A DNA stretch of 64,000 nucleotides. Origin: Chitinophaga pinensis. Lineage in GTDB: Bacteria; Bacteroidota; Bacteroidia; Chitinophagales; Chitinophagaceae. The number at the start of each line of letters is the position of its first letter. Position 1 is the stretch's first letter. Below, in pieces: positions 1-64,000 of the stretch. The DNA is taken from positions 1 through 64,000 of the forward strand of contig CAMDVD010000008.1 of NCBI GenBank assembly GCA_945878115.1, given 5' to 3'. The position numbers were made by a program, and so were the translations under genes. The notes beneath the pieces are model-generated. The model was not told where the DNA came from and ran no database searches. It saw only the letters and a program-made list of their open reading frames with translations.

Positions 1-98
1 GTATACAGAAAGAAAACTATTAATAACAATTAAAAAATTAACTTCGCCTTACCGTAAAAAAATGTCATCAAAATCATTACCCTCTGCCAGCAATTATA

Positions 99-140
99 GG
101 TGGTCAATTGCCACCGGTCATGGGTGGTCAGTTTGCCCGG
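99..140. repeat. Short direct repeat of the type GGTGGTCAnTTgcc(a)CCGG, possible remnant of an IS21-like terminus
   Basis: Two adjacent similar units: ggtggtcaattgccaccgg and ggtggtcagtttgcccgg. No transposase ORF nearby. Confidence 0.3.
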
Positions 141-371
141 TTTATGCACTATGCGAGAGATAGATCAGCAGGAATATTTATTCTTGTAAGCTAATGGTAC
201 ATTATAAAGACATAAACTCTATTTGGTGATTTGGATTTGTAAAAAGAAATAGTTAGGTTTACATACAAGTAATACAAAGCCATAAATATGATATGTTTTC
301 AATGGGCAATGGTTTAAATTAGGATTAACATTTACCCGTTATACAAACAAGCTAGCTGTAACTATGATATA

Positions 372-1037
372 ATGAAACTATTCAAGAAATACATACCACT
401 TATCTTTACTCTTTTCTTGGCCAAAGTTGATACTTGTGGACAACAAATTGCAGTAGAAAATTTACAGAAAAACGAATTGACAATTGGAATAGAAAATGAA
501 ATAATTATTTTTGTCGAGAATACTCCATGTTCACAAATTGTTATCAAGACTAGCAATGGACTTATCAAAAAAGCCAAAGATAGATGCCATTATTCTATTG
601 TACCATTAAGTCATTCTACAACTGAATTGGAAGTATATAAAAGAATGAAAGGCAAACTTGTTTTTATTGGCTATAAATATTTTAAATCAAAACTTTTTGA
701 ACCAACGCCAATTGTAGGAATCGCAAATAAATTAAGTGAAACAACAACAATACAAGAATTAACGGAAGTAAACGAGCTCGATTTATCAGTTACAGATTTG
801 TGTATGGGCGCAGAAACCTTTTTTAAAATCGAAAAATTCCAAGTTGATTTACTTACTAGTAATAATGAACTAATCGCGTCCTACAATAATTTCGGAAAGG
901 TATTTTCTGACGAATTAAAAAATGCATTGAGAAACCTAACTCCTAAAGACAAAATCAAATTCCATCATATTTACATTTTAACAAATTATAATTACCAAAT
1001 GCATCTCTCTGATTCAAATTATTTAATAGTTGAATAA
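372..1037 (+). CDS. Exported hypothetical protein, weakly similar to the GldM C-terminal domains
   Basis: ORF of 221 aa with N-terminal signal-like segment. The patterns ELTIGIENEIIIFVEN...IVIKTSNGLIKK and LTPKDKIKFHHIYI resemble Bacteroidetes GldM C-terminal Ig-like repeats. Confidence 0.5.
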   Translation: MKLFKKYIPLIFTLFLAKVDTCGQQIAVENLQKNELTIGIENEIIIFVENTPCSQIVIKTSNGLIKKAKDRCHYSIVPLSHSTTELEVYKRMKGKLVFIGYKYFKSKLFEPTPIVGIANKLSETTTIQELTEVNELDLSVTDLCMGAETFFKIEKFQVDLLTSNNELIASYNNFGKVFSDELKNALRNLTPKDKIKFHHIYILTNYNYQMHLSDSNYLIVE

Positions 1038-1182
1038 AGGTTACGGCTAATAGCCGATGATAATCAATGCGGCGCTGATTAAACTTTCAATCTGTCGATA
1101 ATTAAATGTAATAGAAAGCACAGACTTTAGCAAGCTTCTGAATCCTGCATGGTATATAGGTGCTGTTAGCAATCATAATTTA

Positions 1183-1899
1183 TTAATATTTTATCTCTCT
1201 TTGAGTTATCTTGCTTATACTATCATCAGTTATGCTAATTCTAATAATCCAATTGTTTTTTGTGTCATATACGTATTGATAAGTAGTAATCTTATCCTCA
1301 ATAGATGACTTATCACTATGCGCAAAGGACCTTTCAATATGGCTTTTTTCAGAAACAATATCTCCATTTGCATTAAGCTCATTAATAGTTTTAATTTTTA
1401 CCCCAGCATCGATATGATAGGATTTGCTATCGACTTGAATTATTCTGTTAAATTCATCTCTTTGATAAATAATTGTTTCTGGAAACATTGGAATTTCACT
1501 AAATCTTCGTTTTAGGAATCCATTCTTGTCAAGATATTTTCTTTCTCTCCATTCTATATGTCTATTGGAAACACTATCAATCAAAATAATCGAGTCTTGA
1601 AAGTTTAATATATCAATTTTGCTATAGTCAAGCCAATAGCCAGTTGTTCCATTATAACTTTTACTAAATTTCTTTGATATTAAACCTATTGTATCGAAAT
1701 AGTATTCTTCAATTAATAAATTTGAATTGAGAGAAGCGTTCAATTCACGTGTGACAAAATCAGTTAATGAGGTTAAAGAAACTTCTTTTACGCTTTTAGG
1801 TTTACCCTTTAAATTTAAATCAAACCAATCATTATATTTATTTTGTCCAAAACACATTAGATTGGTAATCACGAATATTATTGTAAGGAGATGTTTCAT
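1183..1899 (-). CDS. Exported hypothetical protein
   Basis: 238 aa ORF with signal peptide MKHLLTIIFVITNLMCFGQ. Short YxYDxxxNW motifs resemble those of RHS-like/sugar-binding exported proteins. Confidence 0.5.
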   Translation of the reverse strand: MKHLLTIIFVITNLMCFGQNKYNDWFDLNLKGKPKSVKEVSLTSLTDFVTRELNASLNSNLLIEEYYFDTIGLISKKFSKSYNGTTGYWLDYSKIDILNFQDSIILIDSVSNRHIEWRERKYLDKNGFLKRRFSEIPMFPETIIYQRDEFNRIIQVDSKSYHIDAGVKIKTINELNANGDIVSEKSHIERSFAHSDKSSIEDKITTYQYVYDTKNNWIIRISITDDSISKITQREIKY

Positions 1900-2126
1900 A
1901 CTATGCTTGCTAAATTATATATTGCCAATACTAAACCTACTACAATTCATTATAATAATTTGACAAATCAAAGTTTCAGACAGTATTAGCATCTCACAAA
2001 CCTAACCATTCATTCTTATATATCCAAATACCAATCTCTTTTCCACTTTCTATAAAAAAACTTTAAAATAAATTTGCTAATTCAAAAAGCTTTTTTATTT
2101 TTATTTTAAATTAAAACTTAAATATT

Positions 2127-2576
2127 ATGGCAATCGACAATTTAGGAAAAAAACACATTACACCAGCTCAGGTAACCGCCTTCGACGCAGGTTTGGACGC
2201 GGTTTATGCAGTGGCACTAGCCATTACACAAAACCTCACCAACGAAGACCATGTAAAATAGGTCAGCATTGACGAAAAAAACAAACTGCTAGTAAATGCA
2301 GTACAGGATTGGAGCATTACCCAGCCCACCCTCAAAACCAACGATGTAGATTGGGTAGAGTTTGCAGCAGATAATACCGACCGCAAATTTGCAGATGCCC
2401 GCTTAGATCGTATCAACACCATTATGCGCATGTTAGAAGATTTTAAAATTGTACATGATTACGACAATTATCAAGATTCACTTACCGACTACCGCTTTAC
2501 CCAATATAAAAGCAGTACCAATGTACCTGGCTTCACTGAAAAAGCCGATTATTTGAAACAGTTCTTTGGCGAATAA
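2127..2576 (+). pseudogene. Hypothetical protein of 149 codons interrupted by one in-frame TAG (codon 45, 2259-2261)
   Basis: Manual translation: MAIDNLGKKHITPAQVTAFDAGLDAVYAVALAITQNLTNEDHVK*VSIDEKNKLLVNAVQDWSITQPTLKTNDVDWVEFAADNTDRKFADARLDRINTIMRMLEDFKIVHDYDNYQDSLTDYRFTQYKSSTNVPGFTEKADYLKQFFGE. The frame is intact on both sides of the stop. Confidence 0.65.
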
Positions 2577-2716
2577 CAATTACCTCAAGGTAATTAACCC
2601 AATCCATACATACCTCAAATACTAATTATTTAAATTGAATTGCAGAGTCATTATGCACTTTGCAATTCAATTTAAAATACTTCCTTTGGTTTGCATTATG
2701 CATGCAAATATCCCGT

Positions 2717-2724
2717 TATCTTTG
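2717..2724 (+). promoter_or_regulatory. Bacteroidetes -7 box TATCTTTG, 5 nt upstream of mnmG ATG
   Basis: Matches the Bacteroidetes -7 consensus TAnnTTTG. An upstream TTG lies at 2691-2693. Confidence 0.5.
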
Positions 2725-2729
2725 CCCCT

Positions 2730-4592
2730 ATGTTCCCTTTATACGATGTAATAGTAGTAGGCGCTGGCCATGCAGGTTGCGAAGCAGCAGCGGCAGCAGC
2801 CAACTTAGGCTCCAAAACTTTATTAATAACCATGAATATGCAAACGATTGCTCAAATGAGTTGCAATCCTGCTATGGGCGGTATTGCCAAAGGGCAAATA
2901 GTTCGCGAAATAGATGCATTAGGTGGCTATTCAGGCATAGTATCTGACAAGTCGATGATACAGTTCCGAATGCTTAATAAATCGAAAGGACCCGCTATGT
3001 GGAGTCCACGTACCCAAAACGACCGTATGTTGTTTGCAAGCACTTGGCGCGAAATGTTAGAAGCAACGCCCAACCTCGATATATGGCAAGATTCTGTGAA
3101 TAGTCTGATTGTTTCACGTGAAACAATTGAAGGTGTACGCACTAGCTTAGGTATAGAAATAAGAGGGAAGTCGGTAGTACTTACCAATGGTACCTTTCTA
3201 AATGGCGTAATACATATAGGCGAAAAAAACTTTGGTGGTGGCAGAATAGGAGAAAATAAAGCTACAGGCATTACAGAACAATTAGTAGAACTAGGTTTTG
3301 AAACCGCTAGACTTAAAACAGGTACTCCGCCACGCTTAGATGGACGTAGTTTAGATTATAGTAAAATGGAGGAACAAGGTGGCGATGAGGACATAGTAGG
3401 CTTTTCTTATTTAGATACCGAAAAACCCCTTAATCAACGATGCTGCTGGGTGACCTATACCAACGAGGCAGTTCACGCCTTATTGCGCACCGGATTCGAC
3501 AAATCACCTATGTTTCAAGGTAGGATACAAGGTACAGGTCCACGTTATTGCCCAAGTATAGAAGACAAAATAGGTCGCTTTGCAGATAGAGATCGCCATC
3601 AACTTTTTGTAGAACCAGAAGGATGGAATACAGTGGAGATTTATTTAAATGGATTTTCTACCTCACTTCCAGAAGACGTACAATATAAAGCACTTCGATT
3701 AATACCTGGTTTAGAAAATTGTAAGATGTTTCGCCCTGGATATGCCATCGAGTATGATTATTTTCCACCTACTCAGTTGAAATATACATTAGAAACCAAA
3801 CTTATTAAAAACCTTTTCTTTGCTGGACAAATTAATGGTACCACAGGGTATGAAGAAGCAGCTTGCCAAGGATTAATGGCTGGTATTAATGCACATCAAG
3901 CGGTACATGATAAACCTGAATTTACATTAAGTAGAAGTGAGGCATATATTGGGGTATTAATTGACGACTTGATTAATAAAGGAACAGATGAACCTTATCG
4001 CATGTTTACATCTCGAGCTGAATATAGAACCTTACTTAGACAGGATAACGCAGACATTCGACTAACTGAACGAAGTTATGATTTGGGATTAGCAGATGAG
4101 AAGAGGATGTTTAATTTGAAACAAAAAACTAATGATGTAGATAGAATAAAAGAAGGCATGAAAACTATTTCATTTGATTTAGGACAATTGGATGAATACT
4201 TCAATGAAATAGGCACTGCAATCATTATTGAAAAGGTAAATTCAATTAAAATTCTGCTTCGTCCGAACGTAACTCTACTAAAACTAAGTACATACTCCAA
4301 AGAACTGGAAGAATTATTAAGGGGTGTTCCACGTGAAACAATTGAACAAGTTGAAATACAATTAAAATACGATGCCTATATAGAAAAAGAAAAGGAATTA
4401 GTATTGAAAGCTAGTTCTTTGGAAGAATTAATTATTCCTTCTACGTTTGATTACAGTATAGTTAAATCATTGTCTACAGAAGGTAAACAAAAGTTTATTA
4501 AAATCAAACCTCGCACCCTTGGACAAGCAAGCAGAATTAGCGGTGTAAACCCCACAGATATTCAAATCTTAATGGTTCATATTGGTAGGTAA
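2730..4592 (+). CDS. mnmG: tRNA uridine-5-carboxymethylaminomethyl(34) synthesis enzyme MnmG
   Basis: YDVIVVGAGHAGCEAAAAAANLG FAD motif; MSCNPAMGGIAKGQIVREIDALGG; PRYCPSIEDK; C-terminal GQASRISGVNPTDIQIL. Start taken at MFPLYD rather than the upstream in-frame ATG at 2691, which lies before the promoter box. Confidence 0.97.
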   Translation: MFPLYDVIVVGAGHAGCEAAAAAANLGSKTLLITMNMQTIAQMSCNPAMGGIAKGQIVREIDALGGYSGIVSDKSMIQFRMLNKSKGPAMWSPRTQNDRMLFASTWREMLEATPNLDIWQDSVNSLIVSRETIEGVRTSLGIEIRGKSVVLTNGTFLNGVIHIGEKNFGGGRIGENKATGITEQLVELGFETARLKTGTPPRLDGRSLDYSKMEEQGGDEDIVGFSYLDTEKPLNQRCCWVTYTNEAVHALLRTGFDKSPMFQGRIQGTGPRYCPSIEDKIGRFADRDRHQLFVEPEGWNTVEIYLNGFSTSLPEDVQYKALRLIPGLENCKMFRPGYAIEYDYFPPTQLKYTLETKLIKNLFFAGQINGTTGYEEAACQGLMAGINAHQAVHDKPEFTLSRSEAYIGVLIDDLINKGTDEPYRMFTSRAEYRTLLRQDNADIRLTERSYDLGLADEKRMFNLKQKTNDVDRIKEGMKTISFDLGQLDEYFNEIGTAIIIEKVNSIKILLRPNVTLLKLSTYSKELEELLRGVPRETIEQVEIQLKYDAYIEKEKELVLKASSLEELIIPSTFDYSIVKSLSTEGKQKFIKIKPRTLGQASRISGVNPTDIQILMVHIGR

Positions 4593-4679
4593 TAATTTTT
4601 AGATTATTCTACTCTATTCAAATGAAAATTAACGCCTCCTTTACACCAATATACCTACATTTGGAACTAAATTTATATA

Positions 4680-7094
4680 ATGGAAGGTGCTATCGTTTTA
4701 TTGATCATTATTCTTTTAGGGATTTTGGTAATACCGATTTTTTTAGCCATCAATACGAACAATAAAGTTGGAGATTTAAGGCAAGAATTAAACCTTATCA
4801 AAAATCAACTTAGATTACTGAATGAGACCTTACAAAAAGCAGAGTCTTCGGTAAACAAGCAAGAAAAAATAATACCTTCCATTCGTATTGAACCAATACT
4901 TGAAAAGAAACAAGAACCATTACCTCCAATTATGGAGAAAGTAATTCCAGTTGTTATACCAGCCGAAGAAACAACAAAACCAATTGATGATAGCAAAGAA
5001 AAAGAGATCATTCCGAAAACAATTATCCATCCTATTCATACCCCTCCTCCTCGTATTATCAAATCAAGTTCTATAACCAATTTAGAGCAGTTTATAGCCG
5101 AAAAACTGATAAGTATAGTAGGTATAGCCATATTGGTATTAGGCATCTACTTTACGGTTAAATGGGCTATTGATCGTAATTTAATAACCAATGGTGGTAA
5201 GGTTTTGATTGGATTATTCGCAGGAACAATTCTAATTGCTGTAGCTCATCGTTTAAGTAAAAATTACAGAGCATTTAGTTCTATATTAGCTGGTGGTGGA
5301 GTGGCAGTATTCTATTTCACCATTTACGAGGCCTATCAAGCATATCATCTGTTTTCACAAACTGCTGCTTTTTCTATCATGATTTTAGTAACAATTTTAG
5401 CTGTTACATTATCCATCATTTATAATAAAAAAGAACTGGCTATTATCGCTTTGGTGGGCGGATTTAGCACCCCTTTCTTTGTGAGTAATGGTTCGGGTAA
5501 TTATCAAATTCTATTTACTTATATGCTCATTTTAAATGAAGGTATGTTCGTTTTAGCATCTTTCAAGAAATGGAATATCATCAATATCTTAAGCTATGCT
5601 GCTACGATATTAATTTTTGGTGGATGGATGACAGAAAGCTATGATATTACAAAAGGGCATAATCTAGGTGGTTTTATTTTTGCTACATTATTTTATCTTG
5701 TTTTCTTTGGAATGAACCTAGTTTATAACTTGAAAAATCAAATAAAGTTTGCTGTATTAGAAATATCCTTACTATTAAGTACGACCTTTTTATATATGGG
5801 TATTGGATTGTATTATTTACATACGATACAAAATGGAGCTTATGAAGGATTGTTTTGTATAGGATTAGCAGTATTCAATTTCATATTTGCATTTCGCTTC
5901 TATAAACAAAAAAATGTAGACAAAAATTTAATCTATCTCTTAATAGGCTTGGTTCTTACGTTTGTAAGTTTAACTGGCCCGCTTCAATTACATGGTAATT
6001 ACATCACTTTATTTTGGGCATGTGAAATGGCATTATTGTACTGGTTGGGTGTTCAATCTAATATCGAACTCTTCAAAAATGGAAGTATTGCTATTTTGAT
6101 TTTAACAATAATAAGTCTAAGTATGGATTGGCAACAATCCTATTATACAATACATGTGAATAAATTAAATATAATCTTCAATAAGGTATTCATTACCGGG
6201 CTTGTTGTATTGACTGCATTGTATACTAAAATCTTATTCATCAAAAAAGACCAAAATGAAAGAATACTATGGTCCTATTTAAATAAAAAATATTATAAAA
6301 ATCTTTTACAAATACTGTTTCTAATAATACTTTATCTAGTTGGTATATTTGAATTACAATACCAAACTTACAATTGTACAAGACTGAGCGAATATATGCA
6401 TATCATGATATGGGTTTATCATTATCTATTTTTTGCTATACTTTATTATTATACGCTTCGTAACAAGAATGTGTTGAATCAACAAGTAATAACTAGTCTA
6501 GTTGGCATTTCTTTGTTATTCTATGTAATTGCAAATGCTCAAATTATTTCTCTACGAAATTTTCATCTTATTGAACATTCTTGCAGCTTATATTATAGTT
6601 GGCATTATCTGATCCCTATATTTGCTTTACTAAATTGCTATATACTTATTCAATATATTAGAAAAACCTACAAACAAAATAATAAATGGTATAAAGCAAG
6701 TTGTTGGTTTATTAGTGTTACCATTTTAACGATTTTAAGTTCTGAAATTATTCATATATGGGTAAGTACATCCTTTGCTACAGGATTCTCCATTGATGCA
6801 TACAAAATCAAAGCGATTAAAGTAGCTTTACCTATCTGTTGGAGTCTTTTCTCCTTGATAATCATGCTGTTAGGTATGCGTAAAAAAATTAAACTGTTAA
6901 GAATCATTGCTTTATGTGTGTTCACAATTACCATCCTGAAGCTCTTTGTATATGATATTTCTACAATGGGACAAGGTGCAAAAATTGTAGCCTTTATACT
7001 CCTTGGTATAATCTTATTAACTGTTTCCTTTTTATATCAAAAAATTAAAGGCTTATTTATAGATGATACAAATCAAACTTTAAATGAAAAATAA
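4680..7094 (+). CDS. DUF2339 domain-containing multi-pass membrane protein
   Basis: 804 aa with many TM segments. The motif SRIxxxLEQFIAEKLISIVGIAILVLGIYFTVKWAIDRNLI is typical of DUF2339. Paired with a DUF3999 gene. Confidence 0.85.
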   Translation: MEGAIVLLIIILLGILVIPIFLAINTNNKVGDLRQELNLIKNQLRLLNETLQKAESSVNKQEKIIPSIRIEPILEKKQEPLPPIMEKVIPVVIPAEETTKPIDDSKEKEIIPKTIIHPIHTPPPRIIKSSSITNLEQFIAEKLISIVGIAILVLGIYFTVKWAIDRNLITNGGKVLIGLFAGTILIAVAHRLSKNYRAFSSILAGGGVAVFYFTIYEAYQAYHLFSQTAAFSIMILVTILAVTLSIIYNKKELAIIALVGGFSTPFFVSNGSGNYQILFTYMLILNEGMFVLASFKKWNIINILSYAATILIFGGWMTESYDITKGHNLGGFIFATLFYLVFFGMNLVYNLKNQIKFAVLEISLLLSTTFLYMGIGLYYLHTIQNGAYEGLFCIGLAVFNFIFAFRFYKQKNVDKNLIYLLIGLVLTFVSLTGPLQLHGNYITLFWACEMALLYWLGVQSNIELFKNGSIAILILTIISLSMDWQQSYYTIHVNKLNIIFNKVFITGLVVLTALYTKILFIKKDQNERILWSYLNKKYYKNLLQILFLIILYLVGIFELQYQTYNCTRLSEYMHIMIWVYHYLFFAILYYYTLRNKNVLNQQVITSLVGISLLFYVIANAQIISLRNFHLIEHSCSLYYSWHYLIPIFALLNCYILIQYIRKTYKQNNKWYKASCWFISVTILTILSSEIIHIWVSTSFATGFSIDAYKIKAIKVALPICWSLFSLIIMLLGMRKKIKLLRIIALCVFTITILKLFVYDISTMGQGAKIVAFILLGIILLTVSFLYQKIKGLFIDDTNQTLNEK

Positions 7095-8376
7095 ACGAAC
7101 AACTACTAAACGCCTTCTTCTGGTTTTATTCATAGTTTATGGTCAAGTTGGATTCGCTCAAAACTTTACCTATAAATCTAAAATAAATTCGATTGCTAAA
7201 AATGCTTTTTATAAGGTACTATTAAGCAGTGAATTAAGCGCGCACAGTTCCAATCATTTAGAAGATCTACGCATAATTGACAATAAAGGAAAAGAAATAC
7301 CCTATTTACTTACAAAAGAATCTTCTTATGGTTCAAAAAGTAATTTTATACAATATACCATTCTAGAGAATAAAAATGATAATCAATGGCAAACAATAAT
7401 CATTGAGAATCCGAATAAGGATAAAATAAATAAATTCATTTTAGAAATGAAAAATTCAGATGCCAATCGAATTCTGCAAATGAGCGGTAGTAATGACAAG
7501 AAAAAATGGTTCGTTGTTAGAGACAACTTTTACTTTACATCCTATAACAATGAAAATACGAGTAACATTCAAAAAGAAATAGCATTTCCTAGTAGTGATT
7601 ACTTCTATTATAAAATTGGCATTAAAAATAAGGATAAAAATCCAATTAACATACTAAGTGTAGGTCATTATACTAACACGATACAGATACCTTCTTTTCT
7701 CACCATATCAGGCCTTAGCTATAAAATCAGAACGTCTAATAAAAAAACTTATATTACCTGTGTATGTTCACCAGCTAATAGAATAGATCGATTGAAATTT
7801 TATATTTCATCACCCACAATGTATAAACGACTAGGTAAAATAACGAACAACACCGAGAATGAAAAAATAAAAGAAGATTACACAATAAGACCTTTAGGTT
7901 CTTCCTCAAAATTATATAAACGGAGCCCAGAAAGCCGTCCTTCAACAGATTTTGAATTTAATTCAGAAGTGAAAGCTATTATCGAAACAGAAAATATCCT
8001 AAGCAATAATAAAACGGATAGTTTTACAATTGAAATTAATAATCAAGATAATGAAGCACTTCAAATAGACAGCATCTCCGCTTTTCAATTAACAACAACC
8101 CTTACTGCATCACTAGACAAAGACAAGTCCTATTTTCTTTATTTTGGGGATAGTTTATTACAGTCACCCAATTATGATTTACCTTATTTTCAAAATAAAA
8201 TATCAACTGAGATTGACGCCATAACAATAGGTCCAGTAGTACCAAAAGAATCAAAAATTGCAGACGAATACACCAATGATAATAGTGTACTTTATGTTTG
8301 GATAGGGTTGGCAATCATAGCATTAATACTGATCTATCTTACGACAAATATGCTAAAAAAGATGAAAACAGAATAA
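7084..8376 (+). CDS. DUF3999 family protein
   Basis: Overlaps the DUF2339 gene by 11 nt. Signal peptide, beta-rich exported domain and C-terminal TM; this pairing is characteristic. Confidence 0.7.
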   Translation: MKNKRTTTKRLLLVLFIVYGQVGFAQNFTYKSKINSIAKNAFYKVLLSSELSAHSSNHLEDLRIIDNKGKEIPYLLTKESSYGSKSNFIQYTILENKNDNQWQTIIIENPNKDKINKFILEMKNSDANRILQMSGSNDKKKWFVVRDNFYFTSYNNENTSNIQKEIAFPSSDYFYYKIGIKNKDKNPINILSVGHYTNTIQIPSFLTISGLSYKIRTSNKKTYITCVCSPANRIDRLKFYISSPTMYKRLGKITNNTENEKIKEDYTIRPLGSSSKLYKRSPESRPSTDFEFNSEVKAIIETENILSNNKTDSFTIEINNQDNEALQIDSISAFQLTTTLTASLDKDKSYFLYFGDSLLQSPNYDLPYFQNKISTEIDAITIGPVVPKESKIADEYTNDNSVLYVWIGLAIIALILIYLTTNMLKKMKTE

Positions 8377-8403
8377 TTCAAGATTTAATTTTGAAATCCT
8401 AAA

Positions 8404-9399
8404 TTAGTTTTCGAATAATACTTGCATCACTGTTTGACCAACTGCTTTTAAAGTTGCTTTATCAATAATAGACATATTATCTTGATGTGTATGCCAATGT
8501 TTTCCAAAGCCACCACTTGGTTGTAAATTAATGATATCAACGGTTGGGATATGTATATTCCGCATGACTTCTACATGATCATCGGTAATCATTCCACCAG
8601 CTAAATAACTAAAATAAGAGGAATAACCAATTCGATTAGCAATATCCCAAATACGCTTTTGATAATCTCCAGCATTGTGTGCAGAATACCCTTCTAAAGG
8701 AAATTGAGCTCCTTTAGCACCAACCATATCCAAACAAATACCAAAATCTGCAGTATAATTAGGAACATGTGGATGCAAAGCCCAATACGTAGTACCCAAA
8801 CAAAAGGTGGTGATATCATTTGAAGGGTTTTCCAATTCACTTTTACCTACATCTTCTACATCAACGAATAAAAAGTCTACACCAATATCTGGTTTTGTTG
8901 TTTTCAATTTTGCTGCAATTTCTAACAATATAGCCACTCCACTTCCTGCATCATCTGCTGCGTCAATTGGCTTATCTTGATTTACTACATCTTCATCAGC
9001 CCAAGGACGACTATCCCAATGACATAATAATAAAATTCGTTTAGTAAGGGCAGGGTTAATACTACCTATGATATTAATACATGGGTATTTTACATTAGAT
9101 ATTGGTTGTATTACAGTTGTCTTTTGTTCGTAAACAGTATCAACATACTTCTTTATTTCCTTTTGTATCCATTCAGCACATTTTTTATGTGCTACAGAAC
9201 CAGGAACTCTGGGACCAAATGCAACCTGTTGTTTAATTAATTCATAAGCATTGTCTGCATTAAAATCAGGAGCTGTTGCAGAAACAACTTTATTTTCTAC
9301 TAGTTGCGGTGCTAAAGAAACTTCATTGCTATCATCATGGCAGGAAAAAAGAAAAAGAGAGCAAAAAATAATAATGCTTGCGATGATTTTTTGAAACAT
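8404..9399 (-). CDS. M28 family peptidase / glutaminyl-peptide cyclotransferase-like lipoprotein
   Basis: HWDSRPWADED, DDAGSGVAILLEIA, CLDMVGAKGAQFP, DDHVEVMR metal-site motifs; N-terminal lipobox LFLFSC. Confidence 0.85.
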   Translation of the reverse strand: MFQKIIASIIIFCSLFLFSCHDDSNEVSLAPQLVENKVVSATAPDFNADNAYELIKQQVAFGPRVPGSVAHKKCAEWIQKEIKKYVDTVYEQKTTVIQPISNVKYPCINIIGSINPALTKRILLLCHWDSRPWADEDVVNQDKPIDAADDAGSGVAILLEIAAKLKTTKPDIGVDFLFVDVEDVGKSELENPSNDITTFCLGTTYWALHPHVPNYTADFGICLDMVGAKGAQFPLEGYSAHNAGDYQKRIWDIANRIGYSSYFSYLAGGMITDDHVEVMRNIHIPTVDIINLQPSGGFGKHWHTHQDNMSIIDKATLKAVGQTVMQVLFEN

Positions 9400-9489
9400 A
9401 AAAAGAAATATTGAAGAAACTCAAAATTAGATAAATAAAAACGGGCAACCAAAAAGATTAGCCAATTGAATAAAGTATATCCTGTAAAA

Positions 9490-10362
9490 TTATTTCATGT
9501 TCACTTCTTCAGCTTGAAGAATTTCCTTTATTGTTCCACCATTATCATTACGATGAACAATAGCAATAATTTGGCATTTATCTTTATTCCAAATAATATC
9601 AGGTGTAAAAGATATTACCTTTTGTATTACACGTCCCTTCTCCTTCAACACCAAAGTATTTAATAATGGCATACCAATTACAGGTGTAATCGCTTTACGC
9701 AATACATGGTTAAATTCATAATCTGGTACTTTTACTCCATTATCTAATTGCGCCCCTATCAATCCATTTTCTACAACAAAAAGTGAAAGCATTAAGTTGT
9801 TAGAAGTAGTATCTGTACATGCTATTTTTACAGTAGTACTTACCTTATTTTGGCCAGCATCATAACTTGAAGTCAGATGAATATTAATCGGCGAAACCTT
9901 GGCAAGTTGAGTAGTAATTGCCGCATTCCAAGGACCACCATCGGCTCTTAAAATCATCGCTAATCCACCCACTATAGTTCTATCAAATGTTGCAGCTGGT
10001 TGACCTGCAGGCTGTCCAATAAAATCAATTAAATCAACTGCATCTTGATTTTCTAAACTAAAATAACCTTGTGATGGGATGTCCTCTTCTAAACCATGAT
10101 GTATTGCCATACTTATAATTCGATCAGGATGGTTGGTTATCATATCCTCAATTTGAATAGTGGCATTTGGGCAGTTAGTACATTTATTTCCAGTAGATTC
10201 TTCAATACAAACCTTTTTTAATAGTGGCGTTTCAGGAGCTGCTAAATAGGTAGTGTCTACGCTGCTTGTATTCCCATTCAAATCTAAACCCACTGGAATT
10301 TGTTCTTTACATGCAAAAAGAAAAAGTGCAAAAGGGGTAATATAGAATAGTATCTTTTTCAT
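9490..10362 (-). CDS. Omp28-related outer membrane protein (thioredoxin-like)
   Basis: Lipobox FLFAC; KKVCIEESTGNKCTNCPNATIQIEDM active-site-like motif; GQPAGQPAATFDR. Confidence 0.75.
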   Translation of the reverse strand: MKKILFYITPFALFLFACKEQIPVGLDLNGNTSSVDTTYLAAPETPLLKKVCIEESTGNKCTNCPNATIQIEDMITNHPDRIISMAIHHGLEEDIPSQGYFSLENQDAVDLIDFIGQPAGQPAATFDRTIVGGLAMILRADGGPWNAAITTQLAKVSPINIHLTSSYDAGQNKVSTTVKIACTDTTSNNLMLSLFVVENGLIGAQLDNGVKVPDYEFNHVLRKAITPVIGMPLLNTLVLKEKGRVIQKVISFTPDIIWNKDKCQIIAIVHRNDNGGTIKEILQAEEVNMK

Positions 10363-10383
10363 ATTTATAATTAATAATTTAAA

Positions 10384-11967
10384 TTAAAAGGTTGAAGTTA
10401 CGCCCATTTTAAATCCACTAAATGCTGGTTCATATCGACAAACACCTCCAGTACAATTAATACCTTCTACTTGTTTTACATATTGTGCTGTAAAACGATT
10501 TGGACCTTTTGTATACGCCATAAATAAATTTGGATAGTGGAGTGCTTTTTCTACATGTACTTTATTTGGTTTAATATTATACATATCTGACATTGCTAAG
10601 CTCCATTTTGGCGCAATATTAAATTCAAACAAGGCAAAAGCCCAAGAACCAAAATCTTGTTTAGTATTCATATATTGTATTTCAGTACGTATAGATTTCT
10701 TTTCATTTAATTTATAAACTACTTCAACAAAAGGAGTAACAGCATGTATAGTAGGATATTGCGCTTTTTCTTTACTTTGATACAATACTTGATTGTAAAT
10801 TAAATATTGTGTACCGAAATGAAAAATAAAATTCTTTACGCCTCTAATTTCCAATTCACCAAAAGCTTCTCTGTACAAAGGATCACTATGTAAAGTATTA
10901 ATATGTGTGTAGGAAAAAGTTAAATTTAAATTGTCATTTGGCGAAATGTAAGTGCTTACTGAACCTCCAATTTCGGATAAATCTTGTGAAGGCGGTGTAT
11001 AGCGAGCAATTAATCTTTGCGGACGAATTTGAGCAATAATAGGTTGCCAATTATAAATACCGCGCAATAAACTTTCATTGGGTGAACTACGCATCACAAA
11101 GTTTTGAGTTCTTTTAAAAGAGGCATTTATACCAAATTTAGATTTTGCAAATCCTAATGTTGAATAAATAACATTACCGCTTAATTTTTGTAAACCTTCC
11201 GTTGCAGTAGCAATCGCCTCCGATGATTTTAGTGCACCTTCCACATACCAAGTAAAATCACCAGCATTTAAAGTATTATATATCGTAGTGGCAAATGAAT
11301 TATAAACTGGTGTGAATCGTTTTTCAATAGGATAGCTATTTACTGTAGAAACGATAGCGTCCATACTATTTTTATCCATTGTTCTATTTACGATACCAAT
11401 ACCTGGCGTCATGTGTGCATTTTTGCCAATATCCAAATCTCCTTCCGCTGCAAAGCCTTTAATAATAGGATTATAACGTTCAAATAAAATTTTAGTTTGC
11501 CCCGAAAATGCTTTAACAGTTAAATTATTATTCAATTTATATTTTAAATGCAGACCAAATAAAGCATTATCAATCAATAAACCACGATCCTCATATGCCC
11601 GAAAAATAATACCACTGCCTATTTGATCATATACATGACCAGCAGTTATAGTTAAATTATTTACTTCTTTACTTAAACTAAACATACCTAAACCAGCTTT
11701 AGTCAGTGCACTTTGTGGATTTTGTAAATTTGAATTTTGAAATGCATCAAAACGAACTGTTCCTGTAAATCCATTTCCAGAATAGCGAAGACCAAACCAA
11801 CCTTCTCCACCACTCAATAAATTATCATATAATTGATTATCTGCAGCTTTTATACTAGTATCCCGTTGGAAAAAATTCATATTCATCATTAAATCACCAG
11901 TAATATTACCTTGTGAAAATGAATGCAGACTGCTAATCAAAAAAATTGCTGTTAAAATCTTTTTCAT
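10384..11967 (-). CDS. DUF6029 family outer membrane beta-barrel protein
   Basis: Signal peptide MKKILTAIFLISSLHSFSQG; RYSGNGFTGTVRFDAFQNSNLQNPQ; adjacent to Omp28 as in other Bacteroidetes. The ORF track extends the start to 11994. Confidence 0.7.
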   Translation of the reverse strand: MKKILTAIFLISSLHSFSQGNITGDLMMNMNFFQRDTSIKAADNQLYDNLLSGGEGWFGLRYSGNGFTGTVRFDAFQNSNLQNPQSALTKAGLGMFSLSKEVNNLTITAGHVYDQIGSGIIFRAYEDRGLLIDNALFGLHLKYKLNNNLTVKAFSGQTKILFERYNPIIKGFAAEGDLDIGKNAHMTPGIGIVNRTMDKNSMDAIVSTVNSYPIEKRFTPVYNSFATTIYNTLNAGDFTWYVEGALKSSEAIATATEGLQKLSGNVIYSTLGFAKSKFGINASFKRTQNFVMRSSPNESLLRGIYNWQPIIAQIRPQRLIARYTPPSQDLSEIGGSVSTYISPNDNLNLTFSYTHINTLHSDPLYREAFGELEIRGVKNFIFHFGTQYLIYNQVLYQSKEKAQYPTIHAVTPFVEVVYKLNEKKSIRTEIQYMNTKQDFGSWAFALFEFNIAPKWSLAMSDMYNIKPNKVHVEKALHYPNLFMAYTKGPNRFTAQYVKQVEGINCTGGVCRYEPAFSGFKMGVTSTF

Positions 11968-12056
11968 AAAGTGTAAATTTAAATGATGCAACAAATGTAA
12001 AATAGTTATGTGTATTTTTTACATAATTATCTATACTCCATCAAGTACCAAAAAAT

Positions 12057-13055
12057 CTATTGAATACCCAGTTCTTTACTTAATGCTAACATCCTATCCA
12101 TTGGTTTTTTTGCTGCTAATCGCAATGTTTCATCCATCCATAATTCAGGTAACTCATATTTCATGCATAAATACAATTTCTCCAGCGTATTCAATTTCAT
12201 ATGTGGACAATCATTACAAGCACAAGCATTTGTTGGTGGTGCTGGAATAAAATGTTTACCTGGTGAATTTTTTATCATTTGGTGAATAATACCTGTTTCA
12301 GTAGCAACTATGAATTCGGAACAATTATCCTTTTGTGTAAAAGATAACATTTGTGAAGTAGATCCAATAAAGTCAGCTATTGCTAATACAGCTTCTTCAC
12401 ATTCAGGATGGGCAATTACTTTTGCTTCAGGATGTCTAACTTTTAGTTTAATAATTTTTTCTAAACTAAAAATTTCGTGCACCATACAGGCACCATTCCA
12501 CAATACCATATTTCTACCTGTATGTTTATTAATATAAGCTCCTAAATTTCTATCCGGTGCAAATATTATATTTTGTTCTTTTGGTAGACTTTCAACTATG
12601 GCTTGTGCATTACTAGATGTACAAATTATATCACTTAAAGCTTTAATACCTGCACTGCAATTAATATAAGATATAACTACATGATTTGGATGCTGTACAA
12701 TAAATTTTTCAAACAAAAAAGGTGGGCAACTATCACTTAATGAACAACCTGCATTTAGATCTGGTAATACTACTTTCTTAGTTGGATTTAAAATTTTTGC
12801 AGTTTCTGCCATAAAGTGAACTCCTGCAAATACAATCATATCCGCATTTGTAGCTTGTGCTTGCCTAGCCAATCCTAGACTATCACCAATATAGTCTGCT
12901 ATATCTTGTATATCCGCATCTTGATAATAATGCGCTAGAATAATTGCATTTTTTTCTATTTTTAACTTCTCAATTTCAACGAACAAATCTAAAGTTGGAT
13001 CAATGTCTATATTTACATAACCCATTTTTTGTATGTTGTGCACATCTTGAATCAT
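12057..13055 (-). CDS. nadA: Quinolinate synthase NadA
   Basis: [78 protein letters not shown]. Confidence 0.97.
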
Positions 13056-13633
13056 AGTATTAATAATATATTTTTTTTAAATAAAAAGAAAATTTACAAT
13101 TGCTATTAGGGCTGTGAATTAGTGTATAAAAAAGAGTTATACACGATGCAAATGTGATACTATTTTGTTTATACAGAATCAATTCACATTATTTATTTTA
13201 ATATCAACAATTCAATGATGTTATAAAATGGTATTCATAGGTATACATGAAGTTACTAGTCAAAGATAAGAAATGTGTAATCATCCTAATTTTTAGATAA
13301 AGAAGCTATGGAGAAAATTAAATAAATGGGTAAGAAATACAGTTTAATTATTGAAAAATTTATTTGATGTGGATTAATCGTATGTAGAAAATAAATTGAA
13401 TGTGGGAAGTGGATATGCTTTGGAAATAAACAGTAAAAAAAGGATTCTTTCAACAAAATGGTGAGGAGATTAAAAAGCTAATTGGATAAAGTACAGATTA
13501 AACACAAATTATTCCACACTAAAAATGGAATAAATCAAAGAAATAAAGTAAAAAAGTAAAATGAGTCTAAAAAAACTTTGAATTACCAAAGCAAAACTCC
13601 TATTTTTGCGCTCCTTAAAAAAATGTTGATAAT

Positions 13634-15760
13634 ATGTCGGTAATTCAAAACATCAGAGATAAATATATTGGTTTAGTTGTTGGAGCTATTATTGTAGCCC
13701 TTGTTGGTTTCTTAGTCATGGATGCCATGCAAAGTAATGTACGTAATATATTTAGTGGAGACAAAGGTCTATTAGCTAGTATAAATGGCACTCGTATTGA
13801 GTATAAAGATTTTGAAAGTAAAAGAAGCCAGTATGAAGACAATATGAAATCACGCAGTAAGGACGGAACCTTGACAGAACAGGAACGTAGTTCTGTGCAA
13901 GAACAAGCTTGGAGTGATATCGTAAATGAAACCTTGATTGGCGAGGAACTAGAAAAATTAGGGATGACCGAAATTGGAGATAAAGAACTTCAAGATATGT
14001 TAACTGGACCTTATGCAGATCCATTAGTACAACAAAGTTTTAAAAATCCAGATACTGGAATATTTGACCCAAGTATAGTAAGTCAAAATATTGCCGCTAT
14101 TGATCAAGATAAAACTGGTCAACAAAAAATATTATGGAAAAACTTTGAAGAGCAATTAATTAGAAACAGAAAACAAAGTAAGTATACCGATTTAATAGCT
14201 AAAGGAATTTATATTCCTAAATTTATGATGGATGATGCTTCTAAACAACTAACGGCAAAATCGTCGATTAATTTTGTAAGTCTGCCATATACAATGATAG
14301 GAGATAATGAGGTTAAGGTTACAGACGAAGATGTAAAAAAATATATTGACAAACATGAAGAAATGTTTAAATCACAAGAAGCTACGGCAAAAACAGAATA
14401 TGTTGCTTTTGATATTATTCCTTCAAGTGATGATACTGCAGCTAGTTTAGGTGTATTGAATGGATTGAAAGATACATTTACAAAAACAACAGACAATGAA
14501 GCTTTTATAACTAAAAATTCAGAAGATGTAATTAGAGACATGTATTATACAGAAAAAACTTTAGTTGCTCCAAATCCAGCTGAAATTGTTGGAACTGAAA
14601 TAGGTACTGTAACTGGACCATTTTATATAGATCAAATGTTTAAAATGGTAAAAGTGATTGATAAGAAATCAATGCCAGATAGTGTTAAAGTATCACGTGT
14701 TGTTGTTGCATTTACAGAACAACGAAAAGAAGAGGATGCAAAAGCTTCCATTGATAGTATGGAAAAAATGGTATTGTCTGGAATGGATATTGCACAATTG
14801 GCTGCTACACGTTCTGATGAAAAAGCCAGTGCCAAAAAAGGCGGTGATATTGGTTATATTACCCAAGAAATGGCAGCAAGTGATGTTGAATTCAAGAATG
14901 CTTGCTTTAATGGAAAAGTAGGAGATGTAAAAGTAATTAAATCAGAGTATGGCTATCAATTAATTAAAATAACGGATCAAAAGAATTTTCAACCTTCCGT
15001 AAAATTGGCAATTGTGAGCAAAGAATTGCAAGCTGGAAATCCAACTATACAAGCTGCATTTGCAAAAGCGAATACATTTATTGCAAAAGCCAAAGATGCT
15101 AAATCATTTACAGATGCAGCAAAATCAATGGGTAAAGATAAAAGAGTAGCAGACAATATGACTAAGTCACAACAACAAATTCCAGGTTTAGGCAGTGCAC
15201 GTGATTTATCTCGTTGGGCTTTTGAAGCAAAAATTGGTGCTGTATCTCCAATCTATAATTTAGAAAATAAATGTGTAATAGCATTATTAGTTGGCAGACA
15301 AGAAAAGGGAACATTACCTTCTATAGAGACTGTAAAACCACAAATTGAAAATATATTAAAGAAGGATAAAAAAGCAGAAGCCTTAATTGCTAAAGCGAAG
15401 GGTAAAACTACTTTAGATGAACTTGCGGCATTAGGTGCTACAACAGTGAAAGCAGCAGATACGGTATTAATGATGGGTGGTGGTAATAATGAAATTGGTT
15501 ATGAACCAAAAGTAATTGGCGCTTCATTTAATAAAGCTTTAATTAATAAAGTTTCTCCTCCAATTCCAGGTGACCAAGGTGTATTTTTTATCACTGTAAA
15601 AAGTATGGTTGATGGTGTTGCTGCAGATCCTAAAAACATGATGTATGAAATGCAAAAAGCACAATTACAACAAAACACTAGCGGTCAAGCTGCACAGATA
15701 GTGCCTTACGTATTAAAGAAGAAAGCAAAAATAGAAGACAATAGAGCTACCTTTTTCTAA
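13634..15760 (+). CDS. PpiD-like peptidylprolyl isomerase (SurA N-terminal and parvulin domains)
   Basis: MSVIQNIRDKYIGLVVGAIIVALVGFLVMDAM membrane anchor; parvulin region VSRVVVAF...ATRSDEKASAKKGGDIGYI...GDVKVIKSEYGYQLIKI. Confidence 0.9.
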   Translation: MSVIQNIRDKYIGLVVGAIIVALVGFLVMDAMQSNVRNIFSGDKGLLASINGTRIEYKDFESKRSQYEDNMKSRSKDGTLTEQERSSVQEQAWSDIVNETLIGEELEKLGMTEIGDKELQDMLTGPYADPLVQQSFKNPDTGIFDPSIVSQNIAAIDQDKTGQQKILWKNFEEQLIRNRKQSKYTDLIAKGIYIPKFMMDDASKQLTAKSSINFVSLPYTMIGDNEVKVTDEDVKKYIDKHEEMFKSQEATAKTEYVAFDIIPSSDDTAASLGVLNGLKDTFTKTTDNEAFITKNSEDVIRDMYYTEKTLVAPNPAEIVGTEIGTVTGPFYIDQMFKMVKVIDKKSMPDSVKVSRVVVAFTEQRKEEDAKASIDSMEKMVLSGMDIAQLAATRSDEKASAKKGGDIGYITQEMAASDVEFKNACFNGKVGDVKVIKSEYGYQLIKITDQKNFQPSVKLAIVSKELQAGNPTIQAAFAKANTFIAKAKDAKSFTDAAKSMGKDKRVADNMTKSQQQIPGLGSARDLSRWAFEAKIGAVSPIYNLENKCVIALLVGRQEKGTLPSIETVKPQIENILKKDKKAEALIAKAKGKTTLDELAALGATTVKAADTVLMMGGGNNEIGYEPKVIGASFNKALINKVSPPIPGDQGVFFITVKSMVDGVAADPKNMMYEMQKAQLQQNTSGQAAQIVPYVLKKKAKIEDNRATFF

Positions 15761-16152
15761 AGGAAAAAGTTTCCAATTATTGTTTTAGCTTTTTTATCTA
15801 GTAACTTCTATATGATGATATGCACTGCAAAATGCGCAATTACAACCAAACATTAGCGACTAAGTTGCACAAATAATGTCTTACCTATTTAAGATTAAAT
15901 CAAAAATAGAAGACAATAGTGCTATCGGTTTTAATGGATAAAGTTTCCAATAATCGTTTTAGTTTTTTAGCAAACAATTTCTAATTGATGTATGCTTTGC
16001 AAAAAGCGCAACTACAACAAAACACTCGCGGAAAAGTCGCAAGGATAGTATTTTTCAATTAAAGGAAAGCAAAAGATAATAGAGTGCCTTAATTAAAGGA
16101 TAAAGTTTTCAATAATCGTTTTAGCCTTTTGGCAAGCAATTTCTAATTGATC
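15641..16152. repeat. Three degenerate tandem copies (~172-175 bp period) of the ppiD 3' end + gmk 3' end junction
   Basis: TGCAAAAAGC(A/G)CAA(C/T)TACAACAAAACACT at 15651, a decayed copy at 15826 and another at 15998. Each is followed by a copy of the gmk end TTCCAATAATCGTTTTAG.TTTT.GCAA.CAATTTCTAATTG. Outer copies retain the functional gene ends. Confidence 0.9.
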
Positions 16153-16668
16153 ATTGATAATAACATGGTCAAATTGTTGTGCATATTTTAATTCTTCAGC
16201 GGCCTTATCTATACGCTCTTTTAGCGATTCTGGCGTTTCCGTACCACGCATAATCAAACGGTTTTTTAATTCTTCTATGGAAGGCGCTTTAATAAATAAA
16301 CTGATCGCTTGCTTGCCATAATGTTTCATTAATCGAAGAGCGCCTTGCACATCAATATCGGTTAATGGATATTTTTGATCGTCCCAAATACGTTGCAATT
16401 CAGCTTTTAAGGTGCCATAATATTTACCTTCATACACCATTTCAAATTCTGCAAATTCGTGGTTTGCAATTTTGCGTGTAAAATTCTCAACAGTAATAAA
16501 ATGGTAATTGACCCCATCTATTTCATTCAGTCGTGGGGAACGAGTACAAGCACTTACGCTAAATCGAAGCGAAGGAATTTGAGCCAGTAAATGATGAACG
16601 ATAGTTGTTTTTCCAGAACCAGAAGGTGCTGTAATAATAATTAATTTTTGAGCCTCAATTTCATTCAT
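16093..16668 (-). CDS. gmk: Guanylate kinase
   Basis: KLIIITAPSGSGKTTIVHHLL; SACTRSPRLNEIDGVNYHFI; FEMVYEGKYYGTLK; LTDIDVQGALRLM. Confidence 0.96.
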   Translation of the reverse strand: MNEIEAQKLIIITAPSGSGKTTIVHHLLAQIPSLRFSVSACTRSPRLNEIDGVNYHFITVENFTRKIANHEFAEFEMVYEGKYYGTLKAELQRIWDDQKYPLTDIDVQGALRLMKHYGKQAISLFIKAPSIEELKNRLIMRGTETPESLKERIDKAAEELKYAQQFDHVIINDQLEIACQKAKTIIENFIL

Positions 16669-16670
16669 GC

Positions 16671-17195
16671 TTATTTAGCAAGCAATTTATCTAAATCTTT
16701 AATACAGTCTTCGGCGCGTTGGTATTTACCAATGATAACACCATTAGCATCGATTAAAAAACATTGTGGTACAAACATAACACCATATTCAGCAGCGGCT
16801 TTACTTTGCCATCCACCTAAATCGCTCATATGATAAGGCCATTCTAATTTGTCTTTTTCAATAGCTTGAATCCAAGGTTCTGCATTTCTATCTAAAGAAA
16901 CACTAACAATAGTGAAACCATTTTTCGCTTTCATGAATTTTTTAGCGCTGTATTTTTTATAAAATTCAACTAAGCTAGGATTTGCTGCTCTGCAAGGTCC
17001 ACACCAACTAGCCCAGAAATCAAGTAGAATAACTCTTTTGTCGTTAATCGTAGATAATTTTATTTTTTCACCTTTAGGGTTATTGTATTCTAAGTCTGGC
17101 GCTTTTTGCCCTACTTCCATTTTTGTATTTTGGTATTGCGCATTCGCAAAGGAGAAACTCAACAAAGCGATAAAAAGAAAGGTTATTTTTTTCAT
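16671..17195 (-). CDS. TlpA-like thiol-disulfide oxidoreductase (thioredoxin fold, exported)
   Basis: Signal peptide; VILLDFWASWCGPCRAANPSLVEFYKKY; MFVPQCFLIDANGVIIGK. Confidence 0.92.
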   Translation of the reverse strand: MKKITFLFIALLSFSFANAQYQNTKMEVGQKAPDLEYNNPKGEKIKLSTINDKRVILLDFWASWCGPCRAANPSLVEFYKKYSAKKFMKAKNGFTIVSVSLDRNAEPWIQAIEKDKLEWPYHMSDLGGWQSKAAAEYGVMFVPQCFLIDANGVIIGKYQRAEDCIKDLDKLLAK

Positions 17196-17392
17196 ATGAA
17201 TTAATTAATTGAGAAATCAAATATAGTTTCTTTTTTGGAATTAGAGTTTTATGCAGCATTTGTTTTGTTTAACGATTGTAAAATAAAATATAGGTACAAA
17301 ATTGGTAAGTACCTATTTTAGAAGTGTTTTGTAACAGATAATAGGTTGCATGTTTACTATGGAAATGCAGAAAGATTTTAGCAATAAAAATA

Positions 17393-17400
17393 TATCTTTG
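17393..17400 (+). promoter_or_regulatory. -7 box TATCTTTG, 8 nt upstream of ATG
   Basis: TATCTTTGCCCCGAACATG. Confidence 0.5.
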
Positions 17401-17408
17401 CCCCGAAC

Positions 17409-18167
17409 ATGGCAAACCTCAATGTATATCAAAGATTGCAACAATTGCGAAAGCAAGGCAAAAAAGCATTTGCAGTTTTGATAGATCCTGATAAAGTGAG
17501 TACTACTCAAATAAGTACCTTGGCTAAATTATGTAATGAAGCCAAAGTTGATTTTCTTTTTGTTGGTGGAAGTTTAATGGTAACTCAGCATTTGGACGAT
17601 ATCATTCATACCTTTAAAAAGCATAGTGATATATCCGTTATTTTATTTCCAGGTAGTCCATCTCAAGTGAGTAAACAAGCTGATGCTTTATTTTATTTAA
17701 CTTTAATATCCGGTCGTAATCCAGAGTTGTTGATAGGCGCACATGTAGTATCTGCACCAATGGTAAGGGCAAGCGGCTTGGAAATAATTTCGACAGGTTA
17801 TATGGTAATAGATGGTGGAGCAGCTACAACGGTTTCGTATATGAGCCACAGTGCACCTATACCGCACAATAAAGAAGATATTGCATTGTGTACTGCAATG
17901 GCGGGTGAAATGCAAGGCAAACATGTATTGTATATGGATGCAGGCAGTGGCGCAATAAGACCTATTAGTGAAAGCATGATACATCGAGTAGCATCGCAAA
18001 CCAATATTCCATTAATAATAGGTGGTGGTATAACCGATGCAGAAAAAGCATATCTTAATTGTAAAGCCGGTGCAGATGTAATTGTAGTTGGTAATGCAAT
18101 AGAGAAAGATGCAAGCTTAATAAAAGAAATAGCACAAGCTGTACATGGATGTAGTGTAGAGGCTTAG
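17409..18167 (+). CDS. Geranylgeranylglyceryl/heptaprenylglyceryl phosphate synthase (PcrB/GGGPS family)
   Basis: FAVLIDPDKVS; VDFLFVGGSLMVT; ILFPGSPSQVSKQADALFYLTLISGRNPELLIGAHV; STGYMVIDGG; LYMDAGSGA; PLIIGGGITDAEKA; ADVIVVGNAIE. Confidence 0.93.
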   Translation: MANLNVYQRLQQLRKQGKKAFAVLIDPDKVSTTQISTLAKLCNEAKVDFLFVGGSLMVTQHLDDIIHTFKKHSDISVILFPGSPSQVSKQADALFYLTLISGRNPELLIGAHVVSAPMVRASGLEIISTGYMVIDGGAATTVSYMSHSAPIPHNKEDIALCTAMAGEMQGKHVLYMDAGSGAIRPISESMIHRVASQTNIPLIIGGGITDAEKAYLNCKAGADVIVVGNAIEKDASLIKEIAQAVHGCSVEA

Positions 18168-18248
18168 GTGGGATTTTTTATTGTTGTTGGCAAAAGATGA
18201 TGAAAATAAATTTCCTATAATAACTACCTTTCCCCAATCCAATATTTA

Positions 18249-18308
18249 CTATTTCACCCCAAAAGGAATAAACAATTTTACACACCTATTTCGGCCCATA
18301 TCAAATAC
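18249..18308 (-). pseudogene. Remnant of a TonB-dependent receptor 3' end
   Basis: Minus-strand translation VFDMGRNRCVKLFIPFGVK*, against VFDMGRNMSVKLLIPFGVK* at the end of the intact receptor gene (19056). Confidence 0.85.
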
Positions 18309-18507
18309 TTAGATAATATTAGATTTCCAATCCAAGGCTATTAAAGATTATTTGCTGCTTAGATATTCCTGAAAAATATTGTACACTTCTAAAACTATTT
18401 TAAGGCCTAATATGTTGGCAACCTTATTTACCTCCAGCGAACTAAAAAACTATACCTTTAGAATGCAGCAATAAATTTTTATCTTTGAAATTGTAAATTG
18501 AAAAATC

Positions 18508-18741
18508 ATGAAAGATCAAATTATTAATATCGATTCCGAAATTCTAGGTGGAACACCGGTATTTTATGGAACACGAGTGCCAATCAAGAACTTATTTGAT
18601 TATCTAGAATCTGGTGAATCCATAGATTTTTTCCTTGATGACTTTAGCGGTGTACAGAAAGAACAAGTAATTAAACTTTTAGAGATGTCGAAAAACCTTA
18701 TTGAATCATCTGCAAATATTTTACATGAAAATTTTGCTTGA
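18508..18741 (+). CDS. DUF433 domain-containing antitoxin
   Basis: INIDSEILGGTPVFYGTRVPIKNLFDYLESGESIDFFLDDFSGV. Confidence 0.92.
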   Translation: MKDQIINIDSEILGGTPVFYGTRVPIKNLFDYLESGESIDFFLDDFSGVQKEQVIKLLEMSKNLIESSANILHENFA

Positions 18742-19051
18742 TGAATGTGTTACAAAACATTTAAAACCGTTTTTATTAAACCATGAAGTATTTACAGTTC
18801 GAGAAATGGATTGGAGCGGGTTAAAAAATGGAAAATTAATGGCGCAATGCGTAGAAAATAATTTCGAAATTCTATTAACTATAGATAAAAATTTACAGTA
18901 CCAACAAAATCTTGAAAAGTATCCTTTAACGATAGTCATACTAAATTGCCCTTCAAGTAAAATAGAAGACCTTAAAGAGTTTGTTCCAATATTTTTAGCT
19001 AAAACTTCAAGTTTGGATAAACATAAAGCTTATATAATAAATAATGATTGA
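18725..19051 (+). CDS. DUF5615 family PIN-like toxin
   Basis: MKILLDECVTKHLKPFLLNHEVFTVREMDWSGLKNGKLMAQC...FEILLTIDKNLQYQQNL. Overlaps the antitoxin gene. The ORF track start at 18701 is probably too far upstream. Confidence 0.88.
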   Translation: MKILLDECVTKHLKPFLLNHEVFTVREMDWSGLKNGKLMAQCVENNFEILLTIDKNLQYQQNLEKYPLTIVILNCPSSKIEDLKEFVPIFLAKTSSLDKHKAYIINND

Positions 19052-19055
19052 AACA

Positions 19056-21440
19056 TTATTTCACCCCAAAAGGAATAAGCAATTTCACACTCATATTTCG
19101 TCCCATATCAAATACGCCTAAACGGCCGGTACTAAAATTTTCGGGTACATATTTTAGTCGGCTTAAATGGTTTTGATAGGCAGTATTCAATACATTATTT
19201 ACAGCAATATGTAATGAACAGGATGTATGTTTTTTATACAAAATAGAACTACCAATTCCAACATTTAATAAAGAGTAACCTTTGCTTGCCGTTTCTGTTT
19301 GGTAGGCAGAGAAGATATTTTTTTGTGCTGCAAAAATATTCCATTCGGCTTTTGCATAAGCATCTTTTAGTTTGTGATTGATGGTTTTAAAATTCCAACG
19401 AACATCTACATTCCAAAGCAGTGGCGGTATAGATGGTAAGTAATGTAAACTGTCGCCTGTAAAAGTAGTAATGCCACGTACATAGCTAATCGTGTTTTCG
19501 ATATGCAAGCCGTCCAACGGATGTGGATGGATGTCCATAGAAAATTCAGCGCCCGTAAGTATAGCATCGGTTTTGTCGTAATAAAATGCACTTAGTTTAT
19601 TGTCGTTATTTTCTGTTGGAATAGAATCATTGCCAATGGCATTTTTTAGTTTGCGAATGAAAATAAAATCATGAATATAATTGGCAAATACATTGGCAGT
19701 GATAGACACATGACTTCCATCATACTGGTAACCTAAATCGGCTTCAAAACTATTTTCGGAAGTACTGTTTGCATTGCCATATTCATAGCGCAAAGTACCT
19801 TCATGTACGCCATTGAGTGAAAGCTCGGCAATATTCGGATTACGAAAACCTTTACCCAAATTGAATCTAAAAGTATGATTGGCATTGGCTGCATAAGCAA
19901 GACCGATGCTCGCAGATACACCAATATAATTTTCAGATATTGGCTTAAATAAGTTGTAATTATTTATCCATTTTTCGTCGGCATGTAAGGATTGAAAGTC
20001 AATACGAGCACCCGCATTGAAAGTTAGCTTTTCGCTGATTTCTTTTTTGCCATACAGAAAAATGCCGCTACTGAATAAAGTATAATCCGGTATTAAAAAT
20101 TCAATACCTGTATTTTTATTTTGTTGTTGCATACCACCAATGCCCAGGCTGATATTCCATTTATGCATAAGAGGAAAATGATATTTGATGTCGTAAGAAA
20201 ATGTATGTAAATCCAAATCAAGACCAGCTTGCGTAGGCTTCAGTTCATCACCAAACTCACTTCTTCGGCTATTTTGAAAACCTAATATAATTTGCAGCAA
20301 GGCATCATGTCGTAAATTAAATGCATTATCTAGAACCACTTTCGTATGTATAATATGTTGATGCGGCGTTGCATTTGTATAGCTTTTAAAATCTGCGCTA
20401 TTAGCAAGTTCTTCGCTTGAAGTGCTATCATTTAGTTTCACTAATTTAATAAAATTTCCAAGAGAATCTCTATCGCCTTCTACCAAGCCAAGGGTTTGAT
20501 TAAATGAACTTATACTTAGATGCGTGTGCCCCCATTTTTTGGAAAAACCTATACGAGCATACAAATCATTTTCTTTAAATCGAGAATTAAATACATAGCC
20601 ATCGTATTTATTTTGATAGTCGCTAGCTTGCTTGTGTGTAGCTCCAATATTCCAAATAAAACCATGCTGGTTGCCAGCAATATGACCACCTATATTTATC
20701 ATTCTATTATTGCTTTGGTAGTTGGCATTTATTTTTCCAGAAATAGAATTTGCGGCAGCAATACTTGGCGATTGAATATTGATAACGCCAGCTATACCAT
20801 CGCTACCATATAACAGGGAAGCAGGACCTTTTAGTACTTCAATTCTGCCCGCAGTATTTTCGTCTACTTCAATACCATGCTCATCGCCCCATTGCTGACC
20901 CTCTTGCCGAATACCATTGCTCATCACTATTATTCTGTTATAGCCCAAGCCACGAATAATGGGTTTTGAAATAGCAGGCCCAGTGTTTATACTACTTACC
21001 CCAGCCACTTTAGCTACAGCTTGTATAAGATTGGTATTGGCTTGTTCCACTAAGTCTTCCGTATGAATGACATTGACAGGAAGCGATGATTTTTTGATGG
21101 CAGTAGCTTTGCTTTGACCAGTTATAATCACTTCCTTTTGTTCAATAACCGATGTAGAAAGTACGATATTGTACAGGGTAGATCCTTGAATATTTATTTC
21201 TTTTAAAAAAGTTTGATAACCAATATAATGGCATTCTATTAAGTGTTTGCCAGTAGCGGTAGTATTGATTTCATAAGCACCGTCTATATTACTCACTGCC
21301 CCTATTTTTAAATCAGGTATGGAAATAGTAGCACCAATAATTGGGTTGCCTTGTTGATCGTGAACGCTGCCATGTAGGCTGTTTTGCGCCATGGCTTGCA
21401 TGGATATGCAGTATATAATCGTAAACAGAATTTGTTTCAT
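19056..21440 (-). CDS. TonB-dependent receptor with N-terminal carboxypeptidase-regulatory-like domain
   Basis: LHGSVHDQQGNPIIGATISIPDLKIGAVSNIDGAYEI; plug KPIIRGLGYNRIIVMSNGIRQEGQQWGDEHGIEVD; RIEVLKGPASLLYGSDGIAGVINI; barrel end. Confidence 0.93.
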   Translation of the reverse strand: MKQILFTIIYCISMQAMAQNSLHGSVHDQQGNPIIGATISIPDLKIGAVSNIDGAYEINTTATGKHLIECHYIGYQTFLKEINIQGSTLYNIVLSTSVIEQKEVIITGQSKATAIKKSSLPVNVIHTEDLVEQANTNLIQAVAKVAGVSSINTGPAISKPIIRGLGYNRIIVMSNGIRQEGQQWGDEHGIEVDENTAGRIEVLKGPASLLYGSDGIAGVINIQSPSIAAANSISGKINANYQSNNRMINIGGHIAGNQHGFIWNIGATHKQASDYQNKYDGYVFNSRFKENDLYARIGFSKKWGHTHLSISSFNQTLGLVEGDRDSLGNFIKLVKLNDSTSSEELANSADFKSYTNATPHQHIIHTKVVLDNAFNLRHDALLQIILGFQNSRRSEFGDELKPTQAGLDLDLHTFSYDIKYHFPLMHKWNISLGIGGMQQQNKNTGIEFLIPDYTLFSSGIFLYGKKEISEKLTFNAGARIDFQSLHADEKWINNYNLFKPISENYIGVSASIGLAYAANANHTFRFNLGKGFRNPNIAELSLNGVHEGTLRYEYGNANSTSENSFEADLGYQYDGSHVSITANVFANYIHDFIFIRKLKNAIGNDSIPTENNDNKLSAFYYDKTDAILTGAEFSMDIHPHPLDGLHIENTISYVRGITTFTGDSLHYLPSIPPLLWNVDVRWNFKTINHKLKDAYAKAEWNIFAAQKNIFSAYQTETASKGYSLLNVGIGSSILYKKHTSCSLHIAVNNVLNTAYQNHLSRLKYVPENFSTGRLGVFDMGRNMSVKLLIPFGVK

Positions 21441-21572
21441 GTGTTTAATTTTTTTGAAAAATGAAATAATACCAGTAGCATATATTTTTTTAACCTAAAA
21501 AATTCGCTACGGTATAAACAGAAGCCATAAGGATAGCTATGTTCTGTAATAAAATACAGGATAAAAAAAGGA

Positions 21573-21914
21573 TTATGAAAAAACGGGAGGTCCTCGAAGC
21601 GCAGTTATACTGGCATTATTTGCGGGCAAAAACGGGGTACTATATGTTGAAATAGTTTTTGAAAAATAAATGCCAATAGGTTTAGCTGTAAAGCAAACTA
21701 AGGAATAAGAAATAAAATGTTGCTCTTGTTCGTATTTCAATAATTCGCAATGGTGGTGCTCTTTATCAATTTGCAATCCATCCTTTACATTCAAATGCAC
21801 ATGCACCGTATCATGGTGATGCATAAAACCATGGTAAATTTCTTTAGGTATGATGTATAAAGTAAAAATACACAGCAAACAAAAAGACAGGATATTACGT
21901 AAACGAGGGGTCAT
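21573..21914 (-). CDS. Small His-rich exported/membrane protein, possible metal binding
   Basis: N-terminal TM, then MHHHDTVHVHLNVKDGLQIDKEHHHCELL; C-terminal ALRGPPVFS; directly upstream of the TonB receptor on the same strand. Confidence 0.6.
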   Translation of the reverse strand: MTPRLRNILSFCLLCIFTLYIIPKEIYHGFMHHHDTVHVHLNVKDGLQIDKEHHHCELLKYEQEQHFISYSLVCFTAKPIGIYFSKTISTYSTPFLPANNASITALRGPPVFS

Positions 21915-22276
21915 TGAGGAAGCAAATATAAATGTAATTTCTTTGGCCTGTCATTCAATTATTAAGATATATAGTGGTTAATAAACAAGGAGTAATAGAG
22001 TTTAGGAAATGATATGTCTTCATGTAAATGAATTTTATAAAAACTTTAATCAGTTTCATGGCATCTTCATTTTTCCACAGAAGGAGTAAAATGACGGTGT
22101 ATATACTAAAAATAATAGACAATCAACTATATATAAACAAGTTATTCATATTAAATGATTTTATATAGAAAATTATTTCTATTTTAGCGCTGTTGAAAAA
22201 AATGAGCAAAATTCTTAAACTAAAACTTAAAAATTTCACTGTTGTTTCATTTTAAAACACGTGATACATTAAGCCC

Positions 22277-23419
22277 ATGAGACTTTTATCTTTTATAGAC
22301 TTTTTATATTCATACTACGCTCGTGTAACGTCTTTTCCGCTTATTATACAAATTTGTATCATATTCATATTTGGATGTATCTTGTTGTTTTCTTTGTTTT
22401 TATCCTTGATGTCCTTTATACGTGTAAAATATAATAGACAGCAATACTTGGAAGATAAATATATACCGATCATTGATGAACTTATTTTGAAATATTTATT
22501 TGAAAGCACGAGGGAATATACACTAGTAGAGATATATGATGATTTTTATCAAAGCTTGGGTAACCTTAAAAAGGAAAACTTGAATTTGATTATCCAAAGG
22601 CTTATTCAGTGTAAAAGGAATTTTGACCTTTCATTTAATGAACCATTTAATAGATTGATGACTGCATTAGGGATAGAAGGACATATTGAAAAGAAATTTA
22701 ACTTTTCGAATTCCTATGAAAAAATGAAGGGTATTCAAGAATTATCTTCATTGGCAATCACTGCGGCGGAATCCAATATATTCCCATTTACCTATAGTGG
22801 TAATTTCAATATCAGAAAGGAAGCACGTAACTCCTATTTACGTTTAAGTAAAAATGATCCATTTAAATTTTTTGAAGAAACCACTGAAGAATTGAATGCT
22901 TGGGATCAAATTAATTTATTGAAACATTTGGCGAATTTTGAAAATAAAACAATTCCCAATTTCAGTAAATGAATATCTTATTCTACGAATGATTCAGTAG
23001 TTCAATTTTCGATTCGTATGTGTTCGTATTTTAAACAACATGAAAGTATACCCGCATTGACAAAATTTTTAGCAACGTCTAAACATGTGCTTCGGGCCGA
23101 TGCAATCAAGGCATTGGGTGAACTAAAAGCGATAGAAACGGAAGGATTGTTAAAAGACATGTATATCAATCAACCTGATATTTGTCAATCCGCTATTGTG
23201 GTAGCCATTGGGGAATTTAGAACAGGTAAATCATTACAGTTTTTAAAAGATGCATTTGATTCGGCGATTAACTCGGAGGTAAAGAAAATTGCCGCAACTG
23301 CTTTATACAATTATGGTATGGATGGAAAGTTAGCTTTTCAAGAAATTATGATTAACAGTGATATTTTTTCTGCATTGATTTTGCAACATATTGCAAACCC
23401 ATTAATAAAATTCAAGTAG
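22277..23419 (+). pseudogene. HEAT-repeat membrane protein split by one in-frame TGA at 22970-22972
   Basis: The two track ORFs (22277-22972 and 23018-23419) are in the same frame (offset 741 nt). Read-through sequence is ...PNFSK*ISYSTNDSVVQFSIRMCSYFKQHESIPALTKFL. N-terminal TM helix; HEAT-like repeats in the second part. Confidence 0.7.
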
Positions 23420-23423
23420 AAAA

Positions 23424-24866
23424 ATGATAGATCAAATCAGAACCTTCTATGAGTATTTCATTTTTTTCTATGCAACATCACTGTTTCTTAGCTATATTAT
23501 TTTGGCTGTTTTGTCTTTCATCGCCATTTCAAAATATAAAGGTTATAATTCAGATCTAGATGATAATACTTTAATGGCATCGCCGCTAACACCTGGTATA
23601 TCAGTGGTTGCGCCTGCGTTCAATGAAGGGGTTACTATCATATCCAATGTACGTTCGTTGTTGACCTTAAATTATCCGTTATTCGAAGTAATCATTATCA
23701 ATGATGGTAGTAAAGACGATACCTTGCAAAAGTTGATTGATGAATTTCAATTGGTAGAAACGGAATTTGCCTACAATGAGAAAATCAAAACCAAACCAGT
23801 AAAAAGAATTTTTAAATCTATTAATCCGGCGTTTAATATCTTAACCGTCGTAGATAAAGAAAATGGTGGTACAAAAGCGGATGCCTCTAATGCAGGTATA
23901 AATGCGTCCTCATTTCCTTACTATTTATGTACAGATGTGGATTGTATTTTGGATAGAAATACTTTATTGAAATTGATTAAACCTATTTTAAATAGTACTA
24001 AAAAGGTAATTGCCGTAGGTGCCGTTTTGCGGATGTCTAATAGTTGTGATATTAATGAAGGAATAATCACTCGAGTACGTCCTCCACGAGGATTGATTGC
24101 TCGTTTTCAAGAAATGGAATATATCCGAGCTTATTTGCATAGTAAAATGGGCTGGTCACTTGTAAATTGTGTACCCAATATATCTGGTGGATTAGGTTTA
24201 TTTGATAAGGAAGTTTCTGTAAATGCAGGTGGATATGATCCGTTGTCGCATGCTGAGGATATGGATTTGATTACGCGGATGATTGCGTATATGATTAATA
24301 ATAATTCGAAATATGCTTTATCTTATATACCATTATCTTGTTGTTGGACGGAAGGGCCTCCCAACGTGCAAATATTGTATAGACAAAGAACGAGATGGGG
24401 ACGAGGATTGATGCAATTGTTTTTTGTACATCGAAAAATATTATTCAATCGAAAATATAAAAGACTAGGATTAGTGGTATTTCCTTATGCATTTGTATAT
24501 GAGTTATTGGCACCAATCATTGAGGCCTTGGGATGGATTTTCTTTATTTATCTTGTCATCACCAATCAAGTGAATTGGAGTATGGCAGTTATTATTCTTA
24601 TTTATTCGTATACATTTTCTGTCATGGTTTCTACTATGGTAATTTTATGGGATCAAATAACCTTCAAATATTATAAAACCTTTCGAGAGGTGATGTCATT
24701 GGTTTTACTTACTTTTTTAGAATCATTTATTTATCACCCGCTCATCATGTACTTTGCAATTCGAGGATATATTTCTTTCTTTACACAGAAAAAATTTCAG
24801 TGGGGCTCTATGACCCGCCAAGGATTTGAATCTAAAGATGCATTAACACCAAAAGTGACTGCCTAA
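23424..24866 (+). CDS. Membrane glycosyltransferase family 2 (processive synthase-like)
   Basis: VVAPAFNEGVTIISNVRSLLTLNYPLFEVIIINDGSKDDT; TDVDCILD; HAEDMDLITRM; QRTRWGRG (QxxRW); flanking TM helices. Confidence 0.93.
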   Translation: MIDQIRTFYEYFIFFYATSLFLSYIILAVLSFIAISKYKGYNSDLDDNTLMASPLTPGISVVAPAFNEGVTIISNVRSLLTLNYPLFEVIIINDGSKDDTLQKLIDEFQLVETEFAYNEKIKTKPVKRIFKSINPAFNILTVVDKENGGTKADASNAGINASSFPYYLCTDVDCILDRNTLLKLIKPILNSTKKVIAVGAVLRMSNSCDINEGIITRVRPPRGLIARFQEMEYIRAYLHSKMGWSLVNCVPNISGGLGLFDKEVSVNAGGYDPLSHAEDMDLITRMIAYMINNNSKYALSYIPLSCCWTEGPPNVQILYRQRTRWGRGLMQLFFVHRKILFNRKYKRLGLVVFPYAFVYELLAPIIEALGWIFFIYLVITNQVNWSMAVIILIYSYTFSVMVSTMVILWDQITFKYYKTFREVMSLVLLTFLESFIYHPLIMYFAIRGYISFFTQKKFQWGSMTRQGFESKDALTPKVTA

Positions 24867-24868
24867 AT

Positions 24869-27766
24869 ATGAAGCAACCAAAAAAGTTATATATTCTAAG
24901 AGCTTTGTTCCTATTCATCTTGCTTATCGGTGTGTATGGCAGTGGAAATGCGCAGACTAAGAATTCGCAAAATTTATCTTCAGACGAGTATTTTCGTTTG
25001 GCAAAAATTGAAGCAAATCAAAAAGGAAATTATCCTTTAGCGGTAAGTTATTGTAAAAAAAGTTTGCAAAAATCGCCTGATAATATGGACGTTCATTTGC
25101 TTTTAGGTAAATGTTATTTAGAGATAGAAAATTATGATAGTGCGAGGTATGAATTAAAAAAGGTAGCAGATGCTTATCCGCATAGCGTGGACTCAAGGCA
25201 CTATTTAATTAATGTGGAGTATAAAACTGGAAGATATTCTAGTGCGATTTGTTATATCAATGAATTGTTGGAAGTTAGACCATATAGTAGAACACTTTGG
25301 TTGAAGAAGGTATCCATCTATAATGATATGGGTAATACGGTCGAAGCCAAAAGAGCATTAACCCGTTTGTTCAGTATTTATCCGACAGATACGATGGTTA
25401 AAAATGCGTATCAAGAATTGATATTGAATGAGGCGGCTAGGTATTACAAAAATGGAAATTTTACGAAGAGTAGTGAACTGTTGACTAAAGCATTGGAAGC
25501 AAATCCTAGAGATTTATTGACTTTACACCAACAAGTCAATAATTTTTTAAGTGCTGGTAAACGCTCTGATGCTATGGGTTTGATAGAATCTGGATTGTCT
25601 AATTTTCCTGGAGATCCGATTTTGATTGAGAAAAAAATAGGGGTACTTCAAGAAATGGGAAATTATCAGGATGCTTTGGCCTTTACGCAAGCCACCATGA
25701 AAAAATACCCAAGCGCTAAATTAAGAACACTAGCCAATGACTTGCAACTTCAGGCGGCAGAATTTTATATGAACAATGACCCTTATGTTTTGTATCAAAA
25801 AATATATGCTACCAATCCAGGTAATGAAGAAGCGTTCACGTATTTATTAAATAATTCTTTGACCAAAGGATATTATAGTGATGCTGAAGAATATATTAAA
25901 ATAGCGTTGAAGAGAAGTCCGAATAATAAAGTGGTATTGATGAAACAATTGACGCTTTTTGAATTGGAACACAAAACAGCAGAGGCAAATAAGGCGATTG
26001 AAAAATTAGTGACGATGTTCCCTTCGGATGGCGAGTTGCAAGATAAATATTCAACTATTTTACTCGCACAAGCGAAAGGTTATTTTCAAGATCAATTGTA
26101 TACACAAGCACAACCATTATTTGAAAAGTTAATGCGATTTCCGGATATGATATCTACGGCGAATGATTATTTATATTCTATTCAATTGGCGCAAAAAAAT
26201 TATAGTGCAGCTTTGATACTCATCAATAAACAAATAGCTCGTTATCCTCGTGATGAAAATTATGTTTTCAAAAAGGCTTCATTACTTGAAGAGATGGGTA
26301 AATATGACGATGCCATTGAAATTACAAATAGACTGACGAAAAAGAATCCTACGAATAGTTTATACAAACAATCTTTCATTTCGCAATCCATTCCTTATAT
26401 CAAACAACTCATGGAAGATGAGAAATATGATAGTGCCATGATAGTGATTGACAGGCTATTGGAAAATGATCCAACCAATTTATTGGCTTATAATTATGCC
26501 ATCAATGTACAATCTATCATTAAGGATTATAAAAATGGATTAGAGTATTGCGATCAGGCATTGCGTTATTATCCAGATTCAAGAGAAATAAAATTAAAGA
26601 AAGCTAGTTTGTTTAGTTCTCTTAATGATTATGATCAATCTGTAGGAACCTTTACGGAGTTAGAATCGCAGTATCCGTATAATGGAAAAATAAAAACTGC
26701 GTTAGCAGAAGAATTAGCTCGGGTTGCAAAGAATTATGAACGAGCGAATAACCAAGATTCGGCCATTTATTATTATGCCAAAGCCTATAATGTATCGCCT
26801 TTGGATACCTTTTCATTGTATCGCATGATCAATATACAATTGACGAATAAAAATTATGACCTTGCTTCTGCATTAATAGATTCAGGATTGGTGAAGTATC
26901 CAGATAATTCTTATTTGTATTATAAGAAAGGCGTTCTTTTAGAAATGCAAGAAAAATATGATTCGGCTGCTATTTTTCTAAAAAAGGGAGAACCGCAATA
27001 TGGCGATTCACCGAATTATTTAAATTATCTGGACTACCTTTTAGGCAAGTCGTATAAACATCAAGCAGGTATTAGTTTTATAAGAACTTATTATGATTCT
27101 TCTGTATTACGTTCTTCTATCGCGTCGTTTGAATACACTACCTACAAGCCAAAAAATACGTATACTTATCATTTCAATTATGCTGCAAGGCCAATAGGAA
27201 CTGGCGTACAACATGAAATGGATTGGATACATAAATATGAAAATAAGCGATATAGATTAGTCAATGTTGCAGTCGCCAATAAGTTTGTATTTCCTTATTT
27301 TAAACTTGGCGTTTCTTTTTATAAGAAAACAAAAAAATATGATATGCAGCGTGAGTTAGGTTTAAGATATGTATTACAAAAGGATAAAAATAGTTTGGTT
27401 TCGGTAGTGGGTGGTTTAGAAAAAGAATGGAATGATGTTTGGGTAAATGCGCGTGCTTTTGTGATGACCGACTTTAGTAATTTATACCAAACTATTACAC
27501 TGCAATCACGTTATTATTTTAATTTACGCAATGATTATATAATGGCAATGGGATCACTTGGTACACCACCTGAAGATAAAACATTAGATTTTCAAGTGAA
27601 TACTTTTTTACAATATGTGACCAGAATGGTAGGTGGCGGTTACCAACATGCAATCAAGCATAGAACTACCATAGGCATACAAGGGAATTGGTATAATTTC
27701 AAAATTGAAAAAACGAATTTTGTAAATCAGTACAATCTCTTTATCACATTACTGACTAAATTTTAA
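24869..27766 (+). CDS. TPR-repeat protein with C-terminal YaiO-like outer membrane beta-barrel
   Basis: Signal peptide, then about 700 aa of TPR units, then the beta-strand-rich segment FEYTTYKPKNTYTYHFNYAARPIGTGVQHEMDWIHKYE...NLFITLLTKF ending in an aromatic residue. Confidence 0.85.
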   Translation: MKQPKKLYILRALFLFILLIGVYGSGNAQTKNSQNLSSDEYFRLAKIEANQKGNYPLAVSYCKKSLQKSPDNMDVHLLLGKCYLEIENYDSARYELKKVADAYPHSVDSRHYLINVEYKTGRYSSAICYINELLEVRPYSRTLWLKKVSIYNDMGNTVEAKRALTRLFSIYPTDTMVKNAYQELILNEAARYYKNGNFTKSSELLTKALEANPRDLLTLHQQVNNFLSAGKRSDAMGLIESGLSNFPGDPILIEKKIGVLQEMGNYQDALAFTQATMKKYPSAKLRTLANDLQLQAAEFYMNNDPYVLYQKIYATNPGNEEAFTYLLNNSLTKGYYSDAEEYIKIALKRSPNNKVVLMKQLTLFELEHKTAEANKAIEKLVTMFPSDGELQDKYSTILLAQAKGYFQDQLYTQAQPLFEKLMRFPDMISTANDYLYSIQLAQKNYSAALILINKQIARYPRDENYVFKKASLLEEMGKYDDAIEITNRLTKKNPTNSLYKQSFISQSIPYIKQLMEDEKYDSAMIVIDRLLENDPTNLLAYNYAINVQSIIKDYKNGLEYCDQALRYYPDSREIKLKKASLFSSLNDYDQSVGTFTELESQYPYNGKIKTALAEELARVAKNYERANNQDSAIYYYAKAYNVSPLDTFSLYRMINIQLTNKNYDLASALIDSGLVKYPDNSYLYYKKGVLLEMQEKYDSAAIFLKKGEPQYGDSPNYLNYLDYLLGKSYKHQAGISFIRTYYDSSVLRSSIASFEYTTYKPKNTYTYHFNYAARPIGTGVQHEMDWIHKYENKRYRLVNVAVANKFVFPYFKLGVSFYKKTKKYDMQRELGLRYVLQKDKNSLVSVVGGLEKEWNDVWVNARAFVMTDFSNLYQTITLQSRYYFNLRNDYIMAMGSLGTPPEDKTLDFQVNTFLQYVTRMVGGGYQHAIKHRTTIGIQGNWYNFKIEKTNFVNQYNLFITLLTKF

Positions 27767-27774
27767 TACACTAA

Positions 27775-30057
27775 TTGAGAGTCATAATGAGAGGATCCTT
27801 GAAGACATCGATATTAATCCTATTCTTTAATGTAATAGGCATTGGGGGCATTATTTCTTGTAAACCAATCTCGAAAGATTTTATTTTTTATAAAACTGCA
27901 GTAACCATACCTATTGTTGTATTGCCAAATAGCCCAAAAAATATTGAACGAAAAGCAGCACAATTATTTATAGAAAATTTCAAATTAATTACTGGCGAAA
28001 CGATTCAATCTATTTCTGAATCAGCGGCAGTTAAAAATGAAAAATCTACTTATTTATTTCTAGGAAATACAAAGGCATTTCAAAAAATAAATAAAAATGG
28101 AAATTTTGAAAGTGATGGATATGCGATGATACAAGAGGATAATGCCATTTATTTGAATGGATCAAATGGCATAGGCGTTATCAATGCAGTGGTTTATTTT
28201 TTAGAACATTATGGCGGTATAAAATATATTGATGTTGCGAATAAAACATTTTCGCAGATTCAACAAATTAGTATTCCGCAACAAACGCAATATTATTCTA
28301 CACCTGCTTTTACGTATAGAGAAGCATCTTACCCAGCCGCTTTAGATTACAATTATGCACTATGGAATGCATTACATATTAAGGAAGAGGTGTGGGGATG
28401 TTGGGGTCATAATTTGCATAAATTATTGAATGAACAAACCAAAAATTCACCTTCTATTTATGCAACCATAAATGGGAAAATAAATAAAGAGCAATATTGT
28501 TTTTCAAGCAATGAATTATATGAAGGTATTGCCACTGGCATTGAATTGAAATTGGCTAAAAATCCAGATGCAAATTATTTTTCTATTTCTGCAAATGACA
28601 ATGGACTAGTTTGTCAATGTCCCATTTGTACTGGTCAAAATAAAGGCAATCAATCGGCTTCCAATTCTGTTTGTTTATTGGTAAAAAAATTAGCTGAGCG
28701 TTTTCCAGATGCTATCATTTCAACACTTGCTTATCGAACAACATTGCAAGCACCAAGTAATATAGTACTACCTAAAAATACGGCGATACTTTTAAGTACT
28801 ATCGATTTTCCAAAGGGACAAGCATTAAAAAATAGTACCTCTAGTGCAGCGTTTAAAAAATTGGTGACAAACTGGAAACAAGTCAGCAGCAATTGTTTGG
28901 TATGGGATTATCCTGTTCAGTATACAAACTATTTTGATTTTTTTCCAACCATAGCTATCTTGCAACAAGACTTACAGTATTTTAAAGAAATAGGTATTAC
29001 GGGTGTATTTGAACAAGGAAGTGAAAATGATTATAGTACTTGGTGTGATTGGAAATCCTTCGCATCTGCTAAATTGTTGTGGGACCCGTATACGAATTTA
29101 GATTCATTGCGTTATAGTTTTTTTGAAAATGCGTATCCTGAACAAGTCGATTTTTTACATGATTTCTTGATGCAACTAGAAGCAAATTTAAAAAAGTCGA
29201 AAAAGAATGTAGATATTTATGGCACTATGTTCCAATCCTTAAATAGCTATTTAACTCAAGAGGAATTTGATTTATTTTATTATGAATTATGCGATAAATA
29301 TTTGACAGTAAGTGGAAAAGAAAAAAGTCGTTTAACCCAACTCCTCACTGCTTTAGTTTTTAATAAATTAGAAATGATACGATTGGGTGGATTAAGCGCG
29401 CAAGGATATGCAACAGCGGATGGCTTAGGCAATAGACATTTGAATACAGAAATCAATAAGTTACTTACCAGTTTACAGCAATATGCTGGTCAATCTAAAA
29501 TATATGTGTATGATGAAGATGGGGATTCCATCTCTCAATACGTTCGACAATGGAATGATTTTATCATCAACAAGGATGGTAAAAATTTATTGTATAATAA
29601 AACGATTACCATACAAGATACTTATGATAAGGATTACCATGGCGATGCTACACATGCTTTGAATGATGGTGCTATCGGCTTCTTAGATTACGCAACGAAT
29701 TGGTTATTATTTAATAATAAGGATATGGAAGTTGAAATACCAATTGCCAATATCGCCGCGTTTAAAAAACTATCCTTAAATTTTCTGTGTGATGTAAGGC
29801 ATACATTTTATTATCCTGAAAAGGTCAGTGTTTATGGGATAGGTAAAAATGGAGTGCCTACTTTATTGGCAGAAAAAACACCAACGCAAATAGAGACTTC
29901 TGAAAAATATAAATATACTTTTACATTTGATTGGGCGCAAAAACCAGCTTATGAAAAAATAAAAATAATTGCTATAAATAAACGAAATTTGTCCGAGCAA
30001 TTTTATCAACCAAATAAAAAAGCAACAATAGCTTGTGACGAAATTGTAATCCAATAA
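27775..30057 (+). CDS. DUF4838 domain-containing lipoprotein, putative glycoside hydrolase
   Basis: GIISCKP lipobox; GYAMIQEDNAIYLNGSNGIGVINAVVYFLEHYGGIKYID; CQCPICTGQNKG; ITGVFEQGSENDYSTWCDWKSFASAKLLWDP; C-terminal beta-sandwich. ATG start may be 27787. Confidence 0.75.
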   Translation: MRVIMRGSLKTSILILFFNVIGIGGIISCKPISKDFIFYKTAVTIPIVVLPNSPKNIERKAAQLFIENFKLITGETIQSISESAAVKNEKSTYLFLGNTKAFQKINKNGNFESDGYAMIQEDNAIYLNGSNGIGVINAVVYFLEHYGGIKYIDVANKTFSQIQQISIPQQTQYYSTPAFTYREASYPAALDYNYALWNALHIKEEVWGCWGHNLHKLLNEQTKNSPSIYATINGKINKEQYCFSSNELYEGIATGIELKLAKNPDANYFSISANDNGLVCQCPICTGQNKGNQSASNSVCLLVKKLAERFPDAIISTLAYRTTLQAPSNIVLPKNTAILLSTIDFPKGQALKNSTSSAAFKKLVTNWKQVSSNCLVWDYPVQYTNYFDFFPTIAILQQDLQYFKEIGITGVFEQGSENDYSTWCDWKSFASAKLLWDPYTNLDSLRYSFFENAYPEQVDFLHDFLMQLEANLKKSKKNVDIYGTMFQSLNSYLTQEEFDLFYYELCDKYLTVSGKEKSRLTQLLTALVFNKLEMIRLGGLSAQGYATADGLGNRHLNTEINKLLTSLQQYAGQSKIYVYDEDGDSISQYVRQWNDFIINKDGKNLLYNKTITIQDTYDKDYHGDATHALNDGAIGFLDYATNWLLFNNKDMEVEIPIANIAAFKKLSLNFLCDVRHTFYYPEKVSVYGIGKNGVPTLLAEKTPTQIETSEKYKYTFTFDWAQKPAYEKIKIIAINKRNLSEQFYQPNKKATIACDEIVIQ

Positions 30058-30060
30058 AAA

Positions 30061-30624
30061 ATGAAACGAAAACAAAATGTACCATTTTATGTAATTGCCA
30101 TACTAACTTGTAGTATTTATTTTGCTGCCTGTAGCATTGATAAAGGGAAAGCGAATTTGGCTAAAACTACCGTACATTTTAAGGATTCTATTCGACATTA
30201 TTTTGCCGTACCACAGGGTAAAGATTTGACTATCCCATTTACATTTTATAATACTGGTCAACATCCTTTGGCTGTTCTTGAAGTACAAACTTCTTGTGGT
30301 TGTACCAAAGCAGAATTTCCATCAAGGCTAATAGAATCAGAAGGTCAAGGCGATATCGTATTGCATTATAATAGTATCATGAATATTGGCTATACGCAGA
30401 TTTATGTTACTGTAATTATGAATACAGCGCCAGTATCTATTCATACATTAATCTTTGATGTGAATACCGTTCCTAATGCTTTGTATGTAAAAGATTATGA
30501 AGAACTATATGACGAGGAACAAGAATTGAAAAAGAAAACAGGTGTAGAAAATGCGGTTGATGGTGATGAAACGCAAGCGGAGAAAAACTATTATACCGAT
30601 TCATTAGCGTACGATACTTATTAA
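30061..30624 (+). CDS. DUF1573 domain-containing lipoprotein
   Basis: FAACS lipobox; FTFYNTGQHPLAVLEVQTSCGCTKAEFPSRLIESEGQGDIVLHYNS. Confidence 0.88.
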   Translation: MKRKQNVPFYVIAILTCSIYFAACSIDKGKANLAKTTVHFKDSIRHYFAVPQGKDLTIPFTFYNTGQHPLAVLEVQTSCGCTKAEFPSRLIESEGQGDIVLHYNSIMNIGYTQIYVTVIMNTAPVSIHTLIFDVNTVPNALYVKDYEELYDEEQELKKKTGVENAVDGDETQAEKNYYTDSLAYDTY

Positions 30625-30663
30625 TTTTTTCTGAATTTAAAAAGAGAACAATCCAATTGATTT

Positions 30664-31230
30664 ATGGTGAAGAATGTAATTTTATTTGCTTCTGGAAATG
30701 GAAGTAATGTGGCCGCAATTTTATCGCATTGTAAGAATATTTCCGATATCCATTTTCCAGTAATAGTGACGAATAATCCGAAAGCGGGTGTGATACAATT
30801 GGCAAAGGAAAATGGAATAGATGTTTTATTGATAAACAAAGCTATTTTTGATTCCGCTGTTTTTTTAGATACTTTAGAACGTTATCAACCATCTCTATTG
30901 GTCTTGGCAGGTTTTTTATGGAGAGTACCAGCTTATTTAATAGAGGCATTTCCCAAACAAATCATCAATATACATCCTGCATTATTGCCCAAGTATGGTG
31001 GCAAAGGCATGTATGGACATCATGTACATGAAGCTGTGATTGCAAACGCCGAAAAGCAAAGTGGCATCACTATTCATATGGTGAATAAGGAGTATGATGA
31101 AGGAACTATTTTGTTACAAAAAAAAGTAGACATTACACCAACAGATACAGCCCAAACATTGGCAAGTAAAGTACTTGCATTAGAGCATGAGTGGTATGTA
31201 CAGGTGATACGGAATTTGTTGCAAGTCTAG
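30664..31230 (+). CDS. purN: Phosphoribosylglycinamide formyltransferase
   Basis: VILFASGNGSNVAAIL; VLAGFLWRVPAYLIEAFPKQIINIHPALLPKYGGKGMYGHHVHEAVI; SGITIHMVNKEYDEGTIL. Confidence 0.95.
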   Translation: MVKNVILFASGNGSNVAAILSHCKNISDIHFPVIVTNNPKAGVIQLAKENGIDVLLINKAIFDSAVFLDTLERYQPSLLVLAGFLWRVPAYLIEAFPKQIINIHPALLPKYGGKGMYGHHVHEAVIANAEKQSGITIHMVNKEYDEGTILLQKKVDITPTDTAQTLASKVLALEHEWYVQVIRNLLQV

Positions 31231-31259
31231 ATAAATCTAGACGAAATTCAAATGAATGC

Positions 31260-31303
31260 AACATGAATAGGAATGTGGCGCTTCAGCCCTTCCTATTCAT
31301 GTT
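31260..31303. terminator. Hairpin between convergent genes (candidate bidirectional terminator; related to the 42.4 kb repeat)
   Basis: Perfect 14-bp stem AACATGAATAGGAA...TTCCTATTCATGTT with an inner GGC/GCC extension. Confidence 0.55.
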
Positions 31304-31309
31304 CAATTC

Positions 31310-32959
31310 CTATCGAATATATTCTTTCAATTCCTCCTCAAAATAATGCAATGCATTTTTGATAGGCAATGGCAGTCCGCCGCCTAATGCACAGAGAGAG
31401 CCTATTTCTAAAGTCTCTAATAAATCATTGAGTAAAACTCGATCTACTGTATAATCACTTGTTCTGGCTTTGTGCAACATTTCATAACCTCGTGTGCTAC
31501 CAAGGCGACAAGGAAAACATTTGCCACAACTTTCATGTGCAGTAAACTGAAACAGATGTTCCAGATATTGAATTAATGGAAAGTCGGCAGGTATACAAAC
31601 TATAGAAGCATGACCCAATAAAAATCCATTTTCGTGAAAGCTTTCAAAATCTATGGTCAGGTCTTTTATTTTTTCAAGAGGAACTAAACCACCTAATGGT
31701 CCGCCTATATGCATGGCTTTAATGGCAGTTTTAAAACCTAAACCTAATTCATCAATTACAGTTTGTAATGGTGTGCCCATCTCTACTTCGTAAATACCAG
31801 GTCGATTGAAAAAACCATCTAATGAAATGAGTTTAGTGCCTGTTGATTTACCACGTCCAATAGCTGCAAATTTCTCACCACCTTCTTGAATGATAGATGG
31901 GATACAAGCCAAGGTTTCAACATTACTTACAATAGTTGGTTTGTTGAAAAGCCCTTGCTGTGCTGGATACGGAGGACGTACACGTACCTCAGGTCTTTGT
32001 CCTTCAATGGATGAAAGTAAAGCAGTTTCTTCACCACATATATAAGCACCTTGCGCATGAATAATTTTAAAATCAAAGGAGAAATCGGAACCGAAAATAT
32101 GTTCACCCAATAAGTTTTGGTCTCTTAATTTTTGTATTTCTGTAATACAATGAGTAATGCTTTCTGGATATTCCGCTCTAATATATAGTACACCAGAAGA
32201 GGCTCCAACAATATATCCGGCTATCATCATGCCTAACAAAACTCGATGCACTTGATGTTCTAAAAGATAGCGATCGCTGTATGCGCCTGGATCTCCTTCA
32301 TCGGCATTGCACACAATAAATTTAATATCGCTTTCTGTATTTTTACAGCTTTCTAATTTGAATGCAGTTGGAAATCCAGCACCTCCTCTACCCCGTAATC
32401 CAGAGGTTTTGAGAGCAGCCAATAATTCTTCTTTTGGTTGAAATAAAATAGTTTGTAAAAGCGAATAATACGTTTCCATATTTGTACTTGGTGCAGTAAG
32501 AATAGGTAAACCTTTACTACCAATAAAATAGGAATCTAGAATTTTTGTTTTTTCGTTTTTGATTTGTGCAATGTTATCTATCGCATGGCCAGAATAATTG
32601 GAACCATCATAAAAGAAAGAACTGTTTTCGTGGCAACGACCTAAGCAACACATTTCTCCAATTTCTGTTCCATCAAAATGATTAGCTAATTTTTCTTTTA
32701 AGGCCGATTGTGTTCCTGCACTTAAGCAAGAACTTCCATTGCAGATATATACTTTTTTCCCTTTGTTTTCTTCTCTTGTAAAATCATAGAATGTAGCACT
32801 ACCAAACACATTCGCATTGCCAATTAAAAATTCTTTTGCTAATTGTTCTGATTGTTCAATGGAAACAGATCCTGTGTCCTGCGCAGCTTCGCCAAGTTTT
32901 TCAAATAAATTATTTTCTAATCCTTTGCGCCCAGAAAGTTCGCTGATATTGAACGACAT
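31310..32959 (-). CDS. NADH-binding iron-sulfur flavoprotein (NuoE-NuoF fusion; FdsB/HoxF-like)
   Basis: N-terminal thioredoxin-like [2Fe-2S] cysteines (CNGSSCLSAG...CCLGRCH); GLRGRGGAGFPTAFKLE; CNADEGDPGAYSDR; GAYICGEETALLSSIEGQRPEVRVRPPYPA; ESCGKCFPCRLGS; SLCALGG. Confidence 0.92.
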   Translation of the reverse strand: MSFNISELSGRKGLENNLFEKLGEAAQDTGSVSIEQSEQLAKEFLIGNANVFGSATFYDFTREENKGKKVYICNGSSCLSAGTQSALKEKLANHFDGTEIGEMCCLGRCHENSSFFYDGSNYSGHAIDNIAQIKNEKTKILDSYFIGSKGLPILTAPSTNMETYYSLLQTILFQPKEELLAALKTSGLRGRGGAGFPTAFKLESCKNTESDIKFIVCNADEGDPGAYSDRYLLEHQVHRVLLGMMIAGYIVGASSGVLYIRAEYPESITHCITEIQKLRDQNLLGEHIFGSDFSFDFKIIHAQGAYICGEETALLSSIEGQRPEVRVRPPYPAQQGLFNKPTIVSNVETLACIPSIIQEGGEKFAAIGRGKSTGTKLISLDGFFNRPGIYEVEMGTPLQTVIDELGLGFKTAIKAMHIGGPLGGLVPLEKIKDLTIDFESFHENGFLLGHASIVCIPADFPLIQYLEHLFQFTAHESCGKCFPCRLGSTRGYEMLHKARTSDYTVDRVLLNDLLETLEIGSLCALGGGLPLPIKNALHYFEEELKEYIR

Positions 32960-33039
32960 AAATTTCTTTTAAGTAAACGAAGATAAAAATAAAAGGCTAA
33001 ACTAAAAATGTGGTGAAAGGAATAAGCTGCAGATGCTTT

Positions 33040-33128
33040 GTATTGCGGCAACGATAGAAGTGGAAATCCTTTTTGCTTGCTCTGAAGCAAAAAGATTGGA
33101 ACGAATAGCGTGTGTGCCGCCCAAATAA
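33040..33128 (+). repeat. Dispersed structured intergenic repeat, copy 1
   Basis: ATTGCGGCAAcGATag...GTGGAAAtCC ... GCCGCCCAAA ends; internal perfect hairpin CTTTTTGCTT-GCTCTG-AAGCAAAAAG (33069-33094). Confidence 0.6.
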
Positions 33129-33173
33129 TTCGAACAATAAAATTGATTTCATAGTAACATATCCATAACCCAT

Positions 33174-33689
33174 TTATTCTTTAAACCATGAACTGTACAT
33201 CACATAATTATTTGCGATGCGACCAATTTCGTTGTGGATTAATTCTTGTGAAATGTCCTTCTCTTTTTTAGCAGGAACGCCAGCATAAATGCTGTTGGGT
33301 TCGCATTTTGTATTTTCTAAAACCACCGCACCAGCAGCTATAATGGTATGACTAGCGATATGCACATTATCCATTACAATAGCCCCCATACCAATTAACA
33401 CATTGTCTTCAATAGTGCATCCATGTACCAATGCATGATGACCGATAGACACATTGTCGCCGATGTTTGTTTTTGTTTTTTCGTAGGTGCAATGTATACA
33501 GGCGCCATCTTGGATATTTACTTTATTGCCAATACGAATACTATTCACGTCGCCACGAATAACTGCATTGAACCATACACTGCACTCATTGCCCATGACT
33601 ACATCGCCTACTATTGTGGCGTTTGGCGCGATAAAGCAATTGTCGGGAATGGTAGGCAGTACACCTTTTACAGGCAAGATTAGTGGCAT
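33174..33689 (-). CDS. Gamma carbonic anhydrase family protein (left-handed beta-helix)
   Basis: NCFIAPNATIVGDVVMGNECSVWFNAVIRGDVNSIRIGNKVNIQDGACIHCT...SIGHHALVHGCTIEDNVLIGMGAIVMD. Start taken at MPLILPVKG. Confidence 0.93.
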   Translation of the reverse strand: MPLILPVKGVLPTIPDNCFIAPNATIVGDVVMGNECSVWFNAVIRGDVNSIRIGNKVNIQDGACIHCTYEKTKTNIGDNVSIGHHALVHGCTIEDNVLIGMGAIVMDNVHIASHTIIAAGAVVLENTKCEPNSIYAGVPAKKEKDISQELIHNEIGRIANNYVMYSSWFKE

Positions 33690-33771
33690 ATTTCTTATAT
33701 TGTAAAAACAAAGAAAAGAACTTTTACCCACTAATTCGTATTTCCATTTACTTTTCTGTTTCTTTGTAATC

Positions 33772-34962
33772 ATGACGTCGCGGCAACTTTTTTTACAACA
33801 TGTAGCACAAACATCGGATGCTCCACTTTGCTTTGAAATTGAAAAAGCGGAGGGTTGTTATTTATATGATGTGCATGGTAAAAAGAATATTGATTTAATC
33901 GGTGGTATTAGTGTGGCGAATACTGGTCATGGAAACTTGGCAATTAAAAAAGCGATACATGATCAAGTAGAAAAATATCTACATGTCATGGTGTATGGTG
34001 AAGTGATTCAAAGTCCACAAGTGAAGTATGCCAAGGCTTTGGCAGACGTATTACCAACTTCATTAAACAGTATTTATTTTACCAATAGTGGAACGGAAGC
34101 AACGGAAGGTGCAATGAAATTGGCGAAAAGATTTACGGGAAGAAGTAAAATGATTTCGTTCAAAAACTCTTATCATGGCAGTACGCAAGGTGCATTAAGT
34201 GTAATGGGTAGCGAGTATTGGCAACAAGCATTCAGACCCTTACTACCAGATATTTATCAGTTCAATTACAATGATACATCTGTTTTGGAATGTATAGATG
34301 ATACTACAGCTTGCGTCATCATGGAGCCACTCCAAAGCGAAGCGGGCGTTTTAGAAGTAGATAAAAATTGGATACATGCCATAAGAGAAAAGTGCACAGC
34401 TCATGGGGCTTTATTGATTTTGGATGAAATACAAACAGGCTTTGGAAGAACTGGAAATTTATTTTTATTAGAAGAGTTAGGTATTATTCCTGACATATTA
34501 TTATTGGGAAAAGCATTAGGTGGTGGCATGCCTTTGGGCGCATTTATTGCGGATAAAAAAATTATGGACACCTTATCGTTTAATCCTGTATTGGGTCATA
34601 TCACCACATTTGGTGGACATCCTGTGAGTTGCGCTGCTGGACTTGCTGCCTTAGAATTTGTGTTGCAAAGTGATACTATTTCGAGTGTATATGAGAAAGA
34701 AAAATTGTTTGTAGAATTGCTAGTTCACTCGGCTATACAAAAGGTTTCGAGTTGCGGATTATTGATGGCATTACATTTTGATAGCTTTGAAACCAATAAA
34801 AAAATAATAGATACTTGCATAGCAAATGGTGTGTTCACTGATTGGTTTTTGTTTGCTGCACATGCTTTACGAATTGCGCCACCACTCACTATTTCAGAAC
34901 AAGAAATTAGAGAAGCTTGTGCTATTATTCTACAAAGTATAGAGCAAGTGGTACATGCATAA
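33772..34962 (+). CDS. Class III PLP-dependent aminotransferase (aspartate aminotransferase family / acetylornithine aminotransferase-like)
   Basis: IYFTNSGTEATEGAMKLAKRFTGR; LILDEIQTGFGRTGNLF; ILLLGKALGGGMPLGAF; HITTFGGHPVSCAAGLAALE. Confidence 0.93.
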   Translation: MTSRQLFLQHVAQTSDAPLCFEIEKAEGCYLYDVHGKKNIDLIGGISVANTGHGNLAIKKAIHDQVEKYLHVMVYGEVIQSPQVKYAKALADVLPTSLNSIYFTNSGTEATEGAMKLAKRFTGRSKMISFKNSYHGSTQGALSVMGSEYWQQAFRPLLPDIYQFNYNDTSVLECIDDTTACVIMEPLQSEAGVLEVDKNWIHAIREKCTAHGALLILDEIQTGFGRTGNLFLLEELGIIPDILLLGKALGGGMPLGAFIADKKIMDTLSFNPVLGHITTFGGHPVSCAAGLAALEFVLQSDTISSVYEKEKLFVELLVHSAIQKVSSCGLLMALHFDSFETNKKIIDTCIANGVFTDWFLFAAHALRIAPPLTISEQEIREACAIILQSIEQVVHA

Positions 34963-36670
34963 TCAATCTATTGCACGATTTTTATTTGCTTCACTTGTAG
35001 CTTTATTTTTCGTTGGAAGTTTTGGTTTTCTACTATTTCAATTTTGGCAGTACGACACCTTAGTGCAAACTATTTTGGACGGTTTACATCGGCAAGATTT
35101 GTATACTATTTTAACGACAAAATTTTTTACACCGACAAAATATGAGCAAGTAAAAATGTTGGCAAGCATAGGTTCTGGATTGTCATTCTTGATGATGTTG
35201 GGCCTATGGTATAAAAGAGAAAAGGCTATACATGCATTGACCTGCTTTGTTCAGGATATGGCGAAAGCTTGGCAAGGATTTAAAAAGACTTTTCAATTTC
35301 AAACAAAAACGAATCGTAAGCTTTTTTATATACTGTTGTTCTTCATTTTTGCTCGAAGCATATATTATGCAACTGCCTATTTTATTCAATTTGACGAAGC
35401 ATGGAATTACAATATTTTTTTGCATCAACATCTATTTTATTCAGTCGTTGCTTACAATAATTATCCTTTGCATAATTTGGTGACATGGTTTTTTGTACAT
35501 GGATTTCCAAATAGTTTATTGGCAATGCGTATGCCTTCTATTTTGATAGGGATATGCAATTGTGTATTGGTTTTTTGTATCGTCAAAAAGTTATTGGTAA
35601 ATGAAATAAGCGCCTTGTTTGCCATGATCATTTTTGCATGTTTGCCTGTTTCTGTTTTCTATATGTTGTATGCAAGAGGTGTTTTATTTGAAGTTTTTTT
35701 TGCACTCCTTGTTATTTATTTTATCATTCAATTTGTAGAAAAAGGCTTCAGTCTAAAGTTTATTTTTTATTTGGCATTACTCAATGCATTGGGCACCTAT
35801 AGTATGTTGTCGCATCCTTATTTTATTTTGATGAGTGGCATTGGTATTTTTTTTATTTTATTATTCCAAAAAAAAGGAAGACAATTAAAATACAGTGTGT
35901 TTTATGTATTGTTGTCAATAGCTTGTAGCGCCTTATTGTTGCTTCCAATGTATTTAGGTACTGGATTTTCATTGGGCTTGGAAGCTGCCATGAGTCACAG
36001 TAGATTTTTATCCTTGCATCATGTTCTTCCTTTTCACTGTTACTCCGATTTTATAACTGGCAGTCCATATACATTTTATGCTTTGTTCTTTGTGAATATT
36101 TGTTTTGTATGGTATGGCAAAACAAATGCAGAACGTATCTTTTATATAGCTTGTTTGAATCTCTTTTTGTTAAGCAGCGTATTTATCATTCCATTATTTA
36201 CACATACTTACGCAGTCGAAAGGGCATATAGCTTTTTGGTCATAGTGCCTGTCATGAGTATTGGTATGTTATTTCATATTTTATCTTTACAATGGAAGTA
36301 TGTCCTTGGATTGAGCAGTGTAGTAGTACTCAGTATTTTATCGCATACGCATGATTATTTGAATTGGAGTAAGCAATTGGATAAGGAAGTTCGTCAATTA
36401 TCGGAGTTATATATCGCACATCAAATTACGGAAGTGTATAATACGCATACTAATTATTATTATTTTGTACCTGGCATTGAATATTATTTAAATGTACAAC
36501 ATCAATCTATGTTGTATACAACTTCTTTACAAAGTAGTAAACGCTATAAGGCAAATGGTGCAAGCAAACCCTGTATAGTCGCCGATTCTACGTTTACAGA
36601 TACAAATTATTTTCTTTTATATCGATTAAAAAAGATGGAGGTTTTTATTCAAAAGAAAACGAGTCATTGA
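34955..36670 (+). CDS. Multi-pass membrane protein, GT39/ArnT-like glycosyltransferase
   Basis: 571 aa with ~12 TM segments. The motif FDEAWNYNIFLHQHLFYSVVAYNNYPLHNLVTW (acidic D-E in the first loop) resembles GT-C fold enzymes. Confidence 0.65.
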   Translation: MHNQSIARFLFASLVALFFVGSFGFLLFQFWQYDTLVQTILDGLHRQDLYTILTTKFFTPTKYEQVKMLASIGSGLSFLMMLGLWYKREKAIHALTCFVQDMAKAWQGFKKTFQFQTKTNRKLFYILLFFIFARSIYYATAYFIQFDEAWNYNIFLHQHLFYSVVAYNNYPLHNLVTWFFVHGFPNSLLAMRMPSILIGICNCVLVFCIVKKLLVNEISALFAMIIFACLPVSVFYMLYARGVLFEVFFALLVIYFIIQFVEKGFSLKFIFYLALLNALGTYSMLSHPYFILMSGIGIFFILLFQKKGRQLKYSVFYVLLSIACSALLLLPMYLGTGFSLGLEAAMSHSRFLSLHHVLPFHCYSDFITGSPYTFYALFFVNICFVWYGKTNAERIFYIACLNLFLLSSVFIIPLFTHTYAVERAYSFLVIVPVMSIGMLFHILSLQWKYVLGLSSVVVLSILSHTHDYLNWSKQLDKEVRQLSELYIAHQITEVYNTHTNYYYFVPGIEYYLNVQHQSMLYTTSLQSSKRYKANGASKPCIVADSTFTDTNYFLLYRLKKMEVFIQKKTSH

Positions 36671-36731
36671 AAAAAAGTGTAGTGGAAAAACTGCAAGTAT
36701 TAAAGCAGGTCGGAATTTTGCTGATAAAAAT

Positions 36732-36739
36732 TATATTTG
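36732..36739 (+). promoter_or_regulatory. -7 box TATATTTG, 6 nt upstream of asnS ATG
   Basis: TATATTTGCACCCTATG. Confidence 0.5.
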
Positions 36740-36745
36740 CACCCT

Positions 36746-38173
36746 ATGAGAAAAGAAATAGCAGAAATAATAAAAGGGACAGAGGTAGATTATACAACCA
36801 CCGTGAAGGGTTGGGTACGCACGTTCAGAAACAATCAATTTATTGCGTTGAATGACGGAAGTACGAATCATAATTTACAAGTGGTGGTGGCATTGAATTT
36901 CTTGGATGATGCAACACTGAAGCGTATTACGACCAGTGCTTGTATTAGTGCAACAGGTAAAATTGTAGCTTCACAAGGTAAAGGACAAAGTGTAGAACTT
37001 ATTGCGGAAAGCATAGAAATATTAGGTGACAGTGATGCAGAACAATATCCATTGCAACCTAAAAAGCACAGTTTAGATTTCTTACGTGAAATTGCGCATT
37101 TGCGTTTTAGAACCAATACTTTTGGATCGGTTTTTCGTTTACGTAATGCCTTGACCTTTGCCATACATCAATTTTTTCAGGAGCGAAATTTCTTGAATAT
37201 CCATTCGCCAATTATCTCTGCAAGTGATGCAGAAGGTGCTGGAGAAATGTTTCATGTTACTAATTTTGATTTGGAAAAATTGCCTCTAACCGAAAGTGGA
37301 GAAATAGATTATACACAAGATTTTTTTGGACGTAGTGCAAACCTTACGGTTAGCGGACAACTAGAAGCAGAATTAGCAGCCATGGCATTCACCAAAGTAT
37401 ACACATTTGGTCCTACCTTTCGAGCAGAAAATTCAAACACAACACGCCACCTTGCTGAGTTTTGGATGATAGAACCGGAAGTGGCTTTTAATGAATTGAA
37501 AGACAATGCGGATCTTGCAGAAGCCATGTTGAAATACGTGATTAAATATGCGATGGATAAACATCCTGACGATATCACATTTTTGGATGCTCGACTTGCG
37601 GAAGAAGAAAAGCAAAAGCCAACCGCAGACAGAGCTGAGTTTGGATTGATAGAGAAATTAAATTTTCTATTGGAAAATAATTTTGAGCGAATTACCTATA
37701 CCGAAGCCATACAAATATTGTTGGATTCGCCAGCTTACAAGAAAAATAAATTTAAGTATGATGTAAGTTGGGGTATCGATATGCAAAGTGAACACGAACG
37801 ATATTTGGTGGAAAAACATTTTAAAAAACCGGTCATCGTAACGGATTATCCAAAGGATATAAAGGCGTTTTATATGCGTCAAAATGAAGATGGAAAAACA
37901 GTTGCCGCGATGGATATTTTAGCACCAGGTATTGGTGAAATTATTGGCGGTTCGCAAAGAGAAGAACGATTGGATAAACTAGAACAGCGCATGGTAGAAA
38001 TGAATATTCCTACTAAGGAAATGTTTTGGTATTTAGATACTCGTCGCTTCGGAACGTGTAAACATGCGGGTTTCGGACTAGGCTTTGAGCGATTGGTACA
38101 ATTCGTAACTGGTATGGGCAATATTCGAGACGTGATTCCTTTTCCAAGAACACCGAAGAATTGTGAGTTTTAG
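36746..38173 (+). CDS. asnS: Asparagine--tRNA ligase
   Basis: [82 protein letters not shown]-terminal [31 protein letters not shown]. Start is ATG 36746; the track TTG at 36737 lies inside the promoter box. Confidence 0.97.
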
Positions 38174-38188
38174 AGGATAATAAAAAGC

Positions 38189-38767
38189 CTATTTAAAAAA
38201 CGTCATTTTATAATCCACTTTTATTTTCCCCTTCGCAATATTATCCAATTTTGTTTTGAGTAATCTGCGTTTGAGTGGATTGATATGGTCTATAAAAAGC
38301 TTGCCTTCGATGTGATCATATTCATGTAAAATAATGCGAGCCGTAATACGATCAAAGGTTTGGGTATGGGTTACAAATTGTTCATCTTGGTAAGTAATTG
38401 TCACTTCTTCGGGGCGCATAATGTCTTCACGAACTTTGGGTATACTCAAACAGCCTTCATTGTATTTCCAATCGTTGCCAGCTAGTTCTTGGATTTGCGG
38501 ATTGATAAAAACCTGCTTAATGGGCTTTTCATCTTTAAAATCATTTTTATCTTCTTCATCCGCATTTTCTACAATTTGTAAACTGTCTACCAAAAATAAA
38601 CGAATGGTATGATTGATTTGTGGAGCCGCCAAACCTACGCCATTACTGTAATACAAGGTTTCCCACATATTGGCAATCAGTTCGCTAAGGTTGGGATAAT
38701 CTGCTGTAATTGGCGGACAAACTTTACGTAAATTAGGATGACCGTATGCAACAATAGGTAATATCAT
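38189..38767 (-). CDS. def: Peptide deformylase
   Basis: NGVGLAAPQI; NEGCLSIP; ILHEYDHIEGKLFID. Confidence 0.97.
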   Translation of the reverse strand: MILPIVAYGHPNLRKVCPPITADYPNLSELIANMWETLYYSNGVGLAAPQINHTIRLFLVDSLQIVENADEEDKNDFKDEKPIKQVFINPQIQELAGNDWKYNEGCLSIPKVREDIMRPEEVTITYQDEQFVTHTQTFDRITARIILHEYDHIEGKLFIDHINPLKRRLLKTKLDNIAKGKIKVDYKMTFFK

Positions 38768-38872
38768 GTGGCAAAAATGCGATTTTTTTTTTACTAAGTT
38801 TTATAGAATGGAAATTAAATTATTTAGTAGAAATCTTTCATAAATACTTTCTTTCATAACCTCATCCTTTAA

Positions 38873-38896
38873 TTCCTTCTCCAATTGGAGAAGGAA
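38873..38896. repeat. Perfect 24-bp palindrome TTCCTTCTCCAATTGGAGAAGGAA
   Basis: Read directly; between def and ruvX. Confidence 0.8.
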
Positions 38897-38916
38897 AGGC
38901 TATTTAAGAGAGAGTT

Positions 38917-39330
38917 CTAGCGGTCCGTTGCCATATAGCTTTGTAGCAAAATGACCGCACTAATTTCATCTACCAATGCTTTGTTTTGCCTGTCCTTTTT
39001 TTTCAATCCACTATCAATCATCGTTTGAAAAGCCATTTTAGAAGTGAAGCGTTCATCAACGGTTTGGATGGGAATATTGGGAAATGTTTTTTGAAATAAA
39101 GGAATAAATTTTTCAACTAAAGGTGTGGCGTGCGTTGGATCGTTGCGTAAAGATTTGGGCATACCGATAATCACCAATTCAACCGCATTGTTGCTGCAAT
39201 AATTTTTTAAATAAGCAATCAATTCTTCTGTATTCACCGTGCACAAGCCATTGGCAATGATTTGCAATGGATCTGTAACCGCAAGTCCAGTTCTTTTTTT
39301 ACCGTAATCAATCGCAAGGATTCGTGGCAT
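38917..39330 (-). CDS. ruvX: Holliday junction resolvase RuvX/YqgF
   Basis: RILAIDYGKKRTGLAVTDPLQIIA; VIIGMPKSLRNDPTHATPLVEKF; VDERFTSKMA; DEISAVILLQSYM. Confidence 0.94.
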   Translation of the reverse strand: MPRILAIDYGKKRTGLAVTDPLQIIANGLCTVNTEELIAYLKNYCSNNAVELVIIGMPKSLRNDPTHATPLVEKFIPLFQKTFPNIPIQTVDERFTSKMAFQTMIDSGLKKKDRQNKALVDEISAVILLQSYMATDR

Positions 39331-39400
39331 GTAGGTTGAATAAATGGGTGATGAATATTGTGAAGTTAAAAATAGAAGTACGCATTAGGAAATGAAAATT

Positions 39401-39495
39401 TTTTGGGCGGCGAACACGTCCTGACGATAAATGTCAGGATCCGTTTTCGCTCAAAGCAGCGAAATCTGGACTTTCCACAATCTTTGCCGCAATGC
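39401..39495 (-). repeat. Dispersed structured intergenic repeat, copy 2 (opposite orientation to 33.0 kb copy)
   Basis: Minus strand reads GCATTGCGGCAAAGATTGTGGAAAGTCC...GCCGCCCAAAA. Hairpins TTTCGCT-CAAAGC-AGCGAAA (39445-39464) and TCCTGAC-GATAAAT-GTCAGGA (39419-39439). Confidence 0.6.
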
Positions 39496-39539
39496 CTCGA
39501 TCATTAAAAATTATTTTTTTCATTAGATTTTTGCTTGCG

Positions 39540-40430
39540 TTAAAAAAATAAACTGAGAATCACAAATACAGCAAATACAATACTTGCAATGCCATTGGTT
39601 GTTGCAAATGCTAGATTTACTTTACTAATATCATTTGGTTTTACCAAGGTATGTTGGTAGGTAAGCAAGCTTATAAATAGTATGGCACCAATCCAATAGA
39701 TAAAATTGGCAGTCGTCATCAACCCAATGGAGATAACAATAATGGCAGTTAAAATATGTAAGCCTATTGATACAATAAGTGCATTTTTTCGACCCAATAA
39801 AGCAGGGATAGATTTTAATTTATTTTCCTTATCAAAATATTCATCTTGTAACGCATACAATATATCAAACCCTGAAACCCACGTTAATACTACAACAGAG
39901 AACAAACATGGAATAATATGAAATACACCTGTTATGGCTAAATACGCACCAATGGGCGCAAGCGATAAACCAAGTCCCAATACCAAATGACAAAGTGCAG
40001 TGAAGCGTTTGGTATAGCTATAAAATAAAATCACAAACAAAGCCACAGGAGATAAATAGAAACAAATGGTATTGATAAAAAAAGTAGTGCCGATGAATAG
40101 TAGGCAATTGATGAGAATAAAGGCAAGTGCATTTTTTTTGGAAATGACACCAGCCGGAATTTCACGAATGGCTGTGCGCGGATTTAATTTATCGAATCGT
40201 TCATCAATATATCGGTTGAATGCCATGGCAGCACTTCGAGCAAATACCATACAAAGCACAACCAATATGAGCAAAATCCAGAGATTAAAATTCCAAATTC
40301 CAGAAAAATGTGTCGTGGAAAATAAGCCTAAAAAGAAGCCTATCAATGCAAAAGGCATTGCAAAAATGGTATGGCTGAATTTAATGAGAGAGAGGTAATT
40401 GGAAACTTTTGTTGTAAAATGCACCCACAA
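39540..40430 (-). CDS. UbiA-family prenyltransferase (4-hydroxybenzoate polyprenyltransferase/MqnP-like)
   Basis: SLIKFSHTIFAMPFALIGFFLG; ARSAAMAFNRYIDERFDKLNPRTAIREIPAG; GFDILYALQDEYFDKENKLKSIP. Confidence 0.9.
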   Translation of the reverse strand: MWVHFTTKVSNYLSLIKFSHTIFAMPFALIGFFLGLFSTTHFSGIWNFNLWILLILVVLCMVFARSAAMAFNRYIDERFDKLNPRTAIREIPAGVISKKNALAFILINCLLFIGTTFFINTICFYLSPVALFVILFYSYTKRFTALCHLVLGLGLSLAPIGAYLAITGVFHIIPCLFSVVVLTWVSGFDILYALQDEYFDKENKLKSIPALLGRKNALIVSIGLHILTAIIVISIGLMTTANFIYWIGAILFISLLTYQHTLVKPNDISKVNLAFATTNGIASIVFAVFVILSLFF

Positions 40431-40491
40431 AGATTGTACGAAATAATCAAATTATCAAATCAACGAATCATTATATAAATAGATATTGTAT

Positions 40492-40499
40492 TACATTTG
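40492..40499 (+). promoter_or_regulatory. -7 box TACATTTG upstream of dnaX ATG
   Basis: TACATTTGCCCTTCCCTTTTATG. Confidence 0.45.
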
Positions 40500-40511
40500 C
40501 CCTTCCCTTTT

Positions 40512-41663
40512 ATGGCAGAACAATACATCGTATCGGCACTTAAATATCGACCACAACATTTTAATACAGTGTTGGGGCAGTCGCATATTACGACTACCTT
40601 AAAAAATGCCATTAAAACAGAACAGTTAGCGCATTCCTTTTTGTTTTGCGGACCACGTGGAGTTGGTAAAACAACTTGTGCTCGTATTTTGGCAAAAACC
40701 ATCAATTGTACAAACCGTACCGAAGATGCAGAAGCCTGTGACGTATGTGCATCTTGTGTTTCGTTTAAGGAAAATACTTCGTTTAATGTACATGAATTGG
40801 ATGCGGCATCTAATAATTCGGTGGAGGATATTCGGGAGTTGATAGAGCAAGTACGATTTGTTCCGCAAGGTGGAGCCAAGTATAAAGTGTATATCATTGA
40901 TGAGGTACATATGTTGAGTTCTGCGGCTTTCAATGCTTTTCTAAAAACATTAGAAGAACCACCATCCTATGCTATTTTTATTTTAGCAACCACCGAAAAA
41001 CATAAAATACTACCGACCATTTTATCTCGTTGTCAAATATTTGATTTCAATAGAATTACCACAAAGGATACAGTGGATCATTTGGCAGAGATTTGTACTA
41101 TTGAGCATATCGAATTTGAGCGTGAAGCTTTGCATTTGATAGCGCAAAAAAGTGAAGGCTGTATGCGAGATGCCTTATCTATCATGGATAAAATATCGAG
41201 CTTTAGTAATCAACATCTTAGTTATGCTTCTACTGTAGAGCATTTGAATATTTTGGATTATGATTATTATTTGCGCATGACAGAGTCCTTGATGCTGATG
41301 GATATGAGTGGCGTGATGTTATTGTATGATGAAATTAATAGTAAAGGTTTTGAAGGCGATATGTTTATGCACGGCTTTATAGAACATCTCCGAAATTTGA
41401 TGATGTGTAAAGATATTCGTGTGGCTAAGTTATTGGATTTACCAGACAATATTAAATCGAAATATTACGTACAAGCCAATCAATTGAACCAAGCTTATAT
41501 TATCAATGCATTGTCCATTTTGAATCAATCAGAAATACAATATAAACAAGCAAGAAACAAGAGATTGCATGTAGAATTGGCTTTGATTAAATTGAATTAT
41601 TTGCCACAAGCCATACGCGTTTTAAGTGAAGAAGATGGCTCACTTTTAAAAAAAAAATCCTAA
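40512..41663 (+). CDS. dnaX: DNA polymerase III gamma subunit (0-frame product of dnaX)
   Basis: YRPQHFNTVLGQSHITTTLKNAI; FLFCGPRGVGKTTCARILAKTINC; zinc-binding cysteines; IIDEVHMLSSAAFNAFLKTLEEPP; ends GSLLKKKS* just after an A10 run. Start is ATG 40512, not the TTG at 40497. Confidence 0.96.
   Translation: MAEQYIVSALKYRPQHFNTVLGQSHITTTLKNAIKTEQLAHSFLFCGPRGVGKTTCARILAKTINCTNRTEDAEACDVCASCVSFKENTSFNVHELDAASNNSVEDIRELIEQVRFVPQGGAKYKVYIIDEVHMLSSAAFNAFLKTLEEPPSYAIFILATTEKHKILPTILSRCQIFDFNRITTKDTVDHLAEICTIEHIEFEREALHLIAQKSEGCMRDALSIMDKISSFSNQHLSYASTVEHLNILDYDYYLRMTESLMLMDMSGVMLLYDEINSKGFEGDMFMHGFIEHLRNLMMCKDIRVAKLLDLPDNIKSKYYVQANQLNQAYIINALSILNQSEIQYKQARNKRLHVELALIKLNYLPQAIRVLSEEDGSLLKKKS
41648..41657 (+). 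promoter_or_regulatory. A10 slippery tract (candidate programmed -1 frameshift / transcriptional slippage site) in dnaX
   Basis: CTT TTA AAA AAA AAA TCC TAA: the 0 frame stops two codons after the run. The -1 frame is open through ILTGKTFLLRAASIQRVPAIASPQTLEPEKVVLEKVLPTI... into the ORF at 41750-42292. Confidence 0.75.
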
Positions 41664-42292
41664 CGGGTAAAACATTTCTGCTTAGAGCAGCATCCATTCA
41701 ACGAGTTCCTGCTATTGCATCTCCCCAAACACTGGAACCAGAAAAGGTAGTGCTAGAAAAAGTTTTACCAACAATTATATCTCCAGTAAATGTGGCGCCT
41801 CCACCTACCGCAGTTACCCCAACATCGGCTTCTCCGGCAACTTATGGCGTTACTTTAAGTTCATTAAAAAATTTAAAGAAGAATACCCGCGATAAGTTAC
41901 AAGCCGATGCAGAAAATAATAAATTAATAGAAATCAGCGCCATGAATTTGATACAAGCATGGCACGAAGTAGTAGAAAATATTGCATCGCACAAAATGTT
42001 GTATAAAAGTGCCATTTTGCAAAGTGAAGTAAAATTTGAAGGTCATGACATTACGATACACGCCAATTTGGTTGCCTTTGATTTTATTAAGTCAGAACGT
42101 TTGCAACTACTAAATTTTTTTAAAAAATATTATGGCAATGAAAACATCAATGTCTTATTTGCGGTATTACCAGAAAAGGAAAGTGGAGAAACAAAAGTGC
42201 TGAGCACAAGAGAGATATTTGAAAAAATGGCAACAAAAAATCCGAGTTTAAGGATGTTGAAGGATTCGTTGGGGTTGGATTTTGAATACTAG
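41657..42292 (+). CDS. dnaX: DnaX tau-specific C-terminal region (-1 frame continuation)
   Basis: Pro/Thr-rich linker, then SAMNLIQAWHEVVENIASHKMLYKSAILQSEVKFEGHDITIHANLVAFDFIKSERLQLLNFFKKYYGNENINVLF, typical of Bacteroidetes DnaX C-termini. The track starts at an internal codon (41750). Confidence 0.85.
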   Translation: MLTGKTFLLRAASIQRVPAIASPQTLEPEKVVLEKVLPTIISPVNVAPPPTAVTPTSASPATYGVTLSSLKNLKKNTRDKLQADAENNKLIEISAMNLIQAWHEVVENIASHKMLYKSAILQSEVKFEGHDITIHANLVAFDFIKSERLQLLNFFKKYYGNENINVLFAVLPEKESGETKVLSTREIFEKMATKNPSLRMLKDSLGLDFEY

Positions 42293-42375
42293 AAGTTAGT
42301 AAAAAGTAGAAAGTAAAAAGTAGTTAGTAGTTAGAATTGAGAAAGGCGTAAGTAAAAAGGCGTAAGTCGTAAGTC

Positions 42376-42540
42376 CAGCCCTGAAAGGGCGATACATGAA
42401 TAGCGAGGTGGCACCGCCCTTCGAAAATAGTAGTTAGTATTGAGTAGTTAGTATTGAGAAAGGGATAAGTAAAAAGTAGTAAGTCGTAAGTCCATTCCTG
42501 AAAGGGCGATATATGAATAGCGAGGTGGTATCGCCCTGGC
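42376..42540. repeat. Two tandem copies (117-bp spacing) of an AGGGCGATA...TATCGCCCT stem-loop element
   Basis: CCTGAAAGGGCGATA(C/T)ATGAATAGCGAGGTGG(C/T)A(C/T)CGCCCT at about 42380 and 42497. Second copy has a perfect 9-bp stem. Confidence 0.75.
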
Positions 42541-42571
42541 AAAAAGTAATCTGGTTTTGGAATTTGGGATT

Positions 42572-43183
42572 TTAATTTTTGTGATTTTCAGCTTTGTGAT
42601 TCTGCTCCAAATGTGCTTCAATCAGATCATAGCCAGCAGCACCGCCGCTTACAGCCATTTTCATTGCATCGGATGGATTGATATCTAAGGCTTGTACATT
42701 GTCTTTGCCGACAATAAATAAATAGCCACTTACCGCATAAGAGTGAGGCATGTAAACTGCAATTTTATCTATCAAACCCAATTGCGTTAAATCGTTTTGT
42801 GTGATGAATCCAATTTGAAATATTTCAGGGCTGCTTCTTACTTTTACAAGAACAGGTTTTGTAAATTTCTTTTTATCACCCATAAAACTTTCTACCACTT
42901 CCTTAACGGACGAATAAATAAATTTTAGAAAAGGAGTTCGTTCAAGAATACTATCAAAAAATCCAATTAAAAATTTCCAAAGTAAGAAGGTACTACCTAG
43001 CCATCCTAGAATGACTAATGATCCAATGACAATAATAAATCCAATGCCTCGTGGGACATCTGGAATTTTGGTATCAATAAAATCAAAGATAGAATAGGCA
43101 GCCCACACCGTAACAGCTAGGGGAGAAATGATGATAATACCTTGGAAGAAATAACGTAATAATAGACTCGCTGCTTTTCGCAT
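42572..43183 (-). CDS. DUF502 domain-containing membrane protein
   Basis: GIIIISPLAVTVWAAYSIFDFIDTKIPDVPRGIGFIIVIGSLVILGWLGS; TPFLKFIYSSVKEVVESFMGDKKKFTKPVLV; VYMPHSYAVSGYLFIV. Confidence 0.93.
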   Translation of the reverse strand: MRKAASLLLRYFFQGIIIISPLAVTVWAAYSIFDFIDTKIPDVPRGIGFIIVIGSLVILGWLGSTFLLWKFLIGFFDSILERTPFLKFIYSSVKEVVESFMGDKKKFTKPVLVKVRSSPEIFQIGFITQNDLTQLGLIDKIAVYMPHSYAVSGYLFIVGKDNVQALDINPSDAMKMAVSGGAAGYDLIEAHLEQNHKAENHKN

Positions 43184-43302
43184 GGGGCAAAGATAACGGG
43201 CTAATTTGATTATTTAATCAATCAAAGTAAGAGAAAATTATTGTTGTATAAACCTCTTTCAAATCTCTAATTTACTTTCTTACAAATCTCCTTTCTAGTT
43301 TC

Positions 43303-43310
43303 TATCTTTG
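43303..43310 (+). promoter_or_regulatory. -7 box TATCTTTG, 4 nt upstream of pheS ATG
   Basis: TATCTTTGCCCGATG. A mirror-image TATCTTTGCCCCATG drives the divergent DUF502 gene. Confidence 0.55.
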
Positions 43311-43314
43311 CCCG

Positions 43315-44358
43315 ATGCAAGATTTAGTCGAAAAAATAGAATCCTTAAAAAAGGAAATTAAGGAAGCAAAATTATCCTCCTCGGAAGAAATCGAAAAATA
43401 TAGAATTCGTTTTTTAGGAACCAAAGGCTTGGTGAAAGAATTGATGGGTGAAATGAAGCATGTGTCTTCAGATTTGAAAAAAGAATTTGGCGCGAGACTC
43501 AATGAATTTAAAGTTTTTGCAGAACAAAAATATGAAGAGCATAAATCGGAAAGTAGTCATAAAACTAGTCATGTAAAACCAAAAGAGGATGATACATTGC
43601 CTGGTATTCCGAATGAAACAGGCGCCCGTCACCCGATTCAAATTACCATGAATAAAATGATTTCTATTTTTGCGAATATAGGTTTTACGGTAGCTGAAGG
43701 TCCTGAAATAGAAGACGAATGGCATAATTTCAATGCATTAAATTTACCAGAAGATCATCCTGCGCGCGACATGCAGGATACATTTTATATAGCCAAACCT
43801 GAGCAATCTGATAAAGAATGGTTGCTTCGTACACATACGAGTAGTGTGCAAGTGCGTGTGATGAAGGAAGGCAAATTACCAATTCGTCAAATTTTTCCAG
43901 GTCGTGTGTATCGCAATGAAACCATATCTGCAAGGGCGCATTGCTTTTTCCATCAAGTAGAAGGTCTCTATATAGATGAAAAAGTTTCCTTTGCCGATTT
44001 AAAACAAACACTTTATTATTTCGTAAAAGAAATGTTTGGAGATGCAGTGAAAGTAAGATTCCGACCTTCTTATTTTCCGTTTACAGAACCAAGTGCTGAA
44101 ATGGATGTGAGTTGTTTTATTTGTGATAGCAAAGGTTGTAATGTATGCAAACATACAGGCTGGGTAGAAATATTGGGTTGTGGTATGGTACATCCAAATG
44201 TATTAACCAACTGTGGTATTGATGCCGAAAAATATACGGGCTTTGCTTGGGGCATGGGCGTAGAGCGAACTACAATGATGCAATATGGCATTAAAGATAT
44301 TCGTGTATTGTCGGAAAATGATGTTCGTTTTTTGGCACAATTTAAAGGCGTAGTTTAG
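43315..44358 (+). CDS. pheS: Phenylalanine--tRNA ligase alpha subunit
   Basis: RFLGTKGLVKELMGEMKHVSSDLKKEFGARLNEFK; GARHPIQITMNKMISIFANIGFTVAEGPEIEDEWHNFNALNLPEDHPARDMQDTFYI; GWVEILGCGMVHPNVL; GFAWGMGVERTTMMQYGIKDIR. Confidence 0.98.
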   Translation: MQDLVEKIESLKKEIKEAKLSSSEEIEKYRIRFLGTKGLVKELMGEMKHVSSDLKKEFGARLNEFKVFAEQKYEEHKSESSHKTSHVKPKEDDTLPGIPNETGARHPIQITMNKMISIFANIGFTVAEGPEIEDEWHNFNALNLPEDHPARDMQDTFYIAKPEQSDKEWLLRTHTSSVQVRVMKEGKLPIRQIFPGRVYRNETISARAHCFFHQVEGLYIDEKVSFADLKQTLYYFVKEMFGDAVKVRFRPSYFPFTEPSAEMDVSCFICDSKGCNVCKHTGWVEILGCGMVHPNVLTNCGIDAEKYTGFAWGMGVERTTMMQYGIKDIRVLSENDVRFLAQFKGVV

Positions 44359-44365
44359 CACAGGG

Positions 44366-45337
44366 ATGATACTTGTAACAGGCGCATCTGGATTAGTGGG
44401 TACACATTTGATACAACAGCTATCGGGCGCTGAAGTGCCTATACGAGCTTTATATCATACGCAAATTCCGTTATTGTTTCGGGAAACAAAGGTGCATAAT
44501 ATAGAGTGGAAGCAAGTAGATATTTTAGATTTCTCTCAATTAGAGCAAGCATTTGAAGGTATTACACAGGTATATCATTGCGCAGCCATGGTGAGTTATG
44601 ACCCTCGTGAAAAAGAGCAGATGATGCAGATAAATGTAGAAGGAACGGCAAATGTGGTGAATATAAGTTTGGCAATGGGCATTCAGAAATTGCTTTATGT
44701 TAGCTCTATTGCAACACTAGGAAAAGAAACGAACAAGGCATGGATTACAGAAAAAGCAGATTGGGTAGAAGGCAATGAAAATTCCAATTATGCTATTAGT
44801 AAATACCAAGCGGAAATGGAAGTGTGGAGAGGAATAGCAGAAGGATTACCTGCGATTATTATTCATCCATCCATTATTTTGGGTGAAGGCAATTGGGAAA
44901 AAAGCAGTAGTCATTTGTTTAAAATAGTATATGATGAATTTAGTTTTTATACACAAGGAAGTACAGCTTGGGTGGATGTGCAAGATGTGGTAAAAGCCAT
45001 GATAGTCTTAATGCATAGCGATATTCAAGCCGAAAATTTTATAGTGAGTGGAGGCAATCATACGTATTTGGAAGTGTTTACTTGGATGGCAAATGCAATG
45101 CAAAAAAAGCCGCCGTTTCGTAAGGCAAATCATTGGATGACAGAATGTGTTTGGCGACTTTCTTATTTAAAAAGTATCCTAACTGGAAGCAAAGCAAGTA
45201 TTACCAAAGAAACTGCCAGGGCTGCACAACAATTCCATTATTTCGACAATAGTAAATTGTTGAAAGCATTGCCTGGCTTTAGTTATACGCCAATTGAAGA
45301 AACTATTATAAGAGTTGGGAGGACGATCATGTTATAA
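44366..45337 (+). CDS. NAD-dependent epimerase/dehydratase family protein (extended SDR)
   Basis: MILVTGASGLVGTHLIQQL; VYHCAAMVSYDPREKEQMMQINVEGTANVV; YAISKYQAEMEVWRG. Confidence 0.92.
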   Translation: MILVTGASGLVGTHLIQQLSGAEVPIRALYHTQIPLLFRETKVHNIEWKQVDILDFSQLEQAFEGITQVYHCAAMVSYDPREKEQMMQINVEGTANVVNISLAMGIQKLLYVSSIATLGKETNKAWITEKADWVEGNENSNYAISKYQAEMEVWRGIAEGLPAIIIHPSIILGEGNWEKSSSHLFKIVYDEFSFYTQGSTAWVDVQDVVKAMIVLMHSDIQAENFIVSGGNHTYLEVFTWMANAMQKKPPFRKANHWMTECVWRLSYLKSILTGSKASITKETARAAQQFHYFDNSKLLKALPGFSYTPIEETIIRVGRTIML

Positions 45338-45449
45338 TAATTTATTGATGTTATAAGACATAAGATGTATAGAATAGTAAGCTAGCACTAATGCCCTTGA
45401 GATGAAAATTTTTGTACAAGAATAATTGAATACATATTATATTTGAAAA

Positions 45450-45704
45450 TTGGAAAATCATCATAAAATGACATCAGGTGTTAATATAGCAGATTACTAC
45501 TTTGGTTTTTTTAAGAATTTAAGACATGATAGTAAATTGGATTTAATAACCAAACTGTCTGAATCACTTAAGACCACTGAGAATATGAATGAAGTTTCAT
45601 TGCAATCGTTATTTGGATCTTTTAAGTCGGAACAAAGTGCAGATGACATAATAAATGAAATTCGAAATTCTAGAAATAGTAACCGGGAAATCGAAGAACT
45701 TTGA
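45450..45704 (+). CDS. Putative antitoxin of a VapBC-like pair
   Basis: 84 aa; 4-nt overlap with the downstream PIN-domain toxin; NSNREIEEL tail. Confidence 0.7.
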   Translation: MENHHKMTSGVNIADYYFGFFKNLRHDSKLDLITKLSESLKTTENMNEVSLQSLFGSFKSEQSADDIINEIRNSRNSNREIEEL

Positions 45705-46099
45705 GTTTATATTTATTAGATACTAATATTTGTATTTACTATTTGAAAGGAATGTTTCAATTAGATAGGGTCATTCATAAAATTGGTATAGAGAATTGCT
45801 TTATATCCGAAGTTACGGTAGCTGAATTAAAATATGGTGTTGAGAATAGCAAGACACCAGAGGTTATGCGCCCATTAGTCAATGCCCTTATTCCTAAATT
45901 TACAATAATTCCAATTTATGACGCTTTAGATATTTATGCCAAAGAGAAATCACGATTGAGAAAGATTGGTTTGATAATCGATGACTTTGATATACTCATT
46001 GGCGCAACAGCAATTCATCATGGGATGATTGTAGTTACGAATAATACTAATCATCTTAATAGGCTTGAGAATCTTAAAATAGAAGATTGGACAAAGTAA
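45701..46099 (+). CDS. VapC-like PIN-domain toxin
   Basis: YLLDTNICIYYLKG; ISEVTVAELKYGVENS; IDDFDILIGATAIHHGMIVVTNNTNHLNRLENLKIEDW. Confidence 0.92.
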   Translation: MSLYLLDTNICIYYLKGMFQLDRVIHKIGIENCFISEVTVAELKYGVENSKTPEVMRPLVNALIPKFTIIPIYDALDIYAKEKSRLRKIGLIIDDFDILIGATAIHHGMIVVTNNTNHLNRLENLKIEDWTK

Positions 46100-46115
46100 G
46101 GTATTGGTGTAAAAA

Positions 46116-46406
46116 TTAGCTAATTCCCTTCAGCATTTCTTCCAATGCAGCAATATGCTCACGAAATGCCTTCTCTCCGATTTTGGTAATGCAATAGGTT
46201 GTGTTTGTTTTTTTACCCAAAAACCCTTTTTTGATTTTAATATATTTCTGTTCTTCCAATGGCTTGAGATGGGAAGCAAGATTACCATCAGTGATAGAAA
46301 GCATTTCTTTTAAAAAATTAAAATTAACATCCTCATTCACCATCAGTACACTCATGATACCAAGGCGAATTCTATTGTCGAATGCTTTATTTAATTTATC
46401 TATCAA
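46116..46406 (-). CDS. Winged-helix transcriptional regulator
   Basis: FDNRIRLGIMSVLMVNEDVNFNFLKEMLSITDGNLASHLKPLEEQKYIKIKKGFLGKKTNTTYCITKIGEKAF. Confidence 0.9.
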   Translation of the reverse strand: MIDKLNKAFDNRIRLGIMSVLMVNEDVNFNFLKEMLSITDGNLASHLKPLEEQKYIKIKKGFLGKKTNTTYCITKIGEKAFREHIAALEEMLKGIS

Positions 46407-46444
46407 TCTAATGTAGTTTAGGGTGAAGTGAAAAATGTTGGGGA

Positions 46445-47071
46445 TTAATTTCTTTCATATTTCCACCACATGGCAATACCATACACAATATGTAAAACAC
46501 CAAAACCCAAAGTCCATAAAAGTAGCCCATTGGATGGCAAGTACAAATTGATATAACCCAATACTAGCATGCCGTAGCCGAGGTACCGCACTTCACCGAG
46601 TGTATATTTACTGCCATTGACTAAACCTAAGCCGTAGAAGATTAAGCAAGCAGGTGCAACGAATGTATACAAGTTTTCGTCCATTAGTTTTAGGATAAAA
46701 AGACCTCCGATGGCAATAGGCAAGGCTGTATTCCACATGAGTCGTTGGGCGCTTTTACCCCATATAGGCACTTGCTTTTTTTTGCTTTGAAAATAGGTAA
46801 ATAAAAATGCAGATACAAAGGCACAAACAAAAACTGCAATGGCTATATATAATAAGGACAAGTATAAATCATTTGGTGACGCAGAATTTGTAGCATAATC
46901 ATGTAAGTAATAATTCTTTATTTTTTGATTTGCCAAATAAGCGCCAAACAAGGCACAAACTCCTGCAACAATTCCACTCCAACCACTCAGACTAATAAAG
47001 CGACTGCTTCGTTCCATCATTTGTTTGATATCATGTAGTTGTTGTATTGGTTCTGCAGGATGTGAAGACAT
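46445..47071 (-). CDS. Hypothetical membrane protein (multi-TM)
   Basis: ~6 TM helices; upstream partner of the winged-helix regulator. Confidence 0.7.
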   Translation of the reverse strand: MSSHPAEPIQQLHDIKQMMERSSRFISLSGWSGIVAGVCALFGAYLANQKIKNYYLHDYATNSASPNDLYLSLLYIAIAVFVCAFVSAFLFTYFQSKKKQVPIWGKSAQRLMWNTALPIAIGGLFILKLMDENLYTFVAPACLIFYGLGLVNGSKYTLGEVRYLGYGMLVLGYINLYLPSNGLLLWTLGFGVLHIVYGIAMWWKYERN

Positions 47072-47375
47072 ACGGATTTACTTTGAACCGCAAAGCTAAA
47101 ACTTAAACCCCAAACACAAAATCCCAAATTTTAAAATTCCAAATTCCAAAATATGTACTACTTACTTTCTACTTTCTACTTTTGACTTATGATTCCTTCC
47201 AAATTCTAGATTTATTTTAATTGAGCCTCCAATATTTCAAACCTTGGTGGCTGTGTAAATTTATCTCTTAAAATAATTGTGTAAGGATAAAAAATTATAT
47301 TATGCGAATAAAAAGGAAAATGTAAAAGTTTTTAACCTAAATTTACCCTTCAATTTTAATTTAAAAATTTAAGGC

Positions 47376-50300
47376 ATGAAAAAAATATCTACCTCATCCA
47401 TTTTCCGCTTACTTAGTATCTCATTTCTTCTACTTCTTATGGTTGTAAAAAGTTATGCTCAATGTAATTTAACCTCAAATAATCCAGGTGGTGGATCTCT
47501 TCTTTTTGCTGGAGCGGCTCCAATTGACAATTGTACTTTTGTTGGTGGGGCACTTAATCAAAAAGGAAATGCAATACTCTATACTGGGCTTACACCAGGT
47601 AATATTTATTCTGTAGGGAATTGTACTTCTATTGGTGGCTTGAATGGAGGAGGAACTGGTACTACAGTTACTGTTTATGATAATGTATCTCTTACGATGA
47701 TACCTGGTGCGTTTGCGAGTTCAGCAGGCATTAATGCAACTGATGGAGTTTGTGTTACTTTTACTTGCCCTTTAGGTGTGACATCTATTCGCGTATTATT
47801 GCACGATAATTTTTGTAATAGTATTACAACAACTGCTACCGGAAATACAATTAGAATAAAATGTCTTTCTTGCTCTTTACCAACTCCTGTAATTCCAAAT
47901 TTAAGCTGTGTGAATTATACAGCACCAGCAAATGGAACAACCAATATCAGCACTAATCCTGCCTTTGGTTGGTCTGCTGTTGGTACAAACACGAGTACCT
48001 TATATGATTTATATTTAGATAATGTTGATGGAACTACTTTATATCAATCTAATTTATCGACTAATACATTTACCATACCAATTTCTACGCCATTATTATG
48101 CGGAACTACCTATACATGGCGAATAATGCCAAAAAACTGTTTTGGACAAGCTACAACGCCAATTACAAATTGTCCAACTAGTAGTTTTACCACTCTAGGA
48201 TCTGCACCTGTAATATGTCCTACACTTTCAGCGCCAACAAATGGATTAACAGGTGTTGCGCAAAACCCGACCATTTCATGGACAGCCGTTTCGGGAGCTA
48301 CATTTTATGATTTATACTTAGATAATGTAAATGGTTCTAATTTATTTCAAGGAAATATTACAACAACTTCATTAGCTCTTTATAGCAGTGCTGGACAATA
48401 TTTTACACCAACTTTAGCCTGCAATACAACGTATTATTGGAAAGTAGTTGCTAAAAATAATTGTGGTGCAACCACTTGTTCTATGACCAATAGTTTTACT
48501 ACAGTAAATGCAGTTCCAGTTTGTGCTGCAATAACTGCACCATTGAATGCAGCAACTGCCCAAAGTACTACACCAACCTTAAGCTGGGCTGCTTCAACAA
48601 ATGCCACGAAATATGATATTTATTTAGATAATTTATCAGGAGCAGCAGCAGCTACTACTTTAATTAAATCGGATTGGAACGGGATTACTTATACCATTCC
48701 TTTCGCATCGCAATTGTTGTGCGGTACATTGTATAGTTGGAGAGTAGTGGCAAAGAATGATTGTGGTGCATCAACTGCTTGCACTGTTAATACTTTTTCA
48801 ACCGCTGCAATAGCTCCCGCTTGCCCAGTTTTAAATGCTCCAACAAATGCCGCGACAGGTGCTGCACTAAATCCTGCTCTAACATGGACTGCAAGTACTG
48901 GAGCCACTTCTTATGATATTTATTTAGATAATGGAACTGGTACCACTTTATTTGAAAGCAATATTCCATTAACTAGTTATACCGTGCCAACAACTCGAAC
49001 ATTATGCGCAGGAGGTACTTATACTTGGAAGGTGATTGCCAAAAATGCTTGCGGCGCTTCCACTGGATGTAGTTCTTTTTCTTTTACAACTGTTAGTAGC
49101 ACACTTGGATGCCCTGTGATGACAGCACCAGTAAACAATGCGGTTGCACAAACTTTAACACCTTCATTAACATGGACATCGGCAACTGGACCAGCAACAT
49201 TATATAATGATATTTATTTAGACAATGGTACAGGTACTACATTGTATGCAGCTAATGTTACTGGGAATACCTTTATTGTATCAAATAATACACCATTGAA
49301 TTGCAATACTACTTATACTTGGAAGGTTGTTGCAAAAAATGCTTGTGGAACTTCAACAGGTTGTAGTACTTTTTCTTTTACAACTTTAAGCACTGCACCA
49401 ACAATTTGTCCTACTTTATCAGTACCAGCCAACGCAGCAAATGTATATACAAAAACACCAGTACTTACTTGGGTGGCATCTACTAATGCTACAGCATATG
49501 ATGTATACTTAGGAATAGGTACTCCTGTACTAGTGGCTACTGTACCTGGTAATGTACTTTCCTATACCGTACCACAAACTAGTGCATTAACATGTGGCTC
49601 TACATATTCTTGGAGAATAGTTCCAAAAAATGCATGTGGCTCGGCTACTACTTGTACTACATCAAATACATTTACAGTAAGTACACCATTTTCAACTTGC
49701 CCTACATTAACGCCAGCAAACGCAGCAACAGCCATTTCAACCACACCATTACTTTCATGGACAGCAGTTGCAGGAGCAGAGTTGTATGATATTTATTTGG
49801 ACAATGCAACTGGTACTACTTTATTCAAGGCCAATATTCCTGCTGCTCAAATAAGCTATAATGTTTTACCTTCTGAGCAATTATTATGTAATACACTTTA
49901 CACTTGGAGAGTTATCGCCAAAAATCAATGCGGACCAGTAGCTAGTTGTCCAGCAAGTACATTTACAATAGTGAATGCAACAGGTGCTTGTGCAACACTT
50001 ACTGCACCTGCGAATAATGCAACTGCCCAATCGATGACACCAACTTTTACTTGGACAGCACCTGCTACACCTAATTTAGCAGTGTCATATGATTTATATT
50101 TAGATGCTGGTTTGGGTGGTACAACTTTCGCAGCAAATATTGGGATATTACCAGGAGCTACCGCACCACAAACATCTTACGCATGGCCAACTAGTAGTCC
50201 TTTATTGTGTAACACAGTCTATACATGGCGCATTGTACCACGTTTTTGTGGTAACGTACAACAAGCAGTTACTGCATGTCCTACAACATTTACATTTACT

Positions 50301-53300
50301 ACAGTGAGTCCAGCGGTGGCAACTGTAACTTCTTCTATTCCGGTTGCAGGTCTTTGTGGAAGTAGCAAAGTAACATTGACGGCAACAGGAGCAACACCAC
50401 AACCAGGTGTTACTTATCAGTGGTTAGAATCATCTAGTCCAAGCGGTCCATTTGTTCCATCTACTTCAGGCTTCGGTATGAATACAACCGTATATCAACC
50501 AGCATTAACAACTTCTACCATTTATTATCAATTCAAAACTACAGCTAATAATCCTGGAACTTGCTCACCTGCAATTTCAGCTACATATACAGTGGCTGTA
50601 GGCGCTGCACCAACTGCTCCAATAGCAAACAATAGTATTCAATGTGGCCCTGGAATTCCAACCGCTTCTGTTACTTCAACTGCAGGTGCTTCAGGAACAG
50701 GACAAATGTATTGGTATTCAGCACCATCTGGTGGAACATTAGTGCAAGGACCACCAGTAAGTGGGCCAGGATATAATACATTCCAAACTTCTATCAGTAC
50801 AACTCAAAATTATTTCGTTTCAGAAAATAGTGTTAATGGTTGTCCAAGCCCTAGAACACAAGTTACTGCTTCAGTAGGTCAATTACCAATACTGACTACA
50901 ACACAAACACCATCTGGTATTCAATGTTATGGTGTACCAATTACTTTGCATGCAACTGGTGCAAGTACTTATTTATGGAATGGCAATGCCACTACTGTTT
51001 TGGGTGATACTACATTTTCAAATGGACCTCCAGGTACTTATACCGTAACTGGTACGGATGCAATAGGTTGTTCATCAACTAAAACGATAACGGTTGCATT
51101 ACATCCATTGGTAGTTAATACGACAACTAATGCAAGTCCAGCTACTTTTTGTATTGGGAACAGTACAAGTTTGACAGGTTCATCTGCTCCTATTTGTGGT
51201 GGAAGTCTTACAACATTTGCAGGCATTTATGCACCAGCCAATTGGATATTTAGTTTAACCAATTCAAATGGTACAGTGAATACAGGAAGCGCACCAACAA
51301 GTATTACCATGACTTCGGGTACAAATAATAATGCGGCAGGTAATCCAGGAACAACAAATTATGCAATGACCTTTGGATGCGCTGGTACTGTGAGTTTCAA
51401 CTGGTCTTATTCAACGCCTGATTTACCACCATTTGACTATCCACAGTATACAATTAATGGAGGTGCTCCAGTTGTTTTCCCTGGTTTTAATTTAGGCGGT
51501 GCAACGGTACAAAGTGGATCTGCTTCTATTAGCGTTCCGGCAGGTGGAACATTAACTTTGCAGGCTTATACAGCAGATAATGACCTTTCACCATGTTCGA
51601 TTACGGTCAGTGGTTTTTCAGGGCCTAACGCGCCAATTAGTAGTTCAGTGAGTATTTGGACTGCAGCAACAGGTGGTTCGAATTTAGGAACGCCACCCTT
51701 AACAGTAACTCCATTAACATCTGGCACGGTTACTTATTACGCTTCCTTTACAGCGAGTAATACAGGTTGTACAAACCCAACAAGAGTTCCAATTGCATTA
51801 ACTGTAAATGCATTGCCAACGGTAACTTCAACTCCGGCAGCGCCTAATGTTTGTGCAGGTTCTAGCTTGACATTGAATGGAGGCGGTGCAGATTCCTATA
51901 CATGGACAGGTGGTATAACAAATAATACTTCATTTATTCCAAGTGGAACAGCAACCTATACTGTAACTGGTGTTGATGCAAATTCTTGTTCGAATACAAC
52001 TACGGTTTTAGTAACTCTTAGTTCATTACCAACAGTTACAGCAACGCCTGCAACAAGCACTGCTTGTGAAAATTCAAACGTGACTTTAGCAGGTGGTGGT
52101 GCTTCAACCTATTCTTGGACTGGTGGTATTACAGATAATACTCCATTCACTGCAAGCACAACGACTACTTATACAGTAACTGGTACAGATGCTAATTTAT
52201 GTTCTGCAACAGCAACTGCTGTATTGAATGTAAATCCTGCACCTTCCTTATCGGTTTTACCTTCTTCTTCTGTAAGTGTTTGTGATGGCTTGTCTACCAT
52301 GTTATCTGGAAATGGTGCCGATACCTATTCATGGACAGGTGGTATAAGTGATGCAACCGCATTCACACCTACTTCAACTACAACATATACTGTTACAGGT
52401 ACGAATACAGGTACAGGTTGTACAAATACAACCATAGCTACAGTAACAGTTAATCCAATTCCAACATTAGGTACAACCAATGCAAATCCAAGCACGGTTT
52501 GTTTTGGAATACCTACACTTTTAAGCTATTCGGATGCAGCACAAATTACCAATTGGTATACAGCAGCCTCTGCTGGAACTAATGTAGGTACTGGAACTAC
52601 ATTAAATCTTACACCAAGCACTTCTGGTTCATTAAATTATTATGCAGAAGTATCGGATGCAGTAACTGGTTGTGTAAATACAAATCGTGTCGCTACTGCA
52701 GTAACTGTAAATGCATTACCTAATGTAACTGCTACCCCTTCTATCCAGGGTGTTTGTGAAAATAATATGGCTAACATCGTGGGAGGTGGTGCTACATCCT
52801 ATTCATGGACTGGTGGTATCAACGACAATACACCTTTTGTAGTCACTGGATCTAATACCTATACCGTAACTGGTACTGATGGTAATAACTGTCAAAACAC
52901 AGCGACAGCAGTAGTTACAATGAATGCTTTACCTATTGTAGGTGCATCTGCAACTCCTTCTAGTTTATGTATTAATTCATTAGCAGTATTAAATGGTAGT
53001 GGTGCGGCAACGTATTCATGGACTGGAGGCGCAATGGATAATGCACCTTTTGTAGCGACTTCAACAACAACTTATACAGTAACTGGTACGGATGTGAATA
53101 CCTGTACTGCTACAAGCGTAGTTACTGTAAGTGTAAATGCGGCTTCTGGTGTATTAGCATTAGCTAGCTCTGGAAATTCTTCTTCTAATACAGGTAATTC
53201 AAATCAATCACAAACTCAACCTGATGGTACCTCTGTAGATTATTATGATGCTAGTTGTAATTTAATATCCAATGTGAATGATGGTTCTGGTGGTAATATT

Positions 53301-54245
53301 CTTGGTAATACAGTCAGCAATGTAACTGTAGATGCAACCGTAAATAATTATAATGGTCAACCTTACGTTCGTCGTTGGTATCAAATCACACCAACAAATA
53401 ATGGTCCTGCAACTATTACATTATATTTAACGCAAGATGATTTCGATGATTATAATGCAGCAAATGGTGCATTCCCAGACTTGCCAACTTCAGGCAGTAA
53501 CAGTGATCCAAATATTTCTGCTATTCGTGTGTCTAAAGTAGATGGTATATTAGGTTCTGGAACCCCAACTGTAATTATGCCTACTGCTGTTAACTGGAAT
53601 GGAAATTATTGGGAAATTACATTCCCAGTAGCAAGCTTTAGTCAATTCTATTTCCATGCAGCTAACCCACTAAATTCAGCACTTCCAGTAAATATCACGA
53701 GCTTCACTGGTGAAAAATCAGCAACAAGTGATTTATTGAATTGGAACACAAGTAGTGAGCAAAACAATGCATACTTTAATTTGCAACATAGTACAGATGG
53801 TACACATTTTACATTATTAGATAAAGTGAATACAAAAGCAGTGCATGGCAATAGTAATTTACCATTGCAATATGCATACGAACATAAAACGCCAACATTA
53901 GGTCATAATTACTATCGTTTAGAACAAGTAGATATTGATGGTAAAGCATCAATACATCAAAAAATAGTAGACTTGATATGGGCTGCAAATGGCAGTACGG
54001 TAAGCATTTATCCTAATCCAACACAGGATGTATTGCAAATAGATTTGTATACGGTGAAAGAACAAAATACGACGATTAAAATCATGGATATGAGTGGTCG
54101 TATTATTAAACAAGTACAAGCTAAATCTATAAAAGGATTGAATAATTTGAGCATCAGCTTAGGCGAATTTGCAAATGGTGTTTATACAGTGCAAATATTT
54201 GAAAATAACCAATTAACGCAAGTTAGTAAAGTGAATAAAAACTAA
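47376..54245 (+). CDS. Giant secreted repeat protein (8 FN3-like + ~6 PKD/Ig-like repeats, T9SS type A sorting domain)
   Basis: 2289 aa; signal peptide; repeats CPxLxAPxNxATxxxxxPxLxWxxxxGAxxYDIYLDNxxGTTLF...CGTTYTWKVVAKNACG; repeats GGGAxTYSWTGGIxDNTPFxxxxTTTYTVTGTDxNxC; C-terminal ISIYPNPTQDVLQIDL...GVYTVQIFENNQLTQVSKVNKN. Confidence 0.93.
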   Translation: MKKISTSSIFRLLSISFLLLLMVVKSYAQCNLTSNNPGGGSLLFAGAAPIDNCTFVGGALNQKGNAILYTGLTPGNIYSVGNCTSIGGLNGGGTGTTVTVYDNVSLTMIPGAFASSAGINATDGVCVTFTCPLGVTSIRVLLHDNFCNSITTTATGNTIRIKCLSCSLPTPVIPNLSCVNYTAPANGTTNISTNPAFGWSAVGTNTSTLYDLYLDNVDGTTLYQSNLSTNTFTIPISTPLLCGTTYTWRIMPKNCFGQATTPITNCPTSSFTTLGSAPVICPTLSAPTNGLTGVAQNPTISWTAVSGATFYDLYLDNVNGSNLFQGNITTTSLALYSSAGQYFTPTLACNTTYYWKVVAKNNCGATTCSMTNSFTTVNAVPVCAAITAPLNAATAQSTTPTLSWAASTNATKYDIYLDNLSGAAAATTLIKSDWNGITYTIPFASQLLCGTLYSWRVVAKNDCGASTACTVNTFSTAAIAPACPVLNAPTNAATGAALNPALTWTASTGATSYDIYLDNGTGTTLFESNIPLTSYTVPTTRTLCAGGTYTWKVIAKNACGASTGCSSFSFTTVSSTLGCPVMTAPVNNAVAQTLTPSLTWTSATGPATLYNDIYLDNGTGTTLYAANVTGNTFIVSNNTPLNCNTTYTWKVVAKNACGTSTGCSTFSFTTLSTAPTICPTLSVPANAANVYTKTPVLTWVASTNATAYDVYLGIGTPVLVATVPGNVLSYTVPQTSALTCGSTYSWRIVPKNACGSATTCTTSNTFTVSTPFSTCPTLTPANAATAISTTPLLSWTAVAGAELYDIYLDNATGTTLFKANIPAAQISYNVLPSEQLLCNTLYTWRVIAKNQCGPVASCPASTFTIVNATGACATLTAPANNATAQSMTPTFTWTAPATPNLAVSYDLYLDAGLGGTTFAANIGILPGATAPQTSYAWPTSSPLLCNTVYTWRIVPRFCGNVQQAVTACPTTFTFTTVSPAVATVTSSIPVAGLCGSSKVTLTATGATPQPGVTYQWLESSSPSGPFVPSTSGFGMNTTVYQPALTTSTIYYQFKTTANNPGTCSPAISATYTVAVGAAPTAPIANNSIQCGPGIPTASVTSTAGASGTGQMYWYSAPSGGTLVQGPPVSGPGYNTFQTSISTTQNYFVSENSVNGCPSPRTQVTASVGQLPILTTTQTPSGIQCYGVPITLHATGASTYLWNGNATTVLGDTTFSNGPPGTYTVTGTDAIGCSSTKTITVALHPLVVNTTTNASPATFCIGNSTSLTGSSAPICGGSLTTFAGIYAPANWIFSLTNSNGTVNTGSAPTSITMTSGTNNNAAGNPGTTNYAMTFGCAGTVSFNWSYSTPDLPPFDYPQYTINGGAPVVFPGFNLGGATVQSGSASISVPAGGTLTLQAYTADNDLSPCSITVSGFSGPNAPISSSVSIWTAATGGSNLGTPPLTVTPLTSGTVTYYASFTASNTGCTNPTRVPIALTVNALPTVTSTPAAPNVCAGSSLTLNGGGADSYTWTGGITNNTSFIPSGTATYTVTGVDANSCSNTTTVLVTLSSLPTVTATPATSTACENSNVTLAGGGASTYSWTGGITDNTPFTASTTTTYTVTGTDANLCSATATAVLNVNPAPSLSVLPSSSVSVCDGLSTMLSGNGADTYSWTGGISDATAFTPTSTTTYTVTGTNTGTGCTNTTIATVTVNPIPTLGTTNANPSTVCFGIPTLLSYSDAAQITNWYTAASAGTNVGTGTTLNLTPSTSGSLNYYAEVSDAVTGCVNTNRVATAVTVNALPNVTATPSIQGVCENNMANIVGGGATSYSWTGGINDNTPFVVTGSNTYTVTGTDGNNCQNTATAVVTMNALPIVGASATPSSLCINSLAVLNGSGAATYSWTGGAMDNAPFVATSTTTYTVTGTDVNTCTATSVVTVSVNAASGVLALASSGNSSSNTGNSNQSQTQPDGTSVDYYDASCNLISNVNDGSGGNILGNTVSNVTVDATVNNYNGQPYVRRWYQITPTNNGPATITLYLTQDDFDDYNAANGAFPDLPTSGSNSDPNISAIRVSKVDGILGSGTPTVIMPTAVNWNGNYWEITFPVASFSQFYFHAANPLNSALPVNITSFTGEKSATSDLLNWNTSSEQNNAYFNLQHSTDGTHFTLLDKVNTKAVHGNSNLPLQYAYEHKTPTLGHNYYRLEQVDIDGKASIHQKIVDLIWAANGSTVSIYPNPTQDVLQIDLYTVKEQNTTIKIMDMSGRIIKQVQAKSIKGLNNLSISLGEFANGVYTVQIFENNQLTQVSKVNKN

Positions 54246-54262
54246 TCAAGCGCTGTCAAAAT

Positions 54263-54301
54263 AAAAATCCCTGTCTATGTTTGTAGACAGGGATTTTTTT
54301 T
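54263..54301 (+). terminator. Rho-independent terminator
   Basis: AAAAATCCCTGTCTA-TGTTTG-TAGACAGGGATTTTTTTT: perfect 15-bp stem with T-run, 18 nt after the stop of the 2289-aa gene. Confidence 0.92.
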
Positions 54302-54429
54302 AGGTGGTATGGAAAATCTAAGGTTATACCGATGTGCAATAATAGATAGACTATCCTTTATTCAATCGGCATAATACCAGCGAAGATTTATAAATAGCCC
54401 TTTGGTCTATTTTATACATCAAGATGGTA

Positions 54430-55725
54430 TTATAAACTATATAAAATTACTTTTAGTTCATCATCATTTGCTTCAATACAAATATTTTTTTTCTCGGCAC
54501 CAAATAAATGTTGAACAGAAACAGGAACCTCAATAGCCTGATGAATCAATGGTTCTACCGATGGCTTAAATTTAATAGGATGTGCGGTTTCTAAAATAAT
54601 TCCTTTTTTGTTTGGATGCAAGGCTAAGTATTTTTCTAATCCAGCATAGGCAACCGCACCATGTGGATCCAGAATATACTGCTCTTGTTCAAATACTTTT
54701 TGCAAGGTTGCTTTTGTAGAGGCTTCATCAATAGATGCAGCAAATACATTTTTTTTGATGCTTGCGTAATCCTGTTTATACATTTCAAAGAGTCTGGGAA
54801 TATTGCTTGGATTGCCAACATCCATTGCATTCGATATAGTGGCTATAGATGGTTTAGCATGATAAGTTCCAGAAACATAATAATCGTAAAATGCATCATT
54901 GCTATTGCATGCAGCTACAAATATATCTGTAGGCAAGCCAGATAAACGAGCTAAAATACCAGCACAAATATTGCCAAAATTTCCACTGGGTACTGCAAAT
55001 ACGGGAGGGCCATCATGCTGCCATTGTTGCATGGCAAAAGCATAATAGAATTGTTGTGAAAGCCAACGCGCAATATTAATAGAATTGGCAGAGGATAAAA
55101 TCATGTGTTGATTCAAAGCGGTATCGGCAAAAGCAGTTTTGACCATGCGTTGGCAATCATCAAAATCGCCTTTCACTTCCAATGCAAGAATATTATGACC
55201 TAAAGTAGTAAGTTGCAATTCTTGAATTTCACTTACTTTTTGTGAAGGATATAAAATGACAACTTGTGTATTTTCAACCTGCAAAAAACTATTGGCAACA
55301 GCGCCTCCTGTATCACCTGAAGTAGCTACAAGTATGGTTGTTTTTTGTTTGTCTTCTTGACAAAAATATTGAAGACATCGACTTAAAAATCGAGCACCAA
55401 CATCTTTAAATGCCAGTGTGGGCCCATGAAATAACTCTAAGGAATAGATTGACTCTGTTATTGGAACCAATGGGAAATCAAAATTGACTGTTTCGGCACA
55501 AATACCCATCAACACATCCTTTGGAATGCAATCACCAACATAGGGACTTATTATTTCAAAGGCTAATTCTTCTTTGGAATAGGATTTGAAATGTTCTAAA
55601 AAGTGCGGCGAGAATAATGGGATTTGCTCTGGAAAATAAAGACCTTTATCCGGTGCAAGTCCTTGTATGACTGCCTCTTTAAAATTTACGGGAACAGAAT
55701 TTTTGGATGTACTATAATAAAGCAT
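54430..55725 (-). CDS. thrC: Threonine synthase
   Basis: YYSTSKNSVPVNFKEAVIQGLAPDKGLYFPE; HGPTLAFKDVGARFLSRC; VATSGDTGGAVANSF; FAVPSGNFGNICAGILA; SNAMDVGNPSNIPR. Confidence 0.96.
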   Translation of the reverse strand: MLYYSTSKNSVPVNFKEAVIQGLAPDKGLYFPEQIPLFSPHFLEHFKSYSKEELAFEIISPYVGDCIPKDVLMGICAETVNFDFPLVPITESIYSLELFHGPTLAFKDVGARFLSRCLQYFCQEDKQKTTILVATSGDTGGAVANSFLQVENTQVVILYPSQKVSEIQELQLTTLGHNILALEVKGDFDDCQRMVKTAFADTALNQHMILSSANSINIARWLSQQFYYAFAMQQWQHDGPPVFAVPSGNFGNICAGILARLSGLPTDIFVAACNSNDAFYDYYVSGTYHAKPSIATISNAMDVGNPSNIPRLFEMYKQDYASIKKNVFAASIDEASTKATLQKVFEQEQYILDPHGAVAYAGLEKYLALHPNKKGIILETAHPIKFKPSVEPLIHQAIEVPVSVQHLFGAEKKNICIEANDDELKVILYSL

Positions 55726-55963
55726 GCAACAATAATTAAAGGCGTAATACTACAAAGAATTAAGGAGCAAATTAGAATTTGGGATTGTATAATTTGGGAT
55801 TTCCTGTCGAGTTCCATTTTAGAATTTGATTACTGTATTCATCTTTTGGAATTTGGGATTTAAAATTTTGGAATTTGTTTTGGAATTTCTTATGGAATTT
55901 CCGCTTCGGAAATTCAGTAAGAAATTCCAAAAGATGATTACTTTTACGAGATTAATTTTTCGC

Positions 55964-58129
55964 ATGAAAAAATTCTACTTTGTATTATTTCTCCTCAGTT
56001 TTTTTATAGACGCGCAAGCGCAAACGGTTTCGACCAAACCCACTAAACCCGAAGTCCTTGCAGATACCATCATTAAAAAATACGGCGTGACACCGGGTCG
56101 CCAACAATTGATTTTGATAATAGAAAGAGAGTTGAAAAAAGCGGATATTGCCGATGGTGTTTATGATAAAATGATAGATCAAAATGGAGATGTTGAAAAG
56201 ACAAACAATTTATCGAATACCATTTTTAAAAAAACAAATAGAACCATCGCTTATATTGAAAATAATGAAACGGATGATGCACTAAAAAGAAAGTATTTAG
56301 GTAGAATCATTGAAAATTTAAAATTATTTAATACCGATATAAATGATGGTATAATAGATATTTCTTTTTATCAATCCTTGTTTGAAAACACATACCAAAT
56401 CGTAAGGGGAGTGCATAATCATACCATTAAGGATTATATTAAAGATAATATTAGTAATGCTTTATACATGCAGGCGGCGCTCTTTAGCGATGATCAAGAC
56501 GCAACTAATGTATTGATGGAAGGAATGGGTGAAAAATATCCGGAGATACTCATAAAAAAATTACACACGATTACAAATCCAACTTCGGCGGATATCATTG
56601 TTGCCAAAGCCGCGCCAAAAAATCCTAAGCTACTTTTAAATTATGTTACTTCTACTTCTGTGGAGAGAGATATCGTTCGTAGAAATCAAGATCCCTATGT
56701 CAAAATTATTTTGAAAATTGCAGATAGTTGTACCACGCCACTCAAAGGAATTTTCTTTGCAGAAGAAGTAGTAAAAGGAAAAATGACCATTGCCGCTATC
56801 AATAGGGTGACTGAAAATCCAGATGAATATTTTAAAAAGATGATCGAGTTACGGCAAGTCTATTATGCTAGTGATTTGAGAAAAATTTATGATCGAGAAC
56901 TGATCCATGAAGCGTCACGTTATGTTGGTAGCATGAATGAATTACATGAAGCGGTAGAAGGTATTCGATTTAAGTGTATTGAAAAATTTTCCGCTATCGA
57001 AATTTATTATATCATCGTATATGGTAGTGATGATTTATATACCAGTAGTTTTCTTGGTTGTTATACTAGAATGGTAGCACGTATGAAACCTAAGAGCGGC
57101 AATGAATTTTTGAACGATATTAAAAAGGATAAATTCAGAACTTTTCTACGATTATGCGCAAACTACAATACCATTAGCTCTTTTTTAAGTACGATGAATG
57201 AAGACAATAAAAAGGAATTGATGAAAGGATTTGTTTCTGATTTGGATAAAACATTAGAAGGTGATTTGGAAGGCGCAACCGATGTTGCCAATTCTTTTGG
57301 CAGCATTGCAGATACCTTACTCAGGAAAGAGATTACAGAAGAAATAAGATTGACTCGTGAAAAAAACAAACAAGATGTGACTTCTAAAGGGTATAAAATT
57401 TATGATATTTTATATTCGATGCTAACATCAAGCAATGATTCACTCACTAAGAAATTTGGAATCCCACCTATTACAGTTATGCCTTACAGTCAATTGGTGA
57501 ATGATAGCGGCATTGTAGTACAACAAGTTTTTTTCTATGGAGACGTAGATGGAAAAGGTGTATTTAATAGTTTCGTTGGCACATTTGGCGCGCCAGATTG
57601 GAAAGTAAAAAGAGAAGAGAATTGGGTAAAAATTTCGTCCATAAAAGGCAAGCGTGTTGATATTTATGCGAATATGCCGAAGGATGAACCAGATGATGAA
57701 ATGGCGCAAAATGCGTTGCAAATGTATTTAGATGAAAATGATATTAGACCATCTGTGATTATACATCGAGGACATAGCTACCACTTATCTAGCACTTTAG
57801 AACATATCAATTCGAGGCATAAAGTAGTCATTCTAGGCGCTTGTGGGGCATATCAAAATTTATCCTTAGTGATTAGTCAATCAGAAGATGCACATATTGT
57901 ATCGACCAAACAAATCGGTAGCGGAAAAATAAATGGTCCAATTATAAGAGCATTCAACCAACGATTATTAGAAGGAAAAGATGTTAATTGGGTAGAAATG
58001 TGGGATCAATTATCTAAACAATTTGCTACTGGAGAAATGAAACAATTGTTCGACGATTATGTACCGCCATTTAAAAATTTAGGTGCTTTATTTTTAAAGG
58101 CTTATCGAAAAACTGGTGAGGATTATTAA
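55964..58129 (+). CDS. Secreted hypothetical protein with candidate caspase-like (clan CD) C-terminal domain
   Basis: Signal peptide MKKFYFVLFLLSFFIDAQAQ; C-terminal PSVIIHRGHSYHLSSTL...KVVILGACGAYQNLSLVISQSEDAHIVSTKQIGSGKINGPIIRAF (His after a beta-strand, then strand-GACG). Start moved from track 55826 to ATG 55964. Confidence 0.6.
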   Translation: MKKFYFVLFLLSFFIDAQAQTVSTKPTKPEVLADTIIKKYGVTPGRQQLILIIERELKKADIADGVYDKMIDQNGDVEKTNNLSNTIFKKTNRTIAYIENNETDDALKRKYLGRIIENLKLFNTDINDGIIDISFYQSLFENTYQIVRGVHNHTIKDYIKDNISNALYMQAALFSDDQDATNVLMEGMGEKYPEILIKKLHTITNPTSADIIVAKAAPKNPKLLLNYVTSTSVERDIVRRNQDPYVKIILKIADSCTTPLKGIFFAEEVVKGKMTIAAINRVTENPDEYFKKMIELRQVYYASDLRKIYDRELIHEASRYVGSMNELHEAVEGIRFKCIEKFSAIEIYYIIVYGSDDLYTSSFLGCYTRMVARMKPKSGNEFLNDIKKDKFRTFLRLCANYNTISSFLSTMNEDNKKELMKGFVSDLDKTLEGDLEGATDVANSFGSIADTLLRKEITEEIRLTREKNKQDVTSKGYKIYDILYSMLTSSNDSLTKKFGIPPITVMPYSQLVNDSGIVVQQVFFYGDVDGKGVFNSFVGTFGAPDWKVKREENWVKISSIKGKRVDIYANMPKDEPDDEMAQNALQMYLDENDIRPSVIIHRGHSYHLSSTLEHINSRHKVVILGACGAYQNLSLVISQSEDAHIVSTKQIGSGKINGPIIRAFNQRLLEGKDVNWVEMWDQLSKQFATGEMKQLFDDYVPPFKNLGALFLKAYRKTGEDY

Positions 58130-58193
58130 AATTCCAACGTTAAAATTCGAATTTCGAATTTCGAAATTCGATAGACAAAATCGAAAGTTTAAA

Positions 58194-59486
58194 ATGGAGC
58201 TTTTTATTTTTCTGTTTTGCATGCAGACAGTAATAGTTCATGCGCAAGATATTGTTATTAGTTCTCCCCCACCGGCACCTACAAATACAAATTCGAATTA
58301 CTTACCTTCAACAGACTTTCCAAGCCATACACCTTTGAAAATTATCAAGGTTAATTTTCATTATTTTATAAATGAGGAAGTTAGGAATCCAATGAGTTTT
58401 ACAGAAACTACTGGATGTAATCCACAAGATACTGTCAACAATGGATATACAAATGCACATGAATTAATAGATCAAGTGAATTATCAATTGAGCCATAATC
58501 TTTCATTGAATTTGCCTTGCAATAATTCCATTCCTGTATTGCCAACAGATTTGCGATTTGAAATTTATACAGATCCAAATAAACCAGAAGATAAGGGCAT
58601 TTATTTTCATCATTTCAATGATGTTTTTACAAATGGTAAACCCAATCTTAACTCCAAATTTTGGTATCAATATTATCAATGGAATCCGAATACTACCAAG
58701 CAACTTTTTACTGTACATGGAGAAAAAGTAATCGATCTTTTTTTTCTGGAGAGCACAAATAAAGAGGATGGTGGCGGTGTGGCTTCTGGCAATCCTACAG
58801 CTACTTCCGCAGCAGTAAATGTTGCAGATATATTTGAATTGGCTAGCGGTATGGTAGAATATAAATTACTCCGACAAGCAACGAATGCGGCTACCATTAT
58901 TCATGAAGTAAGTCATATATTAAGTCTGCAACATGTATTTCCAAATGATGATTGCGATGATACGCCCATGTCAACGCCAACCCAAGGCGGATGTTATAAG
59001 GATAGTACTTGTAATTTATTTACCAATAACGTGATGGATTATTGTGGCGGTTATCGTGGATTTAGTCCTTGCCAAATCGCGAAAATCAATCAATTTGTGG
59101 AGGAGAGTTTTCCAGCTTATGTCCAATGTTTTTATGATACGACCCAAACGATTGTTATTCATCCAGGAGAGAATATAACATGGGATGGTGTCAAACATTT
59201 GAATGGAGATTTGATTATTGAGTCAGGTGGAAAATTGACAGTGAATGCCAACTTATTTATGCCAACTCATGCGCAAATAATTGTGCAAGCAAAAGGAACA
59301 CTTGTACTGCATCATTGTGTAATTAATAAATCCTGTGATGAAGCTTGGAAAGGTATTTTATTGGGTCGATGGTATGATGTAAAAAGGAAAAAACAATATA
59401 CCGGGAAAGTCATTTTACAAGAAGGATCAAGATTGGAAAATGCCTTGCAAAAAATCTCTTATTGGCGAATGAAAACTGTGAAATAA
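58194..59486 (+). CDS. Secreted metzincin-type zinc metalloprotease
   Basis: HEVSHILSLQHVF (HExxHxxxxxH) followed by NNVMDYCGGYRGFSPCQ (Met-turn); signal peptide MELFIFLFCMQTVIVHAQ. Confidence 0.8.
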   Translation: MELFIFLFCMQTVIVHAQDIVISSPPPAPTNTNSNYLPSTDFPSHTPLKIIKVNFHYFINEEVRNPMSFTETTGCNPQDTVNNGYTNAHELIDQVNYQLSHNLSLNLPCNNSIPVLPTDLRFEIYTDPNKPEDKGIYFHHFNDVFTNGKPNLNSKFWYQYYQWNPNTTKQLFTVHGEKVIDLFFLESTNKEDGGGVASGNPTATSAAVNVADIFELASGMVEYKLLRQATNAATIIHEVSHILSLQHVFPNDDCDDTPMSTPTQGGCYKDSTCNLFTNNVMDYCGGYRGFSPCQIAKINQFVEESFPAYVQCFYDTTQTIVIHPGENITWDGVKHLNGDLIIESGGKLTVNANLFMPTHAQIIVQAKGTLVLHHCVINKSCDEAWKGILLGRWYDVKRKKQYTGKVILQEGSRLENALQKISYWRMKTVK

Positions 59487-59534
59487 TTTTTCTCACTGAA
59501 GCAACATAATACATGGAAGTAATTGAAGACTATT

Positions 59535-59594
59535 GCCGTTGTTGGTGTTATCACCAACGACCACATTGTCGTTGGTGATAACACCAACAACGGC
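59535..59594. repeat. Perfect 26-bp inverted repeat with nested hairpins in each arm
   Basis: GCCGTTGTTGGTGTTATCACCAACGA-CCACATTG-TCGTTGGTGATAACACCAACAACGGC. Each arm contains GTTGGTG-nnnn-CACCAAC. Confidence 0.9.
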
Positions 59595-59675
59595 GAAAAT
59601 GCTATGCAGAAAATAACTTATTTGCCAATTCAAAAGGAAGCAAATCAACAAATAAAGCAGAAGAAAAAATAAATC

Positions 59676-61892
59676 TTATCTCACCAAAGTAACATCCCCT
59701 TTATATTCTACTATTTTACCAGTTGGCCATTGAATGGCACAGAAATAATAATAGGTATTCATATCGTTCACTACTCTATTTCCATTTTTACTACCATCCC
59801 AAGTTTTGGTTGGATCATCCGATTCAAAAATAATTTCGCCATAACGGTTCGCAATTTTAAGGGAGTAATTTAATATTTCATCTAATTTGATATTTGAAAT
59901 AACAGGTCCAAAAAAATCATTATGGTTATCGCCATTTGGAGAAAAAGCATTTGGGAAAAAGATACGTCCTTCTTGTACTATTTTACCACAATGTGTGATG
60001 GAGTCCATACAGCCATCTGCGTTTGTAGCGACTAACTTAAAACAAAAATTACCAGCAGTATCAAATGTTTTCTGCGTATTTGTATTGGTAGAAATTAAGG
60101 TGTCCATATAATACCATTGGAATTGTGTGGCTCCTGTACTTAAATTATTTAGTGAAAAGGTTGGCTCCGTTAAAAGGGCTGTGTTTGGATTAATGCTAAA
60201 CTCTGCTATTGGGCTAGGCGAACGAACGATAGTAAAAGTAAGGGTATCATATTCACTACAATCACCAGTGCTGAAGCCACTTACGGTATAGGTTGTTGTT
60301 GTGTCTGGAATAAAGGCAAGTTGAGAAGAATCAGCGTTTGCGATGATACCCGTGATAGGATAATATGCTAAATAGGCATGGTCTGGTATATTTAAAAAAG
60401 CAGTATCCCCTTTGCATAAAATAGTATCTGCTGGTAAGCTTAATGCAAAAGACCCACTCTTATTTAATGAAGAATCATTGAGCCTTGCGAAGAAACCATC
60501 ACTAGATCCAGAAGAAGTTAATAATGAACTACCATACGTTGCAGGGGATCGAAAGAAACCACAAGCATATAATTGTTTACCTTTTCCTTTTGCTACTGCA
60601 TTGCATCTATCATTGCTATCTAGGCCACCTCCCGTTGCTGCCCATTGCCATTTTCCATCTGGTGAAATACGTGCTACGAAGCTTTGTAATCCTGCGCCAG
60701 AAGGCACTTTAATATTTCCAAATTTTGCGGAGTCGGCAATATCACCAACTACATACACATTGCACATCGAATCGGCAAAGACATCATTACCTCTTTCACT
60801 TCCTAAATTACCACCAGCTCTTTTTCCCCAAATTGGTTTACCAGTTTTAGCATCTAATTTTAAAACAAAGGCATCACGCTTGTCATAATTTTTTACCAAT
60901 ATCGTATCAACAATTAATGAATCTCTAAACTCGCCAGTGACATAAATATGTCCATTTTTATCTGAACAAATTCCATTGCTCCAATCATCTTTTCGGCTAC
61001 CTCCATTGGTCACCCATTGAAATACACCAGAGGTATCGTATTTCAAAACGAAGATATCATAACCACCACTGCTAGTTAAAGTGCCTGGCCCAAATGGACG
61101 AGTGTGATCGTAACCACCAGTTACATATACACCGCCTGAATCATCCACACAAACAGCAATATCCCGTTCGATGTATTTATTATGCGAAGTATCATAAGGC
61201 AAATTGCCATAGGTTCTTGCCCATTGAAATTGCCCAGTACTATTGATTTTGGCTATCCAATAACTATGGTCGTAGGAACCAGTATTGCTGTTGGTTGCAG
61301 TTACTGTTCCGCCACAATCAAGATTGGTACCAGACATAAAACCAACCACATAATTATTTCCCATTTTATCTGTAGCTATATCCAAGCCTTGATCGTCGCC
61401 ACCATTACTGGATACATAATTACCCCAAAGAGGGGTGCCACTTGAATTGTGTTTGATAATAAAACATTGATCACAACATCCGGTTCCAGAAATATTGATG
61501 CTACCAATATTGATTCCAGCACCCTCCCAAAATGTACCAGTCGCTACGCTGTTACCATCTTTATCTACATCCATTCCCAATATTCTATCATCATAATATT
61601 GACCGCCACTTCTTGCCCAATAACAAAAACCTGTGCTATCGAATTTGGCTAAAAAAATTTCTTTACTTTGTGTATTTGCAGTGTAATTCAAATTAACTGC
61701 ATTGGTTCCTAAAGTAATTTGGTTGCTGAAATAACCAGACACATAAATAAATCCAGAGTCATCGGTTTTGATACAAGTTGCTTTATCACTTCTTGTGTTT
61801 CCCATTCGTTGTGCCCAAACCCAATTTTGGGATAATGCACTAAAATGAGTTGCCAATAAAATAAGAATGAGTAAGGATAATTTTTGATGCAT
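59676..61892 (-). CDS. Secreted SBBP/beta-propeller-like protein with C-terminal T9SS type B (gliding motility-associated) sorting domain
   Basis: Repeats GFIYVSGYFSNQITLG / NNYVVGFMSG / GGVYVTGGYDH / GHIYVTGEFRD / CNVYVVGDIADS; C-terminal FFPNAFSPNGDNHNDFFGP...YSLKIANRYGEIIFESDDPTKTWDGSKNG. Confidence 0.92.
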   Translation of the reverse strand: MHQKLSLLILILLATHFSALSQNWVWAQRMGNTRSDKATCIKTDDSGFIYVSGYFSNQITLGTNAVNLNYTANTQSKEIFLAKFDSTGFCYWARSGGQYYDDRILGMDVDKDGNSVATGTFWEGAGINIGSINISGTGCCDQCFIIKHNSSGTPLWGNYVSSNGGDDQGLDIATDKMGNNYVVGFMSGTNLDCGGTVTATNSNTGSYDHSYWIAKINSTGQFQWARTYGNLPYDTSHNKYIERDIAVCVDDSGGVYVTGGYDHTRPFGPGTLTSSGGYDIFVLKYDTSGVFQWVTNGGSRKDDWSNGICSDKNGHIYVTGEFRDSLIVDTILVKNYDKRDAFVLKLDAKTGKPIWGKRAGGNLGSERGNDVFADSMCNVYVVGDIADSAKFGNIKVPSGAGLQSFVARISPDGKWQWAATGGGLDSNDRCNAVAKGKGKQLYACGFFRSPATYGSSLLTSSGSSDGFFARLNDSSLNKSGSFALSLPADTILCKGDTAFLNIPDHAYLAYYPITGIIANADSSQLAFIPDTTTTYTVSGFSTGDCSEYDTLTFTIVRSPSPIAEFSINPNTALLTEPTFSLNNLSTGATQFQWYYMDTLISTNTNTQKTFDTAGNFCFKLVATNADGCMDSITHCGKIVQEGRIFFPNAFSPNGDNHNDFFGPVISNIKLDEILNYSLKIANRYGEIIFESDDPTKTWDGSKNGNRVVNDMNTYYYFCAIQWPTGKIVEYKGDVTLVR

Positions 61893-62005
61893 GTATATAG
61901 AATTAGAATGTGTGTTATCTACTTAATTCAATTGAATAAGTAAATTGTAAAACAAGAAAAAATAAATGTACAAAAATCAATTCTAAAAATGGGTTTTACG
62001 CTTTC

Positions 62006-62281
62006 CTATTTATCCCATTTTATTTTACAAGTGATCATGAAATTTATACCAATATTCAGTAATCCATAATTTTTAAAACAGGAGAGATGATCATAATAAG
62101 CATGGTTCAACATATTATTTCCAGACAAAGAAAAATCTATATCATGTTGTGTATATTTCAATTTGTAAGTCGCGCCAATATTCAGTTTTAGGAATTCTTA
62201 GACCAGTTGCTATATTCAATTTTATATTCAATGGTTAAGTAGACTGATAACTAATTCCAGAATACAAATAATAATAAGGGT
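62006..62281 (-). pseudogene. Remnant of a TonB-dependent receptor 3' end with internal deletion
   Basis: Minus-strand 60-codon frame LNIGATYKLKYTQHDIDFSLSGNNMLNHAYYDHLSCFKNYGLLNIGINFMITCKIKWDK*, preceded in another frame by LNIATGLRIPK (the receptor motif LN.ATGFR.PN). Confidence 0.85.
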
Positions 62282-62673
62282 TTCATTTTGAAAAAGGATG
62301 TATCGCTTTATCGGATGTATCGACTGATGCAGTTAAACTAGTTTGAAAATATTTTTCGCCAATTACAATTCCGTTGCAGTAAAAGGTAGACATTGTGTTT
62401 CTAAAACTTTTTGGATATGTGCTTGATGTTGAACTAAATGTTGGGTAATACATAAATACATGAACTGCACAGCTATTACAAGCAGCGAAAAGAAAAGGGC
62501 TATGATGTATTGTTTATTTTTCAAAGGAAAAAATAATGTTTGTAAGAATAGAGAAAAACTATTGGATGAACATTTCTGTTAAATAATTCTTTTGTCAATT
62601 TAAATAAGGGCAGGTAGTCGCGCATTCATCATTATTCTTTTCACTCTAACCTTCCAACACTCCAACTCACTAA

Positions 62674-63273
62674 CTACATTATACCCTTTGTGAATCTTGC
62701 ATAAAACTCACCATTGGTAATGGTTTTTGTTTTTGTCCCATCTGTATTTTCTACCTTGCCAGAGCAAGTTCCTTTTACTTCATAAATATTGTATTTATTT
62801 ATTCCAGTGCCACTACCAATAAGTGTTACACTAGTGATTGTTACTTTAAAGCTATGGTTACTCACATCTATAGTTTCATAATTTTCATATACACTGTTTT
62901 CTAGAATTTGCAAGTTCAAATTCACATAATAATTGGGATCATCAAAGTAAAAAGTTTTTCCAACCATAGCTAATGCTTCTGTATTTGAAATGCTATCGTT
63001 TAAGTTATAAATCGTTAACCCTAATGCATCAGATCCAATAGATTCTCCATTCAAAATATAACCACCTAATTGACTATAATCAAATCCATGGCCTGTTTGG
63101 AGGGTATTCGAACGATACGTTTTTGCAACGCCATCTAAATAAAAATTAAAATAGTATTTGGCCTGAGTAGGCGTGGGAGTTGTATTTGTTGAACTTGTTT
63201 TTTTGCCACAAGAAATCAATGAACACGAAATTAGAATTGCCAATAAAAATTTAAAGGATAAAATATTTTTCAT
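62674..63273 (-). CDS. Hypothetical lipoprotein
   Basis: Signal with lipobox LISC-GKK; 199 aa. Confidence 0.65.
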   Translation of the reverse strand: MKNILSFKFLLAILISCSLISCGKKTSSTNTTPTPTQAKYYFNFYLDGVAKTYRSNTLQTGHGFDYSQLGGYILNGESIGSDALGLTIYNLNDSISNTEALAMVGKTFYFDDPNYYVNLNLQILENSVYENYETIDVSNHSFKVTITSVTLIGSGTGINKYNIYEVKGTCSGKVENTDGTKTKTITNGEFYARFTKGIM

Positions 63274-63402
63274 CTAGCAATAATAATCTTTATGATAAGG
63301 AATACAAAAAAAAAATACTTATTGAAATAGTCCTAATTTTTAAAATTTCATTCTTCATCATATATGCAGGTTTGGTATTACCTTGCCCTCAAAATAATTT
63401 AT

Positions 63403-64000
63403 ATGTGCGGAATAGTGGGTGTATTCGACACCAAAAAAAATATAGAAACATTGAGACCAACCATATTGGACATGTCGAAAAAAATTAGACATCGTGGACC
63501 AGATTGGTCGGGCGTGTATTGTGATACACATGTGATATTGGCGCACGAGCGATTGGCAATTGTAGATCCGCAAAGTGGCGGACAACCTTTGTATAGCGCC
63601 GATAAAAATTTGATACTAGCGGTGAATGGTGAAATTTATAACCATGCGGAATTGCGAAATCAATTGCCAGATTATCCATTTCAAACCCATTCCGATTGCG
63701 AAGTAATATTGGCTTTATATCAACAAAAAGGAATTCATTTTTTGGAAGATCTCAATGGCATTTTTGCTTTTGCATTGTACGACAAACAAAATGATACTTA
63801 CCTCATTGCGCGAGATCATATGGGCATCATTCCTCTCTATATGGGTTGGGATAAATTGGGTAATTTTTATGTGGCTTCCGAACTCAAAGCTTTGGAAGGA
63901 CAGTGTAATCAAATACAAGAGTTTTTGCCTGGACATTATCTCTATTCTGCTGAAGGTCATGATTTGCAGAAATGGTATAAGAGAGATTGGATGGAATATG
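63403..64000 (+). CDS. asnB: Asparagine synthase (glutamine-hydrolysing), N-terminal part, truncated by window edge
   Basis: Manual translation MCGIVGVFDTKKN...IRHRGPDWSGVYCDTHVILAHERLAIVDPQSGGQPLYSADKNLILAVNGEIYNHAELR...NGIFAFALYDKQ...IARDHMGIIPLYMGW. Not listed in the ORF track. Confidence 0.95.
   Translation, partial: MCGIVGVFDTKKNIETLRPTILDMSKKIRHRGPDWSGVYCDTHVILAHERLAIVDPQSGGQPLYSADKNLILAVNGEIYNHAELRNQLPDYPFQTHSDCEVILALYQQKGIHFLEDLNGIFAFALYDKQNDTYLIARDHMGIIPLYMGWDKLGNFYVASELKALEGQCNQIQEFLPGHYLYSAEGHDLQKWYKRDWMEY

Follow-up and report, generated by a model that had tools for sequence, protein, structure and literature searches.

Our analysis indicates that the five genes at positions 22277 to 30624 of the window (the whole 64,000-nucleotide stretch of Chitinophaga pinensis DNA under study) probably form a synthase-dependent exopolysaccharide operon that is Pga-like in logic yet not Pga, with a HEAT protein (plus, in most relatives, a receiver) as the module in place of PilZ/c-di-GMP parts. 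Such an export operon had been proposed by a sequence-only reading, and the compact unit, the GT2 synthase, the TPR protein with its barrel, the glycoside-hydrolase-like lipoprotein, the lack of PilZ and the conservation all withstood closer analysis; operons of this kind are generally not without a regulator, since most relatives carry a receiver gene. A GT2 synthase combined with TPR repeats, a barrel and a periplasmic hydrolase is the logic of the Pga, Bcs and alginate systems (PMC9601211). We found no published description of the gene cluster in the open-access literature (PMC full text) that was searched.

Gene content and predicted parts of the operon

All five genes lie on the + strand with gaps of only 2-8 nt, and their coordinates, spacings and domains (ORFs, Pfam) agree with the initial description of co-directional, tightly packed genes. 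The next gene downstream, encoding PurN (30664), is outside the conserved unit. Scans for promoters, terminators and the Bacteroidetes -33/-7 motif gave chance-level results only. The first gene (22277..23419, +; 380 codons) encodes a HEAT/TM protein (HEAT_2, Pfam 5.5e-8) and comprises two listed ORFs, 22277-22972 and 23018-23419, in a single frame. It was rightly counted as an operon member, with the correction that in the assembly it is interrupted by one in-frame TGA (22970..22972, +).

Elsewhere in the window we noted a match to the Flavo-1 sRNA family (33043-33119, +; 59.6 bits), a short ORF (18701-19051, +) that by eye resembles a DUF5615/PIN-like toxin component, a gene for a DUF2339 membrane protein whose downstream neighbour, DUF3999-like, overlaps it (4680-8376, +; possibly another envelope system), and a 2289-aa protein (47376-54245, +) in which Ig-like domains are combined with a GH85_C-like stretch and a type IX secretion tail.

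The second gene (23424..24866, +; 480 aa) encodes a GT2 synthase of processive type (Glycos_transf_2, Pfam 4.4e-16). Its motifs DGSKDDT, TDVDC, AEDMDL and QRTRW show no disruption and agree with 176 relatives in the catalytic columns; the processive-synthase signature recognized earlier (DVD, ED, QRTRW) extends, together with DGS, to all 177 aligned sequences, in which the D/DxD/ED/QxxRW motifs are uniform. Hydropathy places membrane segments near both termini (residues 11-38 and a cluster at 348-441), as expected of a synthase with a transmembrane channel. The protein is predicted to be an inner-membrane processive synthase, the kind of enzyme on which a synthase-dependent exopolysaccharide pathway is built.

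The third gene (24869..27766, +; 965 aa) fuses a TPR scaffold to a YaiO-type outer-membrane beta-barrel. The TPR region (approximately residues 35-700, about 650 aa) follows a signal peptide and would provide the periplasmic TPR protein of such a pathway. The YaiO barrel domain (PF19413) was detected at residues 730-903 with 2.4e-24 and 86.7 bits, above the cut-off of 23.9 bits. With NCBIfam OMP_YaiO_dom (TIGR04390), the window protein gave no match at E<=0.001, and a type B relative (see below) scored 170.6. E. coli YaiO was rejected as a direct relative of the barrel, as it failed to align to the window barrel profile. In an AF2 model of the C-terminal 265 aa (pLDDT 89.3, pTM 0.83), 14 long strands form the outer-membrane barrel that had been postulated; OmpG/CymA were the best structural matches, and the polysaccharide exporters PelB and PgaA were also matched. 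The sequence-only reading had likened the protein to PgaA or AlgK+AlgE. The fusion of TPR and barrel in one chain resembles PgaA, and the modelled strand number differs: PgaA, BcsC and AlgE have 16-18 strands, the range described for outer-membrane pores of synthase pathways (PMC9601211). Judging from the model, a 14-strand barrel may be narrow for a polymer.

The fourth gene (27775..30057, +; 760 aa) starts with TTG, an in-frame ATG at 27787 being possible, and encodes a lipoprotein with the lipobox IISC. Its resemblance to a glycoside hydrolase was confirmed by DUF4838 (PF16126; 8.1e-61, 206.4 bits, cut-off 26.6), which has been named GH163 endo-beta-N-acetylglucosaminidase (PMC9870897), GH163 being a family of such enzymes (PMC9870897, PMC10154615). 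The window copy conforms to all 45 invariant columns of its GH163 clade. A phmmer search of the PDB with the single protein gave no match; a 31-row profile reached the outer domains only, namely an NAGLU_N-like N-terminal domain and a C-terminal domain matching that of a solved beta-hexosaminidase, with the catalytic barrel outside the matched regions. The fifth gene (30061..30624, +; 187 aa) encodes a DUF1573 lipoprotein (PF07610, 5.5e-18), whose lipobox was likewise read from the sequence.

The operon resembles PgaABCD (poly-beta-1,6-GlcNAc) in that PgaC/IcaA is the nearest curated family for the GT2 protein, the exporter unites TPR and barrel in one chain as PgaA does, and a periplasmic GH-like lipoprotein stands in the place of PgaB. 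It differs in its 14-strand YaiO-type barrel and in the HEAT protein, to which the relatives usually add a receiver, and the scores are far under the curated cut-offs. The best NCBIfam model of the GT2 protein, PgaC_IcaA (7.2e-33), gave 114.1 bits at an equivalog cut-off of 422.3, and the TPR part, for which PgaA is the closest curated family among polysaccharide porins, gave 72.4 bits at a cut-off of 366.65. Moreover, Pfam found neither PgaD nor the PgaB deacetylase in any operon protein. PilZ was also absent from these Pfam matches, in agreement with the sequence-only reading, and a PgaD/PilZ partner within the operon was therefore rejected. The Bcs cellulose system (BcsA-BcsC-BcsZ) shares a processive GT2, a TPR-barrel exporter and a periplasmic glycosidase with the window, and the CelA and BcsC models match weakly; however, the window lacks PilZ and BcsB matches, and its hydrolase belongs to GH163 rather than GH8.

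Conservation across Bacteroidota and a branch without the receiver

The HEAT protein was found in 43 genomes of an even set of 396 Bacteroidota genomes. All 43 encode a YaiO barrel, in 42 of them within 10 kb of the HEAT gene, compared with 74 of the 396 genomes overall (hypergeometric probability of this co-occurrence 9e-38, ignoring phylogeny). HEAT, GT2 and YaiO form the core unit, and the window locus has all three genes adjacent to each other. The order HEAT-GT2-(GT2)-TPR/YaiO-GH163 occurs in Chitinophaga, Taibaiella, Flavipsychrobacter, Olivibacter, Parapedobacter and others, several of the compared loci being of MAG quality. This gene order recurs in dozens of genomes, far beyond chance. 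Of the three findings that would have refuted the initial proposal (no C-terminal barrel, no membrane segments in the GT2 protein, no conserved neighbourhood), none was made.

In neighbourhoods of this kind (type A), a stand-alone CheY-like single-domain receiver is encoded directly upstream of HEAT, usually within 30 nt (64 of the 68 with visible upstream sequence). Two tandem GT2 genes, both with intact motifs, followed by TPR and GH163, are present in 50 of the 68. The acidic pair, acceptor Asp and Lys of the receiver are kept in the 28 aligned sequences, except that the acceptor is Asn in locus L113. In Chitinophaga loci, genes for CheB, CheR and a hybrid kinase lie divergently upstream of the operon. 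Three Chitinophaga loci (L104, L105, L106) have the receiver-HEAT-GT2-TPR/YaiO arrangement without GH163, and C. qingshengii and C. varians have a separate GH163-bearing copy on another contig (L068, L112).

Type B relatives retain the core of receiver, HEAT/TM, GT2 and YaiO but have an AlkP-superfamily (MdoB/LtaS-like) transferase instead of GH163, often fused to GT2 and otherwise encoded after it, and a shorter TPR-YaiO protein. A protein of ~390 aa that neither Pfam nor NCBIfam matches is repeatedly encoded beside their YaiO genes (L119 12429-13613 and homologues). One genome (G285, locus L169) carries a type B cluster (receiver-HEAT-GT2-AlkP-like-YaiO) directly before a type A cluster (HEAT-GT2-YaiO-GH163-receiver). 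The E. coli yaiS-yaiP-yaiX-yaiO locus also encodes a GT2 protein, YaiP (21% identity over 231 aa, 4e-7), with the YaiO outer-membrane protein; it has a deacetylase and an acyltransferase where the window family has HEAT, receiver, TPR and GH163.

The canonical system has two GT2 proteins, and the one-GT2 form with DUF1573 seen in the window is a separate branch. Its GT2 groups with those of loci L033, L113, L172, L173 and L177 (support 0.997). All of them, as well as L227 and L229, which were reached via GH163, have HEAT, one GT2, long TPR/YaiO, GH163 and, as a fixed fifth gene, a DUF1573 orthologue at the corresponding position, and no intact receiver. By tblastn, no receiver remnant was traceable in the window, including the non-coding upstream region (21915..22276) where relatives have the gene. 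The same-genus loci L113 and L033 have, respectively, the receiver without acceptor Asp and a frameshifted remnant.

The HEAT protein and alternative explanations

In the AF2 model of the HEAT protein of a same-genus relative (pLDDT 91.7), a single N-terminal TM helix continues into a long alpha-solenoid, which would lie in the cytosol because positive residues follow the helix. A SPOR-like periplasmic head on the L140 HEAT protein would fix the topology, but its Pfam match was below cut-off. HEAT-GT2 fusions (Rosetta-stone evidence) were considered for the unusually long HEAT frames that one family of the same class carries, but the extension is an acidic linker and not a GT2 domain.

The sequence-only reading had suggested a PilZ-independent co-polymerase. 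Independence from PilZ was upheld, whereas a cytosolic adaptor or regulatory subunit is more likely than a PgaD-type co-polymerase, because most relatives have the CheY-like receiver directly upstream. We regard it as conceivable, though leaning against it, that HEAT is nevertheless a structural co-polymerase (PgaD/BcsB-like) for extrusion or assembly and the receiver a separate regulator sharing the operon. HEAT nearly always adjoins GT2, PgaD is likewise a small membrane protein paired with PgaC, and HEAT persists even where a branch has no working receiver, which implies that it does more than bind one. A single TM helix with a long cytosolic solenoid fits this role poorly; moreover, PDB matches were to generic HEAT/ARM proteins only, so that HEAT is not a known co-polymerase. 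A segment differing between receiver-positive and receiver-less proteins also suggests a surface related to the receiver. Among 66 HEAT sequences of type A, 13 of type B and 8 from the receiver-less branch, types A and B share residues 130-149 (L113 numbering), a segment lost in the receiver-less branch, and are more alike there than type A and that branch, whereas over most of the remaining protein type A is closer to that branch than to type B. One of 5000 column shuffles reached this signal. The segment is a candidate receiver-docking surface, with the reservation that the correlation rests on one loss event.

The TGA replaces a Trp that is invariant in the 31 intact relatives aligned, and both same-genus relatives (L113, L033) have intact copies. 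Reading of TGA as Trp in this genome was rejected, as other long ORFs of the window are without in-frame TGA. Downstream of the TGA, every residue invariant in the relatives is kept, so the stop is probably either a recent change or an assembly error. The window strain thus has a wrong consensus base, a recent loss, or a synthase running without full-length HEAT; the stop may leave this copy partly disabled. It is unlikely that the whole copy is decaying and makes little or no polymer. The stop, the missing second GT2, the receiver lost here and degenerate in L113 and L033, and the presence of the GT2 in just three of 14 same-genus genomes (the window genome included) would fit decay, but GT2, TPR/YaiO, GH163 and DUF1573 are all open with their invariant residues kept, as is the HEAT part beyond the stop, and the layout of one GT2, DUF1573 and no receiver also recurs in other families, which argues for a stable branch.

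A very improbable alternative is a glycan-degrading or scavenging locus whose GH163 would break down external glycans, the role assumed in Polaribacter (PMC9870897). In Bacteroides, N-glycans are substrates of GH163 enzymes (PMC10154615), and many GH163 genes in the class stand apart from GT2. The unit, however, has no SusC/SusD, and GT2 and the TPR-YaiO barrel, which are biosynthetic and export parts, are the constant company of this GH163 clade.

Proposed mechanism and significance

Under the exopolysaccharide reading, GT2 would sit at the inner membrane, polymerising and extruding a chain of an activated sugar that is probably UDP-GlcNAc or closely related to it; the TPR region would guide it through the periplasm to the modelled 14-strand YaiO barrel as its exit, and the GH163-type lipoprotein would trim or edit it in the periplasm, the role of PgaB/BcsZ-type enzymes elsewhere. 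A GlcNAc-containing polymer is our best guess, at slightly less than an even chance, because the GH163 family comprises endo-beta-N-acetylglucosaminidases and PgaC is the nearest curated model for the GT2 protein; GH163 alone is no proof of it, since this family is also common outside such operons. In Polaribacter, the GT2 gene MED152_03905 was up 8.8-fold and the GH163 gene MED152_03915 up 18.5-fold in algal co-culture (PMC9870897). Judging by their locus tags, a single gene could lie between the two, and by analogy with L211 it should encode the YaiO protein. HEAT, tethered by its TM helix with the solenoid in the cytosol, would serve the synthase as adaptor or regulatory subunit. In most relatives, the phosphorylated receiver would dock on the solenoid and switch the synthase; in the window branch, where the receiver is lost or degenerate, the DUF1573 lipoprotein is present instead.

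The best studied synthases of secreted polysaccharides are tied to c-di-GMP. We tentatively propose, as a wider hypothesis that is somewhat more likely to fail than to hold, a phylum-wide class of Bacteroidota exopolysaccharide synthases that is switched directly by a phosphorylated stand-alone receiver docking on the HEAT solenoid around residues 120-150, in a two-component, c-di-GMP-independent manner, with branches such as that of the window lacking the receiver and carrying a DUF1573 lipoprotein. If true, such a system would explain possible matrix control in soil, freshwater and marine Bacteroidota and would assign a biosynthetic function to GH163 and MdoB/LtaS-like proteins. The induction of GT2 and GH163 genes in the presence of algae (PMC9870897) may then signal the making of a polymer rather than the eating of glycans.
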